Shown here piece by piece: positions 1 to 64,000 of a DNA stretch of 64,000 nucleotides; the stretch's first letter is position 1, and every line of letters starts with the position of its first letter. The stretch is from Streptomyces sp. NBC_01689 (GTDB taxonomy: Bacteria; Actinomycetota; Actinomycetes; Streptomycetales; Streptomycetaceae), in NCBI RefSeq assembly GCF_036250675.1, contig NZ_CP109592.1:8866001-8930000 (forward strand). Direction: 5' to 3'. The position numbers were made by a program, and so were the translations under genes. The notes under the pieces were generated by a model that worked only from the letters and a program-made list of their open reading frames with translations, did no database searches and was not told where the DNA came from.

Positions 1-520
1 TACTCGATGCCGCGCAGCCACTTGGCGCTCTTGTAGCCGTAGAGGTGCGGAACGACCAGGCGCAGCGGGAAGCCGTGCTCGGCGGTGAGCGGCTCGCCGT
101 TGTGGTGGGTGGCCAGGAGGGTCTGCCCGGCCGTGAAGTCGGCGAGGCGCAGGTTGGCCCCGTAGCCGTACTCCGCCCAGGCCATCACATGGGTGGCCTC
201 GGGAGCCGGAGGCGCCAGGTCCAGCAGGGTGGCGGCGGCGATCCCGTACCACTCGTGGTCCGTCGACGTGGGTCCCGTCGCGCAGTGCAGATCGGCGACG
301 ACCGTGACGTGGGGGAGCACCGTGAGGTCGTCGAAGGACCACGAACGCTCCTCGCCCGCCGCGGTGGCGCCGAAGACCCGCAGGTCCCAGCGTTCGGGCG
401 GAACCGGGGAACCGGGCCGTAGTGCGAGACGGGCCGGCCCTGCACCCTGCGCTGGCCCGGCGGGATGGGGTGGGGGGTGCGCGGTGCCTCACCGATCGCG
501 CCCCGTCGGTCGCCTGTCAT
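1..520 (-). pseudogene. YedY/sulfite-oxidase-like molybdopterin oxidoreductase, 3'-truncated by window edge, apparent frameshift
   Basis: The minus strand encodes an oxidoreductase molybdopterin-binding domain. It shows the cofactor-cysteine region ADLHCATG, then WAEYGYGANLRLADF, AEHGFPLRLVVPHLYG and KSAKWLRGIEY, typical of small sulfite-oxidase-like (YedY-family) enzymes. A likely start is the ATG at 520 with GGAG upstream. The N-terminus (IPPGQRRV...HYGPVPRFRP) is read in one frame, but the rest (ERWDLRVFG onward) lies in another; the break is near 395-398 in a short C/G run. One added base would fuse the frames. This is either a single-base deletion making a pseudogene or a sequencing error. 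The C-terminus lies left of the window. Confidence 0.72.
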
Positions 521-786
521 GCCCGGCTCCCTCTCTCCTGCGGCCGCCTCTCCACCCGTGCAGGGTAGGCGTTTCACTCCCGGTGACGCCCAGGCAGGGT
601 TCCGCCGGTCCCGGCGAGGGATCCGGAACTTCACGGGCGGGCAGGACATCCGGAACGCGCGCCGGCGCGTCCCCGATCCGGTGCGACCGCGTCCCGGCCC
701 GACACCGCGCGACGGCGTCCGGCCCGTCCGCCGAGGGCGCGGAAAAGCGGTGGAGGCCGCGGGGCGTCGCTGGCTAGGCTCGCGGA

Positions 787-1146
787 ATGAGTACGCGCAC
801 CTTCCGTATCACCGTTCGCGGTGTCTTCGACGGCCTCGGCACCGATCAGCGAGCCGAGCTCCTGGCCCGGGCGGCGGAGCACGACGTGCTGCGCGCCGCG
901 TTCACCGCGGAGGGTCACCTCAGCTACGACCTGGCCGCGCGGTCCGCCTTCACCTTCCGCTTCGTGGACTCGGGCGAAGAGGAGGAGGACATCCTGGAGG
1001 CGACCGAGCGCGCCGAAGAGGCGGCGAAGGCGTGGCTGACCCAGCGCGGCTATCCGTACAAGAACCTCCGCTCCAGCGCCGAGGATCTCTCCCAGGCACC
1101 TCTCGGCAAGCGGCAGCGCCGCGCCGCCGCGCAGAAGTTCTCCTGA
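787..1146 (+). CDS. DUF6204 family protein
   Basis: A 119-aa soluble protein starting MSTRTFRITVRGVFDGL, with a short ferredoxin-like alpha/beta pattern, an acidic central stretch (DSGEEEEDILEA) and a basic tail. The pattern matches the DUF6204 family of streptomycete hypothetical proteins; no catalytic motif or signal peptide is visible. It stands alone, divergent from the oxidoreductase remnant on its left. Function unknown; family assignment is from recalled sequence character. Confidence 0.75.
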   Translation: MSTRTFRITVRGVFDGLGTDQRAELLARAAEHDVLRAAFTAEGHLSYDLAARSAFTFRFVDSGEEEEDILEATERAEEAAKAWLTQRGYPYKNLRSSAEDLSQAPLGKRQRRAAAQKFS

Positions 1147-1462
1147 TCCCGTCTCCGCGCCGGACAGCGCCACCGGGTCCGTCGGCCGCCGCGCGACGTG
1201 CACGGGCCGCGCCGACGGGCCGCCCGCTCCGGGGAGTTGTCGGTGCCGGCCGGCGGACCGCGGCGCATGACCTCGACGGCCACGGCGCATGACCTCGGCG
1301 ACCGCACCTGACGGACGCTCCCTGACCGACCGACCGACCGACCGACCGCCACGCCCGGCCCGAGGCGGCCCCGGCGCGCCGACCACGAGCACTTCCCCTG
1401 GGTTCCTGCGGTTTCATGGTGATCGTCCACCCCGTCGCGGGGAACCACGGAAGGGAACCGTC
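1147..1462. other. Intergenic region with a GACC tetranucleotide tract
   Basis: This 316-nt gap between the DUF6204 gene and the aldo/keto reductase gene has no convincing gene. It contains a 15-nt direct repeat (CGGCGCATGACCTCG) around 1259-1297, and six perfect GACC units at 1324-1347. The ribosome-binding site AAGGGAA of the next gene is at its right end. Confidence 0.6.
1324..1347. repeat. (GACC)6 simple tandem repeat
   Basis: Six uninterrupted copies of GACC lie 115 nt upstream of the aldo/keto reductase start. A tetranucleotide tract can change length by slippage; here it is non-coding, so any effect would be on promoter spacing. Confidence 0.85.
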
Positions 1463-2455
1463 ATGCGTTTTCGCAAGCTCGGCAGCTCGGACCTGGAGGT
1501 CTCGGAGATCTCCCTCGGCTCCTGGCTCACCTACTCCGGAGGCATCCAGGCCGAGCAGACACGCGCCTGCACCGAGGCCGCGTTCGACGTGGGCATCAAC
1601 TTCTTCGACACCGCCAACGTCTACGGCCGGGGCGCGGCCGAGTCGGCCTGGGGCGAGATCCTCTCCCAGCACCCCCGTGACTCCTACATCCTGGCGACCA
1701 AGGTCTGGGGTCAGATGTCGGACACCGACCAGGGCCTCTCTGCCGAGCAGATCGGCAAGCAGATCGACGCCTCGTTGCGGCGGCTGCGGACCGACCACGT
1801 CGACCTGTACCAGGCACACCGTTTCGACGTGACCGTGCCGATCGAGGAGACCGTCGAGGCGCTGCAGAAGGTCGTACGGCAGGGCAAGGCCCGCTACCTC
1901 GGATTCAGCGAGTGGACCCCCGAGCAGATCCGGACCGCCGTCGACATCGCGGGGCCGGAGCTGTTCGTCTCGTCGCAGCCGCAGTACTCGATGCTGTGGC
2001 AGGCGCCCGAGGCGGAGGTATTCCCGGTGTGCGCGGCCGACGGCATCTCGCACATCGTGTGGTCCCCCCTGGCCCAGGGAGTGCTGACCGGCAAGTACAA
2101 GCCGGGCCGGCCGCTCCCCGCCGACAGCCGTTTCGCCAACGACGCGATGAGCGGCTCCAAGGACCTCGTCCTCAACGACGCCGCCCTGGAGGCCGTGCAG
2201 CGGCTCGTCCCCGTGGCCGAGGGCGCCGGTGTGAGTCTGCCGACGCTCGCGCTGGCCTGGGTGCTGCGCCGCGGTGAGGTCGCGTCGGCGATCACCGGAG
2301 CCTCGCGGCCCGAGCAGGTCCACGCCAACGCGGCGGCCGCGGGTGTGCGGCTCTCCGACGACGTACTGGCCGCGGTCGACGCCGCGCTCGGCGACGTGCC
2401 GGTCCGGCGTCCGACCCTCGCACCGTTCGCGGCCGAGGGCGTCCTGCGCCGCTGA
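1463..2455 (+). CDS. Aldo/keto reductase family oxidoreductase
   Basis: A 330-aa NADPH-dependent (beta/alpha)8 oxidoreductase. The start MRFRKLGSSDLEVSEISLGSW is typical of the family. The catalytic tetrad is visible as Asp and Tyr in DTANVYG (about residues 52-58), Lys in ATKVWG and His in QAHRFD. The later WSPLAQGVLTGKYK and the cofactor-binding GASRPEQ segments resemble the voltage-gated K+ channel beta-subunit/YghZ-like branch. The ATG at 1463 follows AAGGGAA at good spacing; longer upstream reading in this frame is low-complexity and unlikely to be translated. Monocistronic; substrate not predictable. Confidence 0.93.
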   Translation: MRFRKLGSSDLEVSEISLGSWLTYSGGIQAEQTRACTEAAFDVGINFFDTANVYGRGAAESAWGEILSQHPRDSYILATKVWGQMSDTDQGLSAEQIGKQIDASLRRLRTDHVDLYQAHRFDVTVPIEETVEALQKVVRQGKARYLGFSEWTPEQIRTAVDIAGPELFVSSQPQYSMLWQAPEAEVFPVCAADGISHIVWSPLAQGVLTGKYKPGRPLPADSRFANDAMSGSKDLVLNDAALEAVQRLVPVAEGAGVSLPTLALAWVLRRGEVASAITGASRPEQVHANAAAAGVRLSDDVLAAVDAALGDVPVRRPTLAPFAAEGVLRR

Positions 2456-2620
2456 CCTGTCCGCGTCACCCGACCTCCCTGGCCGCCGCCTGCCGCCTCG
2501 GCGTGGTGGCGGACCAGATTCCTGCGCTGCTCCCGGCCGCTCGCAGCCGGTGCCGGTTCCGCGTCCTTTCCTCGTCACCGAGGTCGCGCGCCCGTACCGG
2601 TACGGGCGGGTGGGCGGCCG

Positions 2621-2773
2621 TCAGGCCACGGGTGGGGGCACGTCCTCGGGGACCGGGGAGCCTTCGCCGTCGTCGACCGGGACCGGGCGTGGGACGAGCC
2701 GGTCCTCGAGGGCGTCCATCCCGAAGAGGAACGCCATCATGAGACCCGGCGCTAGCAAAGCAAGCATGATCAC
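2621..2773 (-). CDS. Small single-pass membrane protein
   Basis: A 50-aa protein starting at GTG 2773 behind a strong GGAGG. It begins with a hydrophobic helix (MIMLALLAPGLMMAFLFGMD), followed by an acidic/proline-rich tail (ALEDRLVPRPVPVDD...). The layout (helix, then ALEDRL) matches a recurrent short streptomycete conserved hypothetical. The ribosome-binding site decides this start over the in-frame codon at 2851. It lies alone between convergent larger genes. Function unknown. Confidence 0.6.
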   Translation of the reverse strand: MIMLALLAPGLMMAFLFGMDALEDRLVPRPVPVDDGEGSPVPEDVPPPVA

Positions 2774-2968
2774 AGGACCTCCCCAGGGGGTAGTCAATCT
2801 GTGCGCCGCCGTGGTGCCGTTCTTCGAGTATGGGGCCGTTCGGGGTAGCACGCATGTCGTGCCCGGTGACCGGGAGTGACCCGCTCAAGGGGCCTGTGGA
2901 CGCGGCCGCCCGGCCGGCTGCCGACCGCGTCGTGTACCTCCGTACGGTGGCCGGACCACGCCCGAGTC

Positions 2969-4690
2969 CTACAGGTCGAGGACGATCTCGGTGGTGGGGC
3001 GACTGCAGCAGATCAGGACCGTACCGGCCTCGGGAGGTTCGAGGGGCTCGGTGGTGTAGGCGGCGTCGCCCGAGACGACCGGCGTGACGCAGGTGTGGCA
3101 CACACCGGTGCGACAGGACCAGCGGGTGGGGACGTCGCAGGCCTCGGCGAGGTCGAGGAGCGACGCGCGCTCCGGTGACCAGGGGGTGGAGATGCCGCTG
3201 CGGGCGAAGGTGACGCGCGGGCCGGTCGCCGCGGGCCCGTCCGGCTGGTGCGGCCGCACCGCGGGCGTGTCCGTGATCCCGGGGTTGACGGCGGGCAGTG
3301 CGCTGAACACCTCGGTGTGGATCCGCTCGGGACTCAGCCCCCGCGCGCGCAGATGACTCCCCAGGTCGTCCATGAAGGCGGGCGGCCCGCAGAGGTAGGC
3401 GTCGGCGTCCGCGGGTACGGCCATGTCGGCCAGTGACCGGGCGGTGAGCCGGCCGTGGCGGATGTGCGGCTCGTCGTCGTGCCGGGGGTCGTCGGCGCCG
3501 GCCGTGTAGGAGATGTACGCGCGGCCGTCGGGGAGTTGGGCCAGCAGTTCCCGGGTCTCGGCGGCGAAGACGTGCCGCGTGCGGTCCCTGGCCGTGTGGA
3601 TCCACCACACCGGGCGGGGGTCCCGGGCCGCGGCGAGCCCGTGCAGCATCGCCAGCACGGGGGTGGCGCCGATCCCGGCGGAGACGAGGACGACCGGGCG
3701 GGTGCCCTCCTGGAGGACGAACGTCCCGCGGGGGCTCGCGATGTCCACCAGGTCACCGGGCCGCAGGCAGGTGTGGAGATATCCGCTGACCCGGCCGTGG
3801 GGCTCCCGTTTCACGCTGATGCGGTAGGTGCCGGCGCCCGGCGCGGAGGAGAGGGAGTAGCTCCGTACGGCGGGGGAGTCCTTCCCCGGGGTGACCCGGA
3901 CGGACAGGTACTGGCCGGGCAGCGCCTCGGGCAGCGGCGTGCTGTCGGTGGCGTCCAGGTGGAACGAGGTGACGCCCGGGGTCTCGGCGACCTTGCGGGC
4001 CACCCGCAGGGTCCTGAAGCCGGGCCATCCCGGTTCCCGTCTCCGCGGTTCGCCCTGTGAGAGTTCGCGGAACGACTGCTGCCACCCGGGGCTCAGGGCG
4101 GGGATGCTCAGCGCGCTGCGCAGCTTCGCGGGATCACGGCCGGGGAGGTAGAGCAGCGCGTCGGTGTCGGCGACGCTGAGTGCCTGCGGACCTCGTCGGG
4201 TGCGGGTGATGGCGTCGCCCGCCGTCACCTCTCCCTCGGTGATGACGCGCAGGTAGAAGCCGGGGCGGTGGTGGGCGACCAGGAGGGAGGCCATGGCGGG
4301 TTCCCCCAGGCGCATTCCGACGCGGTAACAGGTGACGCGGGGCTGGGTGACCTCGAACTCCGCCTCGCCGATGCGGTAGCGGTCGCCGATGCACACCTCG
4401 TCGTCGGGGAGCCCGTCGACGGTGAAGTTCTCCCCGAAGCTGCCGGGGGTGAGGTCCCGGCGATCCAGTTCCTTCTCCCAGTAGCGGTAGGACTGCACCT
4501 GGTAGACGAGGACCGCCCGGTTCTCGCCGCCGTGCCCCGCGAGATCGCCCTGCCCGTCCCCGTCGATGTTCAGGTGGCGCACCATCCGGCGGCCGTGCAC
4601 GGGTGACTTCCACGCGCCCGTGTGGACCGTCCTTCCCTGCCACGAGACGTCCTCGGGCTTCCCTACGTTCACGGACAGCAGCGTCGCCAT
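2969..4690 (-). CDS. MOSC domain / ferredoxin-NADP reductase-type / 2Fe-2S fusion oxidoreductase
   Basis: A 573-aa three-part protein. Residues 1-165 form a YiiM-like MOSC domain (HGGENRAVLVYQ, GSFGENFTVDG, VTCYRVG with the conserved Cys). Residues about 240-345 form an FAD-binding reductase domain (PAVRSYSLSSAP), then an NAD(P)-binding part (LVSAGIGATPVLAMLH, YLCGPPAFM). The last 80 residues are a plant-type 2Fe-2S ferredoxin (CRTGVCHTC, i.e. CX4CX2C, with a later LICC). The fusion couples a phthalate-dioxygenase-reductase-like electron chain to a molybdenum-sulfur domain, pointing to Moco-dependent reduction of N-hydroxylated or similar substrates. ATG 4690 follows AGGAGTACGC. Confidence 0.92.
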   Translation of the reverse strand: MATLLSVNVGKPEDVSWQGRTVHTGAWKSPVHGRRMVRHLNIDGDGQGDLAGHGGENRAVLVYQVQSYRYWEKELDRRDLTPGSFGENFTVDGLPDDEVCIGDRYRIGEAEFEVTQPRVTCYRVGMRLGEPAMASLLVAHHRPGFYLRVITEGEVTAGDAITRTRRGPQALSVADTDALLYLPGRDPAKLRSALSIPALSPGWQQSFRELSQGEPRRREPGWPGFRTLRVARKVAETPGVTSFHLDATDSTPLPEALPGQYLSVRVTPGKDSPAVRSYSLSSAPGAGTYRISVKREPHGRVSGYLHTCLRPGDLVDIASPRGTFVLQEGTRPVVLVSAGIGATPVLAMLHGLAAARDPRPVWWIHTARDRTRHVFAAETRELLAQLPDGRAYISYTAGADDPRHDDEPHIRHGRLTARSLADMAVPADADAYLCGPPAFMDDLGSHLRARGLSPERIHTEVFSALPAVNPGITDTPAVRPHQPDGPAATGPRVTFARSGISTPWSPERASLLDLAEACDVPTRWSCRTGVCHTCVTPVVSGDAAYTTEPLEPPEAGTVLICCSRPTTEIVLDL

Positions 4691-4893
4691 TGCGTACTCC
4701 TGCGTGGGTGGTGGCCGGACGGGAGCGGATTTCTGTCGGCTCTTCTCGCGCGGGGCTCCTCTCGCGTCATGGCCGATTTTAGTTCTTCGGCAGCGGTCGT
4801 ACCGGCTCGGTGGCCCGGGGGCGCTCACGGGCGGACGCTGGAGGGGAGTGTCCGGCTCGCGCCCGCCCCGAAGAGCGGACCGGCACGCATCTA

Positions 4894-4937
4894 ACCGTTA
4901 AAACGGTGTTGACAGGTTAGGGCGAGCATGGTCGACT
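4894..4937 (+). promoter_or_regulatory. Palindrome plus TTGACA promoter upstream of the alpha/beta hydrolase
   Basis: A perfect palindrome ACCGTTAAAACGGT (4894-4907) sits two bases before a consensus -35 TTGACA (4909-4914). A weak -10 TCGACT (4932-4937) follows at 17-bp spacing. The heptamer AGGTTAG occurs at 4914-4920 and again just before the start codon (about 4970). This looks like an operator controlling the hydrolase gene; no adjacent regulator gene is present. Confidence 0.5.
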
Positions 4938-4977
4938 GAGCGCATAACCCTTGAAGGTGAAGTGAGAGGTTAGAGAG

Positions 4978-5847
4978 ATGACTTCCGTAGTCCATCACCG
5001 CACGGCCACCGTCGGTGGCCTGGACGTCTTCTACCGGGAGGCGGGCGACCCGCGGGCGCCGGCCCTGGTCCTCCTCCACGGCTTCCCGACCAGCTCGCAC
5101 ATGTTCCGCCACCTGATCCCGGCGCTCGCCGACCGCTACCACGTCATCGCCCCCGACCACATCGGCTTCGGTCAGTCGGCGATGCCCTCCCCGCAGGACT
5201 TCCCCTACACCTTCGAGGCGCTCACCCAGGTCACCTCCGACCTGCTGGAGCAGCTGGGCGTCGACCGGTTCGCGATGTACGTGCAGGACTACGGGGCGCC
5301 CATCGGCTGGCGTCTGGCGCTGCAGACCCCCGACCGCGTCACCGCGATCGTCACCCAGAACGGCAACGCCTATGTCGAGGGCTTCGTCAAACCGTTCTGG
5401 GACGGTGTGTTCGCCTACGCCGAGGCGCCCGGACCGGAGACCGAGGCCCCGATGCGCGGCGCCCTGACGCCCGAGATCACCCGGTGGCAGTACCTGAACG
5501 GCGTCGCCGACCCGAGTCTCGTCAGCCCCGACAACTGGGTGCATGACCAGGCTCTGCTGGACCGGCCCGGCAACGACGAGATCCAGCTCAGGCTCTTCCG
5601 GGACTACCCGACCAACGTGGACCTCTATCCGAAGGTGCACCAGTACTTCCGCGACTCCCAGGTGCCGGTGCTCGCGGTCTGGGGCGCCAACGACGAGATC
5701 TTCGGTCCCGCGGGCGCGGAGGCGTTCCGGCAGGACCTGCCCCGTGCCGAGGTCCACCTGCTCGAATCCGGGCACTTCGCCCTGGAGAGCCATCTGGAGA
5801 ACATCACCCAGTACATCCGGGACTTCCTCGGCCGCGTCGTCGCCTGA
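4978..5847 (+). CDS. Alpha/beta hydrolase (haloalkane dehalogenase/epoxide hydrolase-like)
   Basis: A 289-aa alpha/beta-hydrolase. The oxyanion motif is LLHGFPTSSHMFRHLIP (about residues 33-49). The nucleophile elbow VQDYGAPIGWR carries Asp rather than Ser, as in haloalkane dehalogenases and epoxide hydrolases. The catalytic His is in SGHFALESH near the C-terminus, with an acid candidate in WGANDEIF. No signal peptide, so it is cytoplasmic. The start follows GAGAGGTTAGAGAG. Likely under the palindromic promoter immediately upstream; substrate unknown. Confidence 0.92.
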   Translation: MTSVVHHRTATVGGLDVFYREAGDPRAPALVLLHGFPTSSHMFRHLIPALADRYHVIAPDHIGFGQSAMPSPQDFPYTFEALTQVTSDLLEQLGVDRFAMYVQDYGAPIGWRLALQTPDRVTAIVTQNGNAYVEGFVKPFWDGVFAYAEAPGPETEAPMRGALTPEITRWQYLNGVADPSLVSPDNWVHDQALLDRPGNDEIQLRLFRDYPTNVDLYPKVHQYFRDSQVPVLAVWGANDEIFGPAGAEAFRQDLPRAEVHLLESGHFALESHLENITQYIRDFLGRVVA

Positions 5848-5855
5848 CGCTCCAG

Positions 5856-5891
5856 GGCCGGGGCGGCCGGAACGGCGCGCGAGCCCCGGCC
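5856..5891 (+). terminator. Hairpin after the alpha/beta hydrolase
   Basis: A 9-bp GC stem (GGCCGGGGC / GCCCCGGCC) with an 18-nt loop, starting 8 nt after the hydrolase stop codon. There is no U-tract, as usual in Streptomyces. Confidence 0.4.
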
Positions 5892-5960
5892 GGCCCCGCC
5901 CTCATGGGTGTCCGTCCCACCCACCCCACCCCGGCACCCCGCACCCGGAAGGAACGAGCC

Positions 5961-6821
5961 ATGGGACTGTCCTGGCAGCAAGGGCCTCTCTCGACGAGCG
6001 CGATCGGACACTTCCTCACCCCCGAACCCCTGCCGCGGCGCCTGCTGTTCGCCGAGCGCCTGCGCCGCCGTATGCGCGTGCGGTTCAACGGGGAGTGGAT
6101 CGCCGACAGCGAGAACGTGCTGCTGCTGCACGAACCGGGCCGTTACCCGGTCGCCTACTTCCCTCGCGCGGACGTGGATCCCCGGGCCCTGGTCGAGAGC
6201 GACAAGGTGACCCGGCATCAGGATCTCGGCGACACCGCGTGGTTCACCGTGCGAGCGGGCGACCGGACCACCGAACGCGCCGCCTGGCAGCTCACCACCC
6301 CGCCCGGGTACGCCGCCGAGTTCGAGGACCGCGTCGCCTTCGCCTGGCGGGCGATGGACGCCTTCTACGAGGAGGACGAACGCGTCCTCGGTCACGCGGC
6401 GGACGCGTACCACCGCATCGACATCCGCACCACTTCCCGCACGCTGGAGGTCCGTTCGGCGGACGCCGTGGTGGCCCGTTCGGAACGCCCCGTCGTGCTC
6501 TACGAGTCCGGCTTCGCCCCGCGCTGGTACGTCCCGCGCACGGACATCGACGAGAGCCTGCTGCGTCCCGTCGAGGGGCAGACCTTCTGCCCGTACAAGG
6601 GGTTGTGCGACTACTACGACATCGGCACCGCGCACCGCGCCGCCTGGTCGTACCGCGACGCGTACAGCGAGGTCGGCCGCATCGACGACATGGTCTCCTT
6701 CGAGCCGGACCAGGTCGAGGTCCGCCTCGACGGGCGTCGGCTGGAGATCGAGCCGGGCCAGAAGGTCGTCGCCCACGGCGTCGACCGCGGCCTGGACGCC
6801 GAGGAGACCAGGGCCCGTTGA
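5961..6821 (+). CDS. Tandem DUF427 domain protein
   Basis: A 286-aa cytoplasmic protein containing two DUF427 domains. The first (about residues 38-125) has RVRFNGEWIADSENVLLLHE; the second (about 165-260) has VVARSERPVVLYESG, RWYVPRTDI, FCPYKGLCDYYDI and AAWSYRDA. The CPYKG...YY.I and AAW.Y motifs are the family hallmark. Function unproven. The ATG at 5961 is chosen because GGAAGGAACGAGCC sits just before it; the in-frame upstream codon lacks a site. It may be read from the hydrolase promoter, about 110 nt downstream of that gene. Confidence 0.9.
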   Translation: MGLSWQQGPLSTSAIGHFLTPEPLPRRLLFAERLRRRMRVRFNGEWIADSENVLLLHEPGRYPVAYFPRADVDPRALVESDKVTRHQDLGDTAWFTVRAGDRTTERAAWQLTTPPGYAAEFEDRVAFAWRAMDAFYEEDERVLGHAADAYHRIDIRTTSRTLEVRSADAVVARSERPVVLYESGFAPRWYVPRTDIDESLLRPVEGQTFCPYKGLCDYYDIGTAHRAAWSYRDAYSEVGRIDDMVSFEPDQVEVRLDGRRLEIEPGQKVVAHGVDRGLDAEETRAR

Positions 6822-6963
6822 CCTCTGAGCCCGTCGACCCCTCACGGCCCGCGGCCCCGCGCCGACCCTCGCGCCGAGGCCGCGGCACGGGCACGGAGGG
6901 GAGATGGGCGCGGCCGGAGGACGCAGGGATCCCCGGGACTCCGGGACAGGCGTGGTCAACCGC

Positions 6964-8232
6964 TCACCCGGCGCCGGGAGTCGGCTCGATGACGACCACC
7001 CGTGCCCACTCGGGCGGGGAGTCCGGGACGTAGTCGGGATCGTTCTCGTCCCACGAGTGGGAGTCGTGCCGCCGGGGGAACAGACCGACCACGGTCCGGC
7101 ACGGCGGCCGGTTCCTCGGCCAGGGCGTCTGACCGTCCGTCAGCACCACGACGACGTCGGGCCGGGGACCCCGGCGGAGAGCCCGGGCGAAGCCCGTCCG
7201 CAGGTCGGTGCCCCCGCCGCCGACCAGCGGAATGCCCTCGGCCCGGCAGAGCGAGTGCACGAGCCGGGCGGACGCGTCGCACGGCAGCACGGTGACGAGG
7301 TCGCGGCGGCCGCCCACCGCGCGGCAGATCGCCGTCACCTCCCGGAGTGCGCTGCCGAGTTCGGCGTCGCTGACCGACCCGGACGTGTCGATGATCACGG
7401 AGACCCGCGGAGGTCTGCGCCGCAGGCTCGGCAGGACGACACCGGGCAGCCCCGCCGAGCGCCGGGACGGCCGCCCGTACGTGTAGTCCTCGCCCGTGCC
7501 GGAGCCGGAGGCGGCCGAACGGACGGCCGCACCGAGCAGCTCCCGCCACGGCTGCGGTGGCTGGAACGCCTCCTCCGCCCAACGACGCCATCCCCGGGGG
7601 GCGTTGCCCGGACGCCCGGTGATGCCCCGCGCCACGCGGAACCGGACGGCGTCACGCTCCTGGTCGCTGAGGCCGTACGCTCCGTCCGGGCCGAGATCCC
7701 ATTCCCGGTCCAGTCCGTCGGCGCCGCTGCCGCAGTCCAGCCAGACCAGGCTCTGCGTGCGCGGCCCGAGCCGGAACCGGCGAAGATAGTCCTCCATGAG
7801 CTCACCCCCGGGCAGCGCCAGGGTCTCGGGGGTGACGGCACCCTCGGGCCGGAGGAGTCCCTCGCCGAACGCGTCGTCGTTGATCTCGCAGTCCGCCGCG
7901 ATGTTCATCCGCAGCCGTTCCCCCGGCCCGGTCAGACCACGCTCCCGCGCGACCCGGTCACTGCGCCCGTGATGGTCCCGCAGCAGGTGCGACACCTCGT
8001 GCACCCACACCCCGGCCAGCTCCTCCACCGACGTCCGGTCCACGAACGACGGCGAAACGTAGCAGCGCCAGTACCGGTCGACGGCCATCGTCGGCACCTG
8101 CCGCGACTCCACGGTGTGCAGGGCGAAGAGCGCCGTCGCCAGGTAGGGCCGGACCCGGGCGGCGTGCAGCCGTGCGGCGAAGAGCTTGTCGCGGTCCAGC
8201 GCCCGGGGCGCGCCCGGTCCGTACGCGTTCAC
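6964..8232 (-). CDS. VWA-like domain protein with N-terminal HExxH metallopeptidase-like domain (DUF2201-type)
   Basis: A 422-aa protein. The N-terminal domain has the zincin motif HEVSH in WVHEVSHLLRDHH (about residue 77), plus AADCEIND, as in putative metallopeptidase-like DUF2201 proteins. The C-terminal part is a von Willebrand A-like domain with the MIDAS signature DTSGSVSD (about residue 280), then GGGGTDLRTGF and VVVLTDGQTPW. The GTG start at 8232 overlaps the stop of the upstream AAA ATPase gene (GTGA), implying translational coupling and a working complex. In MoxR-vWA pairs the ATPase typically remodels or loads the vWA partner; here the vWA protein may also be a protease. No signal peptide. 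Confidence 0.88.
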   Translation of the reverse strand: MNAYGPGAPRALDRDKLFAARLHAARVRPYLATALFALHTVESRQVPTMAVDRYWRCYVSPSFVDRTSVEELAGVWVHEVSHLLRDHHGRSDRVARERGLTGPGERLRMNIAADCEINDDAFGEGLLRPEGAVTPETLALPGGELMEDYLRRFRLGPRTQSLVWLDCGSGADGLDREWDLGPDGAYGLSDQERDAVRFRVARGITGRPGNAPRGWRRWAEEAFQPPQPWRELLGAAVRSAASGSGTGEDYTYGRPSRRSAGLPGVVLPSLRRRPPRVSVIIDTSGSVSDAELGSALREVTAICRAVGGRRDLVTVLPCDASARLVHSLCRAEGIPLVGGGGTDLRTGFARALRRGPRPDVVVVLTDGQTPWPRNRPPCRTVVGLFPRRHDSHSWDENDPDYVPDSPPEWARVVVIEPTPGAG

Positions 8233-9479
8233 CGGCCGACCGGCACGGCGGCCGCGGCGCGGTCGGCCCGGCGGGACAGGGACACCGCTCCGGCGAGCTT
8301 GTCGATCGATGGCGGAACGTCCCAGTCCTCCCGGCGCAGGGAGGCGAGCGTGTTCGCGGGCACGACCACCAGGTCCGGGGCTCCGGTCTCCACCGCCCGG
8401 ACCAGGAGCTCCCAGGCCGCCTCCCAGCGTGACCTCTCCGGTCGTCCGCGGACCGCCTCCACCACACCGTCGAGCACGGCCTGGCGCAGATCCCCCCGTT
8501 CCGGCAGGACGGCGTTCGCCGGGTCGGCGAGCAGGAGTTCGGGGTCCGGGAGGTCCATCCGGTCGATGGCGGCCAGCAGTTCCAGCCCGGGGCCGTCCCC
8601 CACGGTGCCCCGGACCAGCAGGGAGAGCACTTCGCGGGAGGAGCCCGCGGCCGTCGCGAACGCGATCAGACGCAGGGTCGACTCCCAGCTCCGGGGTGAG
8701 GGCCAGGGGCCGCCCCTGCGTGTCTCGTCGTTGGGCAGGCGGTGCACGAGCCCGGGGCGCGCGGCGAGCAGCCCGCACACCGCGCGACGGGCGAACTCCA
8801 CGGCTTCCGGGAGCCGTTCGGGGTCGAGCCGCGGGAGCGTGGCCCGGGGCCAGGTCCCGCCGAGCCCGCGGACGACCACCTCGTGGTCGTGCGTCCACTG
8901 AAGATGGACGAACCGGTTGGCCAGGGGCGGGCTCAGTTCCCAGCCGTCGGCGGCGGAGGCACGCGGGTTGGCGGCGGCCACGATACGGACCCGGGGCGGG
9001 AGCCGCAGCGTGCCGATCCGCCGTTCGAGGACGAGGCGGAGCAGGGCGGCCTGCACGGCCGGTGGCGCGGTGGACAGCTCGTCCAGGAACAGCAGTCCGC
9101 TGCCGGCCCGGACCAGCCGCACCGCCCAGTCCGGCGGCGCCATGGGCACCCCCTGTTCCGCCGGATCGTCGCCGACGACGGGCAGCCCCGAGAAGTCCGA
9201 CGGCTCGTGGACGCTGGCGATCACCGTGGTCAACGGCAGATCGAGGGCCGCCGCGAGCTGGGTGAGCGCCGCGGTCTTGCCGATCCCGGGTTCACCCCAC
9301 AGCAGGATGGGCAGGTCGGCGGCCACGGCCAGCGTGAGGGCCTCCAGCCGGCTGTCGGGACGCGGTTCGGTGGACGTGTCGCGCAGCAGGCTCGACAACG
9401 CTCCGGCGACATCGAGTTGAGCGGGCCGGTCCGGTACGGCACCGGTTGCGGTGGGGCGGGATACGGCGGGTACGGGCAT
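8229..9479 (-). CDS. MoxR-type AAA+ ATPase
   Basis: A 416-aa AAA+ ATPase of the MoxR/dynein-like group. Walker A is GEPGIGKTAA (about residue 62), Walker B is LLFLDELSTAPPAVQAALL (about residue 130), and sensor-1 is VAAANPRASAADG. The C-terminal half has the helical lid and a longer extension than compact MoxR proteins (about 320 aa). It is co-directional with and coupled to the VWA gene downstream, the classical MoxR-vWA arrangement. The start at 9479 follows AAAGGTGATC. It is preceded by a 149-nt gap holding a 9-bp tandem repeat. Confidence 0.92.
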   Translation of the reverse strand: MPVPAVSRPTATGAVPDRPAQLDVAGALSSLLRDTSTEPRPDSRLEALTLAVAADLPILLWGEPGIGKTAALTQLAAALDLPLTTVIASVHEPSDFSGLPVVGDDPAEQGVPMAPPDWAVRLVRAGSGLLFLDELSTAPPAVQAALLRLVLERRIGTLRLPPRVRIVAAANPRASAADGWELSPPLANRFVHLQWTHDHEVVVRGLGGTWPRATLPRLDPERLPEAVEFARRAVCGLLAARPGLVHRLPNDETRRGGPWPSPRSWESTLRLIAFATAAGSSREVLSLLVRGTVGDGPGLELLAAIDRMDLPDPELLLADPANAVLPERGDLRQAVLDGVVEAVRGRPERSRWEAAWELLVRAVETGAPDLVVVPANTLASLRREDWDVPPSIDKLAGAVSLSRRADRAAAAVPVGR

Positions 9480-9545
9480 GAATGATCACCTTTGGGACGG
9501 GGGAGGGGTGGGCGGAGGAGTGGTGGGGAGACGGGTGTGATGGAG

Positions 9546-9581
9546 GAAGCCGGGGAAGCCGTGGAAGCCGAGGAAGCCGAG
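9546..9581. repeat. 9-bp tandem repeat, four copies, in the leader of the AAA ATPase gene
   Basis: Four units of GAAGCCGNG lie in the gap between the 496-aa gene and the ATPase gene. On the minus-strand transcript this is a pyrimidine-rich (CTTCCTCGG-like) stretch about 65-100 nt before the ATPase start. Confidence 0.75.
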
Positions 9582-9628
9582 GAGAGAGGCCTCGGGCACG
9601 GCGGAGGACGGAGGGACGGGCTCCTGGC

Positions 9629-11119
9629 TCAGCGGAAGGTCGCGTGGCGCGGGTGCGGGCGGCCGGGACCGGCCCGGCGAGAACCGCGGCGGACCCGATC
9701 GCCGTCGCGTCCCGACGCGGTGGCGAAGCCGGGTTCGGCGGCGAACCCGGGTCCGGTGCCGGGTCCGTCGCCGATCAGGCCGGCGCGGTAGAGGCCGTAC
9801 GTGATCCGCCCCCGCGCCGCCGCCTCCAGTTCGTCCCGCAGGGCTCCGGCGCGCAGCAGCGCGTCGGGGCCGAGCAGACCTTCGACGACGGCCAGGGCCC
9901 CCGCGGTGTCGCCGTGGTCCAGCCGCTCACGTACGCCGGCCAGACAGTCCGGACGGCGGTGTGCCGTGTCGATGGCGCGGAGGCAGGGAAGCGGGGTGCC
10001 GGTGAGCGAGGCCAGCAGTTCCTCGCGGCGGATCTCGTCCGGGTCATGGTCCAGCGGGGCCAGTACGCCGTCGACCAGGCCGATCCGGTGCTGCGAGCCC
10101 CGGCATTCGACGAGGTGCGGCTGTCCCCGCGGGTCCATGGGCGGGGGCGGGCGTACGGCGGACGGGCCCGGTGTCCCCGGTGCCAGCGCCGAGGCGACCA
10201 GCGGGTGCAGCCGGTCCAGCTCGATCGCGCCGGCGCGGATCAGGTCCAGGTCGGGCAGCACCCAGGTCGCCGCGTCGGGCAGGACCGGCAGGGTGGACGT
10301 GCCGGCCTGAGCGGACGAGGGCGCGATCCGTACCGGAGGCGGCCCGTCGCCGCCCGCGTCCCCGGCCAGGTGCAGCACCATCCGGTGCCGGGCCCCGATC
10401 CGCACGGAGACGGCGGCAGCGTCACTGCCGCTGCCGTGGGGCGGACCCTCGGCACGCAGCAGGATCGCCGCCTCGGCCGCCCATCGGCCGAGGGCGCACC
10501 GGTGCAGCCCCGGCACCCCGGCCAAGGCGTCCGTACCCGCCAAGAGGCCTTCTTCGGCTGTCAGTTGATCGGCACCGGAACGCGTCCGCAGTTCGTCCGT
10601 CCGCCGTGCGTCCCACAGGTGCCGGTGGAGATCGAGCCGGAACCGCCGGTCGGGATGAGGATGGGGGTGGCGACGGTCCCCGGCGTCGGGGCGGGAGGCG
10701 TCCCAGAGCGCGAGGCTGATCCGCTGGCCGGCGTCCGCCCAGCCCGGCGGGGTCCGTGCGACGAGGTGCACCGGGCTCGTACCGTCCCGTCCGGCACCGT
10801 CGTAGCGCGCCAGAGCGAGCGTCAGCCCGGGGCGCAGCAGCCCGTCCGGGGCGATCCTCGGCATGTGCCAGCGCAGCAGGTCGGGGGCGAGCCGGCGGAG
10901 ATCGGCCCGGATCTGGGTGGCGAGGTCCCGGCCGTGGGTGCGTGCCACCGAACGCGGGCCGAGGTCGACGTCGATACGCGCGGCGGCACACGCTCCCGCC
11001 CAGTCACCGGCCAGGCGGCGGGCGGTCGACGTCTCGATCATGGAGGGCGGCACGGCGAACTCGCGCACGCGCAGCCAGAGGGAAAGGCGGGTGTCCCCGT
11101 TCGCGGTGTGAGTGAGCAT
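9629..11119 (-). CDS. Hypothetical protein, third component of the MoxR-vWA cluster
   Basis: A 496-aa protein with no domain I recognise and no signal peptide or membrane helix. It begins MLTHTANGDTRLSLWLRV, has a mixed alpha/beta first half with WADAGQRISLALWDAS, and ends in an Arg/Gly-rich tail. Its position first in the run with the MoxR ATPase and VWA genes, all co-directional, suggests a dedicated partner, perhaps a substrate or effector. Known systems of this type (ternary vWA-MoxR-associated proteins) have a variable third protein. The ATG at 11119 fits AAGGTGA at 6-nt spacing better than the GTG at 11125. Confidence 0.7.
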   Translation of the reverse strand: MLTHTANGDTRLSLWLRVREFAVPPSMIETSTARRLAGDWAGACAAARIDVDLGPRSVARTHGRDLATQIRADLRRLAPDLLRWHMPRIAPDGLLRPGLTLALARYDGAGRDGTSPVHLVARTPPGWADAGQRISLALWDASRPDAGDRRHPHPHPDRRFRLDLHRHLWDARRTDELRTRSGADQLTAEEGLLAGTDALAGVPGLHRCALGRWAAEAAILLRAEGPPHGSGSDAAAVSVRIGARHRMVLHLAGDAGGDGPPPVRIAPSSAQAGTSTLPVLPDAATWVLPDLDLIRAGAIELDRLHPLVASALAPGTPGPSAVRPPPPMDPRGQPHLVECRGSQHRIGLVDGVLAPLDHDPDEIRREELLASLTGTPLPCLRAIDTAHRRPDCLAGVRERLDHGDTAGALAVVEGLLGPDALLRAGALRDELEAAARGRITYGLYRAGLIGDGPGTGPGFAAEPGFATASGRDGDRVRRGSRRAGPGRPHPRHATFR

Positions 11120-11220
11120 CAGCACTCACCTTGCGCGGACGGGGCCCCCAATCTGAGAACAGAGTGAGTCGGCATCGCCGGGATCGTAGCCGTCCCGCGC
11201 CGCGAGGTGCCAGGGATTTT

Positions 11221-11297
11221 CGAACGGGCCGTCGAACAGGGCGTCGGACCGGCCGTCGGAGGGGTGGGCGGACGGGCCGTCGGAGGGGCGGGCGGTT
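11221..11297. repeat. 12-bp / 24-bp degenerate tandem repeat
   Basis: Three 12-bp units of the form CGRACVGGSCGT (11221-11256) are followed by CGGAGGGGTGGGCGG and CGGAGGGGCGGGCGG blocks separated by another ACGGGCCGT. The array is non-coding, between argG and the MoxR-vWA cluster. Confidence 0.65.
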
Positions 11298-11338
11298 CGC
11301 CGGCGTGCCGCCCGGTGGTTCCCGTGGGGAGGAACGGA

Positions 11339-11373
11339 GGAGGGGGAGACGGACGCGGTCCGTCTCCCCCTCC
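11339..11373 (-). terminator. argG transcription terminator
   Basis: A perfect 16-bp stem (GGAGGGGGAGACGGAC on one arm) with a 3-nt loop, about 50 nt beyond the argG stop codon. The stem is the longest tight-loop hairpin found in the window. Confidence 0.85.
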
Positions 11374-11424
11374 TTTCCCCTGACGCGCGGCCTCCCCGGG
11401 GACGCCGTGCGCGGCCGGGGCCGG

Positions 11425-13701
<2,277 letters not shown>

Positions 13702-13714
<13 letters not shown>

Positions 13715-14718
13715 GGGCCGACGACCGCATCCGCGCGGCGGGTCCGCGGCACACGGTGGCGGTGCTCGCCTTCGACGGGGTGCAGCTGCTCGACGTGGCG
13801 GGCCCCGCCGAGGTGTTCACCACGGCGAACGAGGACGGTGCCGACTACGACGTACGCATCGTGTCGGAGACCGGCGGGGACATCCGCACCTCCTCCGGGG
13901 TGCGGCTCAGCGCCGACACGGCGGCGGCGGAGCTGCCCGGGCGGCTCGGGACCCTCGTGGTGCCCGGCCGCCCCGACTGGCGGCGGGCGGTCGGTGACCG
14001 TCCTCTGATGGACCTGGTGACGACGCTCTCCGCGCGCGCGTCGCGCACCGCGTCGGTCTGCGCGGGCGCCTTCCTGCTGGCCGAGGCCGGGATCCTGGAC
14101 GGCCGCCGGGCCGCGACCCACTGGCGCCTCGCGGCCGAACTCGCCGCGCGCTACCCCCGGGTGCGCGTGGAGGCGGACCCCGTGTTCGTCCAGGACGGCG
14201 CCGTCCTGACCTCGGCGGGTGTCACGACCGGCATCGATCTGGCCCTCGCCCTCGTCGAGGCGGACCACGGCGCGGACCTCGCCCGCGCCGTCGCCCAGCA
14301 ACTCGTGGTCTTCATGGCCCGCCCGGCCGGTCAGTCCCAGTTCAGCGCCCGGATGACCCCGCGCCGCTCGGGACATCCCACGCTGCGCGGCGTCATGGAC
14401 GCGATCGCCGCCGACCCGGCGGAGGCCCATCACATGGACGCGCTCGCGCTGCAGGCGGGCGTCAGCACCCGGCATCTGAGCCGGCTCTTCCGCACGGAGG
14501 TGGGCATGACGCCCGGGCGGTATGTGGAGTTGGTACGGGTGGAAGCCGCGCAGGCCCTGCTCACGAGCGGCGACGACTCGGTGGACGCCGTCGCCGAACG
14601 CTCCGGCTTCGGCTCCGCCGAATCCATGCGGCGCAGCTTCCAGCACCTCCTCGGTGTCGCCCCCACCGTCTACCGCGCCCGCTTCCGGAGCACGGCGGAG
14701 CAGGGGTCCGGGGGCTGA
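13702..14718 (+). CDS. GlxA-family transcriptional regulator (DJ-1/PfpI + AraC helix-turn-helix)
   Basis: A 338-aa regulator. The N-terminal DJ-1/PfpI amidase-like domain has VAVLAFDGVQLLDVAGPAEVF and the elbow SVCAGAFLLAEAGILDGR. The C-terminal AraC-type double helix-turn-helix has LALQAGVSTRHLSRLFRTE and VDAVAERSGFGSAESMRRSF. The start is GTG 13702 or GTG 13711; the latter forms a GTGA overlap with the upstream HD gene. Overlap implies coupled translation and a shared physiological job, probably sensing a small amide or aldehyde-like metabolite. Confidence 0.93.
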
Positions 14719-14947
14719 GCCGGGTACCGACGGGTCCGCCCGGGGGACCGGGGGGAGGGGCGCCCACCGGCGGGTGTCCGTCACCTCGCCCCCGGCGCAC
14801 CCGACAGGGGCCCGGTCTCCCGTTGCGGCGGGCCCCCGGTGTCCAGCAGGCCACCCGGGTCCGCCAGACCTATCGTGGAGAGGAGGAACATGCGACCGCA
14901 CACCCGGGAGGTGTGCGCCCGAGATCCCCGACCTCAGGGAGCGCGTC

Positions 14948-15358
14948 ATGTCGCGCAGCAGCAACTTCGCCGTCCTGGAGAACTTCGGGTCAGCGGTGAA
15001 CAGTGACCATCTCGGCGAGCTGGACGAATACGTGGCGCCGGCCTCCGTGGACCACGACCCCGCCCCGGGCCAGGCCCCCGGACCCGAGGGCTACGAGGAG
15101 ATGTTCGCCACGATGAGACGGGCCTTCCCCGATCTGCACATCGAGGTCGAACACGTCATGGCGACCGACGACGAGATCGCCTTCGCGTACACCATCACGG
15201 GCACCCATCTCGGTGAATTGATGGGCTACAGCCCGACCGGCAGGACGGTGAGCTACCGGGGCATGCAGATCAGCCGGTTCGCCGACGGGAAGATGGTCGA
15301 ACGCTGGGGCAGCAGCGACGAGCTCGGCATGCTCCGCCAGCTCGGGCTCATCCCGTGA
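14948..15358 (+). CDS. SnoaL-like ester cyclase family protein
   Basis: A 136-aa SnoaL-type alpha+beta barrel protein: FAVLENFGSAVNSDHLGELDEYVAPASVDHDPAP, then GYEEMFATMRRAFPDLHIEVE and GYSPTGRTVSYRGMQISRFADGKMVERW in the order typical of predicted ester cyclases. It has no signal peptide. The ATG at 14948 follows GGGAGCGCGTC. The family includes polyketide cyclases, but no polyketide genes are near, so a general small-molecule role is more likely. Confidence 0.88.
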   Translation: MSRSSNFAVLENFGSAVNSDHLGELDEYVAPASVDHDPAPGQAPGPEGYEEMFATMRRAFPDLHIEVEHVMATDDEIAFAYTITGTHLGELMGYSPTGRTVSYRGMQISRFADGKMVERWGSSDELGMLRQLGLIP

Positions 15359-15508
15359 CCCTCGCGGGCCCTCGGTGAGCGCACCTCCCTCAAGAACGCC
15401 TACCCGGCGCCGAGTTCGGCCTCCCGGCCCCCGCGGCCGGGACGTCACGGCAGCGGCCGGCTCGGCACCGCGGGGGGCGGTGACCGGTCCGCTCACCGGG
15501 AGGCAGCG

Positions 15509-17275
15509 ATGAGCACCGACGAGGGAGCCGCGCGGGGCCGAGGCGACGGCACGCGGGTCACCCCCGCGGAAACGGTGTCGGCCGAGCCGGAGTCCCCTGA
15601 CCCGGAGTCAACCGACGCGGAGTCCACCGAGGCGGAACCTGTCGCGCCGGAACCCGTCGCGCCGGAATGGGCCGAGCCGGAGGGCACGGCGGCGGCGGTC
15701 GTCGACGCGGACGGGACCATCGCGGGATGGACCCAGGGCGCGCAACGGCTCCTGGGCTACGAGCCCGAGGAGGTTCTCGGCCGTCCGTTCGCGGATCTGC
15801 TGGCTCCCACCGGGGCTCCCCAGCTGTGTCACCGGCGCGGGCACCGGCTGGAGGGAGAGCTGCGCATCTCCCGACTGGCCGCACGGGACGGCGCACCCCG
15901 GTGGCTCGCCGCGTTCGACCCCCATCCCGACGCCCGGCGACGGCTCGCGAGCGAGCGCCTGGCCCTGCTGAGTGAGGCCAGCACCCGGATCGGCACCACC
16001 CTCGACGTCATGCAGACCGGGCAGGAACTGGCCGACTTCGCCGTCCCGCGGCTGGCCGACTACGTCACCGTGGACCTGGTGGACTCCGTGTTCCTCGGCG
16101 AGGAACCCCTGGCACGGCTCGGGCGGGACGCCGGACGCGTCCCCGTCTTCCGACGAGCGGGGGTGGCGTCCATCCACGAGGGCATCCCCGAGTCGTTGTG
16201 GGACCGCGGGGAGCCCGTCTTCGTACCGCCCGCCTCACCCTTCACCACGGTACTGACGACGGGCAGGTCCTTCCTCGAACCGATGCTGCGGAGATCCCTC
16301 GGCACCTGGCTGCGGTGCGATCCGCAGCGGACCCGGGTCATCCGGACCACCGACATGCACACCGTGATGATGGTGCCGATCAAGGCGAGGGGCGTCGTCC
16401 TCGGAATCGCCGTCTTCGTCCGGACCGACAATCCCGCCCCGTTCGAGCAGGACGACCTGGTCCTCGCGGAGGAACTCGTCGACCGCGCGGCCCTGAGTCT
16501 CGACAACGCCCATCGTTACACTCGCGAACACATCGCTGCCCTGGCCCTGCAGCGCAACCTGCTCCCGCCCCGGCTGTCCGGAGGACCGGCCCTGGAGGTG
16601 AGCTCACGTTATCTGCCCGCCGACCTGGACCACGGGGTGGGCGGCGACTGGTACGACGTGATCGCGCTCCCCGGCGACCGCGTGGCCCTGGTCGTCGGCG
16701 ACGTGGTCGGTCACGGCATCCAGGCGGCGGCCGCGATGGGCAGGCTGCGCACCGCGCTGCGTACGCTCGCGGACCAGGACCTGCCGCCCGTCGAGCTGCT
16801 GACGCGCCTGGACCGCACGGTCGGCCGCCTGACCCAGGAGGACGCGGACACCCCGGGTGCCACCGTCTCCGGCGTGGGCGCGACCTGCCTGTACATCGTC
16901 TACGACCCGGCCGGGCGACTCGTCGACATCGCCGGAGCCGGTCACCCCCCGCCCGTCGTCGTGAGTCCCGCCGGCCGGGCGACGGTCACGGAGATCCCGT
17001 CCGGCGCCCCGATCGGCCTGGGTCTCGGGCACTTCGAGTCCGTCCGCATCGCGATCCCCGACGGGAGCCTGATCGCCCTGTACACCGACGGACTGGTCGA
17101 ATTCCCGACCGAGGACATCGAGTCCGGGATATGCCGCCTCGCCGCCGCCCTGGCCCACCCGGCGCTGCCCCTGGAGGAGCTGTGCGACCGGGCCGTCGCC
17201 GCCCGCCGCACCCCCTCCCCGTCCGACGACGCCACCCTGCTGCTGGCCCGGACCGGTCCCATCGGTACGCACTGA
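15509..17275 (+). CDS. PAS-GAF-SpoIIE PP2C-type protein phosphatase
   Basis: A 588-aa serine phosphatase. Residues 1-60 are a low-complexity acidic Pro/Glu stretch with PES/TEAE repeats. A PAS domain follows (VVDADGTIAGWTQGAQRLLGYEPEEVLGR), then a GAF domain (LLSEASTRIGTTLDV to ELVDRAALSLDNA). The C-terminal SpoIIE/PP2C domain has GVGGDWYDVI, VGDVVGHGIQAAAAM and the metal-binding DDATLLLAR. Such enzymes reverse anti-sigma kinase phosphorylation of anti-anti-sigma factors; the partner is not in this cluster. The ATG at 15509 follows GGGAGGCAGCG. An 11-C homopolymer follows shortly after the stop. Confidence 0.94.
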   Translation: MSTDEGAARGRGDGTRVTPAETVSAEPESPDPESTDAESTEAEPVAPEPVAPEWAEPEGTAAAVVDADGTIAGWTQGAQRLLGYEPEEVLGRPFADLLAPTGAPQLCHRRGHRLEGELRISRLAARDGAPRWLAAFDPHPDARRRLASERLALLSEASTRIGTTLDVMQTGQELADFAVPRLADYVTVDLVDSVFLGEEPLARLGRDAGRVPVFRRAGVASIHEGIPESLWDRGEPVFVPPASPFTTVLTTGRSFLEPMLRRSLGTWLRCDPQRTRVIRTTDMHTVMMVPIKARGVVLGIAVFVRTDNPAPFEQDDLVLAEELVDRAALSLDNAHRYTREHIAALALQRNLLPPRLSGGPALEVSSRYLPADLDHGVGGDWYDVIALPGDRVALVVGDVVGHGIQAAAAMGRLRTALRTLADQDLPPVELLTRLDRTVGRLTQEDADTPGATVSGVGATCLYIVYDPAGRLVDIAGAGHPPPVVVSPAGRATVTEIPSGAPIGLGLGHFESVRIAIPDGSLIALYTDGLVEFPTEDIESGICRLAAALAHPALPLEELCDRAVAARRTPSPSDDATLLLARTGPIGTH

Positions 17276-17285
17276 CTCTCTCTCT

Positions 17286-17296
17286 CCCCCCCCCCC
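17286..17296. repeat. Homopolymer of 11 C after the PP2C gene
   Basis: A (CT)n stretch leads into 11 consecutive C 10 nt after the phosphatase stop codon. It is prone to slippage or sequencing error but non-coding. Confidence 0.85.
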
Positions 17297-17337
17297 GCGA
17301 CCCGGCCGCGTGCGCGGGGCGATGACCCGTACGCCGT

Positions 17338-17457
17338 CCGACCTGGATCACCGGGCCGTGCCCGACCTGGATCACCGTGCCGTGTCCGGCTCGGGTCGCA
17401 CGGCCGTGTCCGACGTTGATCGGTGGGCCGTGTCCGGCCCGGATCCGTGGGCCGTTG
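17338..17457. repeat. 24-bp tandem repeat, five copies
   Basis: Five head-to-tail 24-bp units, each starting CCG(A/G)C and ending (G/C)GCCGTGT. The first two are 23-of-24-like copies (CCGACCTGGATCACCG...), the others diverged. They fill most of the 297-nt gap between the PP2C gene and the carbonic anhydrase gene. Because 24 is divisible by three all frames stay open, giving spurious ORFs with DLDHRAV-type repeats; I do not call a gene. Confidence 0.85.
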
Positions 17458-17572
17458 GTGGCAATGCGGCCCCCGCCCACTGGCGCCTGCCGCCGGGGCG
17501 CACGTGCCGCGCTGAACAATCGCCCTGGTCAGGACGCGCAGACGTCCAGGAGCGGTGACGAGGGGAACGACG

Positions 17573-18442
17573 ATGGACAGGGACGGACGCCAGGAACAGC
17601 CGGGACGACCGGAACACCCGCGGGACCACGGAGAATCGGACCGGCCGGGACAGCCGCGGCGCAGAGCGCTTCTCACCGGTGCCTTCACGGTCGCGGCGGT
17701 CGCGGCCGCGGGATGCTCCCCCAGGGATTCAGTGGTGTCGCCCGCCGGGACACCGCCGACGCCGACGCCGACGCCGAGTGCGCCGTCGACGCCGCCCACC
17801 AGTGCTCCGGCGACGGCCGGCGCGTCACCGACACCGCGGCCGAAGACGCCCGCCGAGGCCTTCACGCGGCTCATGGACGGCAACAAGCGCTGGGTGAGCG
17901 GGCATCTCGAGCACCCCGACCGCGACCCCGACCGGCGGGAACTCGTCGCCCAGGAGCAGGTGCCCTTCGGTTCGGTCCTGTCGTGCATCGACTCCCGGGT
18001 GCCGCCCGAGCTGCTCTTCGACACCGGACTGGGCGACCTCTACGTGATGCGCACGGGCGGGGAGGCGGTCGGCCCGGTGGTCATCGGGTCGGTCGAGTAC
18101 GGACCCATGACGAGTGGGACCCCGCTCGTCGTCGTCCTCGGACACCAGCGGTGCGGCGCGGTCGCGGCCGCGTACAAGTCGATTCGCGACAGCAAACCAT
18201 TGCCGGGCAAGCTGCAGGCGATCGTAGAGGCGCTGCGTCCGGCGTACGAGCGGACGGCCCGGGACCGCGGGTCCGACCCGGTCGAGACCATGGCCCGCGC
18301 CCAGGTCAAGCTGACCGCGGACGATCTGCGCTCCAACAAGGACCTCGCACCGCTCGTGAAGAAGGGCGTCCTCGCCGTGGTCGGCGCCTACTACTCGCTG
18401 GACACCGGCAAGGTGGAGATCCTGACCGGCGCACCCTCCTGA
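17573..18442 (+). CDS. Tat-exported lipoprotein beta-carbonic anhydrase
   Basis: A 289-aa beta-class carbonic anhydrase with an unusual front end. Residues 1-35 are charged, then RRRALLTGAFTVAAVAAAGC forms a twin-arginine-like signal with a lipobox Cys (AAGC). A Thr/Pro-rich linker follows (TPTPTPSAPSTPP...). The enzyme domain has the zinc ligands Cys in SCIDSRVPPELLFD, then GHQRCGAVAA (His and Cys); CxDxR and HxxC are intact. It would hydrate CO2 on the outer membrane face. The ATG at 17573 is favoured by GAGGGGAACG; a GTG at 17555 would add six residues. Confidence 0.92.
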   Translation: MDRDGRQEQPGRPEHPRDHGESDRPGQPRRRALLTGAFTVAAVAAAGCSPRDSVVSPAGTPPTPTPTPSAPSTPPTSAPATAGASPTPRPKTPAEAFTRLMDGNKRWVSGHLEHPDRDPDRRELVAQEQVPFGSVLSCIDSRVPPELLFDTGLGDLYVMRTGGEAVGPVVIGSVEYGPMTSGTPLVVVLGHQRCGAVAAAYKSIRDSKPLPGKLQAIVEALRPAYERTARDRGSDPVETMARAQVKLTADDLRSNKDLAPLVKKGVLAVVGAYYSLDTGKVEILTGAPS

Positions 18443-18808
18443 GGTCTCCTGGGCGGACGAGTGCCCCCTCGGGTCGCGGAGGGGGCGCGGCCGGCGCGCC
18501 GCGGCGTCCCCGCAGGGCCGCCGCCGGTTGGGTGAAGCACCCGGGTGCACCGGCCGTGGAGTGCGTCCGCGTCCGGACGGTTCCGGTTCACTCACCCGGC
18601 CGGTGGTGCGGAAAGCGTGGTGACGTCTCGTACGGAGGCGCGGTCCGACCGTCGTTCGGCCGTCACTCCCCGGTGTGAAACGGCCCGAACTGCGGGCCTT
18701 TGCCGTGCCGCCTCGGAGGCGGCTCCGTCTCCTGATGGCCGTTGCTCTCTGGTGGTCGGCGGATTCGCCGTGTAGCGTCGCTCGCAGATGTCGTGGTTCG
18801 CAGTACCT

Positions 18809-18833
18809 GCCCGCGCTCCGGTGCGGGCTTTTT
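18809..18833 (+). terminator. Intrinsic terminator / attenuator in the cold-shock gene leader
   Basis: GCCCGC, an 8-nt loop, and GCGGGC (18809-18828) are followed directly by TTTTT (18829-18833), a textbook intrinsic terminator that is rare in this GC-rich genome. It lies about 80 nt upstream of the cold-shock start and about 50 nt after a possible -10 (TAGCGT near 18774), so it could end a short leader RNA or act as an attenuator. Confidence 0.7.
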
Positions 18834-18868
18834 GCTGTGCAGTGCCTGAGGACCAGGGCGATCACCTC

Positions 18869-18891
18869 CGGATCCGCGCGGTGCGGATCCG
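18869..18891 (+). promoter_or_regulatory. Second leader hairpin of the cold-shock gene
   Basis: A perfect 9-bp stem CGGATCCGC / GCGGATCCG with a 5-nt loop, ending 22 nt before the ATG. It is close enough to the ribosome-binding region (GAGAGGC) to influence translation with temperature. Confidence 0.55.
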
Positions 18892-18913
18892 AAATCGACT
18901 GAGAGGCATTGAC

Positions 18914-19117
18914 ATGGCCACCGGAACCGTGAAGTGGTTCAACTCGGAAAAGGGCTTCGGCTTCATCGCGCAGGACGGCGGCGGCCCCGACGTCTTCGCG
19001 CACTACTCGAACATCAACTCGAGTGGCTTCCGTGAGCTCCAGGAGGGCCAGGCCGTCACGTTCGACGTGACCCAGGGCCAGAAGGGCCCCCAGGCCGAGA
19101 ACATCACCCCCGCCTGA
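18914..19117 (+). CDS. Cold-shock protein (CspA family)
   Basis: A 67-aa single cold-shock domain, full length for the family. It has [18 protein letters not shown] with RNP-1 (KGFGFI) and RNP-2 (VFAHY), followed by [23 protein letters not shown]. It binds single-stranded RNA/DNA and acts as an RNA chaperone. The ATG at 18914 follows GAGAGGCATTGAC. The leader with an intrinsic terminator and second hairpin suggests post-initiation control. Confidence 0.97.
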
Positions 19118-19138
19118 TCATCGGCAGGGCGGACCGTT

Positions 19139-19170
19139 CGTGCCCGCGGAGTGCAGACTCCGCGGGCACG
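19139..19170 (+). terminator. Terminator of the cold-shock gene
   Basis: A perfect 14-bp stem (CGTGCCCGCGGAGT on the left arm) with a 4-nt loop GCAG, starting 22 nt after the stop codon. Confidence 0.8.
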
Positions 19171-19389
19171 GGCGGTCCCGGCGCGGAGCGCCGACACATG
19201 ACGAAGGAACCGGCCGGCGCCCGCCGGAACATCCGGTCGTCCGCGGGGTCCCGGCCGGAACATGCTCCGTCCCTTGGGTGAACCCCCGTGCGGCACGGCG
19301 CCATGACGGCAGCCGGGGACGTCGGAGCGACGCCCCCGCGAGGGGTGCAAGCCCTACGGCGACGAAAGGTCCCGTCGCCCCAGCCCCGA

Positions 19390-19884
19390 TCAGGCCGTCG
19401 GCGCCGGGAACAGCAGGCAGCTGCTGGTGGCGTGCGCGAGCAGCCGGTCGGCGGAGTCGAACAGCTCGGCCTGGGCCAGCGCGGTACGGCGCCCGCCGTT
19501 CAGGACCTTGCCCACGGCGCGGACCTTGCCCGTGTCCACCGTGACCGGACGCAGGAACTTCACGGTCAGGTCGAGCGAGGTGTAGGCCATGCCCTGCGGA
19601 AGCGTGGTCTGGACGGCGCAACCCGCAGCGGAGTCGAGCAGGGTCGCGTAGATCCCCCCGTGCACGCTGCCGATGGGGTTGTAGTGCTCCTCACCCGGTT
19701 CCAGCGAGAACACCGCGTGTCCGTGGTCGACCTCTTCGAGCACGAACCCGATCGTGGCGCCGATGGGCGGACCGGGGATCCGGCCGGCGATCAGCGCGCG
19801 CAGGAAGTCGAGCCCACTGGCGCGTCCGACCTCGGATGCCGAGACCGACGGGTCTTCCCACTCGTACGTACGTGACCGGCCCAT
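19390..19884 (-). CDS. PaaI-family (hotdog) thioesterase
   Basis: A 164-aa hotdog-fold thioesterase. It has HYNPIGSVHGGIYATLLDSAAG (the HGG-x-x-x-x-x-D/E motif of PaaI/4HBT enzymes), then YTSLDLTVKFLRPV, typical of acyl-CoA thioesterases acting on aryl or short acyl-CoA. The ATG at 19884 is preceded by GAGGAGAGCACGC; an in-frame ATG at 19899 lies upstream of that site and is less likely. It is divergent from the HxlR regulator, with shared CTGAC/GTCAG motifs between, so the two are likely a regulator-target pair. Confidence 0.9.
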   Translation of the reverse strand: MGRSRTYEWEDPSVSASEVGRASGLDFLRALIAGRIPGPPIGATIGFVLEEVDHGHAVFSLEPGEEHYNPIGSVHGGIYATLLDSAAGCAVQTTLPQGMAYTSLDLTVKFLRPVTVDTGKVRAVGKVLNGGRRTALAQAELFDSADRLLAHATSSCLLFPAPTA

Positions 19885-19899
19885 GCGTGCTCTCCTCAT

Positions 19900-19945
19900 C
19901 TGACTACGTCAGTCGAAGCTAGCCGTGGCGTCGGCTGACTGTCAA
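19900..19945. promoter_or_regulatory. CTGAC/GTCAG operators between thioesterase and HxlR genes
   Basis: Two dyads lie between the divergent genes: CTGAC-TAC-GTCAG (19900-19912) and CTGAC-T-GTCA (19935-19944). The repeated half-site suggests binding by the divergently encoded HxlR regulator, controlling both promoters. Confidence 0.5.
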
Positions 19946-19963
19946 CGACGAAGCCAGCTCGCC

Positions 19964-19969
19964 TATGAT
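19964..19969 (+). promoter_or_regulatory. -10 element of HxlR gene, leaderless start
   Basis: TATGAT lies exactly 6 nt before the ATG at 19976, and there is no Shine-Dalgarno. Transcription would start at the A of the ATG. Confidence 0.55.
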
Positions 19970-19975
19970 GGCTCT

Positions 19976-20443
19976 ATGGAGTGGCTCGAGGTGAGCACGG
20001 AGAACTGCACGGTGCAGCGCACGCTCGACCTGGTGGGCGAGAAGTGGACGCTGCTGATCCTGCGCGACGCCTTCAACGGCGTGCGCCGGTTCGACGACTT
20101 CCGCCGCCATGTGGGGCTTTCGGAAGCGGTACTGGCCGCCCGGCTCCGCAAGCTGGTCGCGGCCGAGGTCCTGCGGACCGAGCCCTACCGGGAAGCGGGC
20201 AGCCGCACGCGGCACGAGTACCGGCTGACCCGGAAGGGCCGGGACCTCTGGCCCGTCCTGGTGGCGCTCCGGCAGTGGGGCGAGGTGTACGTCGCCGACC
20301 CCGGGGGCCCGGTGCTCGACATCCGGCACAGCGAGTGCGCGGCACCGGTGCGGGTCGTGGTGGAGTGCGCCGAGGAACACGTCGCGCTCACTCCGAGAGA
20401 GGTCACGGTCCTGCCCGGCCCGGGTGCCCGGCCCCACGGCTGA
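19976..20443 (+). CDS. HxlR-family winged-helix transcriptional regulator
   Basis: A 155-aa HxlR-type regulator. Its N-terminal Cys region ENCTVQRTLDLVGEKWTLLILRD is the family signature (a redox- or aldehyde-sensing Cys in several members). It is followed by RRFDDFRRHVGLSEAVLAARLRKLVAAEVL (recognition helix) and TRHEYRLTRKGRDLWPVL (wing). The C-terminal extension has two further Cys. Divergent from a PaaI thioesterase and probably its regulator. Confidence 0.93.
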   Translation: MEWLEVSTENCTVQRTLDLVGEKWTLLILRDAFNGVRRFDDFRRHVGLSEAVLAARLRKLVAAEVLRTEPYREAGSRTRHEYRLTRKGRDLWPVLVALRQWGEVYVADPGGPVLDIRHSECAAPVRVVVECAEEHVALTPREVTVLPGPGARPHG

Positions 20444-20839
20444 GGGTGGCCGGACCCAGGGGCGCGTCCGCCGCCCACCGGAGCCGACGGGGCGTCACTT
20501 GGATTGTGGTGCGGGGCCGTTGGGTGCCGCGCGGACTTTTTCGCGAGCGTCTCGGCGGACCGTCGTCCACGGTCGAGGAGCGCACGGTGCGGCCGACCGT
20601 GGTCCATGGGCGCGGACGGCGCGGCGCGAGTGAACTCCGCGCGGCACGGGTGACGTTCGCGCGGCACGGATGAACTCCGCGCGGAATGGGTGACGTTCGC
20701 GCGGCTCTGATGAGGTCCGCGCGTCGGCAGGCGGGCGAAGACCGCCCGCCAAGGAGAAGGCGCCCGCCACGGAGCCGACGCCTGCCACGGTCTGTCGCGG
20801 TGGCCCGGCCCCGCTCCGACCGCTGCGTCGTCCGCGGGG
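20444..20839. other. Intergenic region with a 20-bp repeat array
   Basis: A 396-nt convergent gap between HxlR and DUF6215 genes. It holds a tandem 20-bp repeat (20631-20724) and otherwise GC-rich spacer; open frames here are repeat-driven and not called as genes. Confidence 0.65.
20631..20724. repeat. 20-bp tandem repeat, four full copies plus a partial
   Basis: Units start TGA(A/C)(C/G)TYCGCGCGG and run exactly 20 bp: 20631, 20651, 20671, 20691, then a diverged copy from 20711. Alternate units (1 and 3; 2 and 4) are more alike, TGAACTCCGC versus TGACGTTCGC, which gives a 40-bp higher-order period. No protein gene is supported here. Confidence 0.85.
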
Positions 20840-21526
20840 TCAGGCTCCGGTCCACCCCGGTACCGACGGCAGGACCCGTTCGGCGACGCGCCGCAGTGCC
20901 GCGTCGTCGGGCAGGCCCGTGTCCTGACGCCAGACGGTGACCTCGAAGGAACCGCCCCCGTCCTTCGCGTCCCGGGCGACGAGGAGGCAGCGGGCGGCAC
21001 TGCCGGGGCCGGTGGTGGCCCTGCTGCCGTCGAAGCCGAGCGAGAACGTCCGGTCCGAGTAGAGGACCGCGGGGTGTCCGGACAGCGTCGTCCGCTGCGC
21101 GTCCCCGCCGAGGAGGCGGGCCGCCTCCGCGACCGGGAGCCGGTCGTAGGAGGCCTCGACCTTCACGGAGTACGTCTTGAGGGTGACCGTCGCCTCGGGT
21201 GACGCGATCTTCCCGCCGCCCGCGAGGGTGACCCAGTTCCCGCTGCCCCAGGCGGCCACCGCGCGGTCCTCGGGCGTTCCGAGGAGCGTCGGCAGGTCGG
21301 GCCGGTTCAGCGCCTCGCAGAGCCGGGCCCCGGACACGTACTTGGCCGGGAGGGAGTCGTCCGAGCGCGAGCACGCGGCCTGCCCGCCGTCTCCGGACTG
21401 CTGCCGGAACCCTCCCCCCAGCTTCCATACGCCGCCCACCACGGCGGCGACCAGCACCACCGCCGCGACGGCCTGCAGCCCCGGGTTCGGGGCCTTTCTG
21501 GAATCGTCGGTGAAACCCTCCGCCAT
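20840..21526 (-). CDS. DUF6215 domain membrane-anchored protein
   Basis: A 228-aa protein with a cytoplasmic N-terminus, one transmembrane helix (GLQAVAAVVLVAAVVGGVW, about residues 16-34) and an extracytoplasmic domain. The domain has CEALNRPDLPTLLGTPEDRAVAAWGSG, VKVEASYDRLPVAEAARLLG, and paired Cys, resembling DUF6215. The ATG at 21526 follows GGGGGAC; a GTG at 21535 would add three residues. It is alone, convergent to HxlR. Function unknown, perhaps an envelope protein. Confidence 0.8.
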   Translation of the reverse strand: MAEGFTDDSRKAPNPGLQAVAAVVLVAAVVGGVWKLGGGFRQQSGDGGQAACSRSDDSLPAKYVSGARLCEALNRPDLPTLLGTPEDRAVAAWGSGNWVTLAGGGKIASPEATVTLKTYSVKVEASYDRLPVAEAARLLGGDAQRTTLSGHPAVLYSDRTFSLGFDGSRATTGPGSAARCLLVARDAKDGGGSFEVTVWRQDTGLPDDAALRRVAERVLPSVPGWTGA

Positions 21527-21752
21527 GTCCCCCACCCCGCCCGCTCGCGCCCTGTGCGCGCGGTGAGCCTAGCCAGTGCGCTTTTGGTGGGGAAGGGAGA
21601 ACCGAATCTTCACGGGACCCGTGTGACGCTCCCGCCGTCGCGGGCGTGAGCCGCCGACAGGCCTTGCCGAGAGCCGTCGGGCGTGAAGGCGGCACGTCCC
21701 GGAGCGCCCGCGCGGAAGGAGGGCGCTCGAAACGGGACGGGTCCCGGTGACG

Positions 21753-21932
21753 TCAGTAACCGATGATGCGAGCGGCGAAATAGGCCGCCACGATGATCGA
21801 CCCGATGACGATCAGCCCGAGCCACCACAGGGGGTGTTCCCACACCCCGCCGTCCGGTCGTTCCTGATGTGCCTCGGCGGTCGAACCCTCGGCCGGAGGG
21901 GTTTCGCCCGGTGGCACCAATGGCTGTGACAT
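21753..21932 (-). CDS. Small DUF6480-like membrane protein (59 aa)
   Basis: A short protein: MSQPLVPPGETPPAEGSTAE, then a linker, then one transmembrane helix (PLWWLGLIVIGSIIVAAYFAARIIGY) at the C-terminus. The VPPGETPPAEGST segment is a hallmark of small DUF6480 membrane proteins in Streptomyces. The ATG at 21932 is preceded by GGAGAGTTGAGAC. At 59 codons it is easily missed by length cut-offs. Function unknown. Confidence 0.78.
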   Translation of the reverse strand: MSQPLVPPGETPPAEGSTAEAHQERPDGGVWEHPLWWLGLIVIGSIIVAAYFAARIIGY

Positions 21933-22009
21933 GTCTCAACTCTCCGCCTCCCGGGATCGCGACGCATCTCGGACGTCAGGTGGCCTCTTCGAGCGAAGGC
22001 GGAAGCGGT

Positions 22010-22031
22010 TTGTGCAGTCAAAACTGTACAA
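22010..22031. promoter_or_regulatory. 22-bp MarR-type operator
   Basis: TTGTGCAGT-N4-ACTGTACAA, an inverted repeat with one mismatch per arm, ends 29 nt before the MarR start codon. Size and symmetry fit an autoregulatory MarR operator. Confidence 0.7.
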
Positions 22032-22060
22032 CTAAAGCTGCGGGTTCTAGTGTGGAGCGC

Positions 22061-22507
22061 ATGAAGGAGAGCCCGCGTCTGTCGCCATCGGCGGTTCAGG
22101 CCTCGCGACAGGTCCGTACGGTCATCAGCCGCCTGCGGCGCCGCATCCTGAACGCCGCGGAGGCCGAGGACATCACGCTGGGGCAGGCGTCCGTCCTCAC
22201 CCGTCTCGCGGGCGAGCGCGGCGTCACGGCCAGTGAGCTCGCCGCGGCCGAGGGGGTACGGCATCAGTCGATGACGACGACGGTCGCCTCGCTGGCCGTC
22301 CTCGGACTGGTGGAGCGGCGGCCCGACCCCGACGACCGGCGCCGTCTGCTGATCGCGTTGACCGAGGAGGGGTACCGGCGCGTGGACGAAGGGCGACAGG
22401 TCCGGCAGGAATGGCTCGCCGGCCGGCTGCAGGAACGGTGCACGGAAGAGGAACGGCGAACCGTGATGGCCGCAATGACGGTACTGGAGCGACTCACGCA
22501 TGACTGA
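22061..22507 (+). CDS. MarR-family transcriptional regulator
   Basis: A 148-aa winged-helix regulator of the MarR family: ITLGQASVLTRLAGERGVTASELAAAEGVRHQSM (recognition helix), then LGLVERRPDPDDRRRLLIALTEEG, the typical wing. The ATG at 22061 (GGAG at 4 nt) is chosen; a GTG at 22052 is possible. Its stop overlaps the MFS transporter start by 8 nt, and the 22-bp palindrome upstream should be its own operator, so it likely represses the transporter operon until it binds an efflux substrate. Confidence 0.93.
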   Translation: MKESPRLSPSAVQASRQVRTVISRLRRRILNAAEAEDITLGQASVLTRLAGERGVTASELAAAEGVRHQSMTTTVASLAVLGLVERRPDPDDRRRLLIALTEEGYRRVDEGRQVRQEWLAGRLQERCTEEERRTVMAAMTVLERLTHD

Positions 22508-23933
22508 ACAGAAGACGGAGGACCGGGGCACGGAGGCGCCGGCGGGCTTCGACCGGCGGCTGCTGCCGCCGATGATGCTCGGCTCGGTCCTCAACCCGGT
22601 CAACTCGACCATCATCGCCGTCTCGCTCATACCCATCGGCGACGCCCTGGGGGCGCCGCCCTCGCAGACCGCCTGGCTGGTCTCCGCCCTCTATCTGGCC
22701 ACCGCCCTCGGACAGCCCGTCGTCGGCCGGCTCATCGACGTCTTCGGGCCGCGCAGGCTCTTCCTCGTCAGTACGAGCCTCGTCGGGGTCGCCGGCGTCG
22801 TCGGCACGCTGGCCCCGGACCTGGGCGTACTGATCGCCTCCCGGGTCCTGCTCGGATTCGGAACCTGCGCGGGATATCCCGCGGCGATGGCGCTGCTGCT
22901 CAGCGAGGCCAGGCGCACCGGGAAGGACAGTCCCGGCGGGGTGCTCACCGCCCTGGCGGTGACCAACCAGACCATCGCCGTGATCGGCCCGCTGCTCGGC
23001 GGTCTCCTGATCGGTCTCGGCGGCTGGCGCGCCACCTTCGCGCTGAACGTACCGCTGGCCGCCGCGGCCGTCCTGCTGGGTCTGCTCCGGCTGCCGAGGG
23101 AGGCGGGCACCGGCGAGTCCCCGCAGCGTGGCCGCCTCGCGGCCCGGCTCGACCTGCCCGGCATGGCCCTGTTCGCCGTGACGCTGGTGTCGCTGCTGCT
23201 GTTCCTGATGAACCTGCACCTGCGCGACTGGTATCTGCCGGTGACCGCCCTCGCCGCGAGCGCGGCCTTCGCCGCGTGGGAGCTGCGGGCCGCCACCCCC
23301 TTCATCGACCTGCGGGTCCTGGGCGGCAACACCCCGCTGCTCGCCACGTACGGGCGTGCGCTGGTCGCCTACACCGTCTCCTACGCCTTCCTCTACGGCT
23401 TCACCCAGTGGACGGAGGAGGGCTTCGGACTGTCGCCCCTCCACGCCGGGCTGGCGCAGATCCCCATGTTCCTGGTGGCCATCGGCGTCTCGCTCCTCTC
23501 GGGACGCCGCCAGGGCGTGCGCGGCAAACTGCTCGTGGGCGGGGTCGGACAGATCGTCGCCTGCGTGGTGATGCTGACGCTCACCGGGGACAGCCCCGTG
23601 TGGACGCTGGTGCTCGTCGCCCTCGTCTTCGGTGTCCCGCAGGGACTGAACAGCCTGGCCCTGCAGAACTCCGTCTACTTCCAGGCGGATCCCGAGCGCA
23701 CCGCCTCCTCGGCGGGCCTGCTGCGCACCTTCGCCTACGTCGGTTCGATGGTCGCCTCCGCCACGACGGCCGCCTCCTTCGGACGGCGCGCGGACACCGG
23801 CGGCATGCACCACCTGGCCTGGGTCATGCTCGGCGCCGGTGTGGTCTACCTCCTCCTGACCGTCCTCGACCGCACGCTCGGCCGCGCGGCGGCGGACCGG
23901 GACACCCCGGCCGAGGCACCGCGGACCGCATAG
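22500..23933 (+). CDS. MFS transporter (DHA-type drug efflux)
   Basis: A 477-aa major facilitator with about 12-14 helices: SVLNPVNSTIIAVSLIPIG (helix 1), LVSALYLATALGQPVVGRLIDVFGPRRLFL (motif A, G-x-L-x-D-x-x-G-x-R), RVLLGFGTCAGYPAAMALLL (motif C region), FALNVPLA. It pairs with the overlapping MarR regulator, the classical drug-efflux arrangement. Start ATG overlaps the MarR 3' end. Substrate unknown. Confidence 0.93.
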   Translation: MTEQKTEDRGTEAPAGFDRRLLPPMMLGSVLNPVNSTIIAVSLIPIGDALGAPPSQTAWLVSALYLATALGQPVVGRLIDVFGPRRLFLVSTSLVGVAGVVGTLAPDLGVLIASRVLLGFGTCAGYPAAMALLLSEARRTGKDSPGGVLTALAVTNQTIAVIGPLLGGLLIGLGGWRATFALNVPLAAAAVLLGLLRLPREAGTGESPQRGRLAARLDLPGMALFAVTLVSLLLFLMNLHLRDWYLPVTALAASAAFAAWELRAATPFIDLRVLGGNTPLLATYGRALVAYTVSYAFLYGFTQWTEEGFGLSPLHAGLAQIPMFLVAIGVSLLSGRRQGVRGKLLVGGVGQIVACVVMLTLTGDSPVWTLVLVALVFGVPQGLNSLALQNSVYFQADPERTASSAGLLRTFAYVGSMVASATTAASFGRRADTGGMHHLAWVMLGAGVVYLLLTVLDRTLGRAAADRDTPAEAPRTA

Positions 23934-23985
23934 ACCACCGGTGGCCGCGAACACGTCCCGGCGCACCCGAACGAAAGCGCAGACC

Positions 23986-24555
23986 ATGCCCCGCACGGCC
24001 CTCCTCGCCCTGGACCTTCAGCTCAACCACCTCGCCCACCTGCCCGACGACTACCTGCCGCGCGCCGTGGCCGCACTCGGCGCGGCGCGTGCCGCGGGCG
24101 TCCCCGTCGTCCACGTGGCCCTCCGGCTGCGCCCCGGCCACCTCGACGCCCATCCCCGCAACAAGGTCTTCGGCTCGCTCCCGCCCGCGCTCTTCACCGC
24201 GGACGACCCCGGCGGCGCCCTCCACCCCGATGCCGCTCCCGTGGACGGCGAGATCGTCGTCCACAAGAACCGCGTCAGTGCCTTCGCGGGCAACGACCTC
24301 CGGCAGATCCTGGCCGCCCAGGACATCGATCACCTTGTCCTGGCCGGCATCGCGACCGGCGGGGTCGTCCTGTCCACCGCCCTTCAGGCGGCCGACCTCG
24401 ACTACCGGGTCACCGTCCTGTCCGACGCCTGCGCCGACCCCGACACCGCGCTCCACGACACCCTCGTGAACTCCGTTTTCGCCCGGCGCGGAGAGGTCAC
24501 CACCGTCGAGGAGTGGTCCCGCGCCCTCAACACCGGCGCGCGGGACCACCGTTGA
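23986..24555 (+). CDS. Isochorismatase-fold hydrolase lacking the usual catalytic Cys
   Basis: A 189-aa isochorismatase-like fold. It has [12 protein letters not shown] (Asp), [14 protein letters not shown] (Lys of the triad), then [11 protein letters not shown] where the nucleophilic Cys is normally found; here a Val occupies that place. [18 protein letters not shown] follows as usual. Members lacking the Cys can be true isochorismatases (Asp-dependent) or have lost activity. The ATG at 23986 is preferred, though its ribosome-binding site is weak. It follows the MFS gene by about 50 nt and may be part of that operon. Confidence 0.85.
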
Positions 24556-24591
24556 GGACGGAGATCGCGGGCGACGGCCGACGCGGGTGGA

Positions 24592-24634
24592 GGGCGGCCG
24601 GCGCGGACCGCGGCCCGGCCCGTGCCGGCCGCCC
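24592..24634. terminator. Bidirectional hairpin between isochorismatase-fold gene and metE
   Basis: A perfect 11-bp stem GGGCGGCCGGC / GCCGGCCGCCC with a 21-nt loop, sitting between two convergent genes (stops at 24555 and 24640). Confidence 0.6.
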
Positions 24635-24639
24635 CGGCC

Positions 24640-26964
24640 TCAGGAGTCCGTCGGCGTCAGATCGCCGCGGACTTCACGGGCCGCCGCCACCAAGTTCTCC
24701 AGCGCGGCCCGCACTTCGGGCCAGGCGCGGGTCTTCAGGCCGCAGTCGGGGTTGACCCACAGCCGCTCGGCGGGGATGGCCCGGAGCCCCGTACGCAGCA
24801 GTCCGGCCGACTCGGCCGCGCTCGGGACGCGGGGCGAGTGGATGTCGTACACGCCGGGTCCGGCCTCGCGGGGGTAGCCGTGGGCGGCGAGTTCGCGGGC
24901 GACCTGCATGTGCGAGCGGGCGGCCTCCAGACTGATCACGTCCGCGTCGAGGTCGTCGATGGCCCGCACGATGTCGCCGAACTCGGCGTAGCACATGTGG
25001 GTGTGGATCTGGGTGTCCGGCCGTACGCCGCCGGTGGTCAGCCGGAAGGCCTCGGTGGCCCATTCCAGGTAGGCGGGCCGGTCGGCCGCGCGCAGGGGCA
25101 GGGTCTCGCGCAGCGCGGGTTCGTCGACCTGGATGACCGGGGTACCCGCGGCTTCCAGGTCCTGGACCTCGTCGCGCAGGGCGAGCGCGACCTGGCGGGC
25201 GGTGTCGCCGAGCGGCTGGTCGTCACGGACGAAGGACCACGCGAGCATGGTCACCGGGCCGGTGAGCATGCCCTTGACCGGCTTGGTGGTGAGCGACTGC
25301 GCGTACGTCGTCCAGCGCACGGTCATCGGTTCGGGCCGGGAGACGTCGCCGGCCAGGATCGGCGGACGGACGTGACGGGTGCCGTACGACTGGACCCACC
25401 CGTGCCGCGTGGCGAGGTAGCCCGTGAGCTGTTCGGCGAAGTACTGGACCATGTCGTTGCGTTCGGCCTCGCCGTGCACGAAGACGTCGAGACCGGCCTC
25501 CTCCTGGAAGGAGATCACCTGCCGGATCTCGTTCCTGACCCGCTCCTCGTACCCGTCGGTGTCGAGCCGCCGGCCGCGCAGTTCGGCGCGGGCCGTGCGC
25601 AACTCGGTGGTCTGCGGGAAGGAACCGATCGTGGTGGTCGGCAGCAGCGGAAGACCGAGTCGGGCGCGCTGGGCGGCGGCCCGCTCGGCGTACGGCAGGG
25701 AGCGGTGGCCGTCGGCGTCGGTGACCGCGGCCGCCCTGGCCCGTACGGCGCCGTCATGGGTGATCACGGAGGCGGCGCGGGAGGCGAGGTCGGCCCGGTT
25801 GGCGGCCAGTTCGGCGGCGATGGCGCCGGTGCCCCGGGCGAGGCCCCTGGCGAGGAGGGCGATCTCCGCCGTCTTCTGGCGGGCGAAGGCGAGCCAGCGC
25901 AGGATCTGGGGGTCGATGTCCCGTTCCACGGACGCGTCGAGCGGGACGTGCAGGAGTGAGCAGGAGGCGGAGACGTCCACCCGGTCGGCGAGCCCGAGCA
26001 GGGTGCCCAGGGTGCCGAGGGACTTCGCCAGATCGTTGACCCAGATGTTGCGGCCGTCGACCACCCCGGCGACCAGACGCTTTCCGGGGAGCCCGCCCAC
26101 CGCGGCCAGGGCGTCGAGGTTGGCGGCGGCCGCGCCGGTGAAGTCCAGTGCCAGGCCGTCCACGGGGGTCCTGGCCAGGACGGGCAGTGCGTCGCCGAGC
26201 CGGTCGAAGTACGAGGCGAGCAGCAGCTTCGGACGGTCGTCCGACGCGCCGAGGCCGCGGTACGCGCGTGCGGCGGCGTCGAGTTCGGCCGCGGTGCGGT
26301 CCTGGACCAGGGCGGGCTCGTCGAGTTGAACCCACTCGGCCCCCGCCGCGCGCAGGTCGGCGAGCACCTCGGCGTACACGGGCAGCAGCCGGTCCAGCAG
26401 GGTGAGCGGCTCGAAGTCCGGGTCGACACCGGGCGCGGGCTTGGCGAGCAGGAGATAGGTGACCGGGCCGACGAGGACGGGCCGGGCCGCGAGCCCCAGG
26501 GCGACCGCCTCCCGAAGCTGCCCGACCTGCTGGGCGGAGTCGGTCCTGAACACCGTGTCCGGCCCCAACTCCGGGACCAGGTAGTGGTAATTGGTGTCGA
26601 ACCACTTGGTCATCTCCAGCGGCGCCACGTCCTGGGTGCCGCGCGCCATCGCGAAGTACCCGTCGAGGGGGTCGGCTTCGACGGCCTTGCGGTGCCGCTC
26701 GGGGATCGCGCCGACCATGACCGTGGTGTCTAGGACGTGGTCGTAGTACGAGAAGTCGCCGGTGGGCACCTCGTGGATGCCGGATTCCGTCAGGTGCCGC
26801 CAGTTCGAGCGGCGCAGACCGGCGGCGGTCTCCCGGAGGGCGTCGGCCGTGGTCCGGCCCTTCCAGCAGCCCTCCACGGCCTTCTTCAGCTCACGGTCGG
26901 GACCTTGGCGGGGGTAGCCGTACACGGTGGCGCGTGCCGCCGCGGTCGCGGGCTTGGCTGTCAC
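24640..26964 (-). CDS. metE: 5-methyltetrahydropteroyltriglutamate-homocysteine S-methyltransferase (cobalamin-independent methionine synthase)
   Basis: A 774-aa methionine synthase with two related halves. The N-terminal half has [23 protein letters not shown]. The C-terminal catalytic half has [29 protein letters not shown] (zinc ligands His/Cys) and [10 protein letters not shown] (Cys). It makes methionine without B12. The GTG at 26964 follows AAGGAGATATCC. A cobalamin riboswitch lies in the leader, so B12 turns this gene off, consistent with a B12-dependent synthase existing elsewhere. Confidence 0.97.
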
Positions 26965-27129
26965 GGATATCTCCTTCGCGAGATGTCTCCTGAGATCCCG
27001 GGGACGGGACGTGCGCGCGAAGGGATGACGAACCGGACGGAGACCGCCCGCACCAGGAGGCAGGGCTGTCCGCCGGTATGTACGCCGACCCGCCCACGAG
27101 GTCACCGGGATGTCCGCGCGCGAGCGGTC

Positions 27130-27340
27130 GCGTGCGGGCAACGGGCAGGTCTTCGGACTCGCGGGCACGGCCTCCCCGGAGGGAGTCCACCTACTGGCCG
27201 TCGCTTCCCGGGCCCGGTCGGGCCCAGTGCGTATGACGGCGGTCGTTCCCGCTCACCGCTGCGGGGCAGTCCCGGATTTCCACCGGGTTCCCTCTTACGA
27301 CGCATCCCGCCTGGCGGACGGGGCGAACCAGCTGCACGGG
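27130..27340 (-). ncRNA. Cobalamin (B12) riboswitch upstream of metE
   Basis: On the minus strand the conserved segments run in order: GGGAACCCGGTGGAAATCCGG, GGACTGCCCCGCAGCGGT, GAGCGGGAAC, GGCCAGTAGGTG and, at the 3' side, GAGTCCGAAGACCTGCCC. This is the cobalamin aptamer order (P3-P6 core with the B12 box, then the final pairing). It precedes metE by about 170 nt, leaving room for an expression platform. Limits of the element are approximate. Confidence 0.93.
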
Positions 27341-27579
27341 CCAGCCTAGAGGGCGACGCGCTCCCGCGGCGGGAGCGGCTCACATCGCGGACGGTGACAT
27401 GGGACACCGGACGTGCTCCGCCCGGGCGCGCCGGAGGACGGCGCGGGCGTGCACCGTGGCCTTCGTACGGACACGGTGCCGGGGTCCGACGTACGGATAC
27501 ACGGATACGGCACCGGGGTCCGTCGTAGGGATACGGCACCGGGGTCCGTCGGACACGGGCGGAGTGCTGCCGAGCCGGG
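27341..27579. other. Spacer between riboswitch and meaB with a 26-bp repeat
   Basis: A 240-nt region with no gene. It contains the metE promoter side (unresolved) and a 26-bp tandem repeat at 27470-27555. Confidence 0.5.
27470..27555. repeat. 26-bp tandem repeat, three copies
   Basis: Units GA(C/T)ACGG(T/C)(G/A)CCGGGGTCCG(A/T)CGTA start at 27470, 27504 and 27530 (the first two separated by an 8-nt insertion). It lies downstream of meaB and upstream of the metE riboswitch. Confidence 0.8.
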
Positions 27580-28566
27580 TCAGTCCGTCGCGCCGCCGAA
27601 GGCGCCCAGGATGCGTTCGGCGGCCAGCGTGGCCGTCAACTCCCCGTCCCGTACCTGCTGTTCCAGGGAGGGCGTGAGGGCCCGTACCGCGGGATCCGCG
27701 TGCAGGCGGCCGAGGAGCTCGTCACGGACCATCGTCCACGTCCAGTCGACCTGCTGGTCGCGGCGCTTGGCGGCGAGGCGGCCGGTCGACTCGAGCAGCG
27801 CGCGGTGCTGTTCGAGCCGTTCCCAGACGGTGTCCAGACCGGTCGACTCGCGGGCGCTGCAACTCAGCACGGGCGGCGTCCAGGCCGCGTCCACCGGGTG
27901 CATCAGCCGGAGGGCGCCCGCCAACTCCCGTGCCGCGGACCGCGCGTCACGCTCGTGCGGGCCGTCCGCCTTGTTGACGGTGATCACGTCCGCGAGCTCC
28001 AGGACGCCCTTCTTGATGCCCTGCAGCTGGTCGCCGGTGCGGGCCAGCGTGAGCAGCAGGAAGGAGTCGACCATGTTCGCCACCGCCGTCTCCGACTGGC
28101 CGACGCCCACCGTCTCGACCAGGATCACGTCGTAGCCGGCCGCCTCCATCACGACCATCGACTCGCGCGTCGCCTTCGCCACGCCGCCGAGCGTGCCGGC
28201 GGTGGGGGAAGGCCGCACGAAAGCGGCGGGGTCCACCGCCAGGCGCTCCATCCGGGTCTTGTCACCCAGGATCGAACCGCCCGTACGGGTCGACGACGGG
28301 TCCACGGCGAGCACCGCGACCCGGTGGCCCAGCGAGGTGAGCAGGGTGCCGAGCGCGTCGATGAAGGTCGACTTGCCCACCCCGGGCACCCCGGTGATGC
28401 CGATGCGCCGGGCGTTGCCGCCGCGCGGCAACAACTCGGTGAGCAGGGCCTGTGCCAGGGACCGGTGGTCGGCCCGGGTGGACTCGACGAGAGTGATGGC
28501 CCGCGCGATGTACGCGCGCTTCCCGTCGAGTACGCCCTTCACATAGGAGTCCAGGTCGATCGCCAT
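27580..28566 (-). CDS. meaB: Methylmalonyl-CoA mutase-associated GTPase (G-protein chaperone)
   Basis: A 328-aa MeaB/ArgK-type GTPase protecting and loading B12 on methylmalonyl-CoA mutase. P-loop GVPGVGKSTFIDALG (about residues 59-72); VAVLAVDPSSTRTGGSILGDKTRM (switch region of the family); VETVGVGQSE; the base-specificity motif NKAD in VITVNKADGPHE. It follows mutB by 5 nt, so it is the third gene of the mutA-mutB-meaB operon. Confidence 0.97.
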   Translation of the reverse strand: MAIDLDSYVKGVLDGKRAYIARAITLVESTRADHRSLAQALLTELLPRGGNARRIGITGVPGVGKSTFIDALGTLLTSLGHRVAVLAVDPSSTRTGGSILGDKTRMERLAVDPAAFVRPSPTAGTLGGVAKATRESMVVMEAAGYDVILVETVGVGQSETAVANMVDSFLLLTLARTGDQLQGIKKGVLELADVITVNKADGPHERDARSAARELAGALRLMHPVDAAWTPPVLSCSARESTGLDTVWERLEQHRALLESTGRLAAKRRDQQVDWTWTMVRDELLGRLHADPAVRALTPSLEQQVRDGELTATLAAERILGAFGGATD

Positions 28567-28571
28567 GGCCC

Positions 28572-30743
28572 TCAGCCGTGTCCGAGACCGGTGGCCAGCC
28601 GCTCCACCAGGTCGTACGCCGCGTCCGGGATCACCGTTCCCGGCGGGAAGACGGCCGCCGCGCCCATCTCCAGGAGGGTCGGTACGTCCTGCGGGGGAAT
28701 CACCCCGCCCACCACGATCATGATGTCCTCGCGCCCCTCCTCGGCGAGCTGCTCGCGCAGCGCCGGGACCAGGGTGAGGTGCCCGGCCGCCAGCGAGGAC
28801 ACCCCGACGATGTGCACGTCGGCCTCCACGGCCTGCCGCGCGACCTCGGCCGGGGTCTGGAACAGCGGGCCGACGTCCACGTCGAAGCCGAGGTCGGCGA
28901 AGGCGGTGGCGATGACCTTCTGTCCGCGGTCATGGCCGTCCTGGCCCATCTTGGCCACCAGGATGCGCGGCCGTCGGCCCTCGGACTCCTCGAAGGCGTC
29001 CACCCGCGTGCGGGTGCGATCCACGGAAGGCGACTCGCCTGCTTCGTTGCGGTACACACCCGAGATCGTACGGATCTGGCTCGCGTGCCGCCCGTACACC
29101 TTCTCCAGGGCGTCGGAGATCTCCCCGACGGTCGCCTTGGCGCGGGCCGCGTTCACCGCCAGCTCCAGCAGGTTGCCGGTGCCGGCGGCCGCCGCCGTCA
29201 GCGCCCGCAGCGAGTCCTGGCACGCGGCCTCGTCGCGCTCCGCGCGCAGCCGCCGCAGCTTCTCGATCTGCTGGGTCCGTACGGAGGAGTTGTCGACCTT
29301 GAGGACGTCGATCTGCTCGTCGCTGTCGACCCGGTACTTGTTGACGCCGATGACCGGCTGACGGCCCGAGTCGATCCGGGCCTGGGTGCGGGCAGCGGCC
29401 TCCTCCACCCGGAGCTTCGGGATGCCCGCGTCGATGGCCTGCGCCATGCCGCCCGCCGCCTCGACCTCCTGGATGTGCTGCCAGGCGCGGCGCGCCAGGT
29501 CGTAGGTCAGCTTCTCCACGTACGCGCTGCCGCCCCACGGGTCGATCACCCGCGTGGTGCCCGACTCCTGCTGGATCAGCAGCTGGGTGTTGCGGGCGAT
29601 CCGTGCCGAGAAGTCGGTGGGCAGGGCGAGCGCCTCGTCGAGGGCGTTGGTGTGCAGCGACTGGGTGTGGCCCTGGGTGGCCGCCATCGCCTCGACACAG
29701 GTGCGCGTCACGTTGTTGAACACGTCCTGCGCGGTGAGCGACCAGCCGGAGGTCTGCGAATGCGTGCGCAGGGAGAGGGACTTGGCGTTCTTCGGGTCGA
29801 ACTGCTTGACCAGCTTGGCCCACAGCAGCCGGGCCGCCCGCATCTTGGCGATCTCCATGAAGAAGTTCATGCCGATCGCCCAGAAGAACGAGAGCCGGGG
29901 CGCGAACGCGTCCACGTCCAGACCCGCCTCCTGCCCGGCCCGCAGGTACTCCACGCCGTCCGCGAGGGTGTAGGCCAGCTCCAGGTCGGCCGTCGCGCCC
30001 GCCTCCTGGATGTGGTACCCGGAGATGGAGATGGAGTTGTAGCGCGGCATCCGCTGGGAGGTGAAGGCGAAGATGTCGGAGATGATCCGCATCGACGGCT
30101 TCGGCGGATAGATGTAGGTGTTGCGGACCATGAACTCCTTGAGGATGTCGTTCTGGATGGTCCCGGCCAGCTTCTCCGGCGGGACACCCTGTTCCTCGGC
30201 GGCCACGATGTACAGCGCCAGCACGGGCAGCACCGCGCCGTTCATCGTCATCGACACCGTCATCCTGTCCAGCGGAATGCCGTCGAAGAGCTGCCGCATG
30301 TCGTAGATGGAGTCGATGGCGACACCCGCCATGCCGACGTCACCGGTCACCCGCGGGTGGTCGCTGTCGTAGCCGCGGTGGGTCGGCAGGTCGAAGGCGA
30401 CGGAGAGGCCCTTCTGACCGGCCGCCAGATTGCGCCGGTAGAACGCGTTGGACTCCTCGGCGGTGGAGAAGCCCGCGTACTGGCGGATCGTCCAGGGCTG
30501 GTTCACGTACATCGTCGGGTAGGGGCCGCGCAGATACGGCGCGATGCCCGGGTAGGTGCCGAGGAAGTCCAGGCCCTCCAGGTCACGGCCGGTGTACAGC
30601 GGCTTGACCGCGATGGCCTCGGGCGTCTCCCAGAGCAGGTCGTCGCCTCCGGACGCCCCCTTGACGGCGGCGCGCCACTCGTCGGCACCGCCCTCGGCGG
30701 TGGGCGTCCCCAGTTCGATCCCGGTGAAGTCGGGGATTCCCAT
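28572..30743 (-). CDS. mutB: Methylmalonyl-CoA mutase large (catalytic) subunit
   Basis: A 723-aa B12 enzyme interconverting methylmalonyl-CoA and succinyl-CoA. The N-terminal barrel has [44 protein letters not shown] and [11 protein letters not shown]. The C-terminal cobalamin-binding domain carries DGHDRG (the DxHxxG motif) in [14 protein letters not shown]. The ATG overlaps the mutA stop (TGATG), so the subunits are translationally coupled. It supplies methylmalonyl-CoA for propionate metabolism and polyketide extender units. Confidence 0.97.
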
Positions 30744-32557
30744 CAGGACACTCCCATGCGGTCGAGGGTGGTGGTCAGTACGTCCACGGCGTCGCAGCCC
30801 GCGAACACGTACGCGTCGACATCGGTGTACTGCCCGGGGCGCCCGGCGAGGAACACCTGCCGCGCGCCCGCCGATCTGAGCATCGCGGCCGCCGCTTCGG
30901 CCTGTTCCTCGTACAGCGCGTCGCTGGAGCACAGACAGACCTCGGTGGCACCGGCGGCGCGGAACGCCTCGGCAGTGGGCTCCCCGGTGACCGGCTCGAT
31001 GCCGCCCGCCTGGAAGAGGTTCGAGGCGAAGGTCGCCCGGGCGGTGTGGGCGGCGGCCGGGCCCAGCGTGGCCAGGAAGATCCGCGGCCGGGCGCCGGTG
31101 GCGGCGAGATGGGCGTCGGAGCGGGCGCGCAGTACCTCGTACGCCTCGTCGCGCCGCACCCGGGGCAGACCCCCGGACGGCGGTGCGGGCGCCGGTTCGC
31201 GTTCCACGAGGCGCTCGGCGAGATGCGGGAACTCACTGACCCCGGTGATGGGTTCGCGCCGTCGGGCGAGCTTCGTGCTGCGCGCGGCCCAGGTCGCGGC
31301 CAGCTCCTCGCCGATCCGGCCCGAACGCAGCCCGGCCGCCTGGCCGCCCGCTCGCTCGATCTGCTGGAAGAACTCCCAGCCGGCGTGGGCCAGTTCGTCG
31401 GTGAGCTTCTCCACGTACCAGGACCCGCCCGCCGGGTCGATGACCCGGGCCAGGTGCGATTCCTCGACCAGGATCGTCGAGGTGTTGCGGGCGATGCGCC
31501 GCGCGAACGCGTCCGGCGCGCCGAGCGCGTCGTCGAAGGGGAGGACGGTGACCGCCTCGGCGCCGCCGACCCCGGCGGCCAGCGTGGCGACCGTCGTGCG
31601 CAGCATGTTCACCCACGGGTCGCGCCGCGACATCATCACCGGCGAGGTCACGGCGTGCTGGAGCTGCGCGCCGGGGGCCCCGCAGACCTCCGCGACGCGC
31701 GCCCAGAGCCTGCGGGCGGCCCGCAGCTTGGCGATGGTGAGGAACTGGTCGGCGGTGGCCGCGTAGCGGAACTCCATCTGCCCGGCGGCGAGTTCGACGG
31801 GCACTCCGGCCGTGGTCAGCTCCCGCAGGTAGGCGACGCCGGTGGCGAGTGAGCAGCCCAGCTCCTGCGCGGCGGAGCCGCCGGCCTCGTGGTACGGCAG
31901 GGCGTCCACGGTGAGCGCCCGCAGCCCCGGGTGCTCCGCGGCGCAGCGTCGCGCGAGCTCCGTCACCGGCGCGAATCCGTAGGGCCGTCCCGTACGGGCC
32001 TCGTGGCCCAGCGGGTCGGCGCCGAGGTTTCCGCGCACGTCACCTGCCGCCACGCCGCGCTTCTCGTACAGCGCCAGCAACTCCCGGGCCGCGGACTCGG
32101 TTTCGTGCCCCGCGTCCAGGACGACGGGCGCCAGATCGAGATAGACGCCGTCCAGGACGCTCGGGAGCGACGACACCGGGATGCCGCTCTCGCCGACGAG
32201 CAGCCAGAGCGAGGTGACGCCGTTCTCCAGATCCGCGAGCACCGCGCCGTCCGCCACCGCCGCGTGCCGCTGCCGTACGTCCCAGCCGCCGGTGGTGTTG
32301 CCCTCGGCACGGCCCCCGCGTACGAAGGGTGCGAAGCCGGGGAAGCCGGGATCGGGGGCGGAGTCGAGCGCGGTGTACAGGGGACGGGTCGTGAGCCCGT
32401 CCTCCACCGGGGTGGACAGGGCGTCTTCGGCCGCTGAGCCCGAGACTTCCTTGCCCGACTTGCGCAGGACGCCTGCCACGAGGCGCTGCCACTGCTCATG
32501 AGTCGCGTCAGGAAACTCGGCGGCCAGCGAAAACTCGTCGTCAGGCAGGACCGTCAT
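30743..32557 (-). CDS. mutA: Methylmalonyl-CoA mutase small subunit
   Basis: A 604-aa non-catalytic paralogue of MutB. It keeps the barrel segments ([59 protein letters not shown]) but has no DxHxxG B12 motif in the C-terminal domain ([16 protein letters not shown]). This is usual for the small subunit of the heterodimer. It is the first gene of the operon. The ATG at 32557 lies 6 nt after TAGCAT with no Shine-Dalgarno, suggesting a leaderless operon transcript. Confidence 0.96.
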
Positions 32558-33146
32558 GCTCGGATGCTAGGGCAGACCTACAAAGGTGCAGCAGAGGGCA
32601 CGGCTGTGACCTAGCACTCTTCTCATATCTTTTGGCCGTTCGGCCGGTTCTCCGGCACGGGAACCCGTGCGCGTCGGACAATGCCGGGTGCCCCGGGGCC
32701 CGGTGAGCGTCGGGGACGGAGTGGCCGGAACGCCGCAGCGGGGTCCGCGGGCCGCCCCGGAGACCGGAAGAAGGCGCGCGCCGCCCGGTCCTGACGGCAG
32801 GTCAGGCGCCCGACCGGCCTCACGCGGGCGGGGCCGTCCGCGCCGGGTGGGCGATCCGGGCCGCGCGGCGGCCGGGATCCGGAAGTCGCCGCGGCGCCGG
32901 GAACGGGGAGCCGCCGCGGGTCCGCTTGTCCGGGAAGGCGGTGGTGTCGCCCGGTATGATCCTCTTTCGGCCGGGATCGCCGTGGATGGGGAGCGGCGGG
33001 GCGCCCGTCGTCGCCGCGGCCGGCGCGCGTCGCGCCGACCGGCCGTCGCCGTGGGTGACGCGTGATGTCGGCAACGTCACAGGCCCGCTGTGACTTCTCC
33101 CACCTCCCCTTGCCCCGACAAGAAAGGCAAACCTAAGTTCTCTGGC
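32558..33146. other. Divergent intergenic region, nothing convincing seen
   Basis: About 590 nt between mutA and the DUF6400 gene. Open frames are Arg/Gly-rich and low-quality. An AT-rich stretch near 32615-32635 and one near 33120-33140 (with an iron-box-like half-site) are the likely promoters. Confidence 0.5.
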
Positions 33147-33461
33147 ATGGCTTCACATAACCCCCCACATCCGCACGGCCCGGACGAGGCCGCCGGCCGG
33201 CCCCGGCCGGAGGGCGCACGGTCCGAGGACGCCGGGCTCGTGGACTTCTCCGTCGACCTCACCTCGCAGGAGGTGCTCCGGCAGGCCCACGTCCTGGACG
33301 CCCTCGGCGCGGACTGGAGTCCGGTGGAGGCGCTGAGCGGGGAGGAGGCGGCGTACGACCTCCTCTACTCCGGTCTCGACCAGGAGCAGCAGCGGGTGTA
33401 CGACGAACTCGTCGCGGCCGGTGTACTGCCCCGCCGAGGCGGCGGTCATGCTGCCGCTTGA
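33147..33461 (+). CDS. DUF6400 family protein
   Basis: A 104-aa acidic protein. The N-terminal third is His/Pro/Gly-rich; the conserved part has VDFSVDLTSQEVLRQAHVLDALGADWSPVEAL, AAYDLLYSGLDQEQQRVYDELVAAGVLP, matching the DUF6400 family. No motif gives a function. The ATG at 33147 lacks a clear ribosome-binding site. Its 3' end overlaps the zinc-ribbon gene by 14 nt. Confidence 0.78.
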   Translation: MASHNPPHPHGPDEAAGRPRPEGARSEDAGLVDFSVDLTSQEVLRQAHVLDALGADWSPVEALSGEEAAYDLLYSGLDQEQQRVYDELVAAGVLPRRGGGHAAA

Positions 33462-33705
33462 CCCGCAGGCGGACCGTGGACGCCGGGCGTGGGTGGCCTG
33501 TCCGAACTGCGACGACAGCCGCGGATGCGAGCCGTGCGCGCAGCGGCGGACCTGCTCCGAGCACTGGCGCTACCTGCTGACCAACACCGGCAGCCTGCTC
33601 CACCTGCAGTGCCCGTCGTGCACGCACGTCTGGGTCCACGAGAGCGGCTTCGGTGCCACGCGGTCGCTGTGGAACCGGATCGTCGGCGGCGGTCCGCGGG
33701 GCTGA
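33448..33705 (+). CDS. Small zinc-ribbon protein
   Basis: An 85-aa protein with clustered Cys: CPNCDDSRGCEPCAQRRTCSEHW, then LQCPSCTHVW. The CxxC...CxxC...CxxC pattern should bind one or two zinc ions. The start ATG at 33448 follows GAGGCGG and overlaps the DUF6400 gene, so the two are co-translated. No nuclease or polymerase motif is visible; role unknown, possibly nucleic-acid binding. Confidence 0.75.
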   Translation: MLPLDPQADRGRRAWVACPNCDDSRGCEPCAQRRTCSEHWRYLLTNTGSLLHLQCPSCTHVWVHESGFGATRSLWNRIVGGGPRG

Positions 33706-33998
33706 CCTCCCGGCTCGGTCTCCGACCGGATCGATCAGGAATCGAGAAGCCCCGGGCCGCGCGCCGCGGCTAACGTGTCGGCCATGGACGGCCCCCTCCG
33801 TTCGGACCTCCTCGGGCGCGAGGCACCGCAGGAGGGTCACCGCACGGGCGCCCTGACGGTCCCCGGAGCGGCCGGGGCCCGGAGCCCGTGGACCGCACGG
33901 GAGCACACCGGGACGCGGGGCCGGTAGATGGTTGGATCGAGCCGGGCGACGCCGGACGGGACCGCGAGCACGGGTCCCGCGCGACAGAGGGAGACACG
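33706..33998. other. Intergenic region before the UvrA-like gene
   Basis: A 293-nt gap with no gene seen; the GAGGGAGACACG ribosome-binding site of the next gene is at the right end. Confidence 0.45.
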
Positions 33999-36386
<2,388 letters not shown>

Positions 36387-36394
36387 CGGAGGCG

Positions 36395-36414
36395 CCGCCC
36401 GCACGAGCGGGCGG
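36395..36414 (+). terminator. Terminator of the UvrA-like gene
   Basis: A perfect 8-bp stem CCGCCCGC / GCGGGCGG with an ACGA loop, 9 nt after the stop codon. Confidence 0.7.
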
Positions 36415-36613
36415 GACAGGGGGCGAGCCGCCTCCCGCGACCCCGTTCGACCCGTGGCCCGGCTCGCCCCGCGACTCCGCTCGACCGCGCCCCGTTCGTC
36501 GCGCGGGGGCGGGCTGGTCCCGCGCTGCGTAGACCCACTGCCGCGCCGGGTGCGCCCGCTCCCGTGCGGCGCGGGTCAGCCGTCGTGCGACCGTCCCGCC
36601 CCGCGCGTACCCG

Positions 36614-38020
36614 CTATCGCACGCCGTCGAGCTCGAGATCCGGGCCGACCGACAGGGTCACCGCGCCGCCGGTCGCAGTGTCGTCCTGTTCGGCGGAGAC
36701 GCCGGGGAGCCGGGAGGTGAGCACGGCGGCCTGCCGGGCGAGTTCGCGCGGGTGGCGGACCGTCGTGGTGCGGACGGGGGAGGGCGCGTTGCCGGTGGCG
36801 ACGACGGTGAAGCCCAACTCGCGGAGCTGCTCCGCGACGGCCGCGGCCCGTCCGCCGATGCCGGTGCCGTTCAGCACCCGGACGCGGACGGAGGAGGCGT
36901 ACACCAAGTCCTCTGCCCTGCTCTGCAGTTGCTTCTTGCGGACTTCGTGGTCCTTGGCCAGCGCGGTGAACAGGTCGGCGGCCTGCGGGTATTGCCACAC
37001 GACGTTGGCCTTGTCGGTGGGCGCGTCGGCCTCGCGCGGGTAGTTCGGCACGGTGAGGAAGGCGAGACGGTCGCTCGGGATGCCCTTGACCTGGGAAGCC
37101 AGACCGTAGAGGGGTTTGATGCCCGCCAGGTCCCGGTCCGTGGTGAGCGACTTGGTCGCGGACTGCAGGAAGCCGTACAGGGAACTCGGACTGGTGAGCT
37201 TCGACCGGGCCTTCTCGCCGAGGGCCTGCATGAACTCCTGCTGGCGGCCGATGCGTCCGAGGTCCGAGCCGTCGCCGACGCTGTAGCGGGCGCGGACGTA
37301 GCCGAGCGCCTTCTCGTCCTTGACGGTCTGGCAGCCGGCCCTCAGGTCGAGATGGGCCTTGGTGTCGTGGATGGGCGTCTTCGGGCAGACCTCGATTCCC
37401 TGCAGGGCGTTGACCATGCCCTTGAAGCCCTGGAAGTCGATGGACATGAAGTGGTCGATGCGCAGCCCGGTGTTCCGCTCGACCGTTCTGATGGTGCAGG
37501 CGGCGGCGTCGGCGACCTTCCCGGTGCTCCCGCCGATCGCGAACGCTTCGTTGATCTTGAAGCGGTGCGCGGTGGACGTACTGCCGTCACCCTTGTCGCA
37601 GGCGGGGATCCGCACCCAGGAGTCGCGGGGGAAGGAGACGGCGGTGGCCCATTTCCGGTCGGCGGCGATGTGCAGCACCATCAGGGTGTCCGACTGCATG
37701 GTCGTGAGGCCCTTGCCGTACTTGGCGTTGCCGCCCGCGCGGGTGTCCGAACCGACGAGCAGGATGTTCTTGGAGCCCGGACTGAGATTCGCGGGCCGGC
37801 CCTCCCCGAGCTTGTTGTCGAGGTCCGCCGCGTGGATGTTGCCGTCGAGATCCTGGTAGACCCACGCGCCTACGCCCGCGACGCCCAGGAGTATCGCCGA
37901 CAGGACTCCCGCGACCCACAGCAGGGTTCGCGGTCGCCCGGTGCGCGGACCTCCCGATCGCTGTACGCCCCGCTGTCCCACCCCGACCACCTCCGGCCCG
38001 ATCGCCCGCTCGGATGCCAC
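36614..38020 (-). CDS. LCP-family (LytR-CpsA-Psr) cell-wall glycopolymer ligase
   Basis: A 468-aa membrane enzyme that transfers teichoic-acid-like polymers or arabinogalactan-like glycans to peptidoglycan. One transmembrane helix (LLWVAGVLSAILLGVAGVGAW, about residues 32-52), then the LCP domain with NILLVGSDTRAGGNA, SFPRDSWVRI, FKINEAFA, GLRIDHFMSIDFQGF and GYVRARYSVGDGSDLGRIGRQQEFM (conserved Arg/Asp). A C-terminal LytR_C domain (VRVRVLNGTGIGGRAAAVAEQLRELGF) completes the usual architecture. It starts with GTG. No partner genes adjacent. Confidence 0.95.
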   Translation of the reverse strand: MASERAIGPEVVGVGQRGVQRSGGPRTGRPRTLLWVAGVLSAILLGVAGVGAWVYQDLDGNIHAADLDNKLGEGRPANLSPGSKNILLVGSDTRAGGNAKYGKGLTTMQSDTLMVLHIAADRKWATAVSFPRDSWVRIPACDKGDGSTSTAHRFKINEAFAIGGSTGKVADAAACTIRTVERNTGLRIDHFMSIDFQGFKGMVNALQGIEVCPKTPIHDTKAHLDLRAGCQTVKDEKALGYVRARYSVGDGSDLGRIGRQQEFMQALGEKARSKLTSPSSLYGFLQSATKSLTTDRDLAGIKPLYGLASQVKGIPSDRLAFLTVPNYPREADAPTDKANVVWQYPQAADLFTALAKDHEVRKKQLQSRAEDLVYASSVRVRVLNGTGIGGRAAAVAEQLRELGFTVVATGNAPSPVRTTTVRHPRELARQAAVLTSRLPGVSAEQDDTATGGAVTLSVGPDLELDGVR

Positions 38021-38177
38021 GCTGTCACGACCGTCCGGCCACGTGGGCCTCGAACTCTACGCAGCTGCCCTGGAGTTACGCTCCGGAGCGGTCCGGCGTT
38101 CACCCTCCGGCCGCCACCTCGGCCTTCGGGGGCGCGGCACGGTGACGATGCCGGCCCGCACCACCCCCGCCTTGATT

Positions 38178-38195
38178 TCTACAGTGTTGTAGATT
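38178..38195 (+). promoter_or_regulatory. TCTACA-N4-TGTAGA operator with embedded -10 before terD
   Basis: A perfect dyad TCTACA-GTGT-TGTAGA (38178-38193) runs directly into TT, so TAGATT (38190-38195) can serve as the -10 of the terD promoter. The same element occurs upstream of tatA. A repressor bound here would cover the -10. Confidence 0.65.
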
Positions 38196-38250
38196 CTGAA
38201 CAGGTCCATTCGACGGACCCGAACCGACCGACTACGTGGAGGGATCGGCC

Positions 38251-38826
38251 ATGGGTGTTTCCCTGGGCAAGGGCGGCAACGTCTCGCTGAGCAAGGAGGC
38301 GCCGGGTCTGACCGCGGTGCTGGTGGGCCTGGGCTGGGACGTCCGGACCACCACCGGCGCCGACTTCGACCTGGACGCCTCCGCGCTCCTGCTGAACGCG
38401 TCGGGCAAGGTCGTCTCGGACCAGCACTTCGTGTTCTACAACAACCTGAAGAGCCCCGACGGTTCGGTCGAGCACACCGGCGACAACCTGACCGGTGAGG
38501 GCGAGGGGGACGACGAGAGCGTCAAGGTGAACCTCGCCGCCGTACCCGCCGACGTCGACAGGATCGTCTTCCCCGTGTCGATCCACGACGCCGAGGCCCG
38601 TGGGCAGAGCTTCGGACAGATCCGCAACGCCTTCATCCGGGTTGTCAACCAGACCGGCGGTGCCGAACTGGCCCGCTACGACCTGTCCGAGGACGCCTCG
38701 ACGGAGACCGCGATGGTCTTCGGCGAGCTGTACCGCAACGGTGCCGAGTGGAAGTTCCGTGCCGTGGGCCAGGGGTACGCCTCCGGTCTGGCCGGGATCG
38801 CCGCGGACTTCGGCGTCAACGTCTGA
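38251..38826 (+). CDS. terD: TerD-family stress protein
   Basis: A 191-aa TerD/CABP domain: [20 protein letters not shown] at the start, [63 protein letters not shown] (acidic calcium-binding loops), then [44 protein letters not shown]. Ter proteins form calcium-linked envelope stress and tellurite-resistance assemblies. It stands alone, without terA/B/C partners. The ATG at 38251 follows GGAGGGATCGGCC. Controlled by the dyad operator upstream. Confidence 0.95.
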
Positions 38827-38839
38827 GAAGCGCCGTGCC

Positions 38840-38885
38840 GGGGCCGGGGTGACGCCGCGCGCTGCGGGGACTTCACCCCGGCCCC
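38840..38885 (+). terminator. terD terminator
   Basis: A perfect 13-bp stem GGGGCCGGGGTGA / TCACCCCGGCCCC, loop 20 nt, 13 nt after the terD stop. Confidence 0.65.
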
Positions 38886-39012
38886 TGGCGTCGCCCGCGC
38901 CGGGGCGTCGTCCGTCCTGACGGTGCGGGCGCGCGTGTAACGGCCCGCGCGCCCCGCCGCCGGTCGCCGGGCCGCGCGCACTTCGCGGTGCCGGCGCCTC
39001 ACCCCGTGCACG

Positions 39013-39237
39013 TCAGGGCCGCGGTCGCGGTGCCTCCCCGTCCACGACGGTGCCCCGCACGACCCGTCCCGGCCCCGCCGCGCCGTCGGTCGTCCTCTGG
39101 TCCTTCAGGGCCCGGGACTCGCTCTTGAAGATCCGGGCGGCCCTTCCCGCGGACCGGGTCAGCTCGGGCAGCTTCCTGATCCCGAGGACCACGACGACGA
39201 CCAGCAGGATCACGGTCAGTTCGCTCATGCCGAACAT
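39013..39237 (-). CDS. tatA: TatA/TatE-family twin-arginine translocase subunit
   Basis: A 74-aa TatA-like protein: MFGMSELTVILLVVVVVLGIRKLPEL (membrane helix plus the F/G-rich start and KLPEL hinge), then the amphipathic helix RSAGRAARIFKSESRALKDQ and a Gly/Arg/Pro tail. It lacks adjacent tatBC, so it is an extra paralogue that would join a Tat translocon encoded elsewhere. The ATG at 39237 follows GAGAGAGCAGACCTG. Its promoter carries the same operator as terD. Confidence 0.85.
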   Translation of the reverse strand: MFGMSELTVILLVVVVVLGIRKLPELTRSAGRAARIFKSESRALKDQRTTDGAAGPGRVVRGTVVDGEAPRPRP

Positions 39238-39641
39238 CAGGTCTGCTCTCTCTCGGTGGCGGACGCCGCGCGATACGGCGTACCGGACGGCGCAGCCCAA
39301 ATCTACAGTGCTGTAGAAGTCTCCCCGCTCCATGATCCCTCAACCGCCTGGTGACCCGGCCCGGTTGGCGACCCTTAGGGAAACGCGCGCCTCGTGGCGC
39401 GGACAGGGCGTCCTGAGAGCGAACCGGTCGGGGCACGCTCCGGCGAGCCGGGTCCGCGCGCCCGCGCACCCGGCCGAGGCGTCGTCGCGCACCACCGGGA
39501 CGGGTAGGGGCGATGTCCGTCGTCCCCCACGCGCACGGGTTCCGACCAGCCCGCCCCGTCCGGTGTCCGCGCAGTTCGGCCCCGGTGCCGATATCGGGTC
39601 GGCCGCACCGGGGACACCCCGTGACACCCGGAGAGGTCCGC
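39238..39641. other. Divergent intergenic region (tatA / CAP-domain gene)
   Basis: About 400 nt. The left 80 nt carry the tatA leader and operator; the right end has the GGAGAGG of the CAP-domain gene. Open frames in between are low-quality. Confidence 0.45.
39300..39317 (-). promoter_or_regulatory. TCTACA-N4-TGTAGA operator with embedded -10 before tatA
   Basis: On the minus strand TCTACA-GCAC-TGTAGATT repeats the terD element, with the same TAGATT overlapping the right arm; 39302-39317 is the perfect dyad. The tatA start is about 65 nt downstream. Confidence 0.65.
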
Positions 39642-40256
39642 TTGAGGAAGCACCGCAGGAGGCCCCGCCATTGGACGGCGGTCATCACCGTGATCGCCGC
39701 GAGTGTACTGGCGACACCGTCCGCGGCCCTGGCGCGTCCGGAGACACCGGGGACCGGGACCGTGTCCTCGGCTCACCCGGCGGCCCCCGCGGGCACGGCG
39801 GTACGGGTGTCCGTGGCCGAGGCGCACGTGGTGGCCCTTGTCAACCGGGCCCGCCACAGGGCGGGTTGCTCCCCGGTGAGCCTGAACGCGAAGCTCTCGA
39901 AGGCCGCTCGGGACCACAGCGCGGACATGTCGGACCACCGGAACATGTCGCACCGGGGCTCCGACGGTTCCGGGCCGGGCCGACGGATCGCGCGTGCCGG
40001 GTACGACTGGAGCGCGTACGGCGAGAACGTCGCGTACGGATATCCCACCGCCGCCTCGGTCATGGCCGCCTGGATGGCCAGCCCCGGCCACCGACGCAAC
40101 ATTCTGACCTGTGCGTTCCGGGAGATCGGCGTCGGCCTCGCCCGCCCGGGGAGCTACTGGACGCAGGACTTCGGCGCGACGGCCCGCCGACCGGGGACGC
40201 GTGGTCCCCTGTGGCCCACCGGCTCGCGCGGGACCGGTGCGGCCGGGCGGCGGTGA
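39642..40256 (+). CDS. Secreted CAP (SCP/PR-1)-domain protein
   Basis: A 204-aa exported protein. The signal peptide is basic (RKHRRRPRHW) followed by a hydrophobic core and AxA-type cleavage (SAALARPE). The CAP domain has HVVALVNRARHRAGCSPVSLN, HSADMSDHRNMSHRG, YGENVAYGY and ASPGHRRNILTCAFREIGVG with both active-site-like His. CAP proteins are extracellular; streptomycete members are poorly characterised. The TTG at 39642 has GGAGAGG at 6-nt spacing and gives a normal signal peptide; a GTG at 39621 is the alternative. Confidence 0.88.
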   Translation: MRKHRRRPRHWTAVITVIAASVLATPSAALARPETPGTGTVSSAHPAAPAGTAVRVSVAEAHVVALVNRARHRAGCSPVSLNAKLSKAARDHSADMSDHRNMSHRGSDGSGPGRRIARAGYDWSAYGENVAYGYPTAASVMAAWMASPGHRRNILTCAFREIGVGLARPGSYWTQDFGATARRPGTRGPLWPTGSRGTGAAGRR

Positions 40257-40350
40257 GCCGTGCGAGGGCCGGGCCGGCCCGCGGTCCGGTGCCGCGCACC
40301 GCGCCGGACGGTGGGGAGAGGCGGCGACGCGAACGGCGTGACGGACCGGG

Positions 40351-40785
40351 CTACTTCACGGTGACCGTGACGGCCGGTGACACGGTCTTGTCCGCCTTGA
40401 CGCGCAGTTGCTCCTTGCCCTTCGTGTGGAGCTTGGCGTCCAGGATGTAGGAGCTGCCGTTCTTGATCGTGGTGCTCGCCTTCAGCGAGTTCCACTTGTC
40501 GTCCTTCTTGTGCTGGAGCGTCACCTTGGTGTTGATCTTCAAGCCCTTGGAGCGTCCGGTGAAGGTGACCGACTCTCCCGCCTTCACCTCCGTCTTTCCG
40601 GCCTTGATGGTGATCGATCCCTTGTCGGACGGTGCGGCCCGCGTGGCGCCGGCCGCGGTGAGACCGGCGTGCGGGACACCGGTGGGCCCGGCGGCGAGGG
40701 CGCCGGCGGTGCCCGCCGACAGCAGAGCGGCGGACAGGGCGCCCGCGGCGAGCGCGCGGGCGGTGCGAGAGCGGAGCGTGGACAT
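40351..40785 (-). CDS. Small secreted Ig-like protein
   Basis: A 144-aa protein with a clear signal peptide (RSRTARALAAGALSAALLSAGTAGALA) and a mature part rich in Lys and beta strands: SITIKAGKTEVKAGESVTFTGRSKGLKINTKVTLQHKK. It resembles immunoglobulin-like all-beta secreted proteins of Streptomyces. The ATG at 40785 (AGGAG upstream) is chosen; a GTG one codon earlier is equally possible. No enzyme motif seen. Confidence 0.82.
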   Translation of the reverse strand: MSTLRSRTARALAAGALSAALLSAGTAGALAAGPTGVPHAGLTAAGATRAAPSDKGSITIKAGKTEVKAGESVTFTGRSKGLKINTKVTLQHKKDDKWNSLKASTTIKNGSSYILDAKLHTKGKEQLRVKADKTVSPAVTVTVK

Positions 40786-40984
40786 CACGGTGGACTCCTG
40801 ACGGAAGGCATCCCCCACGTGGCGCACACGGCGTCCCGACGGGTCGGACCGCCTGGTCCCAGGCTATTTGTCCTCGCCGTGGACGGCTACTCGACCCCCG
40901 GGGTCCTCCTCCTCGTACCGATTCACCCCGTGGTCGTGGGGGGGTGAGGAGGGGAACGAGGGGGCGGGGAGCGGGCGGCCGGAG

Positions 40985-41013
40985 CCCGGCCCGCGCACCT
41001 GGCGCGGGCCGGG
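40985..41013 (-). terminator. Terminator of the rhamnosidase gene
   Basis: A perfect 11-bp stem CCCGGCCCGCG / CGCGGGCCGGG with a 7-nt loop, immediately downstream (minus strand) of the GH78 stop codon at 41020. Confidence 0.75.
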
Positions 41014-41019
41014 CAGACG

Positions 41020-44000
41020 CTACGCGCTGAAGCGATGGGTGCCGGAACCGACCCGGTAGACCGCGCAGCCGTCCTCCTCACGCAGGAAGGTGCCGTGGTC
41101 GTGGGTCACCGCCCTCGGGTCAGCCGTGGGGATCCACACCTCCGCCGTGGTGTTCGGAGGCACGTCACAGGTCAGGGCGAAGCGGCCGGAGCGTGTGCGC
41201 CACTGTGTGGAGATCGGCCCGTAGACCGAGGTGAACGTGGCGCGGGCGGAGGTGACGTCACCACCGGGACGCGGCCGTACGACGATCTCCCGGTAGCCGG
41301 GCTTGCCCGCCGAGATGCCCGCGATGTTCGTGTACATCCACTCACCCACCGAGCCGTAGGCGTAGTGGTTGAAGGAGTTCATGTCGGGTGTCTGGAAACT
41401 CCCGTCGGGCTTGATCGAGTCCCAGCGTTCCCACATCGTCGTGGAGCCCTTGTCGATCTGGTAGCCCCAACTGGGGAAGGTGCGCTGCTGCAACAGCCGG
41501 TAGGCGACGTCGGTGTGCCCGGTGTCGGTGAGGACGGGCAGGAGCCGGGGCGTACCGAGGAAGCCCGTCGACAGATGCCAGTCCTTCGCCTCGATCAGGG
41601 CGACGAGACGATCGGCCGCGGCCTTTCTCAGCGCGTCCGGGAGCAGGTTCATGGACAGGGAGAGGACGTACGCGGTCTGCGTGTCCCCCTTCACCCGGCC
41701 GTCGGCGGTCACATAGGCGTTCCGGAACGCCTCGCGTATCCGGCCGAACAGGTCGAGCCAGGGCGCGGCGTCCTCGCCGATCTCCTGGGCGATCCGCGAC
41801 GCGAGGTCGGCGCTGTGCGCGAAGTACGCGGTGGCGATGACGTCCTTGGGCGTCTCGTCCTCGACGTTCAGCCAGTCTCCGTAGCCGCCGGCGGGCCGCA
41901 GCAGCCCGGAGCTGTTCTTCTCCAGGTACTTCAGCCAGGACTGGACGGACGGCCACGCGTCCCGCAGCACCTGCCCGTCCCCGTAGGCCTGGTACAGGGA
42001 CCAGGGGACCGTGACCCCCGCGTCACCCCAGCCGGCGACGCCGTTGCCCACCGTGCCGACCATGGGGGCCACGTCCGTGAACGCGCCGTCCGCGGTCTGC
42101 GCGTCACGCAGGTCCACGAGCCACTTGGCGAGGAAGCGGGCCGACTCCATCGTGTAGGCCGCCGTCGGTGCGAAGACGTTGATGTCGCCGGTCCAGCCCA
42201 GCCGTTCGTCGCGCGCGGGGGTGTCCGTCGGGACGGAGAGGAAGTTGCCGCGCTGTCCCCAGGTGATGTTGCTGTGCAGCTGGTTGAGCATCGGGACGTT
42301 CGTCTCGAACTCGAAGGTGAAGGGGGCGGACGTGTGCATGACGCGCCCGGTCACCGCCTTCGCCGAGGGGGTGCCGGGAAAGCCGGTCAGTTCGACGTAG
42401 CGGAAGCCGTGGAAGGTGAACCGGGGCTCGAACGTCTCCTCGCCGCCGCCCTTGAGCGTGTACGTGTCGGTCGCCGCGGCCGTACGCAGGTTCGCGGTGT
42501 AGAGGGTGCCGTCCGGGTTGAGGACCTCGGCGTGCCGCAGCCGTACCGTCGTGCCCGCCCTGCCGGAGACCCGCAGCCGCACGGAACCGACCATGTTCTG
42601 GCCCAGGTCGAGGACGAAGACGCCCGGCCGGGGCTGGGTCACCTTCCTGACCGGGAGTTCCTCGGCCACCCGCACCGGGCCGTCCGCCTGCGCCACGATC
42701 CGGGCGGGAGCGGCGTCGCCCGCGCCGCGCACGGCGAGCCAGGCCCGGTCGTCGAAGCCGGGGGAGGTCCAGCCGGGGGTCTCCTTGCGCGCGTCGTACG
42801 TCTCGCCGCCCAGCAGGTCCGCGGCGACGATCGGCCCGGAGGCGGCCCGCCAGTCCGGTCCCGAAGTGATCCGCTCACTCGTGCCGTCGGTGTACTCGAC
42901 CTCCAACTGGGCGAGCAGTGCGGGCCGTTCACCGTACTGGTGAGGCCCGAACATACCGACGTTGCCCGCGTACCAGCCGGGCGCCACGTACACACCGAGG
43001 GCGTTGCCGCCCGAGCGCACCAGCGACGTGACGTCGTACGCCTGGTACTGGACGCGTCGGCGGTAGTCGGTCCAGCCGGGAGCGAGATGATCCCGGCCCA
43101 CGCGGCGGCCGTTGAGGTGGGCCTCGTACAGGCCGAGAGCGGTGGCGTAGAGGCGCGCGCGGGAGACCTTCTTGCGAGGCAGCGCGAACTCGTGCCGCAG
43201 CTGGTTGGCGGCATACGACGCGGGAACGACCCTGCCCCATGGTCCGGCGCCCCACGCGGCGGCCTCCTTGGCCGCCGGCCAGGCGCTGTCGTCGAAACCG
43301 GTCTCGCGCCAGGTTCCGGCGGGCTCCTTGTCCGTCGACTTCCAGGAGGCGTCGGTGAGCACCCGCTGCTCGCCGGACGCGGTGTGCAGGGTGAGGACCG
43401 CCACCAGACCGGCCGGCCCCTCGCTCGCGTTGGTCGCCGCTACCGCGAGGACGTTCGTGCCGGACCGCACCTGGGCGAGGACGTCGACGACGGCCGGACG
43501 GCGCCAGCCCTCGTTGTCCGTCGCCAGGTCGGTCCGGGCCACCTCGGTCCCGTTCACGGAGACGGCGTAGACGTTGTCCGCCGTGATGGCCAAGGTCGCC
43601 GCGGTGATCCCGGCCGGGAGATCGACAGTCCGGCGGAACCAACGGGTCGCCGCCGGGGCGCTGTTGGCCGGTTCGCCCTCGGGGAACCAGATCCAGGCGC
43701 TGCCTTCGAGGGACGGCGCGTCGGTGAGGGCCGGGGGAGCGGAGATCCACTCGGCGGACCACTGCGCCGCGTCCATGAGACCGGTCTCCCACCAGGACGG
43801 CTCGCTCCAGCCGGAGACACCGCCGTCGGCACCCCAGACGCGCACGGTCCAGAAGTACCGTGTCCGCGGCGCGAGTCGAGGGCCCGCGTAGGGGACGAGC
43901 ACGGAGTCGCCGGAGGTCACCTTCCCGCTGTCCCAGACATCCGGGTGCGACAGACGCGAGGCGCTCGAGGCGACGCGGATCTGGTACGCGCTCTGACGCG

Positions 44001-44226
44001 TGCCCGGCCCGTCCGAGGTCACCGGCCAGCTCAGCCGGGGGTGTTGCGCGTCGAGGCCCAAGGGGTGCTGAACGTACTCGACGGTCGGCGCGGTGATGCG
44101 CGGGGCGCCGCGCCGGACCCCCGCGGCGGCGGACCCGGACGGTGCGGCCACGGCCGGTCCGGCTCCGGTGGCCATGGCACCCACCGTGGCCACCGCGCCC
44201 GCCAGGATGTTCCTCCTACTGATCAC
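41020..44226 (-). CDS. Secreted alpha-L-rhamnosidase (GH78)
   Basis: A 1068-aa glycosidase. A Tat signal (SRRNILAGAVATVGAMATG) exports it folded. It then has an N-terminal Ig-like domain (LDAQHPRLSWPVTSDGPG), beta-sandwich rhamnosidase N and accessory domains (RLYATALGLYEAHLNGRRVG, WTDYRRRVQYQAYDV), and the (alpha/alpha)6 catalytic barrel. The latter includes TPARDERLGWTGDINVF with the conserved acidic residues (about residue 670), GWGDAGVTVPW, MWERWDS and SFNHYAYGS, and a C-terminal beta domain. It releases rhamnose from plant or cell-wall glycans. GTG start after GAGGGG. Two LacI-type operators upstream suggest sugar control. Confidence 0.95.
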   Translation of the reverse strand: MISRRNILAGAVATVGAMATGAGPAVAAPSGSAAAGVRRGAPRITAPTVEYVQHPLGLDAQHPRLSWPVTSDGPGTRQSAYQIRVASSASRLSHPDVWDSGKVTSGDSVLVPYAGPRLAPRTRYFWTVRVWGADGGVSGWSEPSWWETGLMDAAQWSAEWISAPPALTDAPSLEGSAWIWFPEGEPANSAPAATRWFRRTVDLPAGITAATLAITADNVYAVSVNGTEVARTDLATDNEGWRRPAVVDVLAQVRSGTNVLAVAATNASEGPAGLVAVLTLHTASGEQRVLTDASWKSTDKEPAGTWRETGFDDSAWPAAKEAAAWGAGPWGRVVPASYAANQLRHEFALPRKKVSRARLYATALGLYEAHLNGRRVGRDHLAPGWTDYRRRVQYQAYDVTSLVRSGGNALGVYVAPGWYAGNVGMFGPHQYGERPALLAQLEVEYTDGTSERITSGPDWRAASGPIVAADLLGGETYDARKETPGWTSPGFDDRAWLAVRGAGDAAPARIVAQADGPVRVAEELPVRKVTQPRPGVFVLDLGQNMVGSVRLRVSGRAGTTVRLRHAEVLNPDGTLYTANLRTAAATDTYTLKGGGEETFEPRFTFHGFRYVELTGFPGTPSAKAVTGRVMHTSAPFTFEFETNVPMLNQLHSNITWGQRGNFLSVPTDTPARDERLGWTGDINVFAPTAAYTMESARFLAKWLVDLRDAQTADGAFTDVAPMVGTVGNGVAGWGDAGVTVPWSLYQAYGDGQVLRDAWPSVQSWLKYLEKNSSGLLRPAGGYGDWLNVEDETPKDVIATAYFAHSADLASRIAQEIGEDAAPWLDLFGRIREAFRNAYVTADGRVKGDTQTAYVLSLSMNLLPDALRKAAADRLVALIEAKDWHLSTGFLGTPRLLPVLTDTGHTDVAYRLLQQRTFPSWGYQIDKGSTTMWERWDSIKPDGSFQTPDMNSFNHYAYGSVGEWMYTNIAGISAGKPGYREIVVRPRPGGDVTSARATFTSVYGPISTQWRTRSGRFALTCDVPPNTTAEVWIPTADPRAVTHDHGTFLREEDGCAVYRVGSGTHRFSA

Positions 44227-44249
44227 TACGACCCCTCACGTAGGAATGA

Positions 44250-44261
44250 TGAATCGATTCA
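44250..44261. promoter_or_regulatory. LacI-type operator O1 of rhamnosidase
   Basis: TGAATCGATTCA, a perfect 12-bp palindrome with the central CG of LacI/GalR-family sites, 24 nt upstream of the GH78 start codon. Confidence 0.6.
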
Positions 44262-44389
44262 CATCGGTTGCCGTAGGTGAACGTAGGGGTGCGCGAGGTG
44301 AGGGTCAATGAGTGTGCAGGGACTTTCTTGACGCATCGTCACCGTGGAACGCGCTTGCGGTGGTTGCCGTGTGCCTGATGAGGTCGCCG

Positions 44390-44405
44390 ATTGAACGGTT
44401 TCAAT
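44390..44405. promoter_or_regulatory. LacI-type operator O2 of rhamnosidase
   Basis: ATTGAA-CGGT-TTCAAT, a perfect inverted repeat with central CG, centred about 142 bp from O1. Two LacI-like sites at this distance could support looping. It is also 138 nt upstream of the rightward calcium-binding protein gene. Confidence 0.55.
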
Positions 44406-44542
44406 TCCTGAGTGCGCGGCGGCGGACTGCGTGGGTGCCTGCGCGGACGTCGGTGTCAGCGGCGGGCCGAGATCCGTGTTCCGGCGCGGACGCGTTCCGT
44501 CGGGGGCTGTTTCGGACCGGCGCGCGAGGGCAACCGGCCGCT

Positions 44543-44803
44543 ATGAACAACGGTGAGGACCAGGCGGAGACGATCGAGACCCGGGGGGACGAGCACCATG
44601 TCGTCCTCAGCGCCGACACCAACGGTGACGGCAAGCCCGATGTGTGGATGACCGACACCACGGGAGACGGCAAGGCCGACCTCTACCAGTTCGACACGAC
44701 GGGCGACGGGCAGGTGGACGTCACGATGGTCGAACGAGCCGAGGAGCCAGGCGAGGACCGTGTCGTCGTGGACGGCGACGGAGGCCATCCGATCGAGCCC
44801 TGA
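44543..44803 (+). CDS. Small protein with three DxNxDG-type calcium-binding repeats
   Basis: An 86-aa acidic protein with three tandem loops: DTNGDGKPDVW, DTTGDGKADLY, DTTGDGQVDVT. Each has the DxNxDGxxD pattern of EF-hand-like or dockerin/thrombospondin-type-3 calcium sites, spaced by 13 residues. There is no signal peptide, so it would be cytoplasmic unless exported otherwise. The start ATG at 44543 has only a weak GAGGGC. Function unknown, likely calcium binding. Confidence 0.75.
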   Translation: MNNGEDQAETIETRGDEHHVVLSADTNGDGKPDVWMTDTTGDGKADLYQFDTTGDGQVDVTMVERAEEPGEDRVVVDGDGGHPIEP

Positions 44804-45007
44804 GGCCCGGTGCCGCGCCTCCGCGAGCCCTGCCGGGGGCGGGCGCGCCGGAAGGCCCCGGCACGCCGGGCCCCGGGCCGCCGGTCCGGCTTGATCACGG
44901 GCCGGCGGAGGTGTTCGCCGATGTGCGGGCTCCCCCGAGTCCGGCGTCCGGGTGGGACGGACGAGCCGTCCCGGGCTGGCTCGGGGGAGACGGCGGGGAA
45001 GGGGGCG
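44804..45007. other. Convergent intergenic spacer
   Basis: About 200 nt between the convergent calcium-repeat and cyclophilin genes; nothing distinct apart from GC-rich potential hairpins. Confidence 0.4.
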
Positions 45008-45505
45008 TCAGGCGCCGACGACACCGGACTTGGCGATGGTGATCTTCGCCTTGGTGGCACCGTTGCGGGAACCGAGGGCCTCGACCTGCTTGACGATGTC
45101 CATGCCCTCGACGACCTCGCCGAAGACGACGTGCTTGTTGTCCAGCCAGTCGGTCACGATGGTGGTGATGAAGAACTGCGAACCGTTGGTGTTCGGTCCC
45201 GCGTTCGCCATCGACAGCTGACCGGGCTTGGTGTGCTTGAGCTGGAAGTTCTCGTCGGCGAACTTCTCGCCGTAGATGCTCTTGCCGCCGGTGCCGTCGC
45301 CCCGGGTGAAGTCGCCGCCCTGCAGCATGAACTCCGGGATGACCCGGTGGAAGCTCGAACCCTCGTAACCGAAGCCGTGCACGCCGGTGGCCAGCTCGCG
45401 GAAGTTCCGCGCGGTCTTGGGGACCTCCGTGTCGAACAGCTTGAAGACGATGCGGCCCGCGGGCTCGTCGTTGATGGTGATGTCGAAGTAGACGTTGTCG
45501 CTCAT
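45008..45505 (-). CDS. Peptidyl-prolyl cis-trans isomerase (cyclophilin)
   Basis: A 165-aa cytosolic cyclophilin covering the whole fold: [57 protein letters not shown] (active-site Arg and Gln/Phe), and [18 protein letters not shown]. Accelerates proline isomerisation in protein folding. The ATG at 45505 follows GAGGATG. Confidence 0.97.
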
Positions 45506-45925
45506 GAAGACATCCTCACATCTCCTCGTTCCCCGATGGCACACACCTCCCCGGGTCACGCGCGGGAACCCTCCGTGTTAAGGACTTCCGTGCGGATCAG
45601 GCGGCGGGGCGCGGGGCCCTCCGTGCCTGTCCGCGCCGCGGGCGGCGGTCACCGGGTCCCTTCCGTTCGACCTGGTGCATCCGGGAGCCCTCGCGCCGCG
45701 GTCCCCGCTGCCGCGCGGCAGCGCGCACCCTGCCCCGCCCGGGCCGGCCGACGGTACACCGTGCGCCGGTGTCGCCCGATCGCGGCGACAGGCACTGCCG
45801 CCGCGACGCCGGTCCGCCGGACCGGCGCGCACCCGGCCTGGCGGGGTGCCGTGTCGGCGACGGCGGTCCGCACGCCGGCGGCATGACAAGCTGTACTCTC
45901 CAGCGCCCGAACCCAGGAGGTCAGC
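45506..45925. other. Divergent intergenic region, no gene seen
   Basis: About 420 nt between the cyclophilin and DUF5302 genes. Must hold both promoters; open frames are Arg/Pro-rich shadows. I see no clear operator. Confidence 0.45.
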
Positions 45926-46168
45926 ATGACTGCCGAGTCACAGCCACAAGAAGGTTCGGAGCCCACCGAGGCCGAGAGCCCCGCCCTGACGCCCGACGAC
46001 GACGGGCAGTACGACCTGAAGCGCAAGTTCCGGGAGGCCCTGGACCGCAAGCGCGGGATGCAGGCGGACGGCGCCGGGGGCAACGGCAAACCGGACGCGT
46101 CGAAGATCCGCGGAGCGCACGGCCCGGCGTCCAGCCAGCGGTCCTTCCGTCGCAAGAGCGGCGGCTGA
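45926..46168 (+). CDS. DUF5302 family protein
   Basis: An 80-aa protein: an acidic N-terminus (QPQEGSEPTEAESPALTPDDDG), then DLKRKFREALDRKRGMQADG and a basic tail ending RSFRRKSGG. The KRKFREAL..K and QR.FRRKSG elements are the DUF5302 pattern, a small actinobacterial conserved protein. It is bipolar in charge and probably disordered. Strong AGGAGG before the ATG. Function unknown. Confidence 0.88.
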   Translation: MTAESQPQEGSEPTEAESPALTPDDDGQYDLKRKFREALDRKRGMQADGAGGNGKPDASKIRGAHGPASSQRSFRRKSGG

Positions 46169-46722
46169 TCCCGCCACGCGTCGCATCGCGCGTGCGTTCC
46201 GTTCCGTCGTCGAGCGGAGTGAGCCCGTAGGGACCCGCTCGGCGGGCGGATGGTGCCGCCCGGCCACGTCGCCGAGGGGCTTCCGTCCGCGGCCGCCGCA
46301 CGGTGGGCGAGTCGGAGCGCGCGTCCCGTTCCCCGGTCTGCCCGGCAACGGTCCGGCCGGTCCGCCCGCCGCGACGACGAGGCGGGCAACTCCCGCCGTG
46401 GCGCGAGGCGTCGGCGCAGATGAGGCGGCGTGAGAGCTAGATCCCGATGACGCGGTCCCGATGAAGGTGTCCCGGACGGTGCGCCGACGCGGCGGTGACG
46501 GCCGAGGCGGTGTCGGCGGTACCGTGCACCGGTTCCGGCGCCATCACGCAGGTGCGCGCACGCACTGAGCCGCGGCGGTTGTTCCGTCGGTCCCGGCCCC
46601 GCAGGTCCGTACCGCGGCCGAACGCCCGCTGTCGGTGTCCGAGGGCGGGCGGGTCCCGAACGGTGCGGCCGCGCACGCCACCGGTGCAGCCGACGGGCGC
46701 GGCGACGCTTCCACGCCGGATG
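46169..46722. other. Convergent intergenic region, no gene seen
   Basis: About 550 nt between DUF5302 and the MFS gene. A weak 7-bp dyad CGAGCGG / CCGCTCG (46211-46241) may terminate the DUF5302 transcript; the rest gives only low-quality open frames. Confidence 0.45.
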
Positions 46723-48018
46723 TCACACCAGATCGGCTGCGCTCTCCTGGGCGGGGTTCCGGACCGGGGGCCGGTCCGGACCCTCGGTCCGGGCGGCGGC
46801 ACGCAGCGCCGCCTCGACCCGCCGGTTGCTGGTCATGGACGCCGTGACGGCCGTCATGGCCAGGAGGAGCGCGGCGGCCGCGTAGAGCGGGGTGCGGATG
46901 TCGTAGGCGGTGGCCAGCCAGCCGCCGAGGAAGGCCCCGACGGGGGCGGCGCACATGGCCAGCATGCGGGAGGTGGAAGCGACCCGGCCCATGAGCTGGG
47001 CCGGGACGATCGACTGCCGGAGGGAGGGCGCGAGGACCATCGTGGCGCCCATGCCGGCCCCGCAGACGGCGAGCGCGAGCCCGGCCACGTACGGGTCCGG
47101 AGCAGCGGCCAGGCCCAGGATGGCCAGCCCCTCGACCGCGGCCGTGCAGGTCAGCGCGGTGCCGGTGCCGAGCCGTCGGCCGAGGGCGGAGGCGATGCCC
47201 GCACCGACCAGGCCGCCGGTGGCCTCCGCCGTGAGGAGCAGGCCGAAGCCGTAGGTGTCGATGCCGAGGCGGTCGTGCGCGAAGAGGGCGAGGACGGTCT
47301 CCACGGCGAGGAAGGAGACGTTCCCGACCGCCGGGCGGAGTGCGAGCCCGAGCAGCACCCGGTCCCGGAAGACGTACGAGGCTCCGGCCCGCGCCTGCCG
47401 GAGCAGTGACTCGCGGACCTCCGGCACGGGCCGGGGCAGGGCGGGCAGCGTACGCACGAGCAGTGCGGAGAACAGGAACGACACCGCGTCGGTGAGCAGC
47501 GGAACCGCCCGTCCGAGCGCGAGCAGCGCACTGCCCGCGGGCGGCCCCGCGAAGCCGGACATGGCGGTCTGGGCTCCGCGCAGGCGGGAGTTGGCGCGTT
47601 CGAGGAGTGCGGGGTCGCGGCGGAGCAGATCCGGCAGATAGGCCGTGGCGGCCGTGTCGAAGAAGAGTCCGCCGAGGCCGAGCAGGAAGGCGACGGCCGC
47701 CAGCAGCGGAATGCTCAGGGCGTCGAGCGCGGCCGCCACCGCCGGTATTGCGAGCAGCACCGCACGTGCCGTGTCCGCGACCCACATCGTGCGCCGGCGG
47801 TCCCAGCGGTCCACCAGCGCACCGCCGAGCACCCCGAAGAGCAGCCACGGCAGCGTCCCGGCGGCCGCGACGACGGCGAGCGCCATCGGGTCCCGCGTCA
47901 GCGTCAGCGCGAGCAGCGGCAGTGCGGCATGGGTGACCCCGTCGCCGAGCGAGGAGATCGTCTGAGCGGTCCACAGCCGTCCGAACCCGGTCGGCAGCTT
48001 CCGGATGTCCGAGGTCAC
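46723..48018 (-). CDS. MFS transporter
   Basis: A 431-aa transporter of the 12-helix type: FGRLWTAQTISSLGDGVTHAALPLLALTLTRDP (helix 1), LVDRWDRRRTMWVADTARAVLL (motif A region), ERANSRLRGAQTAMSGFAGPPAGSALL, then a central loop (PEVRESLLRQARAGASYVFRDRVLL) and the C-terminal half. It resembles the macrolide-efflux/MefA-like group. The GTG at 48018 overlaps the ArsR-type gene stop (GTGA), so the two form an operon and the regulator controls the pump. Confidence 0.93.
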   Translation of the reverse strand: MTSDIRKLPTGFGRLWTAQTISSLGDGVTHAALPLLALTLTRDPMALAVVAAAGTLPWLLFGVLGGALVDRWDRRRTMWVADTARAVLLAIPAVAAALDALSIPLLAAVAFLLGLGGLFFDTAATAYLPDLLRRDPALLERANSRLRGAQTAMSGFAGPPAGSALLALGRAVPLLTDAVSFLFSALLVRTLPALPRPVPEVRESLLRQARAGASYVFRDRVLLGLALRPAVGNVSFLAVETVLALFAHDRLGIDTYGFGLLLTAEATGGLVGAGIASALGRRLGTGTALTCTAAVEGLAILGLAAAPDPYVAGLALAVCGAGMGATMVLAPSLRQSIVPAQLMGRVASTSRMLAMCAAPVGAFLGGWLATAYDIRTPLYAAAALLLAMTAVTASMTSNRRVEAALRAAARTEGPDRPPVRNPAQESAADLV

Positions 48019-48566
48019 CTGGCGTCTCCTTCGGTCCGCTCGCTCGATGTGGGGTGGAACAGGGCGAAGACGAGTGACGCGTCCGGCAGCGACGGGTCGG
48101 ACAGCGCCCGGTACTCGTCCGCCAACGCCTCCAGGCGTGCGCCCAGTTGAGCGAACTGCTCCTCGGTGAGCCGCAGATGCGCCATCCGTACGTGCCGTGT
48201 GCCGTCCGCCGGCGAAGCCTCCAGGTCCGCCACCGCGTGCCGCATGAGCACGTCCGGGCCGCCTTCGCCCGGATCCGGCAGCTCGATCGACCGCGCGGCC
48301 ATCGCGTAGTACCGCTCGGTGACCCCGCGGACCTTCCGCGTCCGCACCACCTTCACCAGGCCCGCCCGCTCCAGCAGCCGTACGTGGTAGCTGGAGCTCC
48401 CCTTCGCGAGGCCCACTCGCTCGGCGATCTGCGTGATCGTCGCGGGCTCGAAGCGGAGGACGGCCATGATCCGGTGGCGCGTGAGGCTGGAGACGGCGCG
48501 TAACTGCTCGTCCGTCGTGACGTGGAACGTCTCGGGAAGGCCGGCGGGAAGGTCATCGGTAGGCAT
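48015..48566 (-). CDS. ArsR-type winged-helix transcriptional regulator
   Basis: A 183-aa regulator: LRAVSSLTRHRIMAVLRFEPATITQIAERVGLAKGSSSYHVRLLERAGLVKVVRTRKVRG is the ArsR/SmtB-like helix-turn-helix and wing, followed by a C-terminal effector region. It lacks the ArsR metal Cys pair, as in the drug-sensing branch. The ATG at 48566 has no Shine-Dalgarno; the perfect palindrome at 48573-48596 ends 6 nt upstream, implying autorepression and possibly a leaderless mRNA. Confidence 0.9.
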   Translation of the reverse strand: MPTDDLPAGLPETFHVTTDEQLRAVSSLTRHRIMAVLRFEPATITQIAERVGLAKGSSSYHVRLLERAGLVKVVRTRKVRGVTERYYAMAARSIELPDPGEGGPDVLMRHAVADLEASPADGTRHVRMAHLRLTEEQFAQLGARLEALADEYRALSDPSLPDASLVFALFHPTSSERTEGDAR

Positions 48567-48572
48567 GCGAGT

Positions 48573-48596
48573 AATGGTCAACGATTCTTGACCATT
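48573..48596. promoter_or_regulatory. Palindromic operator of the ArsR-MFS operon
   Basis: AATGGTCAA-N6-TTGACCATT, a perfect 9-bp inverted repeat just before the regulator start codon. Its position would overlap the promoter core. Confidence 0.75.
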
Positions 48597-48946
48597 GCGC
48601 AAGGGGGTGGTGCGCGGAGCTCCGGAACGGACGCCGCGATCACCGTCGGCGGGTCTCGGGTGCCGGCTGTCCGTGCCGGAAGGCGTGGCGGACGGGAAGT
48701 CCGCGGAGAGGGCGCCGCGGACCGTCGGCCCTCACCAGACTCCTACCTTCGGATCCCGGTGAGCGGTGCAAGGAGGAGGCGTGCCGGGGGCGCGCCCTGT
48801 TCCGGGCACGGAGCCCTCGGCGGCGACCGCGCGCGGTGGCGTCGGACGACCAGCCGTCACGGCAGGTAAGAAGTCAGGAAGACGTCGTCGGCCGCGGGTG
48901 ATCCTCGGGTTCGCGACAGCGGCCGCCGCGGTGCACTGTGGAAACC
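48597..48946. other. Divergent intergenic region
   Basis: About 350 nt between the ArsR operator and the PP2C gene; no gene or further dyad seen. The phosphatase promoter must lie at the right end. Confidence 0.4.
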
Positions 48947-50089
48947 ATGACGGCGTGGAATCGGGGCTTTGCGCAGGCGGGCCGGACCAGCCGTCTGTTG
49001 CTGCTGATCCCTGTCGCGCTCATCGTCCTCATCACGGTCGCCGACATCGTCGCGCCGTCCGACATCGTGCTCGGCCCCCTGCTGGTCATCGCCCCCGCGA
49101 TCACCGCGTGGGGTGCGGGCCCCCTGGTCACGGGCGGTGTCGGGGCCGCGGCGGTGGCGGCCCAGGCGTTCATCGGCTGGCGCTCGGGACTTCTCCTGTC
49201 ACGGAACGTGCTGGTCCAGCTGTTCGCCCTGGCCGTGCTCTCGGCGCTGATCGTCATCCTGTCCGTGGTCCGCGACCGGCACACCCGTGAACTCGCCCGG
49301 GTGCGGTCGGTGGCCGAGGCCGCACAGAGGGTGCTGCTCTGGCCGCTCCCGAGCCGGATCGGCACACTGCGGCTCGCCTGCGTCTATCTGGCCGCCGAGG
49401 AGGAGGCCGAGATCGGCGGCGACCTCTACGCGGCAGCCCGCAGTCCGCAGGGCACCCGTGTCGTGATCGGCGACGTACGCGGCAAGGGCCTGCCGGCCAT
49501 CGGTGAGGCCGCCTTCCTGCTCGGCGCCTTCCGCGAGGCCGTGCACCAGAACGCCGGCCTGCCCGCGCTGGCCGGCTCCCTGGAGCGGAGCCTCAGCAGA
49601 TACCTCGACGACTTCGAGCCGACGGACGAGGCGGGGGAACGCTTCGTCACGGCGCTCCTGCTGGAGATCCCGGACGACGAACCCGTCGTCCGGATGGTCA
49701 GCTGCGGCCATCTCGCGCCGCTGCTGCTCCAGCGGGGGCACGCGGTGAGCGCCCCGGATCTGGTCCCCGCGCCCCCGCTCGGCGTCGGTCTCACCGATCC
49801 CGGCGAGGTCGCGGTCGCCGTGCTGCCCTTCGCCGTCGACGACACCCTGCTGCTGTTCACCGACGGTGTGGTGGAGGCCCGTGACCGTGCGGGTGTCTTC
49901 TACCCGCTCGCGGAACGGGTCGCCCAGTGGGCCGGTCACCCGCCGGAGGCCCTCCTCCAGCGGGTGCAGGGCGATCTGCTCGCCCACGCAGGGGGACGCT
50001 TCGGCGACGACGCGGCCCTCATCGCCATCCGCCGCAGCGGAGAACGCGCGCCACTGGCCCGAGCGCGCCAGGCGTCGCCTCCGGGCTGA
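48947..50089 (+). CDS. Membrane SpoIIE-type PP2C phosphatase
   Basis: A 380-aa phosphatase with an N-terminal membrane domain of three to four helices (LLLLIPVALIVLITVADIV, GPLLVIAPAITAWGAG, VQLFALAVLSALIVILSVV) followed by a SpoIIE domain: AEIGGDLYAAARS, VIGDVRGKGLPAIGEAAF, and GDDAALIAIRR. It has no PAS or GAF domain, so the membrane part may be the sensor. The ATG at 48947 follows GGAAA; a GTG at 48938 is possible. Acts on anti-anti-sigma factors by family. Confidence 0.93.
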   Translation: MTAWNRGFAQAGRTSRLLLLIPVALIVLITVADIVAPSDIVLGPLLVIAPAITAWGAGPLVTGGVGAAAVAAQAFIGWRSGLLLSRNVLVQLFALAVLSALIVILSVVRDRHTRELARVRSVAEAAQRVLLWPLPSRIGTLRLACVYLAAEEEAEIGGDLYAAARSPQGTRVVIGDVRGKGLPAIGEAAFLLGAFREAVHQNAGLPALAGSLERSLSRYLDDFEPTDEAGERFVTALLLEIPDDEPVVRMVSCGHLAPLLLQRGHAVSAPDLVPAPPLGVGLTDPGEVAVAVLPFAVDDTLLLFTDGVVEARDRAGVFYPLAERVAQWAGHPPEALLQRVQGDLLAHAGGRFGDDAALIAIRRSGERAPLARARQASPPG

Positions 50090-50461
50090 GCGGGCGGGGC
50101 GTCCGGCGTCGGGCGGCTTCTCGCGGTGGAGGGTTCGGGGACCTGCCGGCTTCCGCGGGCGGAGGGCTGCCGGGACCCGGGGCGGTGAATCCCGGGGTCG
50201 CCAGGTGGCGAGCCAGGCAGGTCGACCGAGAACACGGGGTCAGGGGCGGAGACCACGTTCGCGGGCCGGGAGCGTTCGGGGCCACGCGCGGAGAACCCGG
50301 TCCCGCCGAGGGTCCGATCCGGCGGCCCCCGGCTATGGCTCTTTTCACATTCCGGCCGGGAAGACGCACTCCGTGACCCCGGTCACCCCGCGTGGTGCGC
50401 GATTTGTTTATGTTCGCTCTTCAGTGACCCTTCCACACCACTTGTCGAGGCTCGCTTGAAG
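50090..50461. other. Intergenic region, no gene seen
   Basis: About 370 nt; the right third is AT-richer (GATTTGTTTATGTT near 50401) and likely carries the serine-hydrolase promoter. Confidence 0.45.
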
Positions 50462-51370
50462 ATGCCGAACCGACCGCGCCCCCACCAGCCCGCGCGGACC
50501 CGGGCGAGACACCGGGGCCGTCGCGTTCTCGCCGGCGCCGGTGTGCTCCTCGCCCTGTCGACGGCCCTCCTCGCGAGCGGTACGGCGCAGGCCGCACCCG
50601 CGGCCGCCGCCCTCGGCGGGGCCCCCGCGCAGGCCGGAGCCGACACCGTCCGCCCGGCGACGACCGCGCCCCGGGCGGCGGCACGGGTGACCGCGGCGGT
50701 GCTCGACCTCGACGGGACGGGCCGGCGACCCACTGTGTACGGCCACGACGTCACGTACGACACGGCGAGCATCATCAAGGTCGACATCCTCGCGGCCCTG
50801 CTGCTCCGGGCACAGGACGCCGGACGCCGTCTCACCGCGGCGGAACGCGCGGAGGCCGAACCGATGATCCGCGACAGCGACAACGCGGCGGCGAACGCGC
50901 TGTGGCGCGAGATCGGCCGGGCACCGGGTCTGGAAGCGGCGAACAAGCGGCTGGGCCTGACGGAGACCGAGGGCGGGTCCGGCACACGCTGGGGGCTGAC
51001 CCGGACGACGGCGAGTGACCAGATCCGGCTGTTGCGCGCGGTGTTCGGTACGGTTGCGCACGCGAACGCGGGGACCGGCGGGCTGGACCAGGAGTCCCGG
51101 ACCTATGTCCGTGCCCTGATGGCCGGTGTCGCCGACGAGCAGGCGTGGGGTGTGTCGGCGGCCGCGGACGCCGGGTGGGCTCTGAAGAACGGCTGGCTGC
51201 AGCGCAGTACGACCGGGCTCTGGGACGTCAACAGCGTGGGACGGATCGTGGTCGGCGGACACCACTACCTCGTCGCGGTCCTCTCGGACGGCAGTACCTC
51301 GATGAAGGACGGTGTCGCGCTGGTGGAGGGCGCCGCCCGGGCCGCCATGGCCTCGACGTCCGCGCGCTGA
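50462..51370 (+). CDS. Secreted serine hydrolase (beta-lactamase-like)
   Basis: A 302-aa exported protein. Signal peptide with Arg-rich start (RTRARHRGRRVLAG), hydrophobic core and AQA-AP cleavage. The active-site SxxK is TASIIKVDI (about residue 105 of the precursor); SDN is in IRDSDNAAANALW; the third box is KNG in ALKNGWL, where class A beta-lactamases have KTG. No clear omega-loop Glu (ExxLN) is visible. More likely a penicillin-binding-like or peptidase-type enzyme than an antibiotic hydrolase. The ATG at 50462 is chosen; a TTG at 50456 fits GAGG better in spacing. Confidence 0.86.
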   Translation: MPNRPRPHQPARTRARHRGRRVLAGAGVLLALSTALLASGTAQAAPAAAALGGAPAQAGADTVRPATTAPRAAARVTAAVLDLDGTGRRPTVYGHDVTYDTASIIKVDILAALLLRAQDAGRRLTAAERAEAEPMIRDSDNAAANALWREIGRAPGLEAANKRLGLTETEGGSGTRWGLTRTTASDQIRLLRAVFGTVAHANAGTGGLDQESRTYVRALMAGVADEQAWGVSAAADAGWALKNGWLQRSTTGLWDVNSVGRIVVGGHHYLVAVLSDGSTSMKDGVALVEGAARAAMASTSAR

Positions 51371-51405
51371 CCCGATCCGGCGGCGCACCGTGCCGCCGGC
51401 CATGA

Positions 51406-51442
51406 CGTGGTGCACCGGGTACCGACGACCCGGTGCACCACG
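51406..51442 (+). terminator. Terminator of the serine hydrolase gene
   Basis: A perfect 15-bp stem CGTGGTGCACCGGGT / ACCCGGTGCACCACG with a 7-nt loop, 36 nt after the stop codon. Confidence 0.8.
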
Positions 51443-51582
51443 CGGCGCCGCCCAGGGGCGTGGAACGCGGGTCGCCCGTGTGCGCCCACACTAGGGAATT
51501 CCTCGCGAGGGGTGCCGCAGGCTTGCTCCTGCCGACGTTCGGATCATGCCGACGTACGGACCGACAGGAGAAGGAGACAGAC

Positions 51583-51804
51583 ATGCGCTCTCGCTCTGCC
51601 GCCGCGGCCGTGGCCGCGACTCTCGGGGCCCTGGGCCTCGTCCTGGCCACCGGGGCCGCCGCCGACGCCGCCTCCCGGCCGGCCGTCACCAAGGCGCAGT
51701 GCGTGGCGACGGGAGGCATCGTCTTCGACATCCCGATGAAGACGACCTTCTGTCTCTACGACAACCACGACGGAACCGCCGACATCGCGCCCATCGTCCC
51801 CTGA
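51583..51804 (+). CDS. Small secreted protein
   Basis: A 73-aa precursor: signal peptide (RSRSAAAAVAATLGALGLVLATGAAADA) and a mature part of about 45 residues with two Cys (QCVATGGIVFD, TTFCLYDNHDGTADI) that probably form a disulfide. The ATG at 51583 has AAGGAG at ideal spacing. Function unknown. It is flanked by strong terminators on both sides, so it is monocistronic. Confidence 0.85.
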   Translation: MRSRSAAAAVAATLGALGLVLATGAAADAASRPAVTKAQCVATGGIVFDIPMKTTFCLYDNHDGTADIAPIVP

Positions 51805-52113
51805 GTCATCGCGCGATCCGGGGGTTCCTGCCCCGGAGCGGGAACCCCCGGTGTGCCCGTGCGCACCGGGCTGTGGCCGGACGGGACGGGCGTCGGTGGG
51901 CCGGAGGCCGATCGCGGGGCTGTCCTCGGCAAGAGACCGTGGACGCCGAGGACGTGCGCGCAACGGCGGCCGACGGGGGCCCACATCGACGGGCGGGACC
52001 GCTTCGGCCCACTGACACGGCCCGGGTTCGCCACCGCTGTTGTCTCCGACGGCCGGTGCCTGACCCGCGACCGCCCGTGGGGCGACCGGGCGGAAGGCCC
52101 GCCGGACGGTGCG
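51805..52113. other. Convergent intergenic region
   Basis: About 310 nt between the small secreted gene and the HEAT-like protein gene; contains the terminator at 51818-51851 and nothing else recognisable. Confidence 0.5.
51818..51851 (+). terminator. Terminator of the small secreted protein gene
   Basis: A perfect 11-bp stem CCGGGGGTTCC / GGAACCCCCGG with a 12-nt loop, 13 nt after the stop codon. Confidence 0.8.
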
Positions 52114-52587
52114 TCAGTCGGTCAGCGCGGAGGCGAGTTCCCTCGTCGCCCGGACGACTTCCTTGTCCGGCTCGGCGAGCAGGCGCGGGATGCTCTCGCG
52201 ATGGTCCCGTACGGCGCGGCGCGCCGCGCGCTCCCAACCCACGTAGTCTTCGCGGCGGTTGAGGAGTTTGGGATAGGCCATGGCCGTGCTCTCCCACTGC
52301 CGGGCGTCGGCGATGTTCTTCAGCAGCCGGAGGATCTGCACGCGGCACGCGACCTGGGGAAGCTGGGCGAGCTCCCACAGGAAGGGCACGGTGGCGGCGG
52401 TGGCCTGGTCCACGACGAAGCCGTACTGGCAGATGCGCTGCCGCAGACGCGCGAGTGCGGCGAAGGCGGTGGCCTCGTCGCCCGACATGAGGGCGGTGAG
52501 CAGCGAGGGGATGGCGGTGGCCACCCCGGTGGAGTCCTGGAGCTCGCGCCAGGGGATGTCTTCGAGGTCCTTGAGAGCTGTCTCCAT
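52114..52587 (-). CDS. HEAT-like helical hypothetical protein
   Basis: A 157-aa all-helical protein with repeat-like segments (TAIPSLLTALMSGDEATAFAALARLRQRI, ATVPFLWELAQLPQVACRVQILRLLKNIAD). The alternating helix pattern suggests HEAT/ARM-type repeats. It ends in a basic region (ERAARRAVRDHRESIPRLLAEPDKEVVRATRELA). The ATG at 52587 is chosen because the encoded start METALKDLED is followed by conserved-looking helices; upstream in-frame sequence is low-quality. It is the last gene of the leftward whiJ-like arm. Function unknown. Confidence 0.7.
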   Translation of the reverse strand: METALKDLEDIPWRELQDSTGVATAIPSLLTALMSGDEATAFAALARLRQRICQYGFVVDQATAATVPFLWELAQLPQVACRVQILRLLKNIADARQWESTAMAYPKLLNRREDYVGWERAARRAVRDHRESIPRLLAEPDKEVVRATRELASALTD

Positions 52588-52652
52588 GTCCGCTCCCGCG
52601 TGAGGAGTTGGGGGATGAGGAGCGGCGGGTCGCTCCGCCGCCGTGGCGTGCG

Positions 52653-53240
52653 TCATGCCGGGTCCTGCCAGGCCGGAGACGCCTGCCGGGGAGGGGCCTG
52701 CAGCATGGCCCAGACGGTCTTGCCCACGGGTGACCTGGTCCAGCCCCAGTGTTCGGACAGCGCCTCGACGATACGCAGTCCGCGGCCGTGGACCTCCATG
52801 GTGTCGTCCGTACGGGGACACAGGGGAGGACTGTCGCTCTGGTCCGTGACGGCGCACACGACGTGAGCGCGGCGGAGGGACAGCCTCAGCCACACATCCG
52901 ACTGCCCGTCGAGGGACTCAGGACCCGCGTGCAGCACCGCGTTGGTGGCCAGTTCGGTGACGACGAGCACGGCGTCGTCGCTGCGGTCGCCGAGCGCCCA
53001 GCCGCCGAGGGTGCGACGGGTGAAGTCGCGTGCCTGGGCGAATCCCTGAGGGGACTCGGTGATGCGCAGGCTCGCGGATCTGGGCACGTGGCCCCTGGGC
53101 TCGTCCCTTCCGGCGCGCTCCCGTCCGGGGAGGCCGGCGGGCGCTCCGTCCGCGGGGGAACCGGCCGGAGCCGTCCGACCCGACCACGGCACGGCCGTTC
53201 CACCTGCGGGACTTGGTGCTTGGGGTGCGGATAACGACAC
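52653..53240 (-). CDS. HATPase-fold ATP-binding protein of a whiJ-like locus
   Basis: A 195-aa GHKL ATPase (anti-sigma/RsbW-like) with N-box ELATNAVLHA, G1-like DQSDSPP and G2 HGRGLRIVEALSEHWG. The first 60 residues are a Pro/Ala linker. With the divergent DUF397 and XRE-DUF5753 genes it makes a whiJ-type set, in which HATPase paralogues usually accompany the regulator. The GTG at 53240 follows GGGAG. The third codon is TTA, so translation may need bldA. An ATG at 53309 is an alternative start with a poor site. Confidence 0.88.
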   Translation of the reverse strand: MSLSAPQAPSPAGGTAVPWSGRTAPAGSPADGAPAGLPGRERAGRDEPRGHVPRSASLRITESPQGFAQARDFTRRTLGGWALGDRSDDAVLVVTELATNAVLHAGPESLDGQSDVWLRLSLRRAHVVCAVTDQSDSPPLCPRTDDTMEVHGRGLRIVEALSEHWGWTRSPVGKTVWAMLQAPPRQASPAWQDPA

Positions 53241-53326
53241 GACATCTCCCTGATGCGACGTCAGGTCCGGTGCGCCAACGGTGCGGTTGACGACCCGGCT
53301 ATTATCCATCCTGTCGACGCCCGGCG

Positions 53327-53348
53327 TGCAATTTCACGGGAAATTGCA
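53327..53348. promoter_or_regulatory. Perfect palindrome in the whiJ-like divergent promoter region
   Basis: TGCAATTT-N6-AAATTGCA, eight-base perfect arms, between the divergent HATPase (starts 53240) and DUF397 (starts 53423) genes. This is the AT-richest symmetric site in the window and the obvious target for the XRE regulator. Confidence 0.72.
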
Positions 53349-53422
53349 GAGGTTGTGGCTGGAACAGGACCGCGTGGGACCGGTCCGACCCGGGACGGCC
53401 GACGGGTACACCGTGGTGGAAC

Positions 53423-53671
53423 GTGAGCGAGGAGAGTCCGGTGCCATCAGTGCGAAACGGAACGCGGGCCAGTTCGCTGGGTGTCCGCTGGGTCAAGAGC
53501 CGGCACAGCAACGCCGAGGGCAACTGCGTCGAGGTGGCGCCGCTGGACGAGGGGGGAGTGGCGCTGCGTAACTCGCGCGACCCCGACGGGCCGGCCCTCA
53601 TCTACACGGCCGCCGAACTGGCCGCCTTCCTGGCCGGAGCGAAGGACGGGGAGTTCGATCACCTGGTCTGA
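53423..53671 (+). CDS. DUF397 protein of a whiJ-like locus
   Basis: An 82-aa small acidic protein: WVKSRHSNAEGNCVEVAPLDEGGVALRNSRDPDGPALIYTAAELAAFLAGAKDGEFDHL is the complete DUF397 pattern. Such proteins pair with XRE-DUF5753 regulators and modulate them in Streptomyces development. It is 98 nt upstream of the XRE gene and in the same direction. GTG start. Confidence 0.95.
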   Translation: MSEESPVPSVRNGTRASSLGVRWVKSRHSNAEGNCVEVAPLDEGGVALRNSRDPDGPALIYTAAELAAFLAGAKDGEFDHLV

Positions 53672-53769
53672 AGCGGAGCCGCGTGGTTCCACTTCTGCGG
53701 GAGTATGCGACAGAGGGCCGAATGATGCGAGGATGGTTCTTCTCGTCTGCCGGTCCACAGGGAGCAAGG

Positions 53770-54690
53770 ATGTCCGCCGAGTCACCTCGTACCTCCCGCC
53801 TCGAACCGTATCTGCAGCGCACCGAGCCCGCCCCGACCCTGCTGAAGATGCTGGTCGGCGTCCAGCTCGCGGGCATCCGTGAGGACGCCGGTCTCTCGCA
53901 GGAACAGGCCGCGCGGGCCCTCGGGTTCAGCCCGGCGAAGCTGTCGCGCATCGAGGCGGGCAAGGGGCGGCGGCCCCCGACGGAGGCGGACGTCCGCGCG
54001 CTGCTGGACCACTACGAGACCGACGGCCACGAGGCGTCGGTCCTGCTCCAGCTGCTGCGGCGGGCCGGTGAGCCCGGGTGGTGGCAGCGCTACGACAAGC
54101 GGCTGATGCCCGAGTGGTTCGACCGGCTGGTCGGACTGCAGGAGGCGGCCGCCGCCATCCGGACCTTCGAGATCCAGTACGTTCCCGGTCTGCTCCAGAC
54201 CCCGGACTACACCAGAGCGGTGGTGGAACGGGGTCTGCCCACCGCACCTGCCGCAGAGGTGCAGCGCCGCGTGGAACTGCGCACGCGCCGCCGCGAACTG
54301 CTGCTGCGCGAGGACGCCCCCCAACTGTGGGCGGTCATCGACGAGTCGGTCCTGTGGCGCGTGCTGGGCAGCCGCGATGTGATGCGTGGGCAACTGGAAT
54401 ACCTGGTGGACATGGCCCAGCGTCCGCATGTGACGCTGCAGATCGTTCCCCTGGACGTGACGAACGCCTCCGCGCCCGCCATTCCGGTCACCTATCTGCG
54501 CTTCGGCGGCCTCGACCTGCCCGACATCGTCTACCTGGAGCACATCAGGAGCGCGAACTTCCTGGAGGACCGGGACGAGACCGAGGAGTATCGCCTCGCC
54601 CTGGACCGGCTGGGCGATGAGGCACTCACTCCGCGCGAGACCCTGACCCTGCTTCAGAAGACGGTCGACGACCGGTACTCCGCCTCCTGA
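53770..54690 (+). CDS. XRE-family regulator with DUF5753 (whiJ-like)
   Basis: A 306-aa regulator. The N-terminal helix-turn-helix is GIREDAGLSQEQAARALGFSPAKLSRIEAGKGR (about residues 40-70). The rest is the DUF5753 domain: WFDRLVGLQEAAAAIRTFEIQYVPGLLQTPDYTRAVV, then ELRTRRRELL, LWAVIDESVLWRVLG, and PVTYLRFGGLDLPDIVYLEHIRSANFLED. It is the DNA-binding partner of DUF397. The ATG at 53770 has GGAGCAAGG upstream; earlier in-frame codons lack a site. Confidence 0.95.
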   Translation: MSAESPRTSRLEPYLQRTEPAPTLLKMLVGVQLAGIREDAGLSQEQAARALGFSPAKLSRIEAGKGRRPPTEADVRALLDHYETDGHEASVLLQLLRRAGEPGWWQRYDKRLMPEWFDRLVGLQEAAAAIRTFEIQYVPGLLQTPDYTRAVVERGLPTAPAAEVQRRVELRTRRRELLLREDAPQLWAVIDESVLWRVLGSRDVMRGQLEYLVDMAQRPHVTLQIVPLDVTNASAPAIPVTYLRFGGLDLPDIVYLEHIRSANFLEDRDETEEYRLALDRLGDEALTPRETLTLLQKTVDDRYSAS

Positions 54691-54695
54691 ACGGC

Positions 54696-54731
54696 CGTGG
54701 GCTCCACCGGCCTCGGCCGGTGGAGCCCACG
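54696..54731. terminator. Bidirectional terminator between XRE and methyltransferase genes
   Basis: A perfect 16-bp stem (CGTGGGCTCCACCGGC left arm) with a CTCG tetraloop, between convergent genes ending at 54690 and 54752. Confidence 0.85.
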
Positions 54732-54751
54732 CGCGACGATGACGGCCTTTC

Positions 54752-55570
54752 CTACCTGAGGCGTCCGACGCCGCCGAACTCCACCCATTCCTGGGTCAGT
54801 TGACGGGGTGCCACCTCACTGTCCGGCCGCCACGTGGACACCTCGACCAGACCCGGCTCCAGGACCTCCAGGTCCGCGAACCACTCGGCCACGTCCTTCT
54901 CCTCGCGGACCCTGCCCCAGTGTCCCTGGGTCGCCTTGTCCATGAAGTCGGTGACGAACTCCCGGACCTTCGCGTCCTCGCTCACCAGCTGACACATCAC
55001 CATGCAGCTGTCGGGAACCAGCCGTTCGGCCACTCTGCGGGCCACGGCGAGCGGGCCGTCGGTCTCGCTGTCCGGGATGCAGTGGAAGACCGAGTTGAAC
55101 AGGACGGCGACCGGCTGCGAGAAGTCGATCAGACGCTGGGTGTCCGGGTGGGAGAAGATCTTCTCCGTGTCCCGCAGGTCCGCGTGGATCACCGTGGTGC
55201 GGTCGTTCTGGTCCAGCAGCGCCCGGCCGTGCACCAGCACCATCGGGTCGTTGTCGACGTACACGACCCGCGACTCCGGATCGACACGCTGGGCGACCTG
55301 GTGGACGTTGTCCTGGGTGGGCAGGCCTGACCCGTGGTCGAGGAACTGCCGGATGCCGTAGTCCGCCGCCAGCGTCCCGACGACCCGCTGCAGGAACCGC
55401 CGGTTGTTCAGCGCCAGGACGCGGGTGCTCGGCACGACCTTGTCCAGCTCGGCGCAGGCCGTACGGTCCGCAGCGTAGTTGTCCTTGCCGCCCAGATAGT
55501 GGTCGTACATGCGGGCGGCGGTGGGTACCGTGGCGTCGATCTTCGTGGACAACTGCTTTCCAGCCTGCAT
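54752..55570 (-). CDS. SAM-dependent methyltransferase (Methyltransf_19 type)
   Basis: A 272-aa methyltransferase: PTAARMYDHYLGGKDNYAADR (family hallmark), RQFLDHGSGLPTQDNVHQVAQ (SAM-binding glycine region), VVYVDNDPMVLVHGRALL, and VAVLFNSVFHCIPDSE. Members are common next to whiJ-like clusters in Streptomyces; target unknown. The ATG at 55570 follows GGGGGAACG; the longer in-frame start lacks a site. Upstream an imperfect CCAAGC/GCTTGG dyad may be its control site. Confidence 0.9.
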   Translation of the reverse strand: MQAGKQLSTKIDATVPTAARMYDHYLGGKDNYAADRTACAELDKVVPSTRVLALNNRRFLQRVVGTLAADYGIRQFLDHGSGLPTQDNVHQVAQRVDPESRVVYVDNDPMVLVHGRALLDQNDRTTVIHADLRDTEKIFSHPDTQRLIDFSQPVAVLFNSVFHCIPDSETDGPLAVARRVAERLVPDSCMVMCQLVSEDAKVREFVTDFMDKATQGHWGRVREEKDVAEWFADLEVLEPGLVEVSTWRPDSEVAPRQLTQEWVEFGGVGRLR

Positions 55571-55752
55571 CGTTCCCCCAGCTCCAAGCTGCTTCAAGTG
55601 GCTTGGCTTGACAGACAATACATCCTAGGCAAAGGGCATTTGGCGATGCCAGCCCGTCGACCGAGGATCTCTCGACGGACTCCGCCGCCCTCCCGTACGT
55701 TCCGGTCCATTACGCTCCGTTCCGCCCATGCCGCCGTCCGTCGCCGGAGCCG

Positions 55753-57204
55753 TCAGTCGGTGAGACCCAGGGTCCCCGCCGCCTGGATGGCCAGCCAGAC
55801 CTCCGCCAGCGCCCCCGTCGACGTCAGATCGCGGCCGGCGAGCGTGCCGAAGCGGCGCAGGCGGTAGGAGAGCGTGTTGGGGTGGATGTGCAGCGCCGCC
55901 GCGGCCGTCTCGGTGCGCCGGTCGCGCTCCATCCAGGTGCGGGCGGAGACCAGCAACTGCGCGTCGTGGGCCGCGTCGTAGCGCAGGACCTCCCCCAGCA
56001 CATGCTCGACCAGCGCGGTCAGGACGGCGGGGTCGTCGGGCAGCCAGCGGCCCGTCGAGTCGTCGCCGTAGCGGACGACGGACCGGCCCGACTCGGCGGC
56101 CTTCGAGACCGCCCAGAGCGCCTCGCGCTGGGCGACCCTCAGCGCGGCACCGGGCGCGAAGGGGCGGCTCATCCCGGCCGCCACGTCCGGCAGTCCGCCG
56201 ACCGCCTCCGACAGCTCCGGCGCCCCCAGCACATAGCGGTCCTCACCCCGGGTCAGCAGCAGATGGGGACGGTTCTCCAGGCAGCGCAGCAGCGCCTCGT
56301 CGGTGGTGCGGCGGACCACAAGCAGGACCGCGTCGCCCTCGATCGCGTGCCGTGCCAGCCGGCGCCGGGCCGCCTCCGGGTCCAGCACCTCCTGCAACAG
56401 CTCGGCCAGCGTCTCCGCGCCCTCACGGCGCAGCGTCTCGCGTTCGTTGCGCACCATCGCCAGCCGCAGTGCCGCCACCGTGGCGATGTGCTGGACGACG
56501 GCGAGCCCCGCGGGCTGGGCGCCCCGCCGCTCGTGGGCGACCAGGAAGCCCGCCGGACCGCCCGGCGCGGGAACCGGCAGCACGAACCCGCCGGGGATCG
56601 TCGGCGGAGCGTCGACGGAGGCGGGCAGCACCCCGGGGTCCGGCGTGGGGACGCCCGGCAGCAGCGGACGTCCCTGGGGCGTGCAGAGGTACACGTCGTA
56701 TCCCGACAGACCTTCGAGGCGGCGCAGCAGCGCCGGTGTGTCCAGATCCTCCGCGACCAGCCAGCGCAGCGAGCCGAAGACCTGCAGCTGCGCCCCCAGC
56801 CGGTGCCGGGCGTCCTCCTGGACCGAGGCGGCCACCTCCTGCGAGACCGCGATGAAGGGAACGGCGAGCGGCACCTCGAGAACCGGGAAACCGCGCTCCT
56901 CCGCCGCCTGGAAGAAGGCGTCGTGAAGCGGGGGCATGTGCAGCTGCGCCGAGAGGGCGAGGGCGGACACCCCGGCGTCGTCCAGCCGCTCCAGATAGGC
57001 GCGCTGTCCGGCCGCGGTGCCGGGGACCGCGAGACCCGCCGTCATGATCACCTCCGCGCCCAGGAGCCAGGGTGTCGGATCGGCGAGCTCGCTGGCGTGC
57101 GCCCAGGACACGGAACGGCCCAGGCCGCCCCGACCGGCCTTCACGGAGAGCTGGAGCGCCGGGTAGGAGAGCAGGTCCTCGACCGTGAGTTTGTCGGCAG
57201 CCAC
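55753..57204 (-). CDS. PucR-family transcriptional regulator
   Basis: A 483-aa PucR-type regulator. N-terminal PucR sensory domain (TVEDLLSYPALQLSVKAGRGGLGRSVSWAHASELADPTPWLLGAEVIMTAG), central GGDEF-like/CdaR region, and C-terminal PucR helix-turn-helix (LHIHPNTLSYRLRRFGTLAGRDLTS). Divergent from the NTF2-like and aldehyde dehydrogenase genes, which it likely controls; related PucR regulators govern GABA, purine or polyamine catabolism. The GTG at 57204 lies 7 nt after TAGCGT with no Shine-Dalgarno. A GACA-N4-TGTC dyad (57231-57242) lies in the promoter. Confidence 0.9.
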   Translation of the reverse strand: MAADKLTVEDLLSYPALQLSVKAGRGGLGRSVSWAHASELADPTPWLLGAEVIMTAGLAVPGTAAGQRAYLERLDDAGVSALALSAQLHMPPLHDAFFQAAEERGFPVLEVPLAVPFIAVSQEVAASVQEDARHRLGAQLQVFGSLRWLVAEDLDTPALLRRLEGLSGYDVYLCTPQGRPLLPGVPTPDPGVLPASVDAPPTIPGGFVLPVPAPGGPAGFLVAHERRGAQPAGLAVVQHIATVAALRLAMVRNERETLRREGAETLAELLQEVLDPEAARRRLARHAIEGDAVLLVVRRTTDEALLRCLENRPHLLLTRGEDRYVLGAPELSEAVGGLPDVAAGMSRPFAPGAALRVAQREALWAVSKAAESGRSVVRYGDDSTGRWLPDDPAVLTALVEHVLGEVLRYDAAHDAQLLVSARTWMERDRRTETAAAALHIHPNTLSYRLRRFGTLAGRDLTSTGALAEVWLAIQAAGTLGLTD

Positions 57205-57431
57205 AACAGCAACGCTACATCTCCGTGGCGGACACAATTGTCGGTGATCGTCCGGCGGCACAGACTGCTGGGACCGCCCCGCCCGTGCACGGAGGGCGGA
57301 GTGCCCGTGGCGGCCTCGGTCACCTGAATCGAGACCCGCGACCGGGACGCGGAGGCCGGACCGCCACCGCATCCCCGTGACCGGCCCCGCGCGTCGCGCC
57401 CCCGCCGTACGCCCGTGACCAGGAGCTGACC

Positions 57432-57833
57432 ATGAGCACCACCACCGTCCAGGAAGTCCGGGCCGCCGCGGACGCGCTCGTCGCGGCGTTCGCCGAGGGC
57501 CGGCTCGACGACTACTTCGGCGCCTTCGCCCCGGACGCGACCTTCGTCTTCCACACCACCCCGGAACGGCTCGGCTCGGCGGCCGACTACCGCGCGCTCT
57601 GGCAGCGATGGGTGGAAGAGGACGGTTTCCGCGTCCTCGGCTGTGTCTCGTCCGGCCGGCTGGTCCAGGACTTCGGGGACACGGCCGTCTTCAGCCACGA
57701 CGTGGCGACACGGGTCGCCACGCATGCGGGGGAGGAGACGCTCCACGAGCGGGAGACCATCGTCTTCACCCGCGCCGGCACCGGTGGCTGGACCGCCGTC
57801 CACGAGCACCTGTCCGCACGTACCACCGCCTGA
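57432..57833 (+). CDS. NTF2/SnoaL-like protein
   Basis: A 133-aa nuclear-transport-factor-2-like fold: VRAAADALVAAFAEGRLDDYFGAFAPDATFVFHTTPERL, then YRALWQRWVEEDGFRVL, AVFSHDVATRV and ERETIVFTRAGTGGWTAVHEHLS. This pattern matches the YybH/DUF4440-like group. It is 16 nt upstream of the aldehyde dehydrogenase gene, so the two form an operon; it may process or bind a substrate of that pathway. AGGAG before the ATG. Confidence 0.9.
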   Translation: MSTTTVQEVRAAADALVAAFAEGRLDDYFGAFAPDATFVFHTTPERLGSAADYRALWQRWVEEDGFRVLGCVSSGRLVQDFGDTAVFSHDVATRVATHAGEETLHERETIVFTRAGTGGWTAVHEHLSARTTA

Positions 57834-57849
57834 CCGGGAGAGACGTTCC

Positions 57850-59289
57850 ATGAGCACCACGTTCCGCAACTACATCGACGGTGCCTTCACCGACGCCTCC
57901 GACGGCCGCACGCTCGACGTGGTGGACCCCACCACCGGAGACGTGTACGCGACCTCGCCGCTCTCGGGGGCGGCGGACGTCGACGCGGCGATGGCCGCGG
58001 CGGCCGCGGCGTTCCCGGTCTGGCGCGACACGACACCGTCGGTGCGCCAGCGCGTGCTGCTGAGGATCGCTGACACCATGGAGGCGCGGGCGGACGAACT
58101 CGTCGCCGCCGAGAGCCGCGACACCGGCAAGCCGCTCCACCTCACCCGCAGCGAGGAGATCGTCCCCGCCATCGACCAGGTCCGCTTCTTCGCGGGCGCC
58201 GCGCGCATGCTCGAGGGCCGCTCGGCCGGCGAGTACATGGAGGGCATGACCTCCATGATCCGTCGCGAGCCGGTCGGTGTCTGTGCCCAGGTCGCACCGT
58301 GGAACTACCCCCTGCTGATGGCGGTGTGGAAGTTCGCTCCGGCGCTCGCCGCGGGCAACGCCGTCGTCCTCAAGCCCTCGGACACCACCCCGGCCTCCAC
58401 GGCGCTGCTCGCCGGGATCATCGGCGGTGTCCTGGAGGAGCTGGACCTGCCGCGAGGGATCTTCAACGTGGTCTGCGGCGACCGCGACACGGGCCGGCTC
58501 ATGGTGGAGCACCCGACGCCGGCGATGGCATCCATCACCGGCTCGGTACGCGCCGGCGTCCAGGTGGCGCGGAGTGCCGCGAAGGACCTCAAGCGGGTCC
58601 ACCTGGAACTGGGCGGCAAGGCGCCCGCGGTGGTCTTCGAGGACGCGGACCTGGCCAAGGCGGTCGAGGACCTGGTGGTCGGCGGCTTCTTCAACGCCGG
58701 TCAGGACTGCACCGCCGCGACCCGCGTCCTCGTCCACGAGTCGGTCCACGACGAGTTCGTGGCGGCCCTCGCCGCGGCCGCGGCCGCCACCAGGACCGGG
58801 CGGCCGGACGACGAGGACGTCCTGTACGGACCGCTCAACAACGCGGGCCAGTTCGCGCAGGTCAGCGGCTTCATCGAGCGCCTGCCCGAGCACGCCCGGG
58901 TGGAGGCGGGCGGACACCGGGTCGGAGAGAAGGGCTACTTCTACGCCCCGACGGTGGTCTCCGGTCTGCGGCAGGACGACGAGATCGTGCAGAACGAGGT
59001 CTTCGGACCGGTCATGACCGTGCAGTCGTTCACCGACGAGGCGCAGGCCGTGCGGTACGCCAACGGAGTCGACTACGCCCTGGCCTCCTCGGTGTGGACC
59101 AAGGACCACGCACGGGCGATGCGGATGTCCAGGAACCTCGACTTCGGCTGTGTCTGGATCAACACCCACATGGCCCTCGTCGCCGAGATGCCGCACGGCG
59201 GCTTCAAGAAGTCCGGCTACGGCAAGGACCTGTCCGCCTACGGCTTCGAGGACTACACCCGCGTCAAGCACGTCATGACCTCGCTCTGA
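57850..59289 (+). CDS. Aldehyde dehydrogenase (aminobutyraldehyde/betaine-aldehyde type)
   Basis: A 479-aa NAD-dependent dehydrogenase: YIDGAFTDASDG, PVGVCAQVAPWNYPLLMAVWK, KPSDTTPAST, catalytic Glu in HLELGGKAPAVVF (about residue 252) and Cys in FFNAGQDCTAATR (about 286), EVFGPVMTVQSF. Similar to gamma-aminobutyraldehyde or betaine-aldehyde dehydrogenases. With the PucR regulator the context points to polyamine or GABA catabolism. Second gene of the operon; GGGAG upstream of ATG 57850. Confidence 0.95.
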   Translation: MSTTFRNYIDGAFTDASDGRTLDVVDPTTGDVYATSPLSGAADVDAAMAAAAAAFPVWRDTTPSVRQRVLLRIADTMEARADELVAAESRDTGKPLHLTRSEEIVPAIDQVRFFAGAARMLEGRSAGEYMEGMTSMIRREPVGVCAQVAPWNYPLLMAVWKFAPALAAGNAVVLKPSDTTPASTALLAGIIGGVLEELDLPRGIFNVVCGDRDTGRLMVEHPTPAMASITGSVRAGVQVARSAAKDLKRVHLELGGKAPAVVFEDADLAKAVEDLVVGGFFNAGQDCTAATRVLVHESVHDEFVAALAAAAAATRTGRPDDEDVLYGPLNNAGQFAQVSGFIERLPEHARVEAGGHRVGEKGYFYAPTVVSGLRQDDEIVQNEVFGPVMTVQSFTDEAQAVRYANGVDYALASSVWTKDHARAMRMSRNLDFGCVWINTHMALVAEMPHGGFKKSGYGKDLSAYGFEDYTRVKHVMTSL

Positions 59290-59459
59290 CCCCGCGGGGG
59301 CTGCCCGCCGGTGCGGTGCCGGACCACCCGTGCGTCCGGCGCCCCAGCGACGCGGAACGGCCGGCGCGCCGAGCGTGCGCGGCCGGGCGCCGGTGAGACG
59401 CTCCGGGGGCCCGCGTGTCGAACGCCTCACCCGCCGCACCGTCCGTGGAAGGTGAGGCC

Positions 59460-60071
59460 ATGCGCGTCGACTTCGATCCAGAGGCCATGGACAGGACGTC
59501 CTTCTACGGGCTCATGACCTCCGTCGTGGTGCCTCGTCCGATCGCGTGGATCTCCACCGTCACACCGGACGGGGCCACGGAGAACCTCGCACCGCACTCC
59601 TTCTTCACCATCGCCAGCACCGATCCGGCGATCCTGCAGTTCACCTCGATCGGCCGCAAGGACTCGCTGCGGAATGTCGAGGACACCGGGGAGTTCGTCG
59701 TCAACTTCGCCTCCGAGCCCCTGCTCCACCAGATCAACGCCACCGCCACGGACTTCCCGCGGAGCGTGAGCGAGTTCGGCTACGCGGGCATCGAACGCGA
59801 ACCCAGCCTGCATGTGCGGCCGCCCAGGGTCGCCGCCTCCCCGGTCGTCCTGGAGTGCCGTTCGCACACGACGCTGCGGCTCGGGAACTCCACGGTGGTC
59901 TTCGGGCGGGTGCTCCACATGGCGGTCCACGAGGAGTTCATGGCCGGCCGGCGGCCCGCTTCCGCACGGCTTCGGCCGCTGACCAAGCTCGGCGGCGACG
60001 AGTGGGGGACGCTCGGCGAGGTCCTGCACCTCTCGCGCATCCCCTACGAGGAGCCGCAGGCGACGGACTGA
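59460..60071 (+). CDS. Flavin reductase-like domain protein
   Basis: A 203-aa FMN-binding split-barrel protein: SFYGLMTSVVVPRPIAWISTVTPDG, LAPHSFFTIASTDPAILQFTSIGRKDSLRNVEDTGEFVVNF, and CRSHTTLRLGNSTVVFGRVLHMAVHEEF, all typical of flavin-reductase-like (DIM6/NTAB) proteins. The ATG at 59460 follows GGAAGGTGAGGCC. About 170 nt after the dehydrogenase gene, possibly in the same regulon. Convergent with the TetR gene. Confidence 0.92.
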   Translation: MRVDFDPEAMDRTSFYGLMTSVVVPRPIAWISTVTPDGATENLAPHSFFTIASTDPAILQFTSIGRKDSLRNVEDTGEFVVNFASEPLLHQINATATDFPRSVSEFGYAGIEREPSLHVRPPRVAASPVVLECRSHTTLRLGNSTVVFGRVLHMAVHEEFMAGRRPASARLRPLTKLGGDEWGTLGEVLHLSRIPYEEPQATD

Positions 60072-60095
60072 GGGACGTGAGCCGTCCCCGTACGG

Positions 60096-60785
60096 TCACA
60101 CCTCGCCGGGGCCGGTCCGCCGTCCGTGGCCTTTCACGGGGTGCAGGTGGACGGTGAGGTCCTCGTTCGTGGGGGCAGGCGGGAGCGGCCGGGCACCGTC
60201 CGGCCGCAGGCCGTCGAGGAAGATGCGTACGTGACGGGCGGCGAGCGCGCTGGCCTGGTCGGCCGGGAGGTGGGGGAGCGGGCGGCAGGAGAGCGCTCCG
60301 GTGGCGATCAGGTCCACCGCGGTGGCGTCCGCGCGGATCACCCCCTGGGCGCGGGCCGTGGCCAGCAGCGCCTCCAGGGCGGCCACGATCTCCCGCTGCA
60401 GGGCCGCCGCCTCGGGATCGTCGGTGACCGGCCCGCCGATCAGGGGCAGGACGAGCATCTCCCGCTCCTCGACCAGCGTGAGCAGGAACTCCCCGATGGC
60501 GGCCAGCGGGTCACGGGGCGCGGCCTCCAGCGCCCGGCGCACGGTGCGGAGGACCAGCGCGAAGCCGTCCACGACGACCTGGCGGATGAGGGCGTCACGG
60601 TCGGCGAAACGCCGGTACAGCGTGGCGATGTTCACCCCGGCGCGGCGGGCGATCTCGTCCAGGGGAGCGGCCGTGCCGAGCTCTCGGAAGGCGGCACGCG
60701 CGGCGTCCAGGATCTGGGCACGGTTGCGCGCGGCGTCCGCCCGCAACCGCGGTCGGCCGTCTTCGTGCGCTGCGCTGCGAGTCAC
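60096..60785 (-). CDS. TetR-family transcriptional regulator
   Basis: A 229-aa TetR-type repressor: RAQILDAARAAFRELGTAAPLDEIARRAGVNIATLYRRFADRDALIRQVV (N-terminal helix-turn-helix, about residues 20-70), then an all-helical ligand-binding domain (VVDGFALVLRTVRRALEAAPRDPLAAIGEFLLTL). The GTG at 60785 is chosen; the upstream in-frame stretch is Pro/His-rich. Divergent from the DUF3533-like membrane protein gene across an 831-nt gap that contains a GCAG-N6-CTGC dyad, likely its operator. Confidence 0.92.
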   Translation of the reverse strand: MTRSAAHEDGRPRLRADAARNRAQILDAARAAFRELGTAAPLDEIARRAGVNIATLYRRFADRDALIRQVVVDGFALVLRTVRRALEAAPRDPLAAIGEFLLTLVEEREMLVLPLIGGPVTDDPEAAALQREIVAALEALLATARAQGVIRADATAVDLIATGALSCRPLPHLPADQASALAARHVRIFLDGLRPDGARPLPPAPTNEDLTVHLHPVKGHGRRTGPGEV

Positions 60786-60922
60786 CGGGGGCCCGTCGCC
60801 TTCTGGTCGGTGCGGTGTGGACGGCTCCGCGTGTACCGGTTCCGCGTGGACCGGCCCTCCGTGGTCCGAGCCGGCGGACGGTTCGAGATTACGGCAGTGG
60901 CGGGGGCCACAGCACAACAAGT

Positions 60923-60936
60923 GCAGGATTTTCTGC
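60923..60936. promoter_or_regulatory. Candidate TetR operator
   Basis: GCAG-GATTTT-CTGC, a short perfect dyad in an AT-rich island upstream of the TetR gene. Confidence 0.4.
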
Positions 60937-61359
60937 GTTTAGTGTACCGTCGATCAGGTCGGCTCGGGCGCCACGCCGTGTGCGTGCGCCTTTCGGCGCG
61001 GGGTGTCCCCGTACCGCGGGCCGGTGCGCGTCGCGGGCGCCGACGGTGTCACTCGCGGCACTCCAGACCTGTCGCGAGAGATGAGAAGCGGTGACGACCG
61101 TGCAGCTGGCACGTTGCAAGGGCGGGGCGGTGGCGACCAGCCGCCGGGACGCCACGGAGGTGACCGGCGCACGGGTCGTCGCGTGGGTACGCCGGGGCAC
61201 CGGTCGGTCCCCGTGCGGGCCGGCGCCGTCGCCCCGGCGCTGACACCGGCGCCGCTCGCTCGGCGGGCCGCCGGACGCCGGCGCACACGCCCTTGGTGCG
61301 GGCGGCATCCCGTTCGCCCCTGGCGAGTGCGTCGCACCGGCACACCCCTGCGGCCGGAC

Positions 61360-61459
61360 ACGGACCGTCCTGATCGGGACGGTCACGGATCGTCGCGAAC
61401 GGGACCGTCACGAACTGTCCTGACCGGGACCGTCACGGATCGTCCTGGCCGAGACCGTC
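61360..61459. repeat. 25-bp tandem repeat, four copies
   Basis: Four exact-length units (61360, 61385, 61410, 61435), each ACGRAYYGTCCTGRYCGGGACCGTC-like, 80 percent or more identical by eye, between TetR and the DUF3533-like gene. Confidence 0.88.
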
Positions 61460-61616
61460 AGCCCCGCCGCCGGAGCGGGAGCCGCGACACGGCCGAACCC
61501 GCAAGCGACTCCACCCCGCTGGCGACTCCATCCCGCACTCCTCCCGACCACCGGTCGCGTTCCCGACCGGGATCACCTTCCGCGTACGCCGCGGACACCC
61601 AGAGAGCCCTCTCCTC

Positions 61617-62768
61617 ATGCAGCCCAGTTCGGAACTCCCCGCCGTCGCCTCACCCGACGGCACCCCGTACGACCCGGCCGCGCATCCGGACCGCCATCGC
61701 CCCGCGCACGGCCGTCACGCGCTGGACGACACCGAGCCGGGCATCCCGGCCCCGGTGCTCGCGGCCGCCGCCGGAGTCCGTAAGGCGATGCTCGTACCCG
61801 TCGTCACCGCGCTGGCGATCGGGACGATATTCGTCGCGGTCTATCTGGCCGCCTTCCACGCCCCCAGCGCACGTCACCAGCCGCTCGGCATCGCCGCGTC
61901 CGACACGGTGGCCGCGCGCACGGAACTCGCGCTCAACAGCGCGGCGCCGGACGCCTACACCTTCCACCGGTACGCGGACGCGGCCGCCGCCCGTCACGCC
62001 ATCGTCCACGACGAGGTGCCGGCCGCGCTGGTCAAGGACGCCCACGGCACGCGTCTGCTGGCCGCCGGCGCGCAGGGCCCCTCCGTCGTCTCCAGCCTCG
62101 CCACGGCCGCCACCAAGGCGGTCGGCCACCCGGTCCCCGTGAGCGATGTGCGCCCGCTGGCGGCCGGGGACGCACGGGGCCTCTCGGCCTTCTACGCCTC
62201 GTTCGGCGTCGTCCTCGCGGGCTTCCTCTTCGCCGTCTCCTCCTACCAGATCGCCCCGCGCCTGCCGCTCGCGGCCCGGTCGGCGTCGATGCTGGTCTTC
62301 GCCGCCGCCTCCGGTGTGACGGTGGCCCTCATCGCGCACTCCGGGTTCGGCGCGCTGCCCGCCTCCTTCCTGACCGTGGCCGTCGTGGTGGGGCTGCTCG
62401 CGTGGGCGACCGCCGCCGCCACCGGAGTCCTGCTGCGGCTCTTCGGGCCGCTCGGCATGCCGGTCGCCTCCGTACTGCTGCTCATCCTGGGCAACGCCAC
62501 CTCCGGAGGCATCCTGCCCGCCACCTATCTGCCCGCCTGGCTCTCCCCGCTGGCCGAGCTCCTGGCGCCATCGGCCGCGATCCGCGCGCTGCGCGACGCC
62601 GCGTACTTCGACAACGCGCACCTCACCGGGTCGCTGTGCGCGCTGATCGGCTGGGTCGTGGGCTGCCTGGCCCTCCAGTACCTGCTGGACCGGCTCGCCG
62701 CGCGCCGGGAGGACGCGCCGGCCGCCGTCGTGGTCGGAGCGCGGGCCGCCGCCCTGGCCGGCAACTGA
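61617..62768 (+). CDS. DUF3533/YhgE-like ABC-2-type membrane protein
   Basis: A 383-aa membrane protein. A charged His/Pro-rich N-terminus (DRHRPAHGRHALDD) precedes helix 1 (MLVPVVTALAIGTIFVAVYLAAFH), then an extracytoplasmic domain and a C-terminal five- to six-helix bundle (FYASFGVVLAGFLFAVSSYQ, SMLVFAAASGVTVALIAHSGFG, GLLAWATAAATGVLLRLFG, MPVASVLLLILGNATSGGILP). The layout matches DUF3533/YhgE-Pip-like exporters. Divergent TetR is likely its repressor. No ATPase adjacent. Confidence 0.82.
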   Translation: MQPSSELPAVASPDGTPYDPAAHPDRHRPAHGRHALDDTEPGIPAPVLAAAAGVRKAMLVPVVTALAIGTIFVAVYLAAFHAPSARHQPLGIAASDTVAARTELALNSAAPDAYTFHRYADAAAARHAIVHDEVPAALVKDAHGTRLLAAGAQGPSVVSSLATAATKAVGHPVPVSDVRPLAAGDARGLSAFYASFGVVLAGFLFAVSSYQIAPRLPLAARSASMLVFAAASGVTVALIAHSGFGALPASFLTVAVVVGLLAWATAAATGVLLRLFGPLGMPVASVLLLILGNATSGGILPATYLPAWLSPLAELLAPSAAIRALRDAAYFDNAHLTGSLCALIGWVVGCLALQYLLDRLAARREDAPAAVVVGARAAALAGN

Positions 62769-62782
62769 GCCCGCGCGCCGAT

Positions 62783-62812
62783 CTTCCCGTGGGTGCCTTC
62801 ACCCGTGGGAAG
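62783..62812 (+). terminator. Terminator of the DUF3533-like gene
   Basis: A 13-bp stem CTTCCCGTGGGTG / CACCCGTGGGAAG, fully paired in RNA with two G-U pairs, CCTT loop, 14 nt after the stop. Confidence 0.75.
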
Positions 62813-62866
62813 CGGAAGGGGAAGCGGGAGCGGCCGGGGGCGGGAGCACGGGTCACCCGTCTTCCC

Positions 62867-62936
62867 GCCCCGGGTCAGGCCCCGGCCCCGGTCACGCTCC
62901 GGCCCCGGCCAGGCCCTGGCACCGGTCACGCTCCGA
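62867..62936. repeat. 34-bp direct repeat, two diverged copies
   Basis: The segment CAGGCCC-GGNNCCGGTCACGCTCCG occurs twice with a 34-nt offset, downstream of the siderophore-binding gene's stop codon. Confidence 0.5.
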
Positions 62937-62969
62937 CGGCGGCCACGGTCCGCTACGGGCGCGGTGGGC

Positions 62970-64000
62970 TCAGGACGCCGGGGCGGGCACCTTCGTCGCC
63001 GGGTCGCCGTCCACGGCGGCGGCGAGCTGCGGCACCAGCCGTTCGAGCATGTACGGCAGGCTCAGGACCGTCACGAAGGAGACCGAGTTGCCGTAGTCGC
63101 TGGTCTCCTTGAGGTAGACCTCGCGGTGTTGACGGGCCACCTCGAGATCGCCGTACAGCGCGTCCTTGTGCAGCTTGGCCTCGTCCTTCGCGGGGTCGGA
63201 GGCGATCCACACGACGGCGTCGGTGTCCAGCAGGTCGGTGCGTTCCTTGCTGATGTTGGCACCGAACTCGTCACCGATGACCTTGTCCAGGTCGGTCGGC
63301 AGGGTGAAACCGAGGTCGGTCAGGACGCGCGAACGCGGGTCCTGGCTGCCGAAGACGAAGATGCCCTCGTACGGGGTCGCCACGACGCCGGTCGACCCGG
63401 CGAACTCCGGATTCTTCTCGGTCGCCGCCTTGAAGTCCTTCTCGACGCCGTCCACCAGGGACTTGGCCTTCGCCTCCTGGCCGAGCGCCTTGCCGATGAT
63501 CTCGGTCTGCTGCTGCCACGGGACCCCGAAGTCGTTGTACTCCTTCGGCTGGGCCACCACCGGGGCGAACTTCGACAGCGTCTCGTACTGCGTCTTGGTG
63601 AGACCGCCGTAGACCGCGAGGATCAGATCCGGACGGAGCGCCGCGATCTTCTCGGTCTGCGGGCCGGTACCGGTGTCCTTGAGCACGGTCGGCACCTTCG
63701 CGCCGCCCAGACCGGCGGCGGCCCAAGGCCCGATGGCGCCCTTGTAGCCGCCGAGCCACTCGGTGGTGCCGACGGGAACCTTGCCGAGGGCGAGGACGGA
63801 GTCCTGGTCGGTCAGACCGACCGTGACGATCCGCTGCGGTTCCGCCTTGACGGTGGTGCTGCCGTACTTGTGCGCGATGGTCACGGGGAAGGCCTTGTTC
63901 GCGGCCGTGGGCTTCTCGGGCCCGGCCCCCGAACTCCCTGAGGAGCCGCAGGCCGCGACGGTGACGAAGAGCATCAGTACGGAGGCGAGCGCCGCGGCGA
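62970..64000 (-). CDS. Siderophore ABC transporter substrate-binding lipoprotein (5'-truncated by window edge)
   Basis: A periplasmic-binding protein of the FhuD/FepB/BtuF type. The lipobox is VTVAACGSSG (lipidated Cys); TVKAEPQRIVTVGLTDQDSVLALGKVP starts the mature domain; LRPDLILAVYGGLTKTQYETLSKFAPVV and TDAVVWIASDP follow. The frame continues past the right edge (AAALASVLMLFV...), so the start codon is beyond 64000 and the signal peptide is incomplete here. Delivers Fe(III)-siderophore to an ABC importer; no permease genes are in the window. Confidence 0.92.
   Translation of the reverse strand, partial: AAALASVLMLFVTVAACGSSGSSGAGPEKPTAANKAFPVTIAHKYGSTTVKAEPQRIVTVGLTDQDSVLALGKVPVGTTEWLGGYKGAIGPWAAAGLGGAKVPTVLKDTGTGPQTEKIAALRPDLILAVYGGLTKTQYETLSKFAPVVAQPKEYNDFGVPWQQQTEIIGKALGQEAKAKSLVDGVEKDFKAATEKNPEFAGSTGVVATPYEGIFVFGSQDPRSRVLTDLGFTLPTDLDKVIGDEFGANISKERTDLLDTDAVVWIASDPAKDEAKLHKDALYGDLEVARQHREVYLKETSDYGNSVSFVTVLSLPYMLERLVPQLAAAVDGDPATKVPAPAS

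Follow-up and report, generated by a model that had tools for sequence, protein, structure and literature searches.

The window analysed here, a stretch of 64,000 nt from Streptomyces sp. NBC_01689 (GCF_036250675.1, contig NZ_CP109592.1, positions 8,866,001 to 8,930,000 of the forward strand), carries three minus-strand genes that form a tight cassette in the order X, MoxR, DUF2201 protein. With a probability of about one half, and judging function from sequence comparison, we read this triad as an ATP-driven remodelling machine that would recognise its partners through a small C/H/H/C module and that would be peptidase-competent in the window. The features of the cassette are as follows.

6964 to 8232, minus strand: DUF2201 protein, 422 aa, N-terminal zincin-like and C-terminal VWA-like domain (PF13203 and PF09967 above cut-off)
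7375 to 7389, minus strand: DTSGS, MIDAS of the VWA, DUF2201 residues 282–286 (DxSxS in 166 of 168 rows)
7987 to 8001, minus strand: HEVSH zincin motif, DUF2201 residues 78–82 (HExxH in all 159 readable rows of the X type)
8229 to 9479, minus strand: MoxR-type AAA+ ATPase, 416 aa (AAA_5 and AAA_3 above cut-off)
9078 to 9095, minus strand: Walker B LLFLDE, MoxR residues 129–134 (motif reading and alignment)
9273 to 9296, minus strand: Walker A GEPGIGKT, MoxR residues 62–69 (motif reading and alignment)
9629 to 11119, minus strand: X, the third component, 496 aa, no known family
9785 to 9964, minus strand: C-terminal helices, X residues 386–445 (model and family comparison)
9965 to 10117, minus strand: C/H/H/C module, X residues 335–385 (invariant in alignments; beta-beta-beta-helix in the model)
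10184 to 10555, minus strand: second helical-then-beta unit, X residues 189–312, ending in LHPLV (hhalign, ankyrin subtype)
10700 to 11092, minus strand: N-terminal helical-then-beta unit, X residues 10–140 (motif columns in 85 sequences; secondary structure of the model)

Coordinates, strand and overlap all bear out the preliminary description of a co-directional three-gene run in which the MoxR and DUF2201 genes share the start–stop overlap GTGA. X starts with the ATG at 11119; an in-frame GTG two codons upstream (11125) is a possible alternative, but leaves only 3 nt between itself and the AAGG box. Upstream of X, the gene at 11425–12900 is presumably argG, encoding argininosuccinate synthase. 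Among the named loci, the best 80 of at least 548 relatives, an argG match occurs near the triad in one, L142, where it is on the opposite side.

Homologues of X nearly always stand beside the same ATPase/VWA pair. The order X–MoxR–DUF2201, all on one strand, was found in 126 of the 139 loci in which an X gene was called, a count that covers calls of more than 300 aa and whose rows are partly non-independent, a few genomes being present twice in two overlapping collections. The 13 exceptions comprise seven contig ends, three of them with MoxR before the contig stops and four without it (L039, L135, L152 and L155), two loci with broken genes (L063 and L075), and four with an X but no pair nearby (L044, L045, L056 and L205). 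Of the 80 named loci, 77 have MoxR after X and 76 have DUF2201 after it; the loci that lack one break off at contig ends. Spacing is similarly constrained: the gap between MoxR and DUF2201 is exactly −4 bases in 96 of 126 loci, and that between X and MoxR is at most 200 bp in 120 of 129. Relatives of X are thus mostly found beside this pair, and the converse situation, with homologues mostly outside the neighbourhood, does not hold.

X itself, first described as a protein without recognised domains, matched no family in Pfam, NCBIfam or PHROG and no sequence in the PDB; the search of PADLOC returned a single chance-level row (E 0.15) and no credible match. The proposal that X is a ‘dedicated effector or substrate’ survives in its first word, X being a dedicated third component; an effector role finds no support in the Pfam, NCBIfam, PADLOC and PHROG searches, which matched no toxin or enzyme family. 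A RelE/ParE-like fold in X is a tentative structural lead. An AlphaFold2 model of X has a mean pLDDT of 79.7 and a pTM of 0.77, with low confidence for residues 446–496. The alignments of X, from which broken or partial copies (L046, L063 and L075–L078 among others) were excluded, show that the N-terminal unit is marked by the motif GDW..ACAAA...PDLLRWH.PR, invariant or near-invariant in 85 X sequences. The second unit may be a duplicate of the first that has since diverged, for hhalign matches 57 columns of the two in the ankyrin subtype (probability 67%, E 5.2e-5); within the window's own subtype, residues 189–312 are weakly conserved. A stretch matching residues 386–445 precedes the ankyrin repeats in the sister subtype. 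X diverges at roughly double the rate of its partners (mean identity 0.68, versus 0.84 for MoxR and 0.80 for DUF2201), and the distances of the three proteins are correlated (r 0.98 over 125 triads; 0.81–0.88 within the 106 window-type triads).

The C/H/H/C module is new here and was absent from the preliminary description. It spans ∼50 residues with the pattern C-x4-H…H…E…G…C, comprising a strand pair between the two H, an invariant E in the helix and a final C. The positions C339, H344, H358, E366, G374 and C379 are invariant in the 85 X sequences, and equally so in 32 diverse modules and in 19 small-partner and related proteins. In the model of X the module folds as beta-beta-beta-helix (residues 335–373), with C379 opening the next helix, and its residue pattern is probably that of a small metal site. 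The module recurs in partners that are otherwise unlike one another, namely the ankyrin-repeat form of X, small proteins of ∼280 aa and fusions to DUF2087. Indeed, the small partner of L196–L199 matches X in the module only (59 columns, hhalign probability 95%, E 3.8e-8).

Searched for in 394 genomes of Actinomycetes, the module was found at 56 places, spread over 46 genomes; 53 of these places adjoin a DUF2201 gene, 52 with MoxR too. The exceptions are an X in G419 (L205), which lies away from the full system of that genome, and two chance-level matches with no pair nearby, in G131 (E 2e-4) and G326 (E 5e-4), which were rejected. Rejected on the same grounds was one further match out of 28, in G566 (E 7e-4). 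Among genomes whose module match is strong, 43 of 44 have PF13203, compared with 63 of 394 overall (Fisher 9e-41, kinship being ignored); the odd genome, G412, has a VWA remnant only and no PF13203. Because X proteins supplied the sequences for the module profile, the nearness of X-type matches to the pair is partly by construction, and the independent cases are G158 and three distant genomes. These three, from a phylum sample of 306, carry eight, seven and two module genes and one PF13203 match each. Five of the 17 genes are beside the pair and 12 elsewhere, although some of the latter could be nearer to it, because the distant genomes are in short contigs. Two of the 17 have a C-terminal DUF2087, each in a genome with several further module genes.

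L319, 5683 to 6576: module–DUF2087 fusion
L321, 5505 to 6299: module–DUF2087 fusion

None of 14 other DUF2201-positive genomes gave a match in the module search. The pair therefore also works without the module, and the module is a trait of a single branch of DUF2201 systems.

Turning to the pair, MoxR scores above the Pfam cut-offs for AAA_5 (40.6 bits, cut-off 22) and AAA_3 (27.3 bits, cut-off 27), and below that for bpMoxR (17.6 bits, with 27 needed). Its partner, first described as combining a vWA with a zincin motif, does contain both, but it is a member of a known family: it scores 90.6 bits against PF13203, DUF2201_N, the ‘putative metallopeptidase domain’ (cut-off 23.2), and 53.4 bits against PF09967, VWA-like (cut-off 26.4), the latter domain extending to residue 415 of the 423-residue translation. 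There is in addition a weak sequence match to an M48 peptidase (E 0.041). In the MIDAS alignment, the two rows without DxSxS are gapped at the site.

The catalytic Glu of HExxH is kept in all 159 readable rows of the X type and lost in all eight rows in which a small partner takes the place of X, five of them (the split type) having HLTxH and the three distant ones HHxGH (HHVGH or HHTGH). Both His are retained in these rows, and the module-free DUF2201 relatives keep HExxH. In a tree built from MoxR and DUF2201 (25 rows), a branch (100/98) sets the eight small-partner rows apart, and the 14 X-type rows form a sister clade (100/100). Given this single split, the link between Glu and partner type counts as one event, and the loss of catalysis predicted from the motif tracks partner type as a single evolutionary split. 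The zincin domain of the window's subtype is, by the same residues, likely to be peptidase-competent.

The same pattern makes a maturation role of the metallochaperone type the main rival, because a clade that keeps both His of HxxxH and not the Glu is what one would expect of a site that holds metal. The MoxR–DUF2201 pair would then insert or remove metal at the C/H/H/C site of X, or mature that site in another way, much as NorQD serves its reductase, with X as the product rather than an adaptor and the zincin as a metal holder. We consider this unlikely. It gains from the occurrence of several module proteins per machine and from metal insertion driven by NorQD (PMC13036017); against it, the Glu is retained in every readable row of the X type, and metal binding by the module is itself a prediction.

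Three arrangements of the genes can be distinguished. Subtype (a), that of the window, is X–MoxR–DUF2201. In subtype (b), the ankyrin type, the order is LRR gene, X, MoxR, DUF2201, and X ends in ankyrin repeats. The LRR gene is confined to this subtype and often overlaps X by 4 bases, and LRR_6 was found in all 12 genes scanned of the 15 upstream genes listed. Pfam matches Ank_2 in 8 of 44 X members, and two or three X genes may occur in tandem (L203 and L204). In subtype (c) a protein of ∼270–340 aa replaces X, being divergent from the pair and accompanied by a second protein of ∼420 aa in L196–L199, and placed directly after DUF2201 in L277, L317, L322 and L325. We also observed a long relative of X (L045, 3593–7669), ∼970 aa from its likely start, with ankyrin-like and further repeated domains; MoxR–DUF2201 is absent within the 12 kb fetched around it. 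The genome of the window has, in addition, a second MoxR+DUF2201 pair of another kind and without X, whose genes share a 4-base overlap and encode proteins of 353 and 600 aa.

G000:C1:2650000-2665000 (L194, 6260 to 9120): second MoxR–DUF2201 pair

The ankyrin repeats and the LRR gene look like docking or recognition parts. An adaptor role for X is favoured because such repeat-type parts surround it in subtype (b), and a client role because module genes are scattered in the distant genomes.

The surroundings of the triad nearly always differ from locus to locus. The 109 upstream genes fall into 85 clusters, the largest of three genes, and the 104 downstream neighbours into 80, the largest of four; this clustering of the flanks gave no conserved fourth gene for the window's subtype. 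One family (L034–L037 and others) has a gene of ∼656 aa upstream of X, at least 400 bp away, which we assume to reflect shared synteny. Relatives of X lie on nine plasmid records of Streptomyces and Embleya, with the whole triad in each of the three regions opened, and one scan confirmed none in viral contigs among the matches listed. Degraded copies of the triad exist as well (L046, L063, L075 and L078). In L046 (6752–7639), ∼900 bases contain what remains of all three genes, namely the beginning of X, the last part of MoxR and the VWA portion of DUF2201, as if after internal deletions. The cassette is probably mobile. Although a quick tree placed Nocardia rows inside Streptomyces rows, we make no claim of transfer from it, because a constraint holding the Streptomycetaceae together was not rejected (30 rows, AU p 0.122), and horizontal transfer between genera was dropped as a tree-based claim.

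The variable location and the plasmid copies plausibly fit a role in anti-phage or other conflict, in which X, with its LRR or ankyrin parts, would sense an invader and the AAA+/zincin machine would respond. The degraded copies, and a patchy distribution in which X has a relative in 43 of 100 related genomes (own genome counted), point the same way. However, PADLOC matched the triad to no known defence protein beyond chance, with MoxR matching other AAA+ models weakly, and the tree test gave no significant transfer between genera. We regard a conflict role as doubtful. The patchiness and the ever-changing location, unlike those of housekeeping genes, weigh in turn against a stress chaperone serving the envelope or the proteome, for which X would be a scaffold without a special target. 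This we consider quite improbable, even though the second pair of the genome lies beside genes that presumably encode Hsp70 and OsmC. Chaperone roles are described for MoxR proteins (PMC11432383).

In the preferred reading, the triad as an ATP-driven remodelling machine, MoxR would be the AAA+ motor, presumably a hexamer. The DUF2201 protein would couple the predicted zincin domain, with its intact HExxH, to a VWA whose MIDAS, by analogy with NorQ/NorD, may hold the partner. X would be the machine's own partner, docking through the C/H/H/C module, while the rest of it (the N-terminal units and, in the sister subtype, the ankyrin repeats with the LRR protein) would capture or present a target. 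Because the zincin of the window's subtype is likely to be peptidase-competent, the probable output there is ATP-dependent processing, putatively proteolytic, of X or of its cargo. In the small-partner clade, where the Glu is gone, the pair would act as a remodeller only, with several module-bearing clients. Against this reading stand the four loci with X but no pair nearby and the 14 DUF2201-positive genomes without a module match, and the contact of the module with the VWA or MoxR is one that we infer. The fuller picture, possible but tentative, is of a split, modular ATP-driven metallopeptidase or remodeller for which the module is a portable client tag. The machine would be catalytically dead and serve many scattered clients in some actinobacteria, and would be an active peptidase in Streptomyces and its kin, with X, borne on the cassette, as its single dedicated client or adaptor.

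MoxR–VWA machines are widespread, and how most of them find their targets is unexplained. The module, in combination with a catalytic Glu that is gained or lost in step with partner type, offers a testable handle, and a list of module proteins is a list of candidate clients. On this reading Streptomyces would have a split AAA+/zincin machine, for which we know of no role in the genus.

Our literature search found no description of the X–MoxR–DUF2201 triad. The closest known relatives are the DUF2201 family (PF13203 plus PF09967), to which the window protein belongs by the Pfam cut-offs and which has the same two-domain protein with a nearby MoxR gene, and the phage copies of DUF2201 (phrog_1314) with MoxR (phrog_1297), found as a DUF2201 relative in 87 phage records. 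The third genes of the phages differ. Synechococcus phage MinM2 has MoxR, a DUF3150 protein and a VWA-like protein in a gene row. Several phage relatives, such as OQ594354.1 (L246), are annotated as HNH or homing endonucleases, which contradicts their DUF2201 match. FtsH-like ATP-dependent zinc proteases combine an AAA+ motor and an HExxH zincin in one machine, whereas the motor and the putative zincin of the triad are encoded by separate genes of other families, and proteolysis is predicted.

The vWA–MoxR ternary conflict systems, with VMAP, iSTAND, FtsH or beta-propeller components, share with the triad the cluster of MoxR, vWA and third protein and, as far as the available text of PMC7159879 goes, also actinobacterial occurrence and variable sites. 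In the same text these systems have variable effector domains C-terminal to the vWA, unlike the window's DUF2201 protein, which ends at its VWA-like domain with no effector domain after it, and that text has no mention of DUF2201. Pfam matches of 44 X members included no family of the VMAP, iSTAND or beta-propeller type. The link to these systems drawn in the preliminary description thus extends to a cluster of MoxR, vWA and a conserved third protein, but not to variable effector domains after the vWA.

CbbQ/CbbO and RavA/ViaA likewise consist of a MoxR AAA+ protein and a partner whose VWA/MIDAS is directed at a third protein. These pairs and NorQ/NorD differ from the triad in that their targets are respiratory enzymes or rubisco, and the available excerpts do not call the partner proteins DUF2201 zincins. 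NorQ/NorD, too, has a MoxR AAA+ protein and a VWA/MIDAS component that acts on a third protein, and there, according to PMC9976466, it is the MIDAS of the VWA, not the ATPase, that binds the target.
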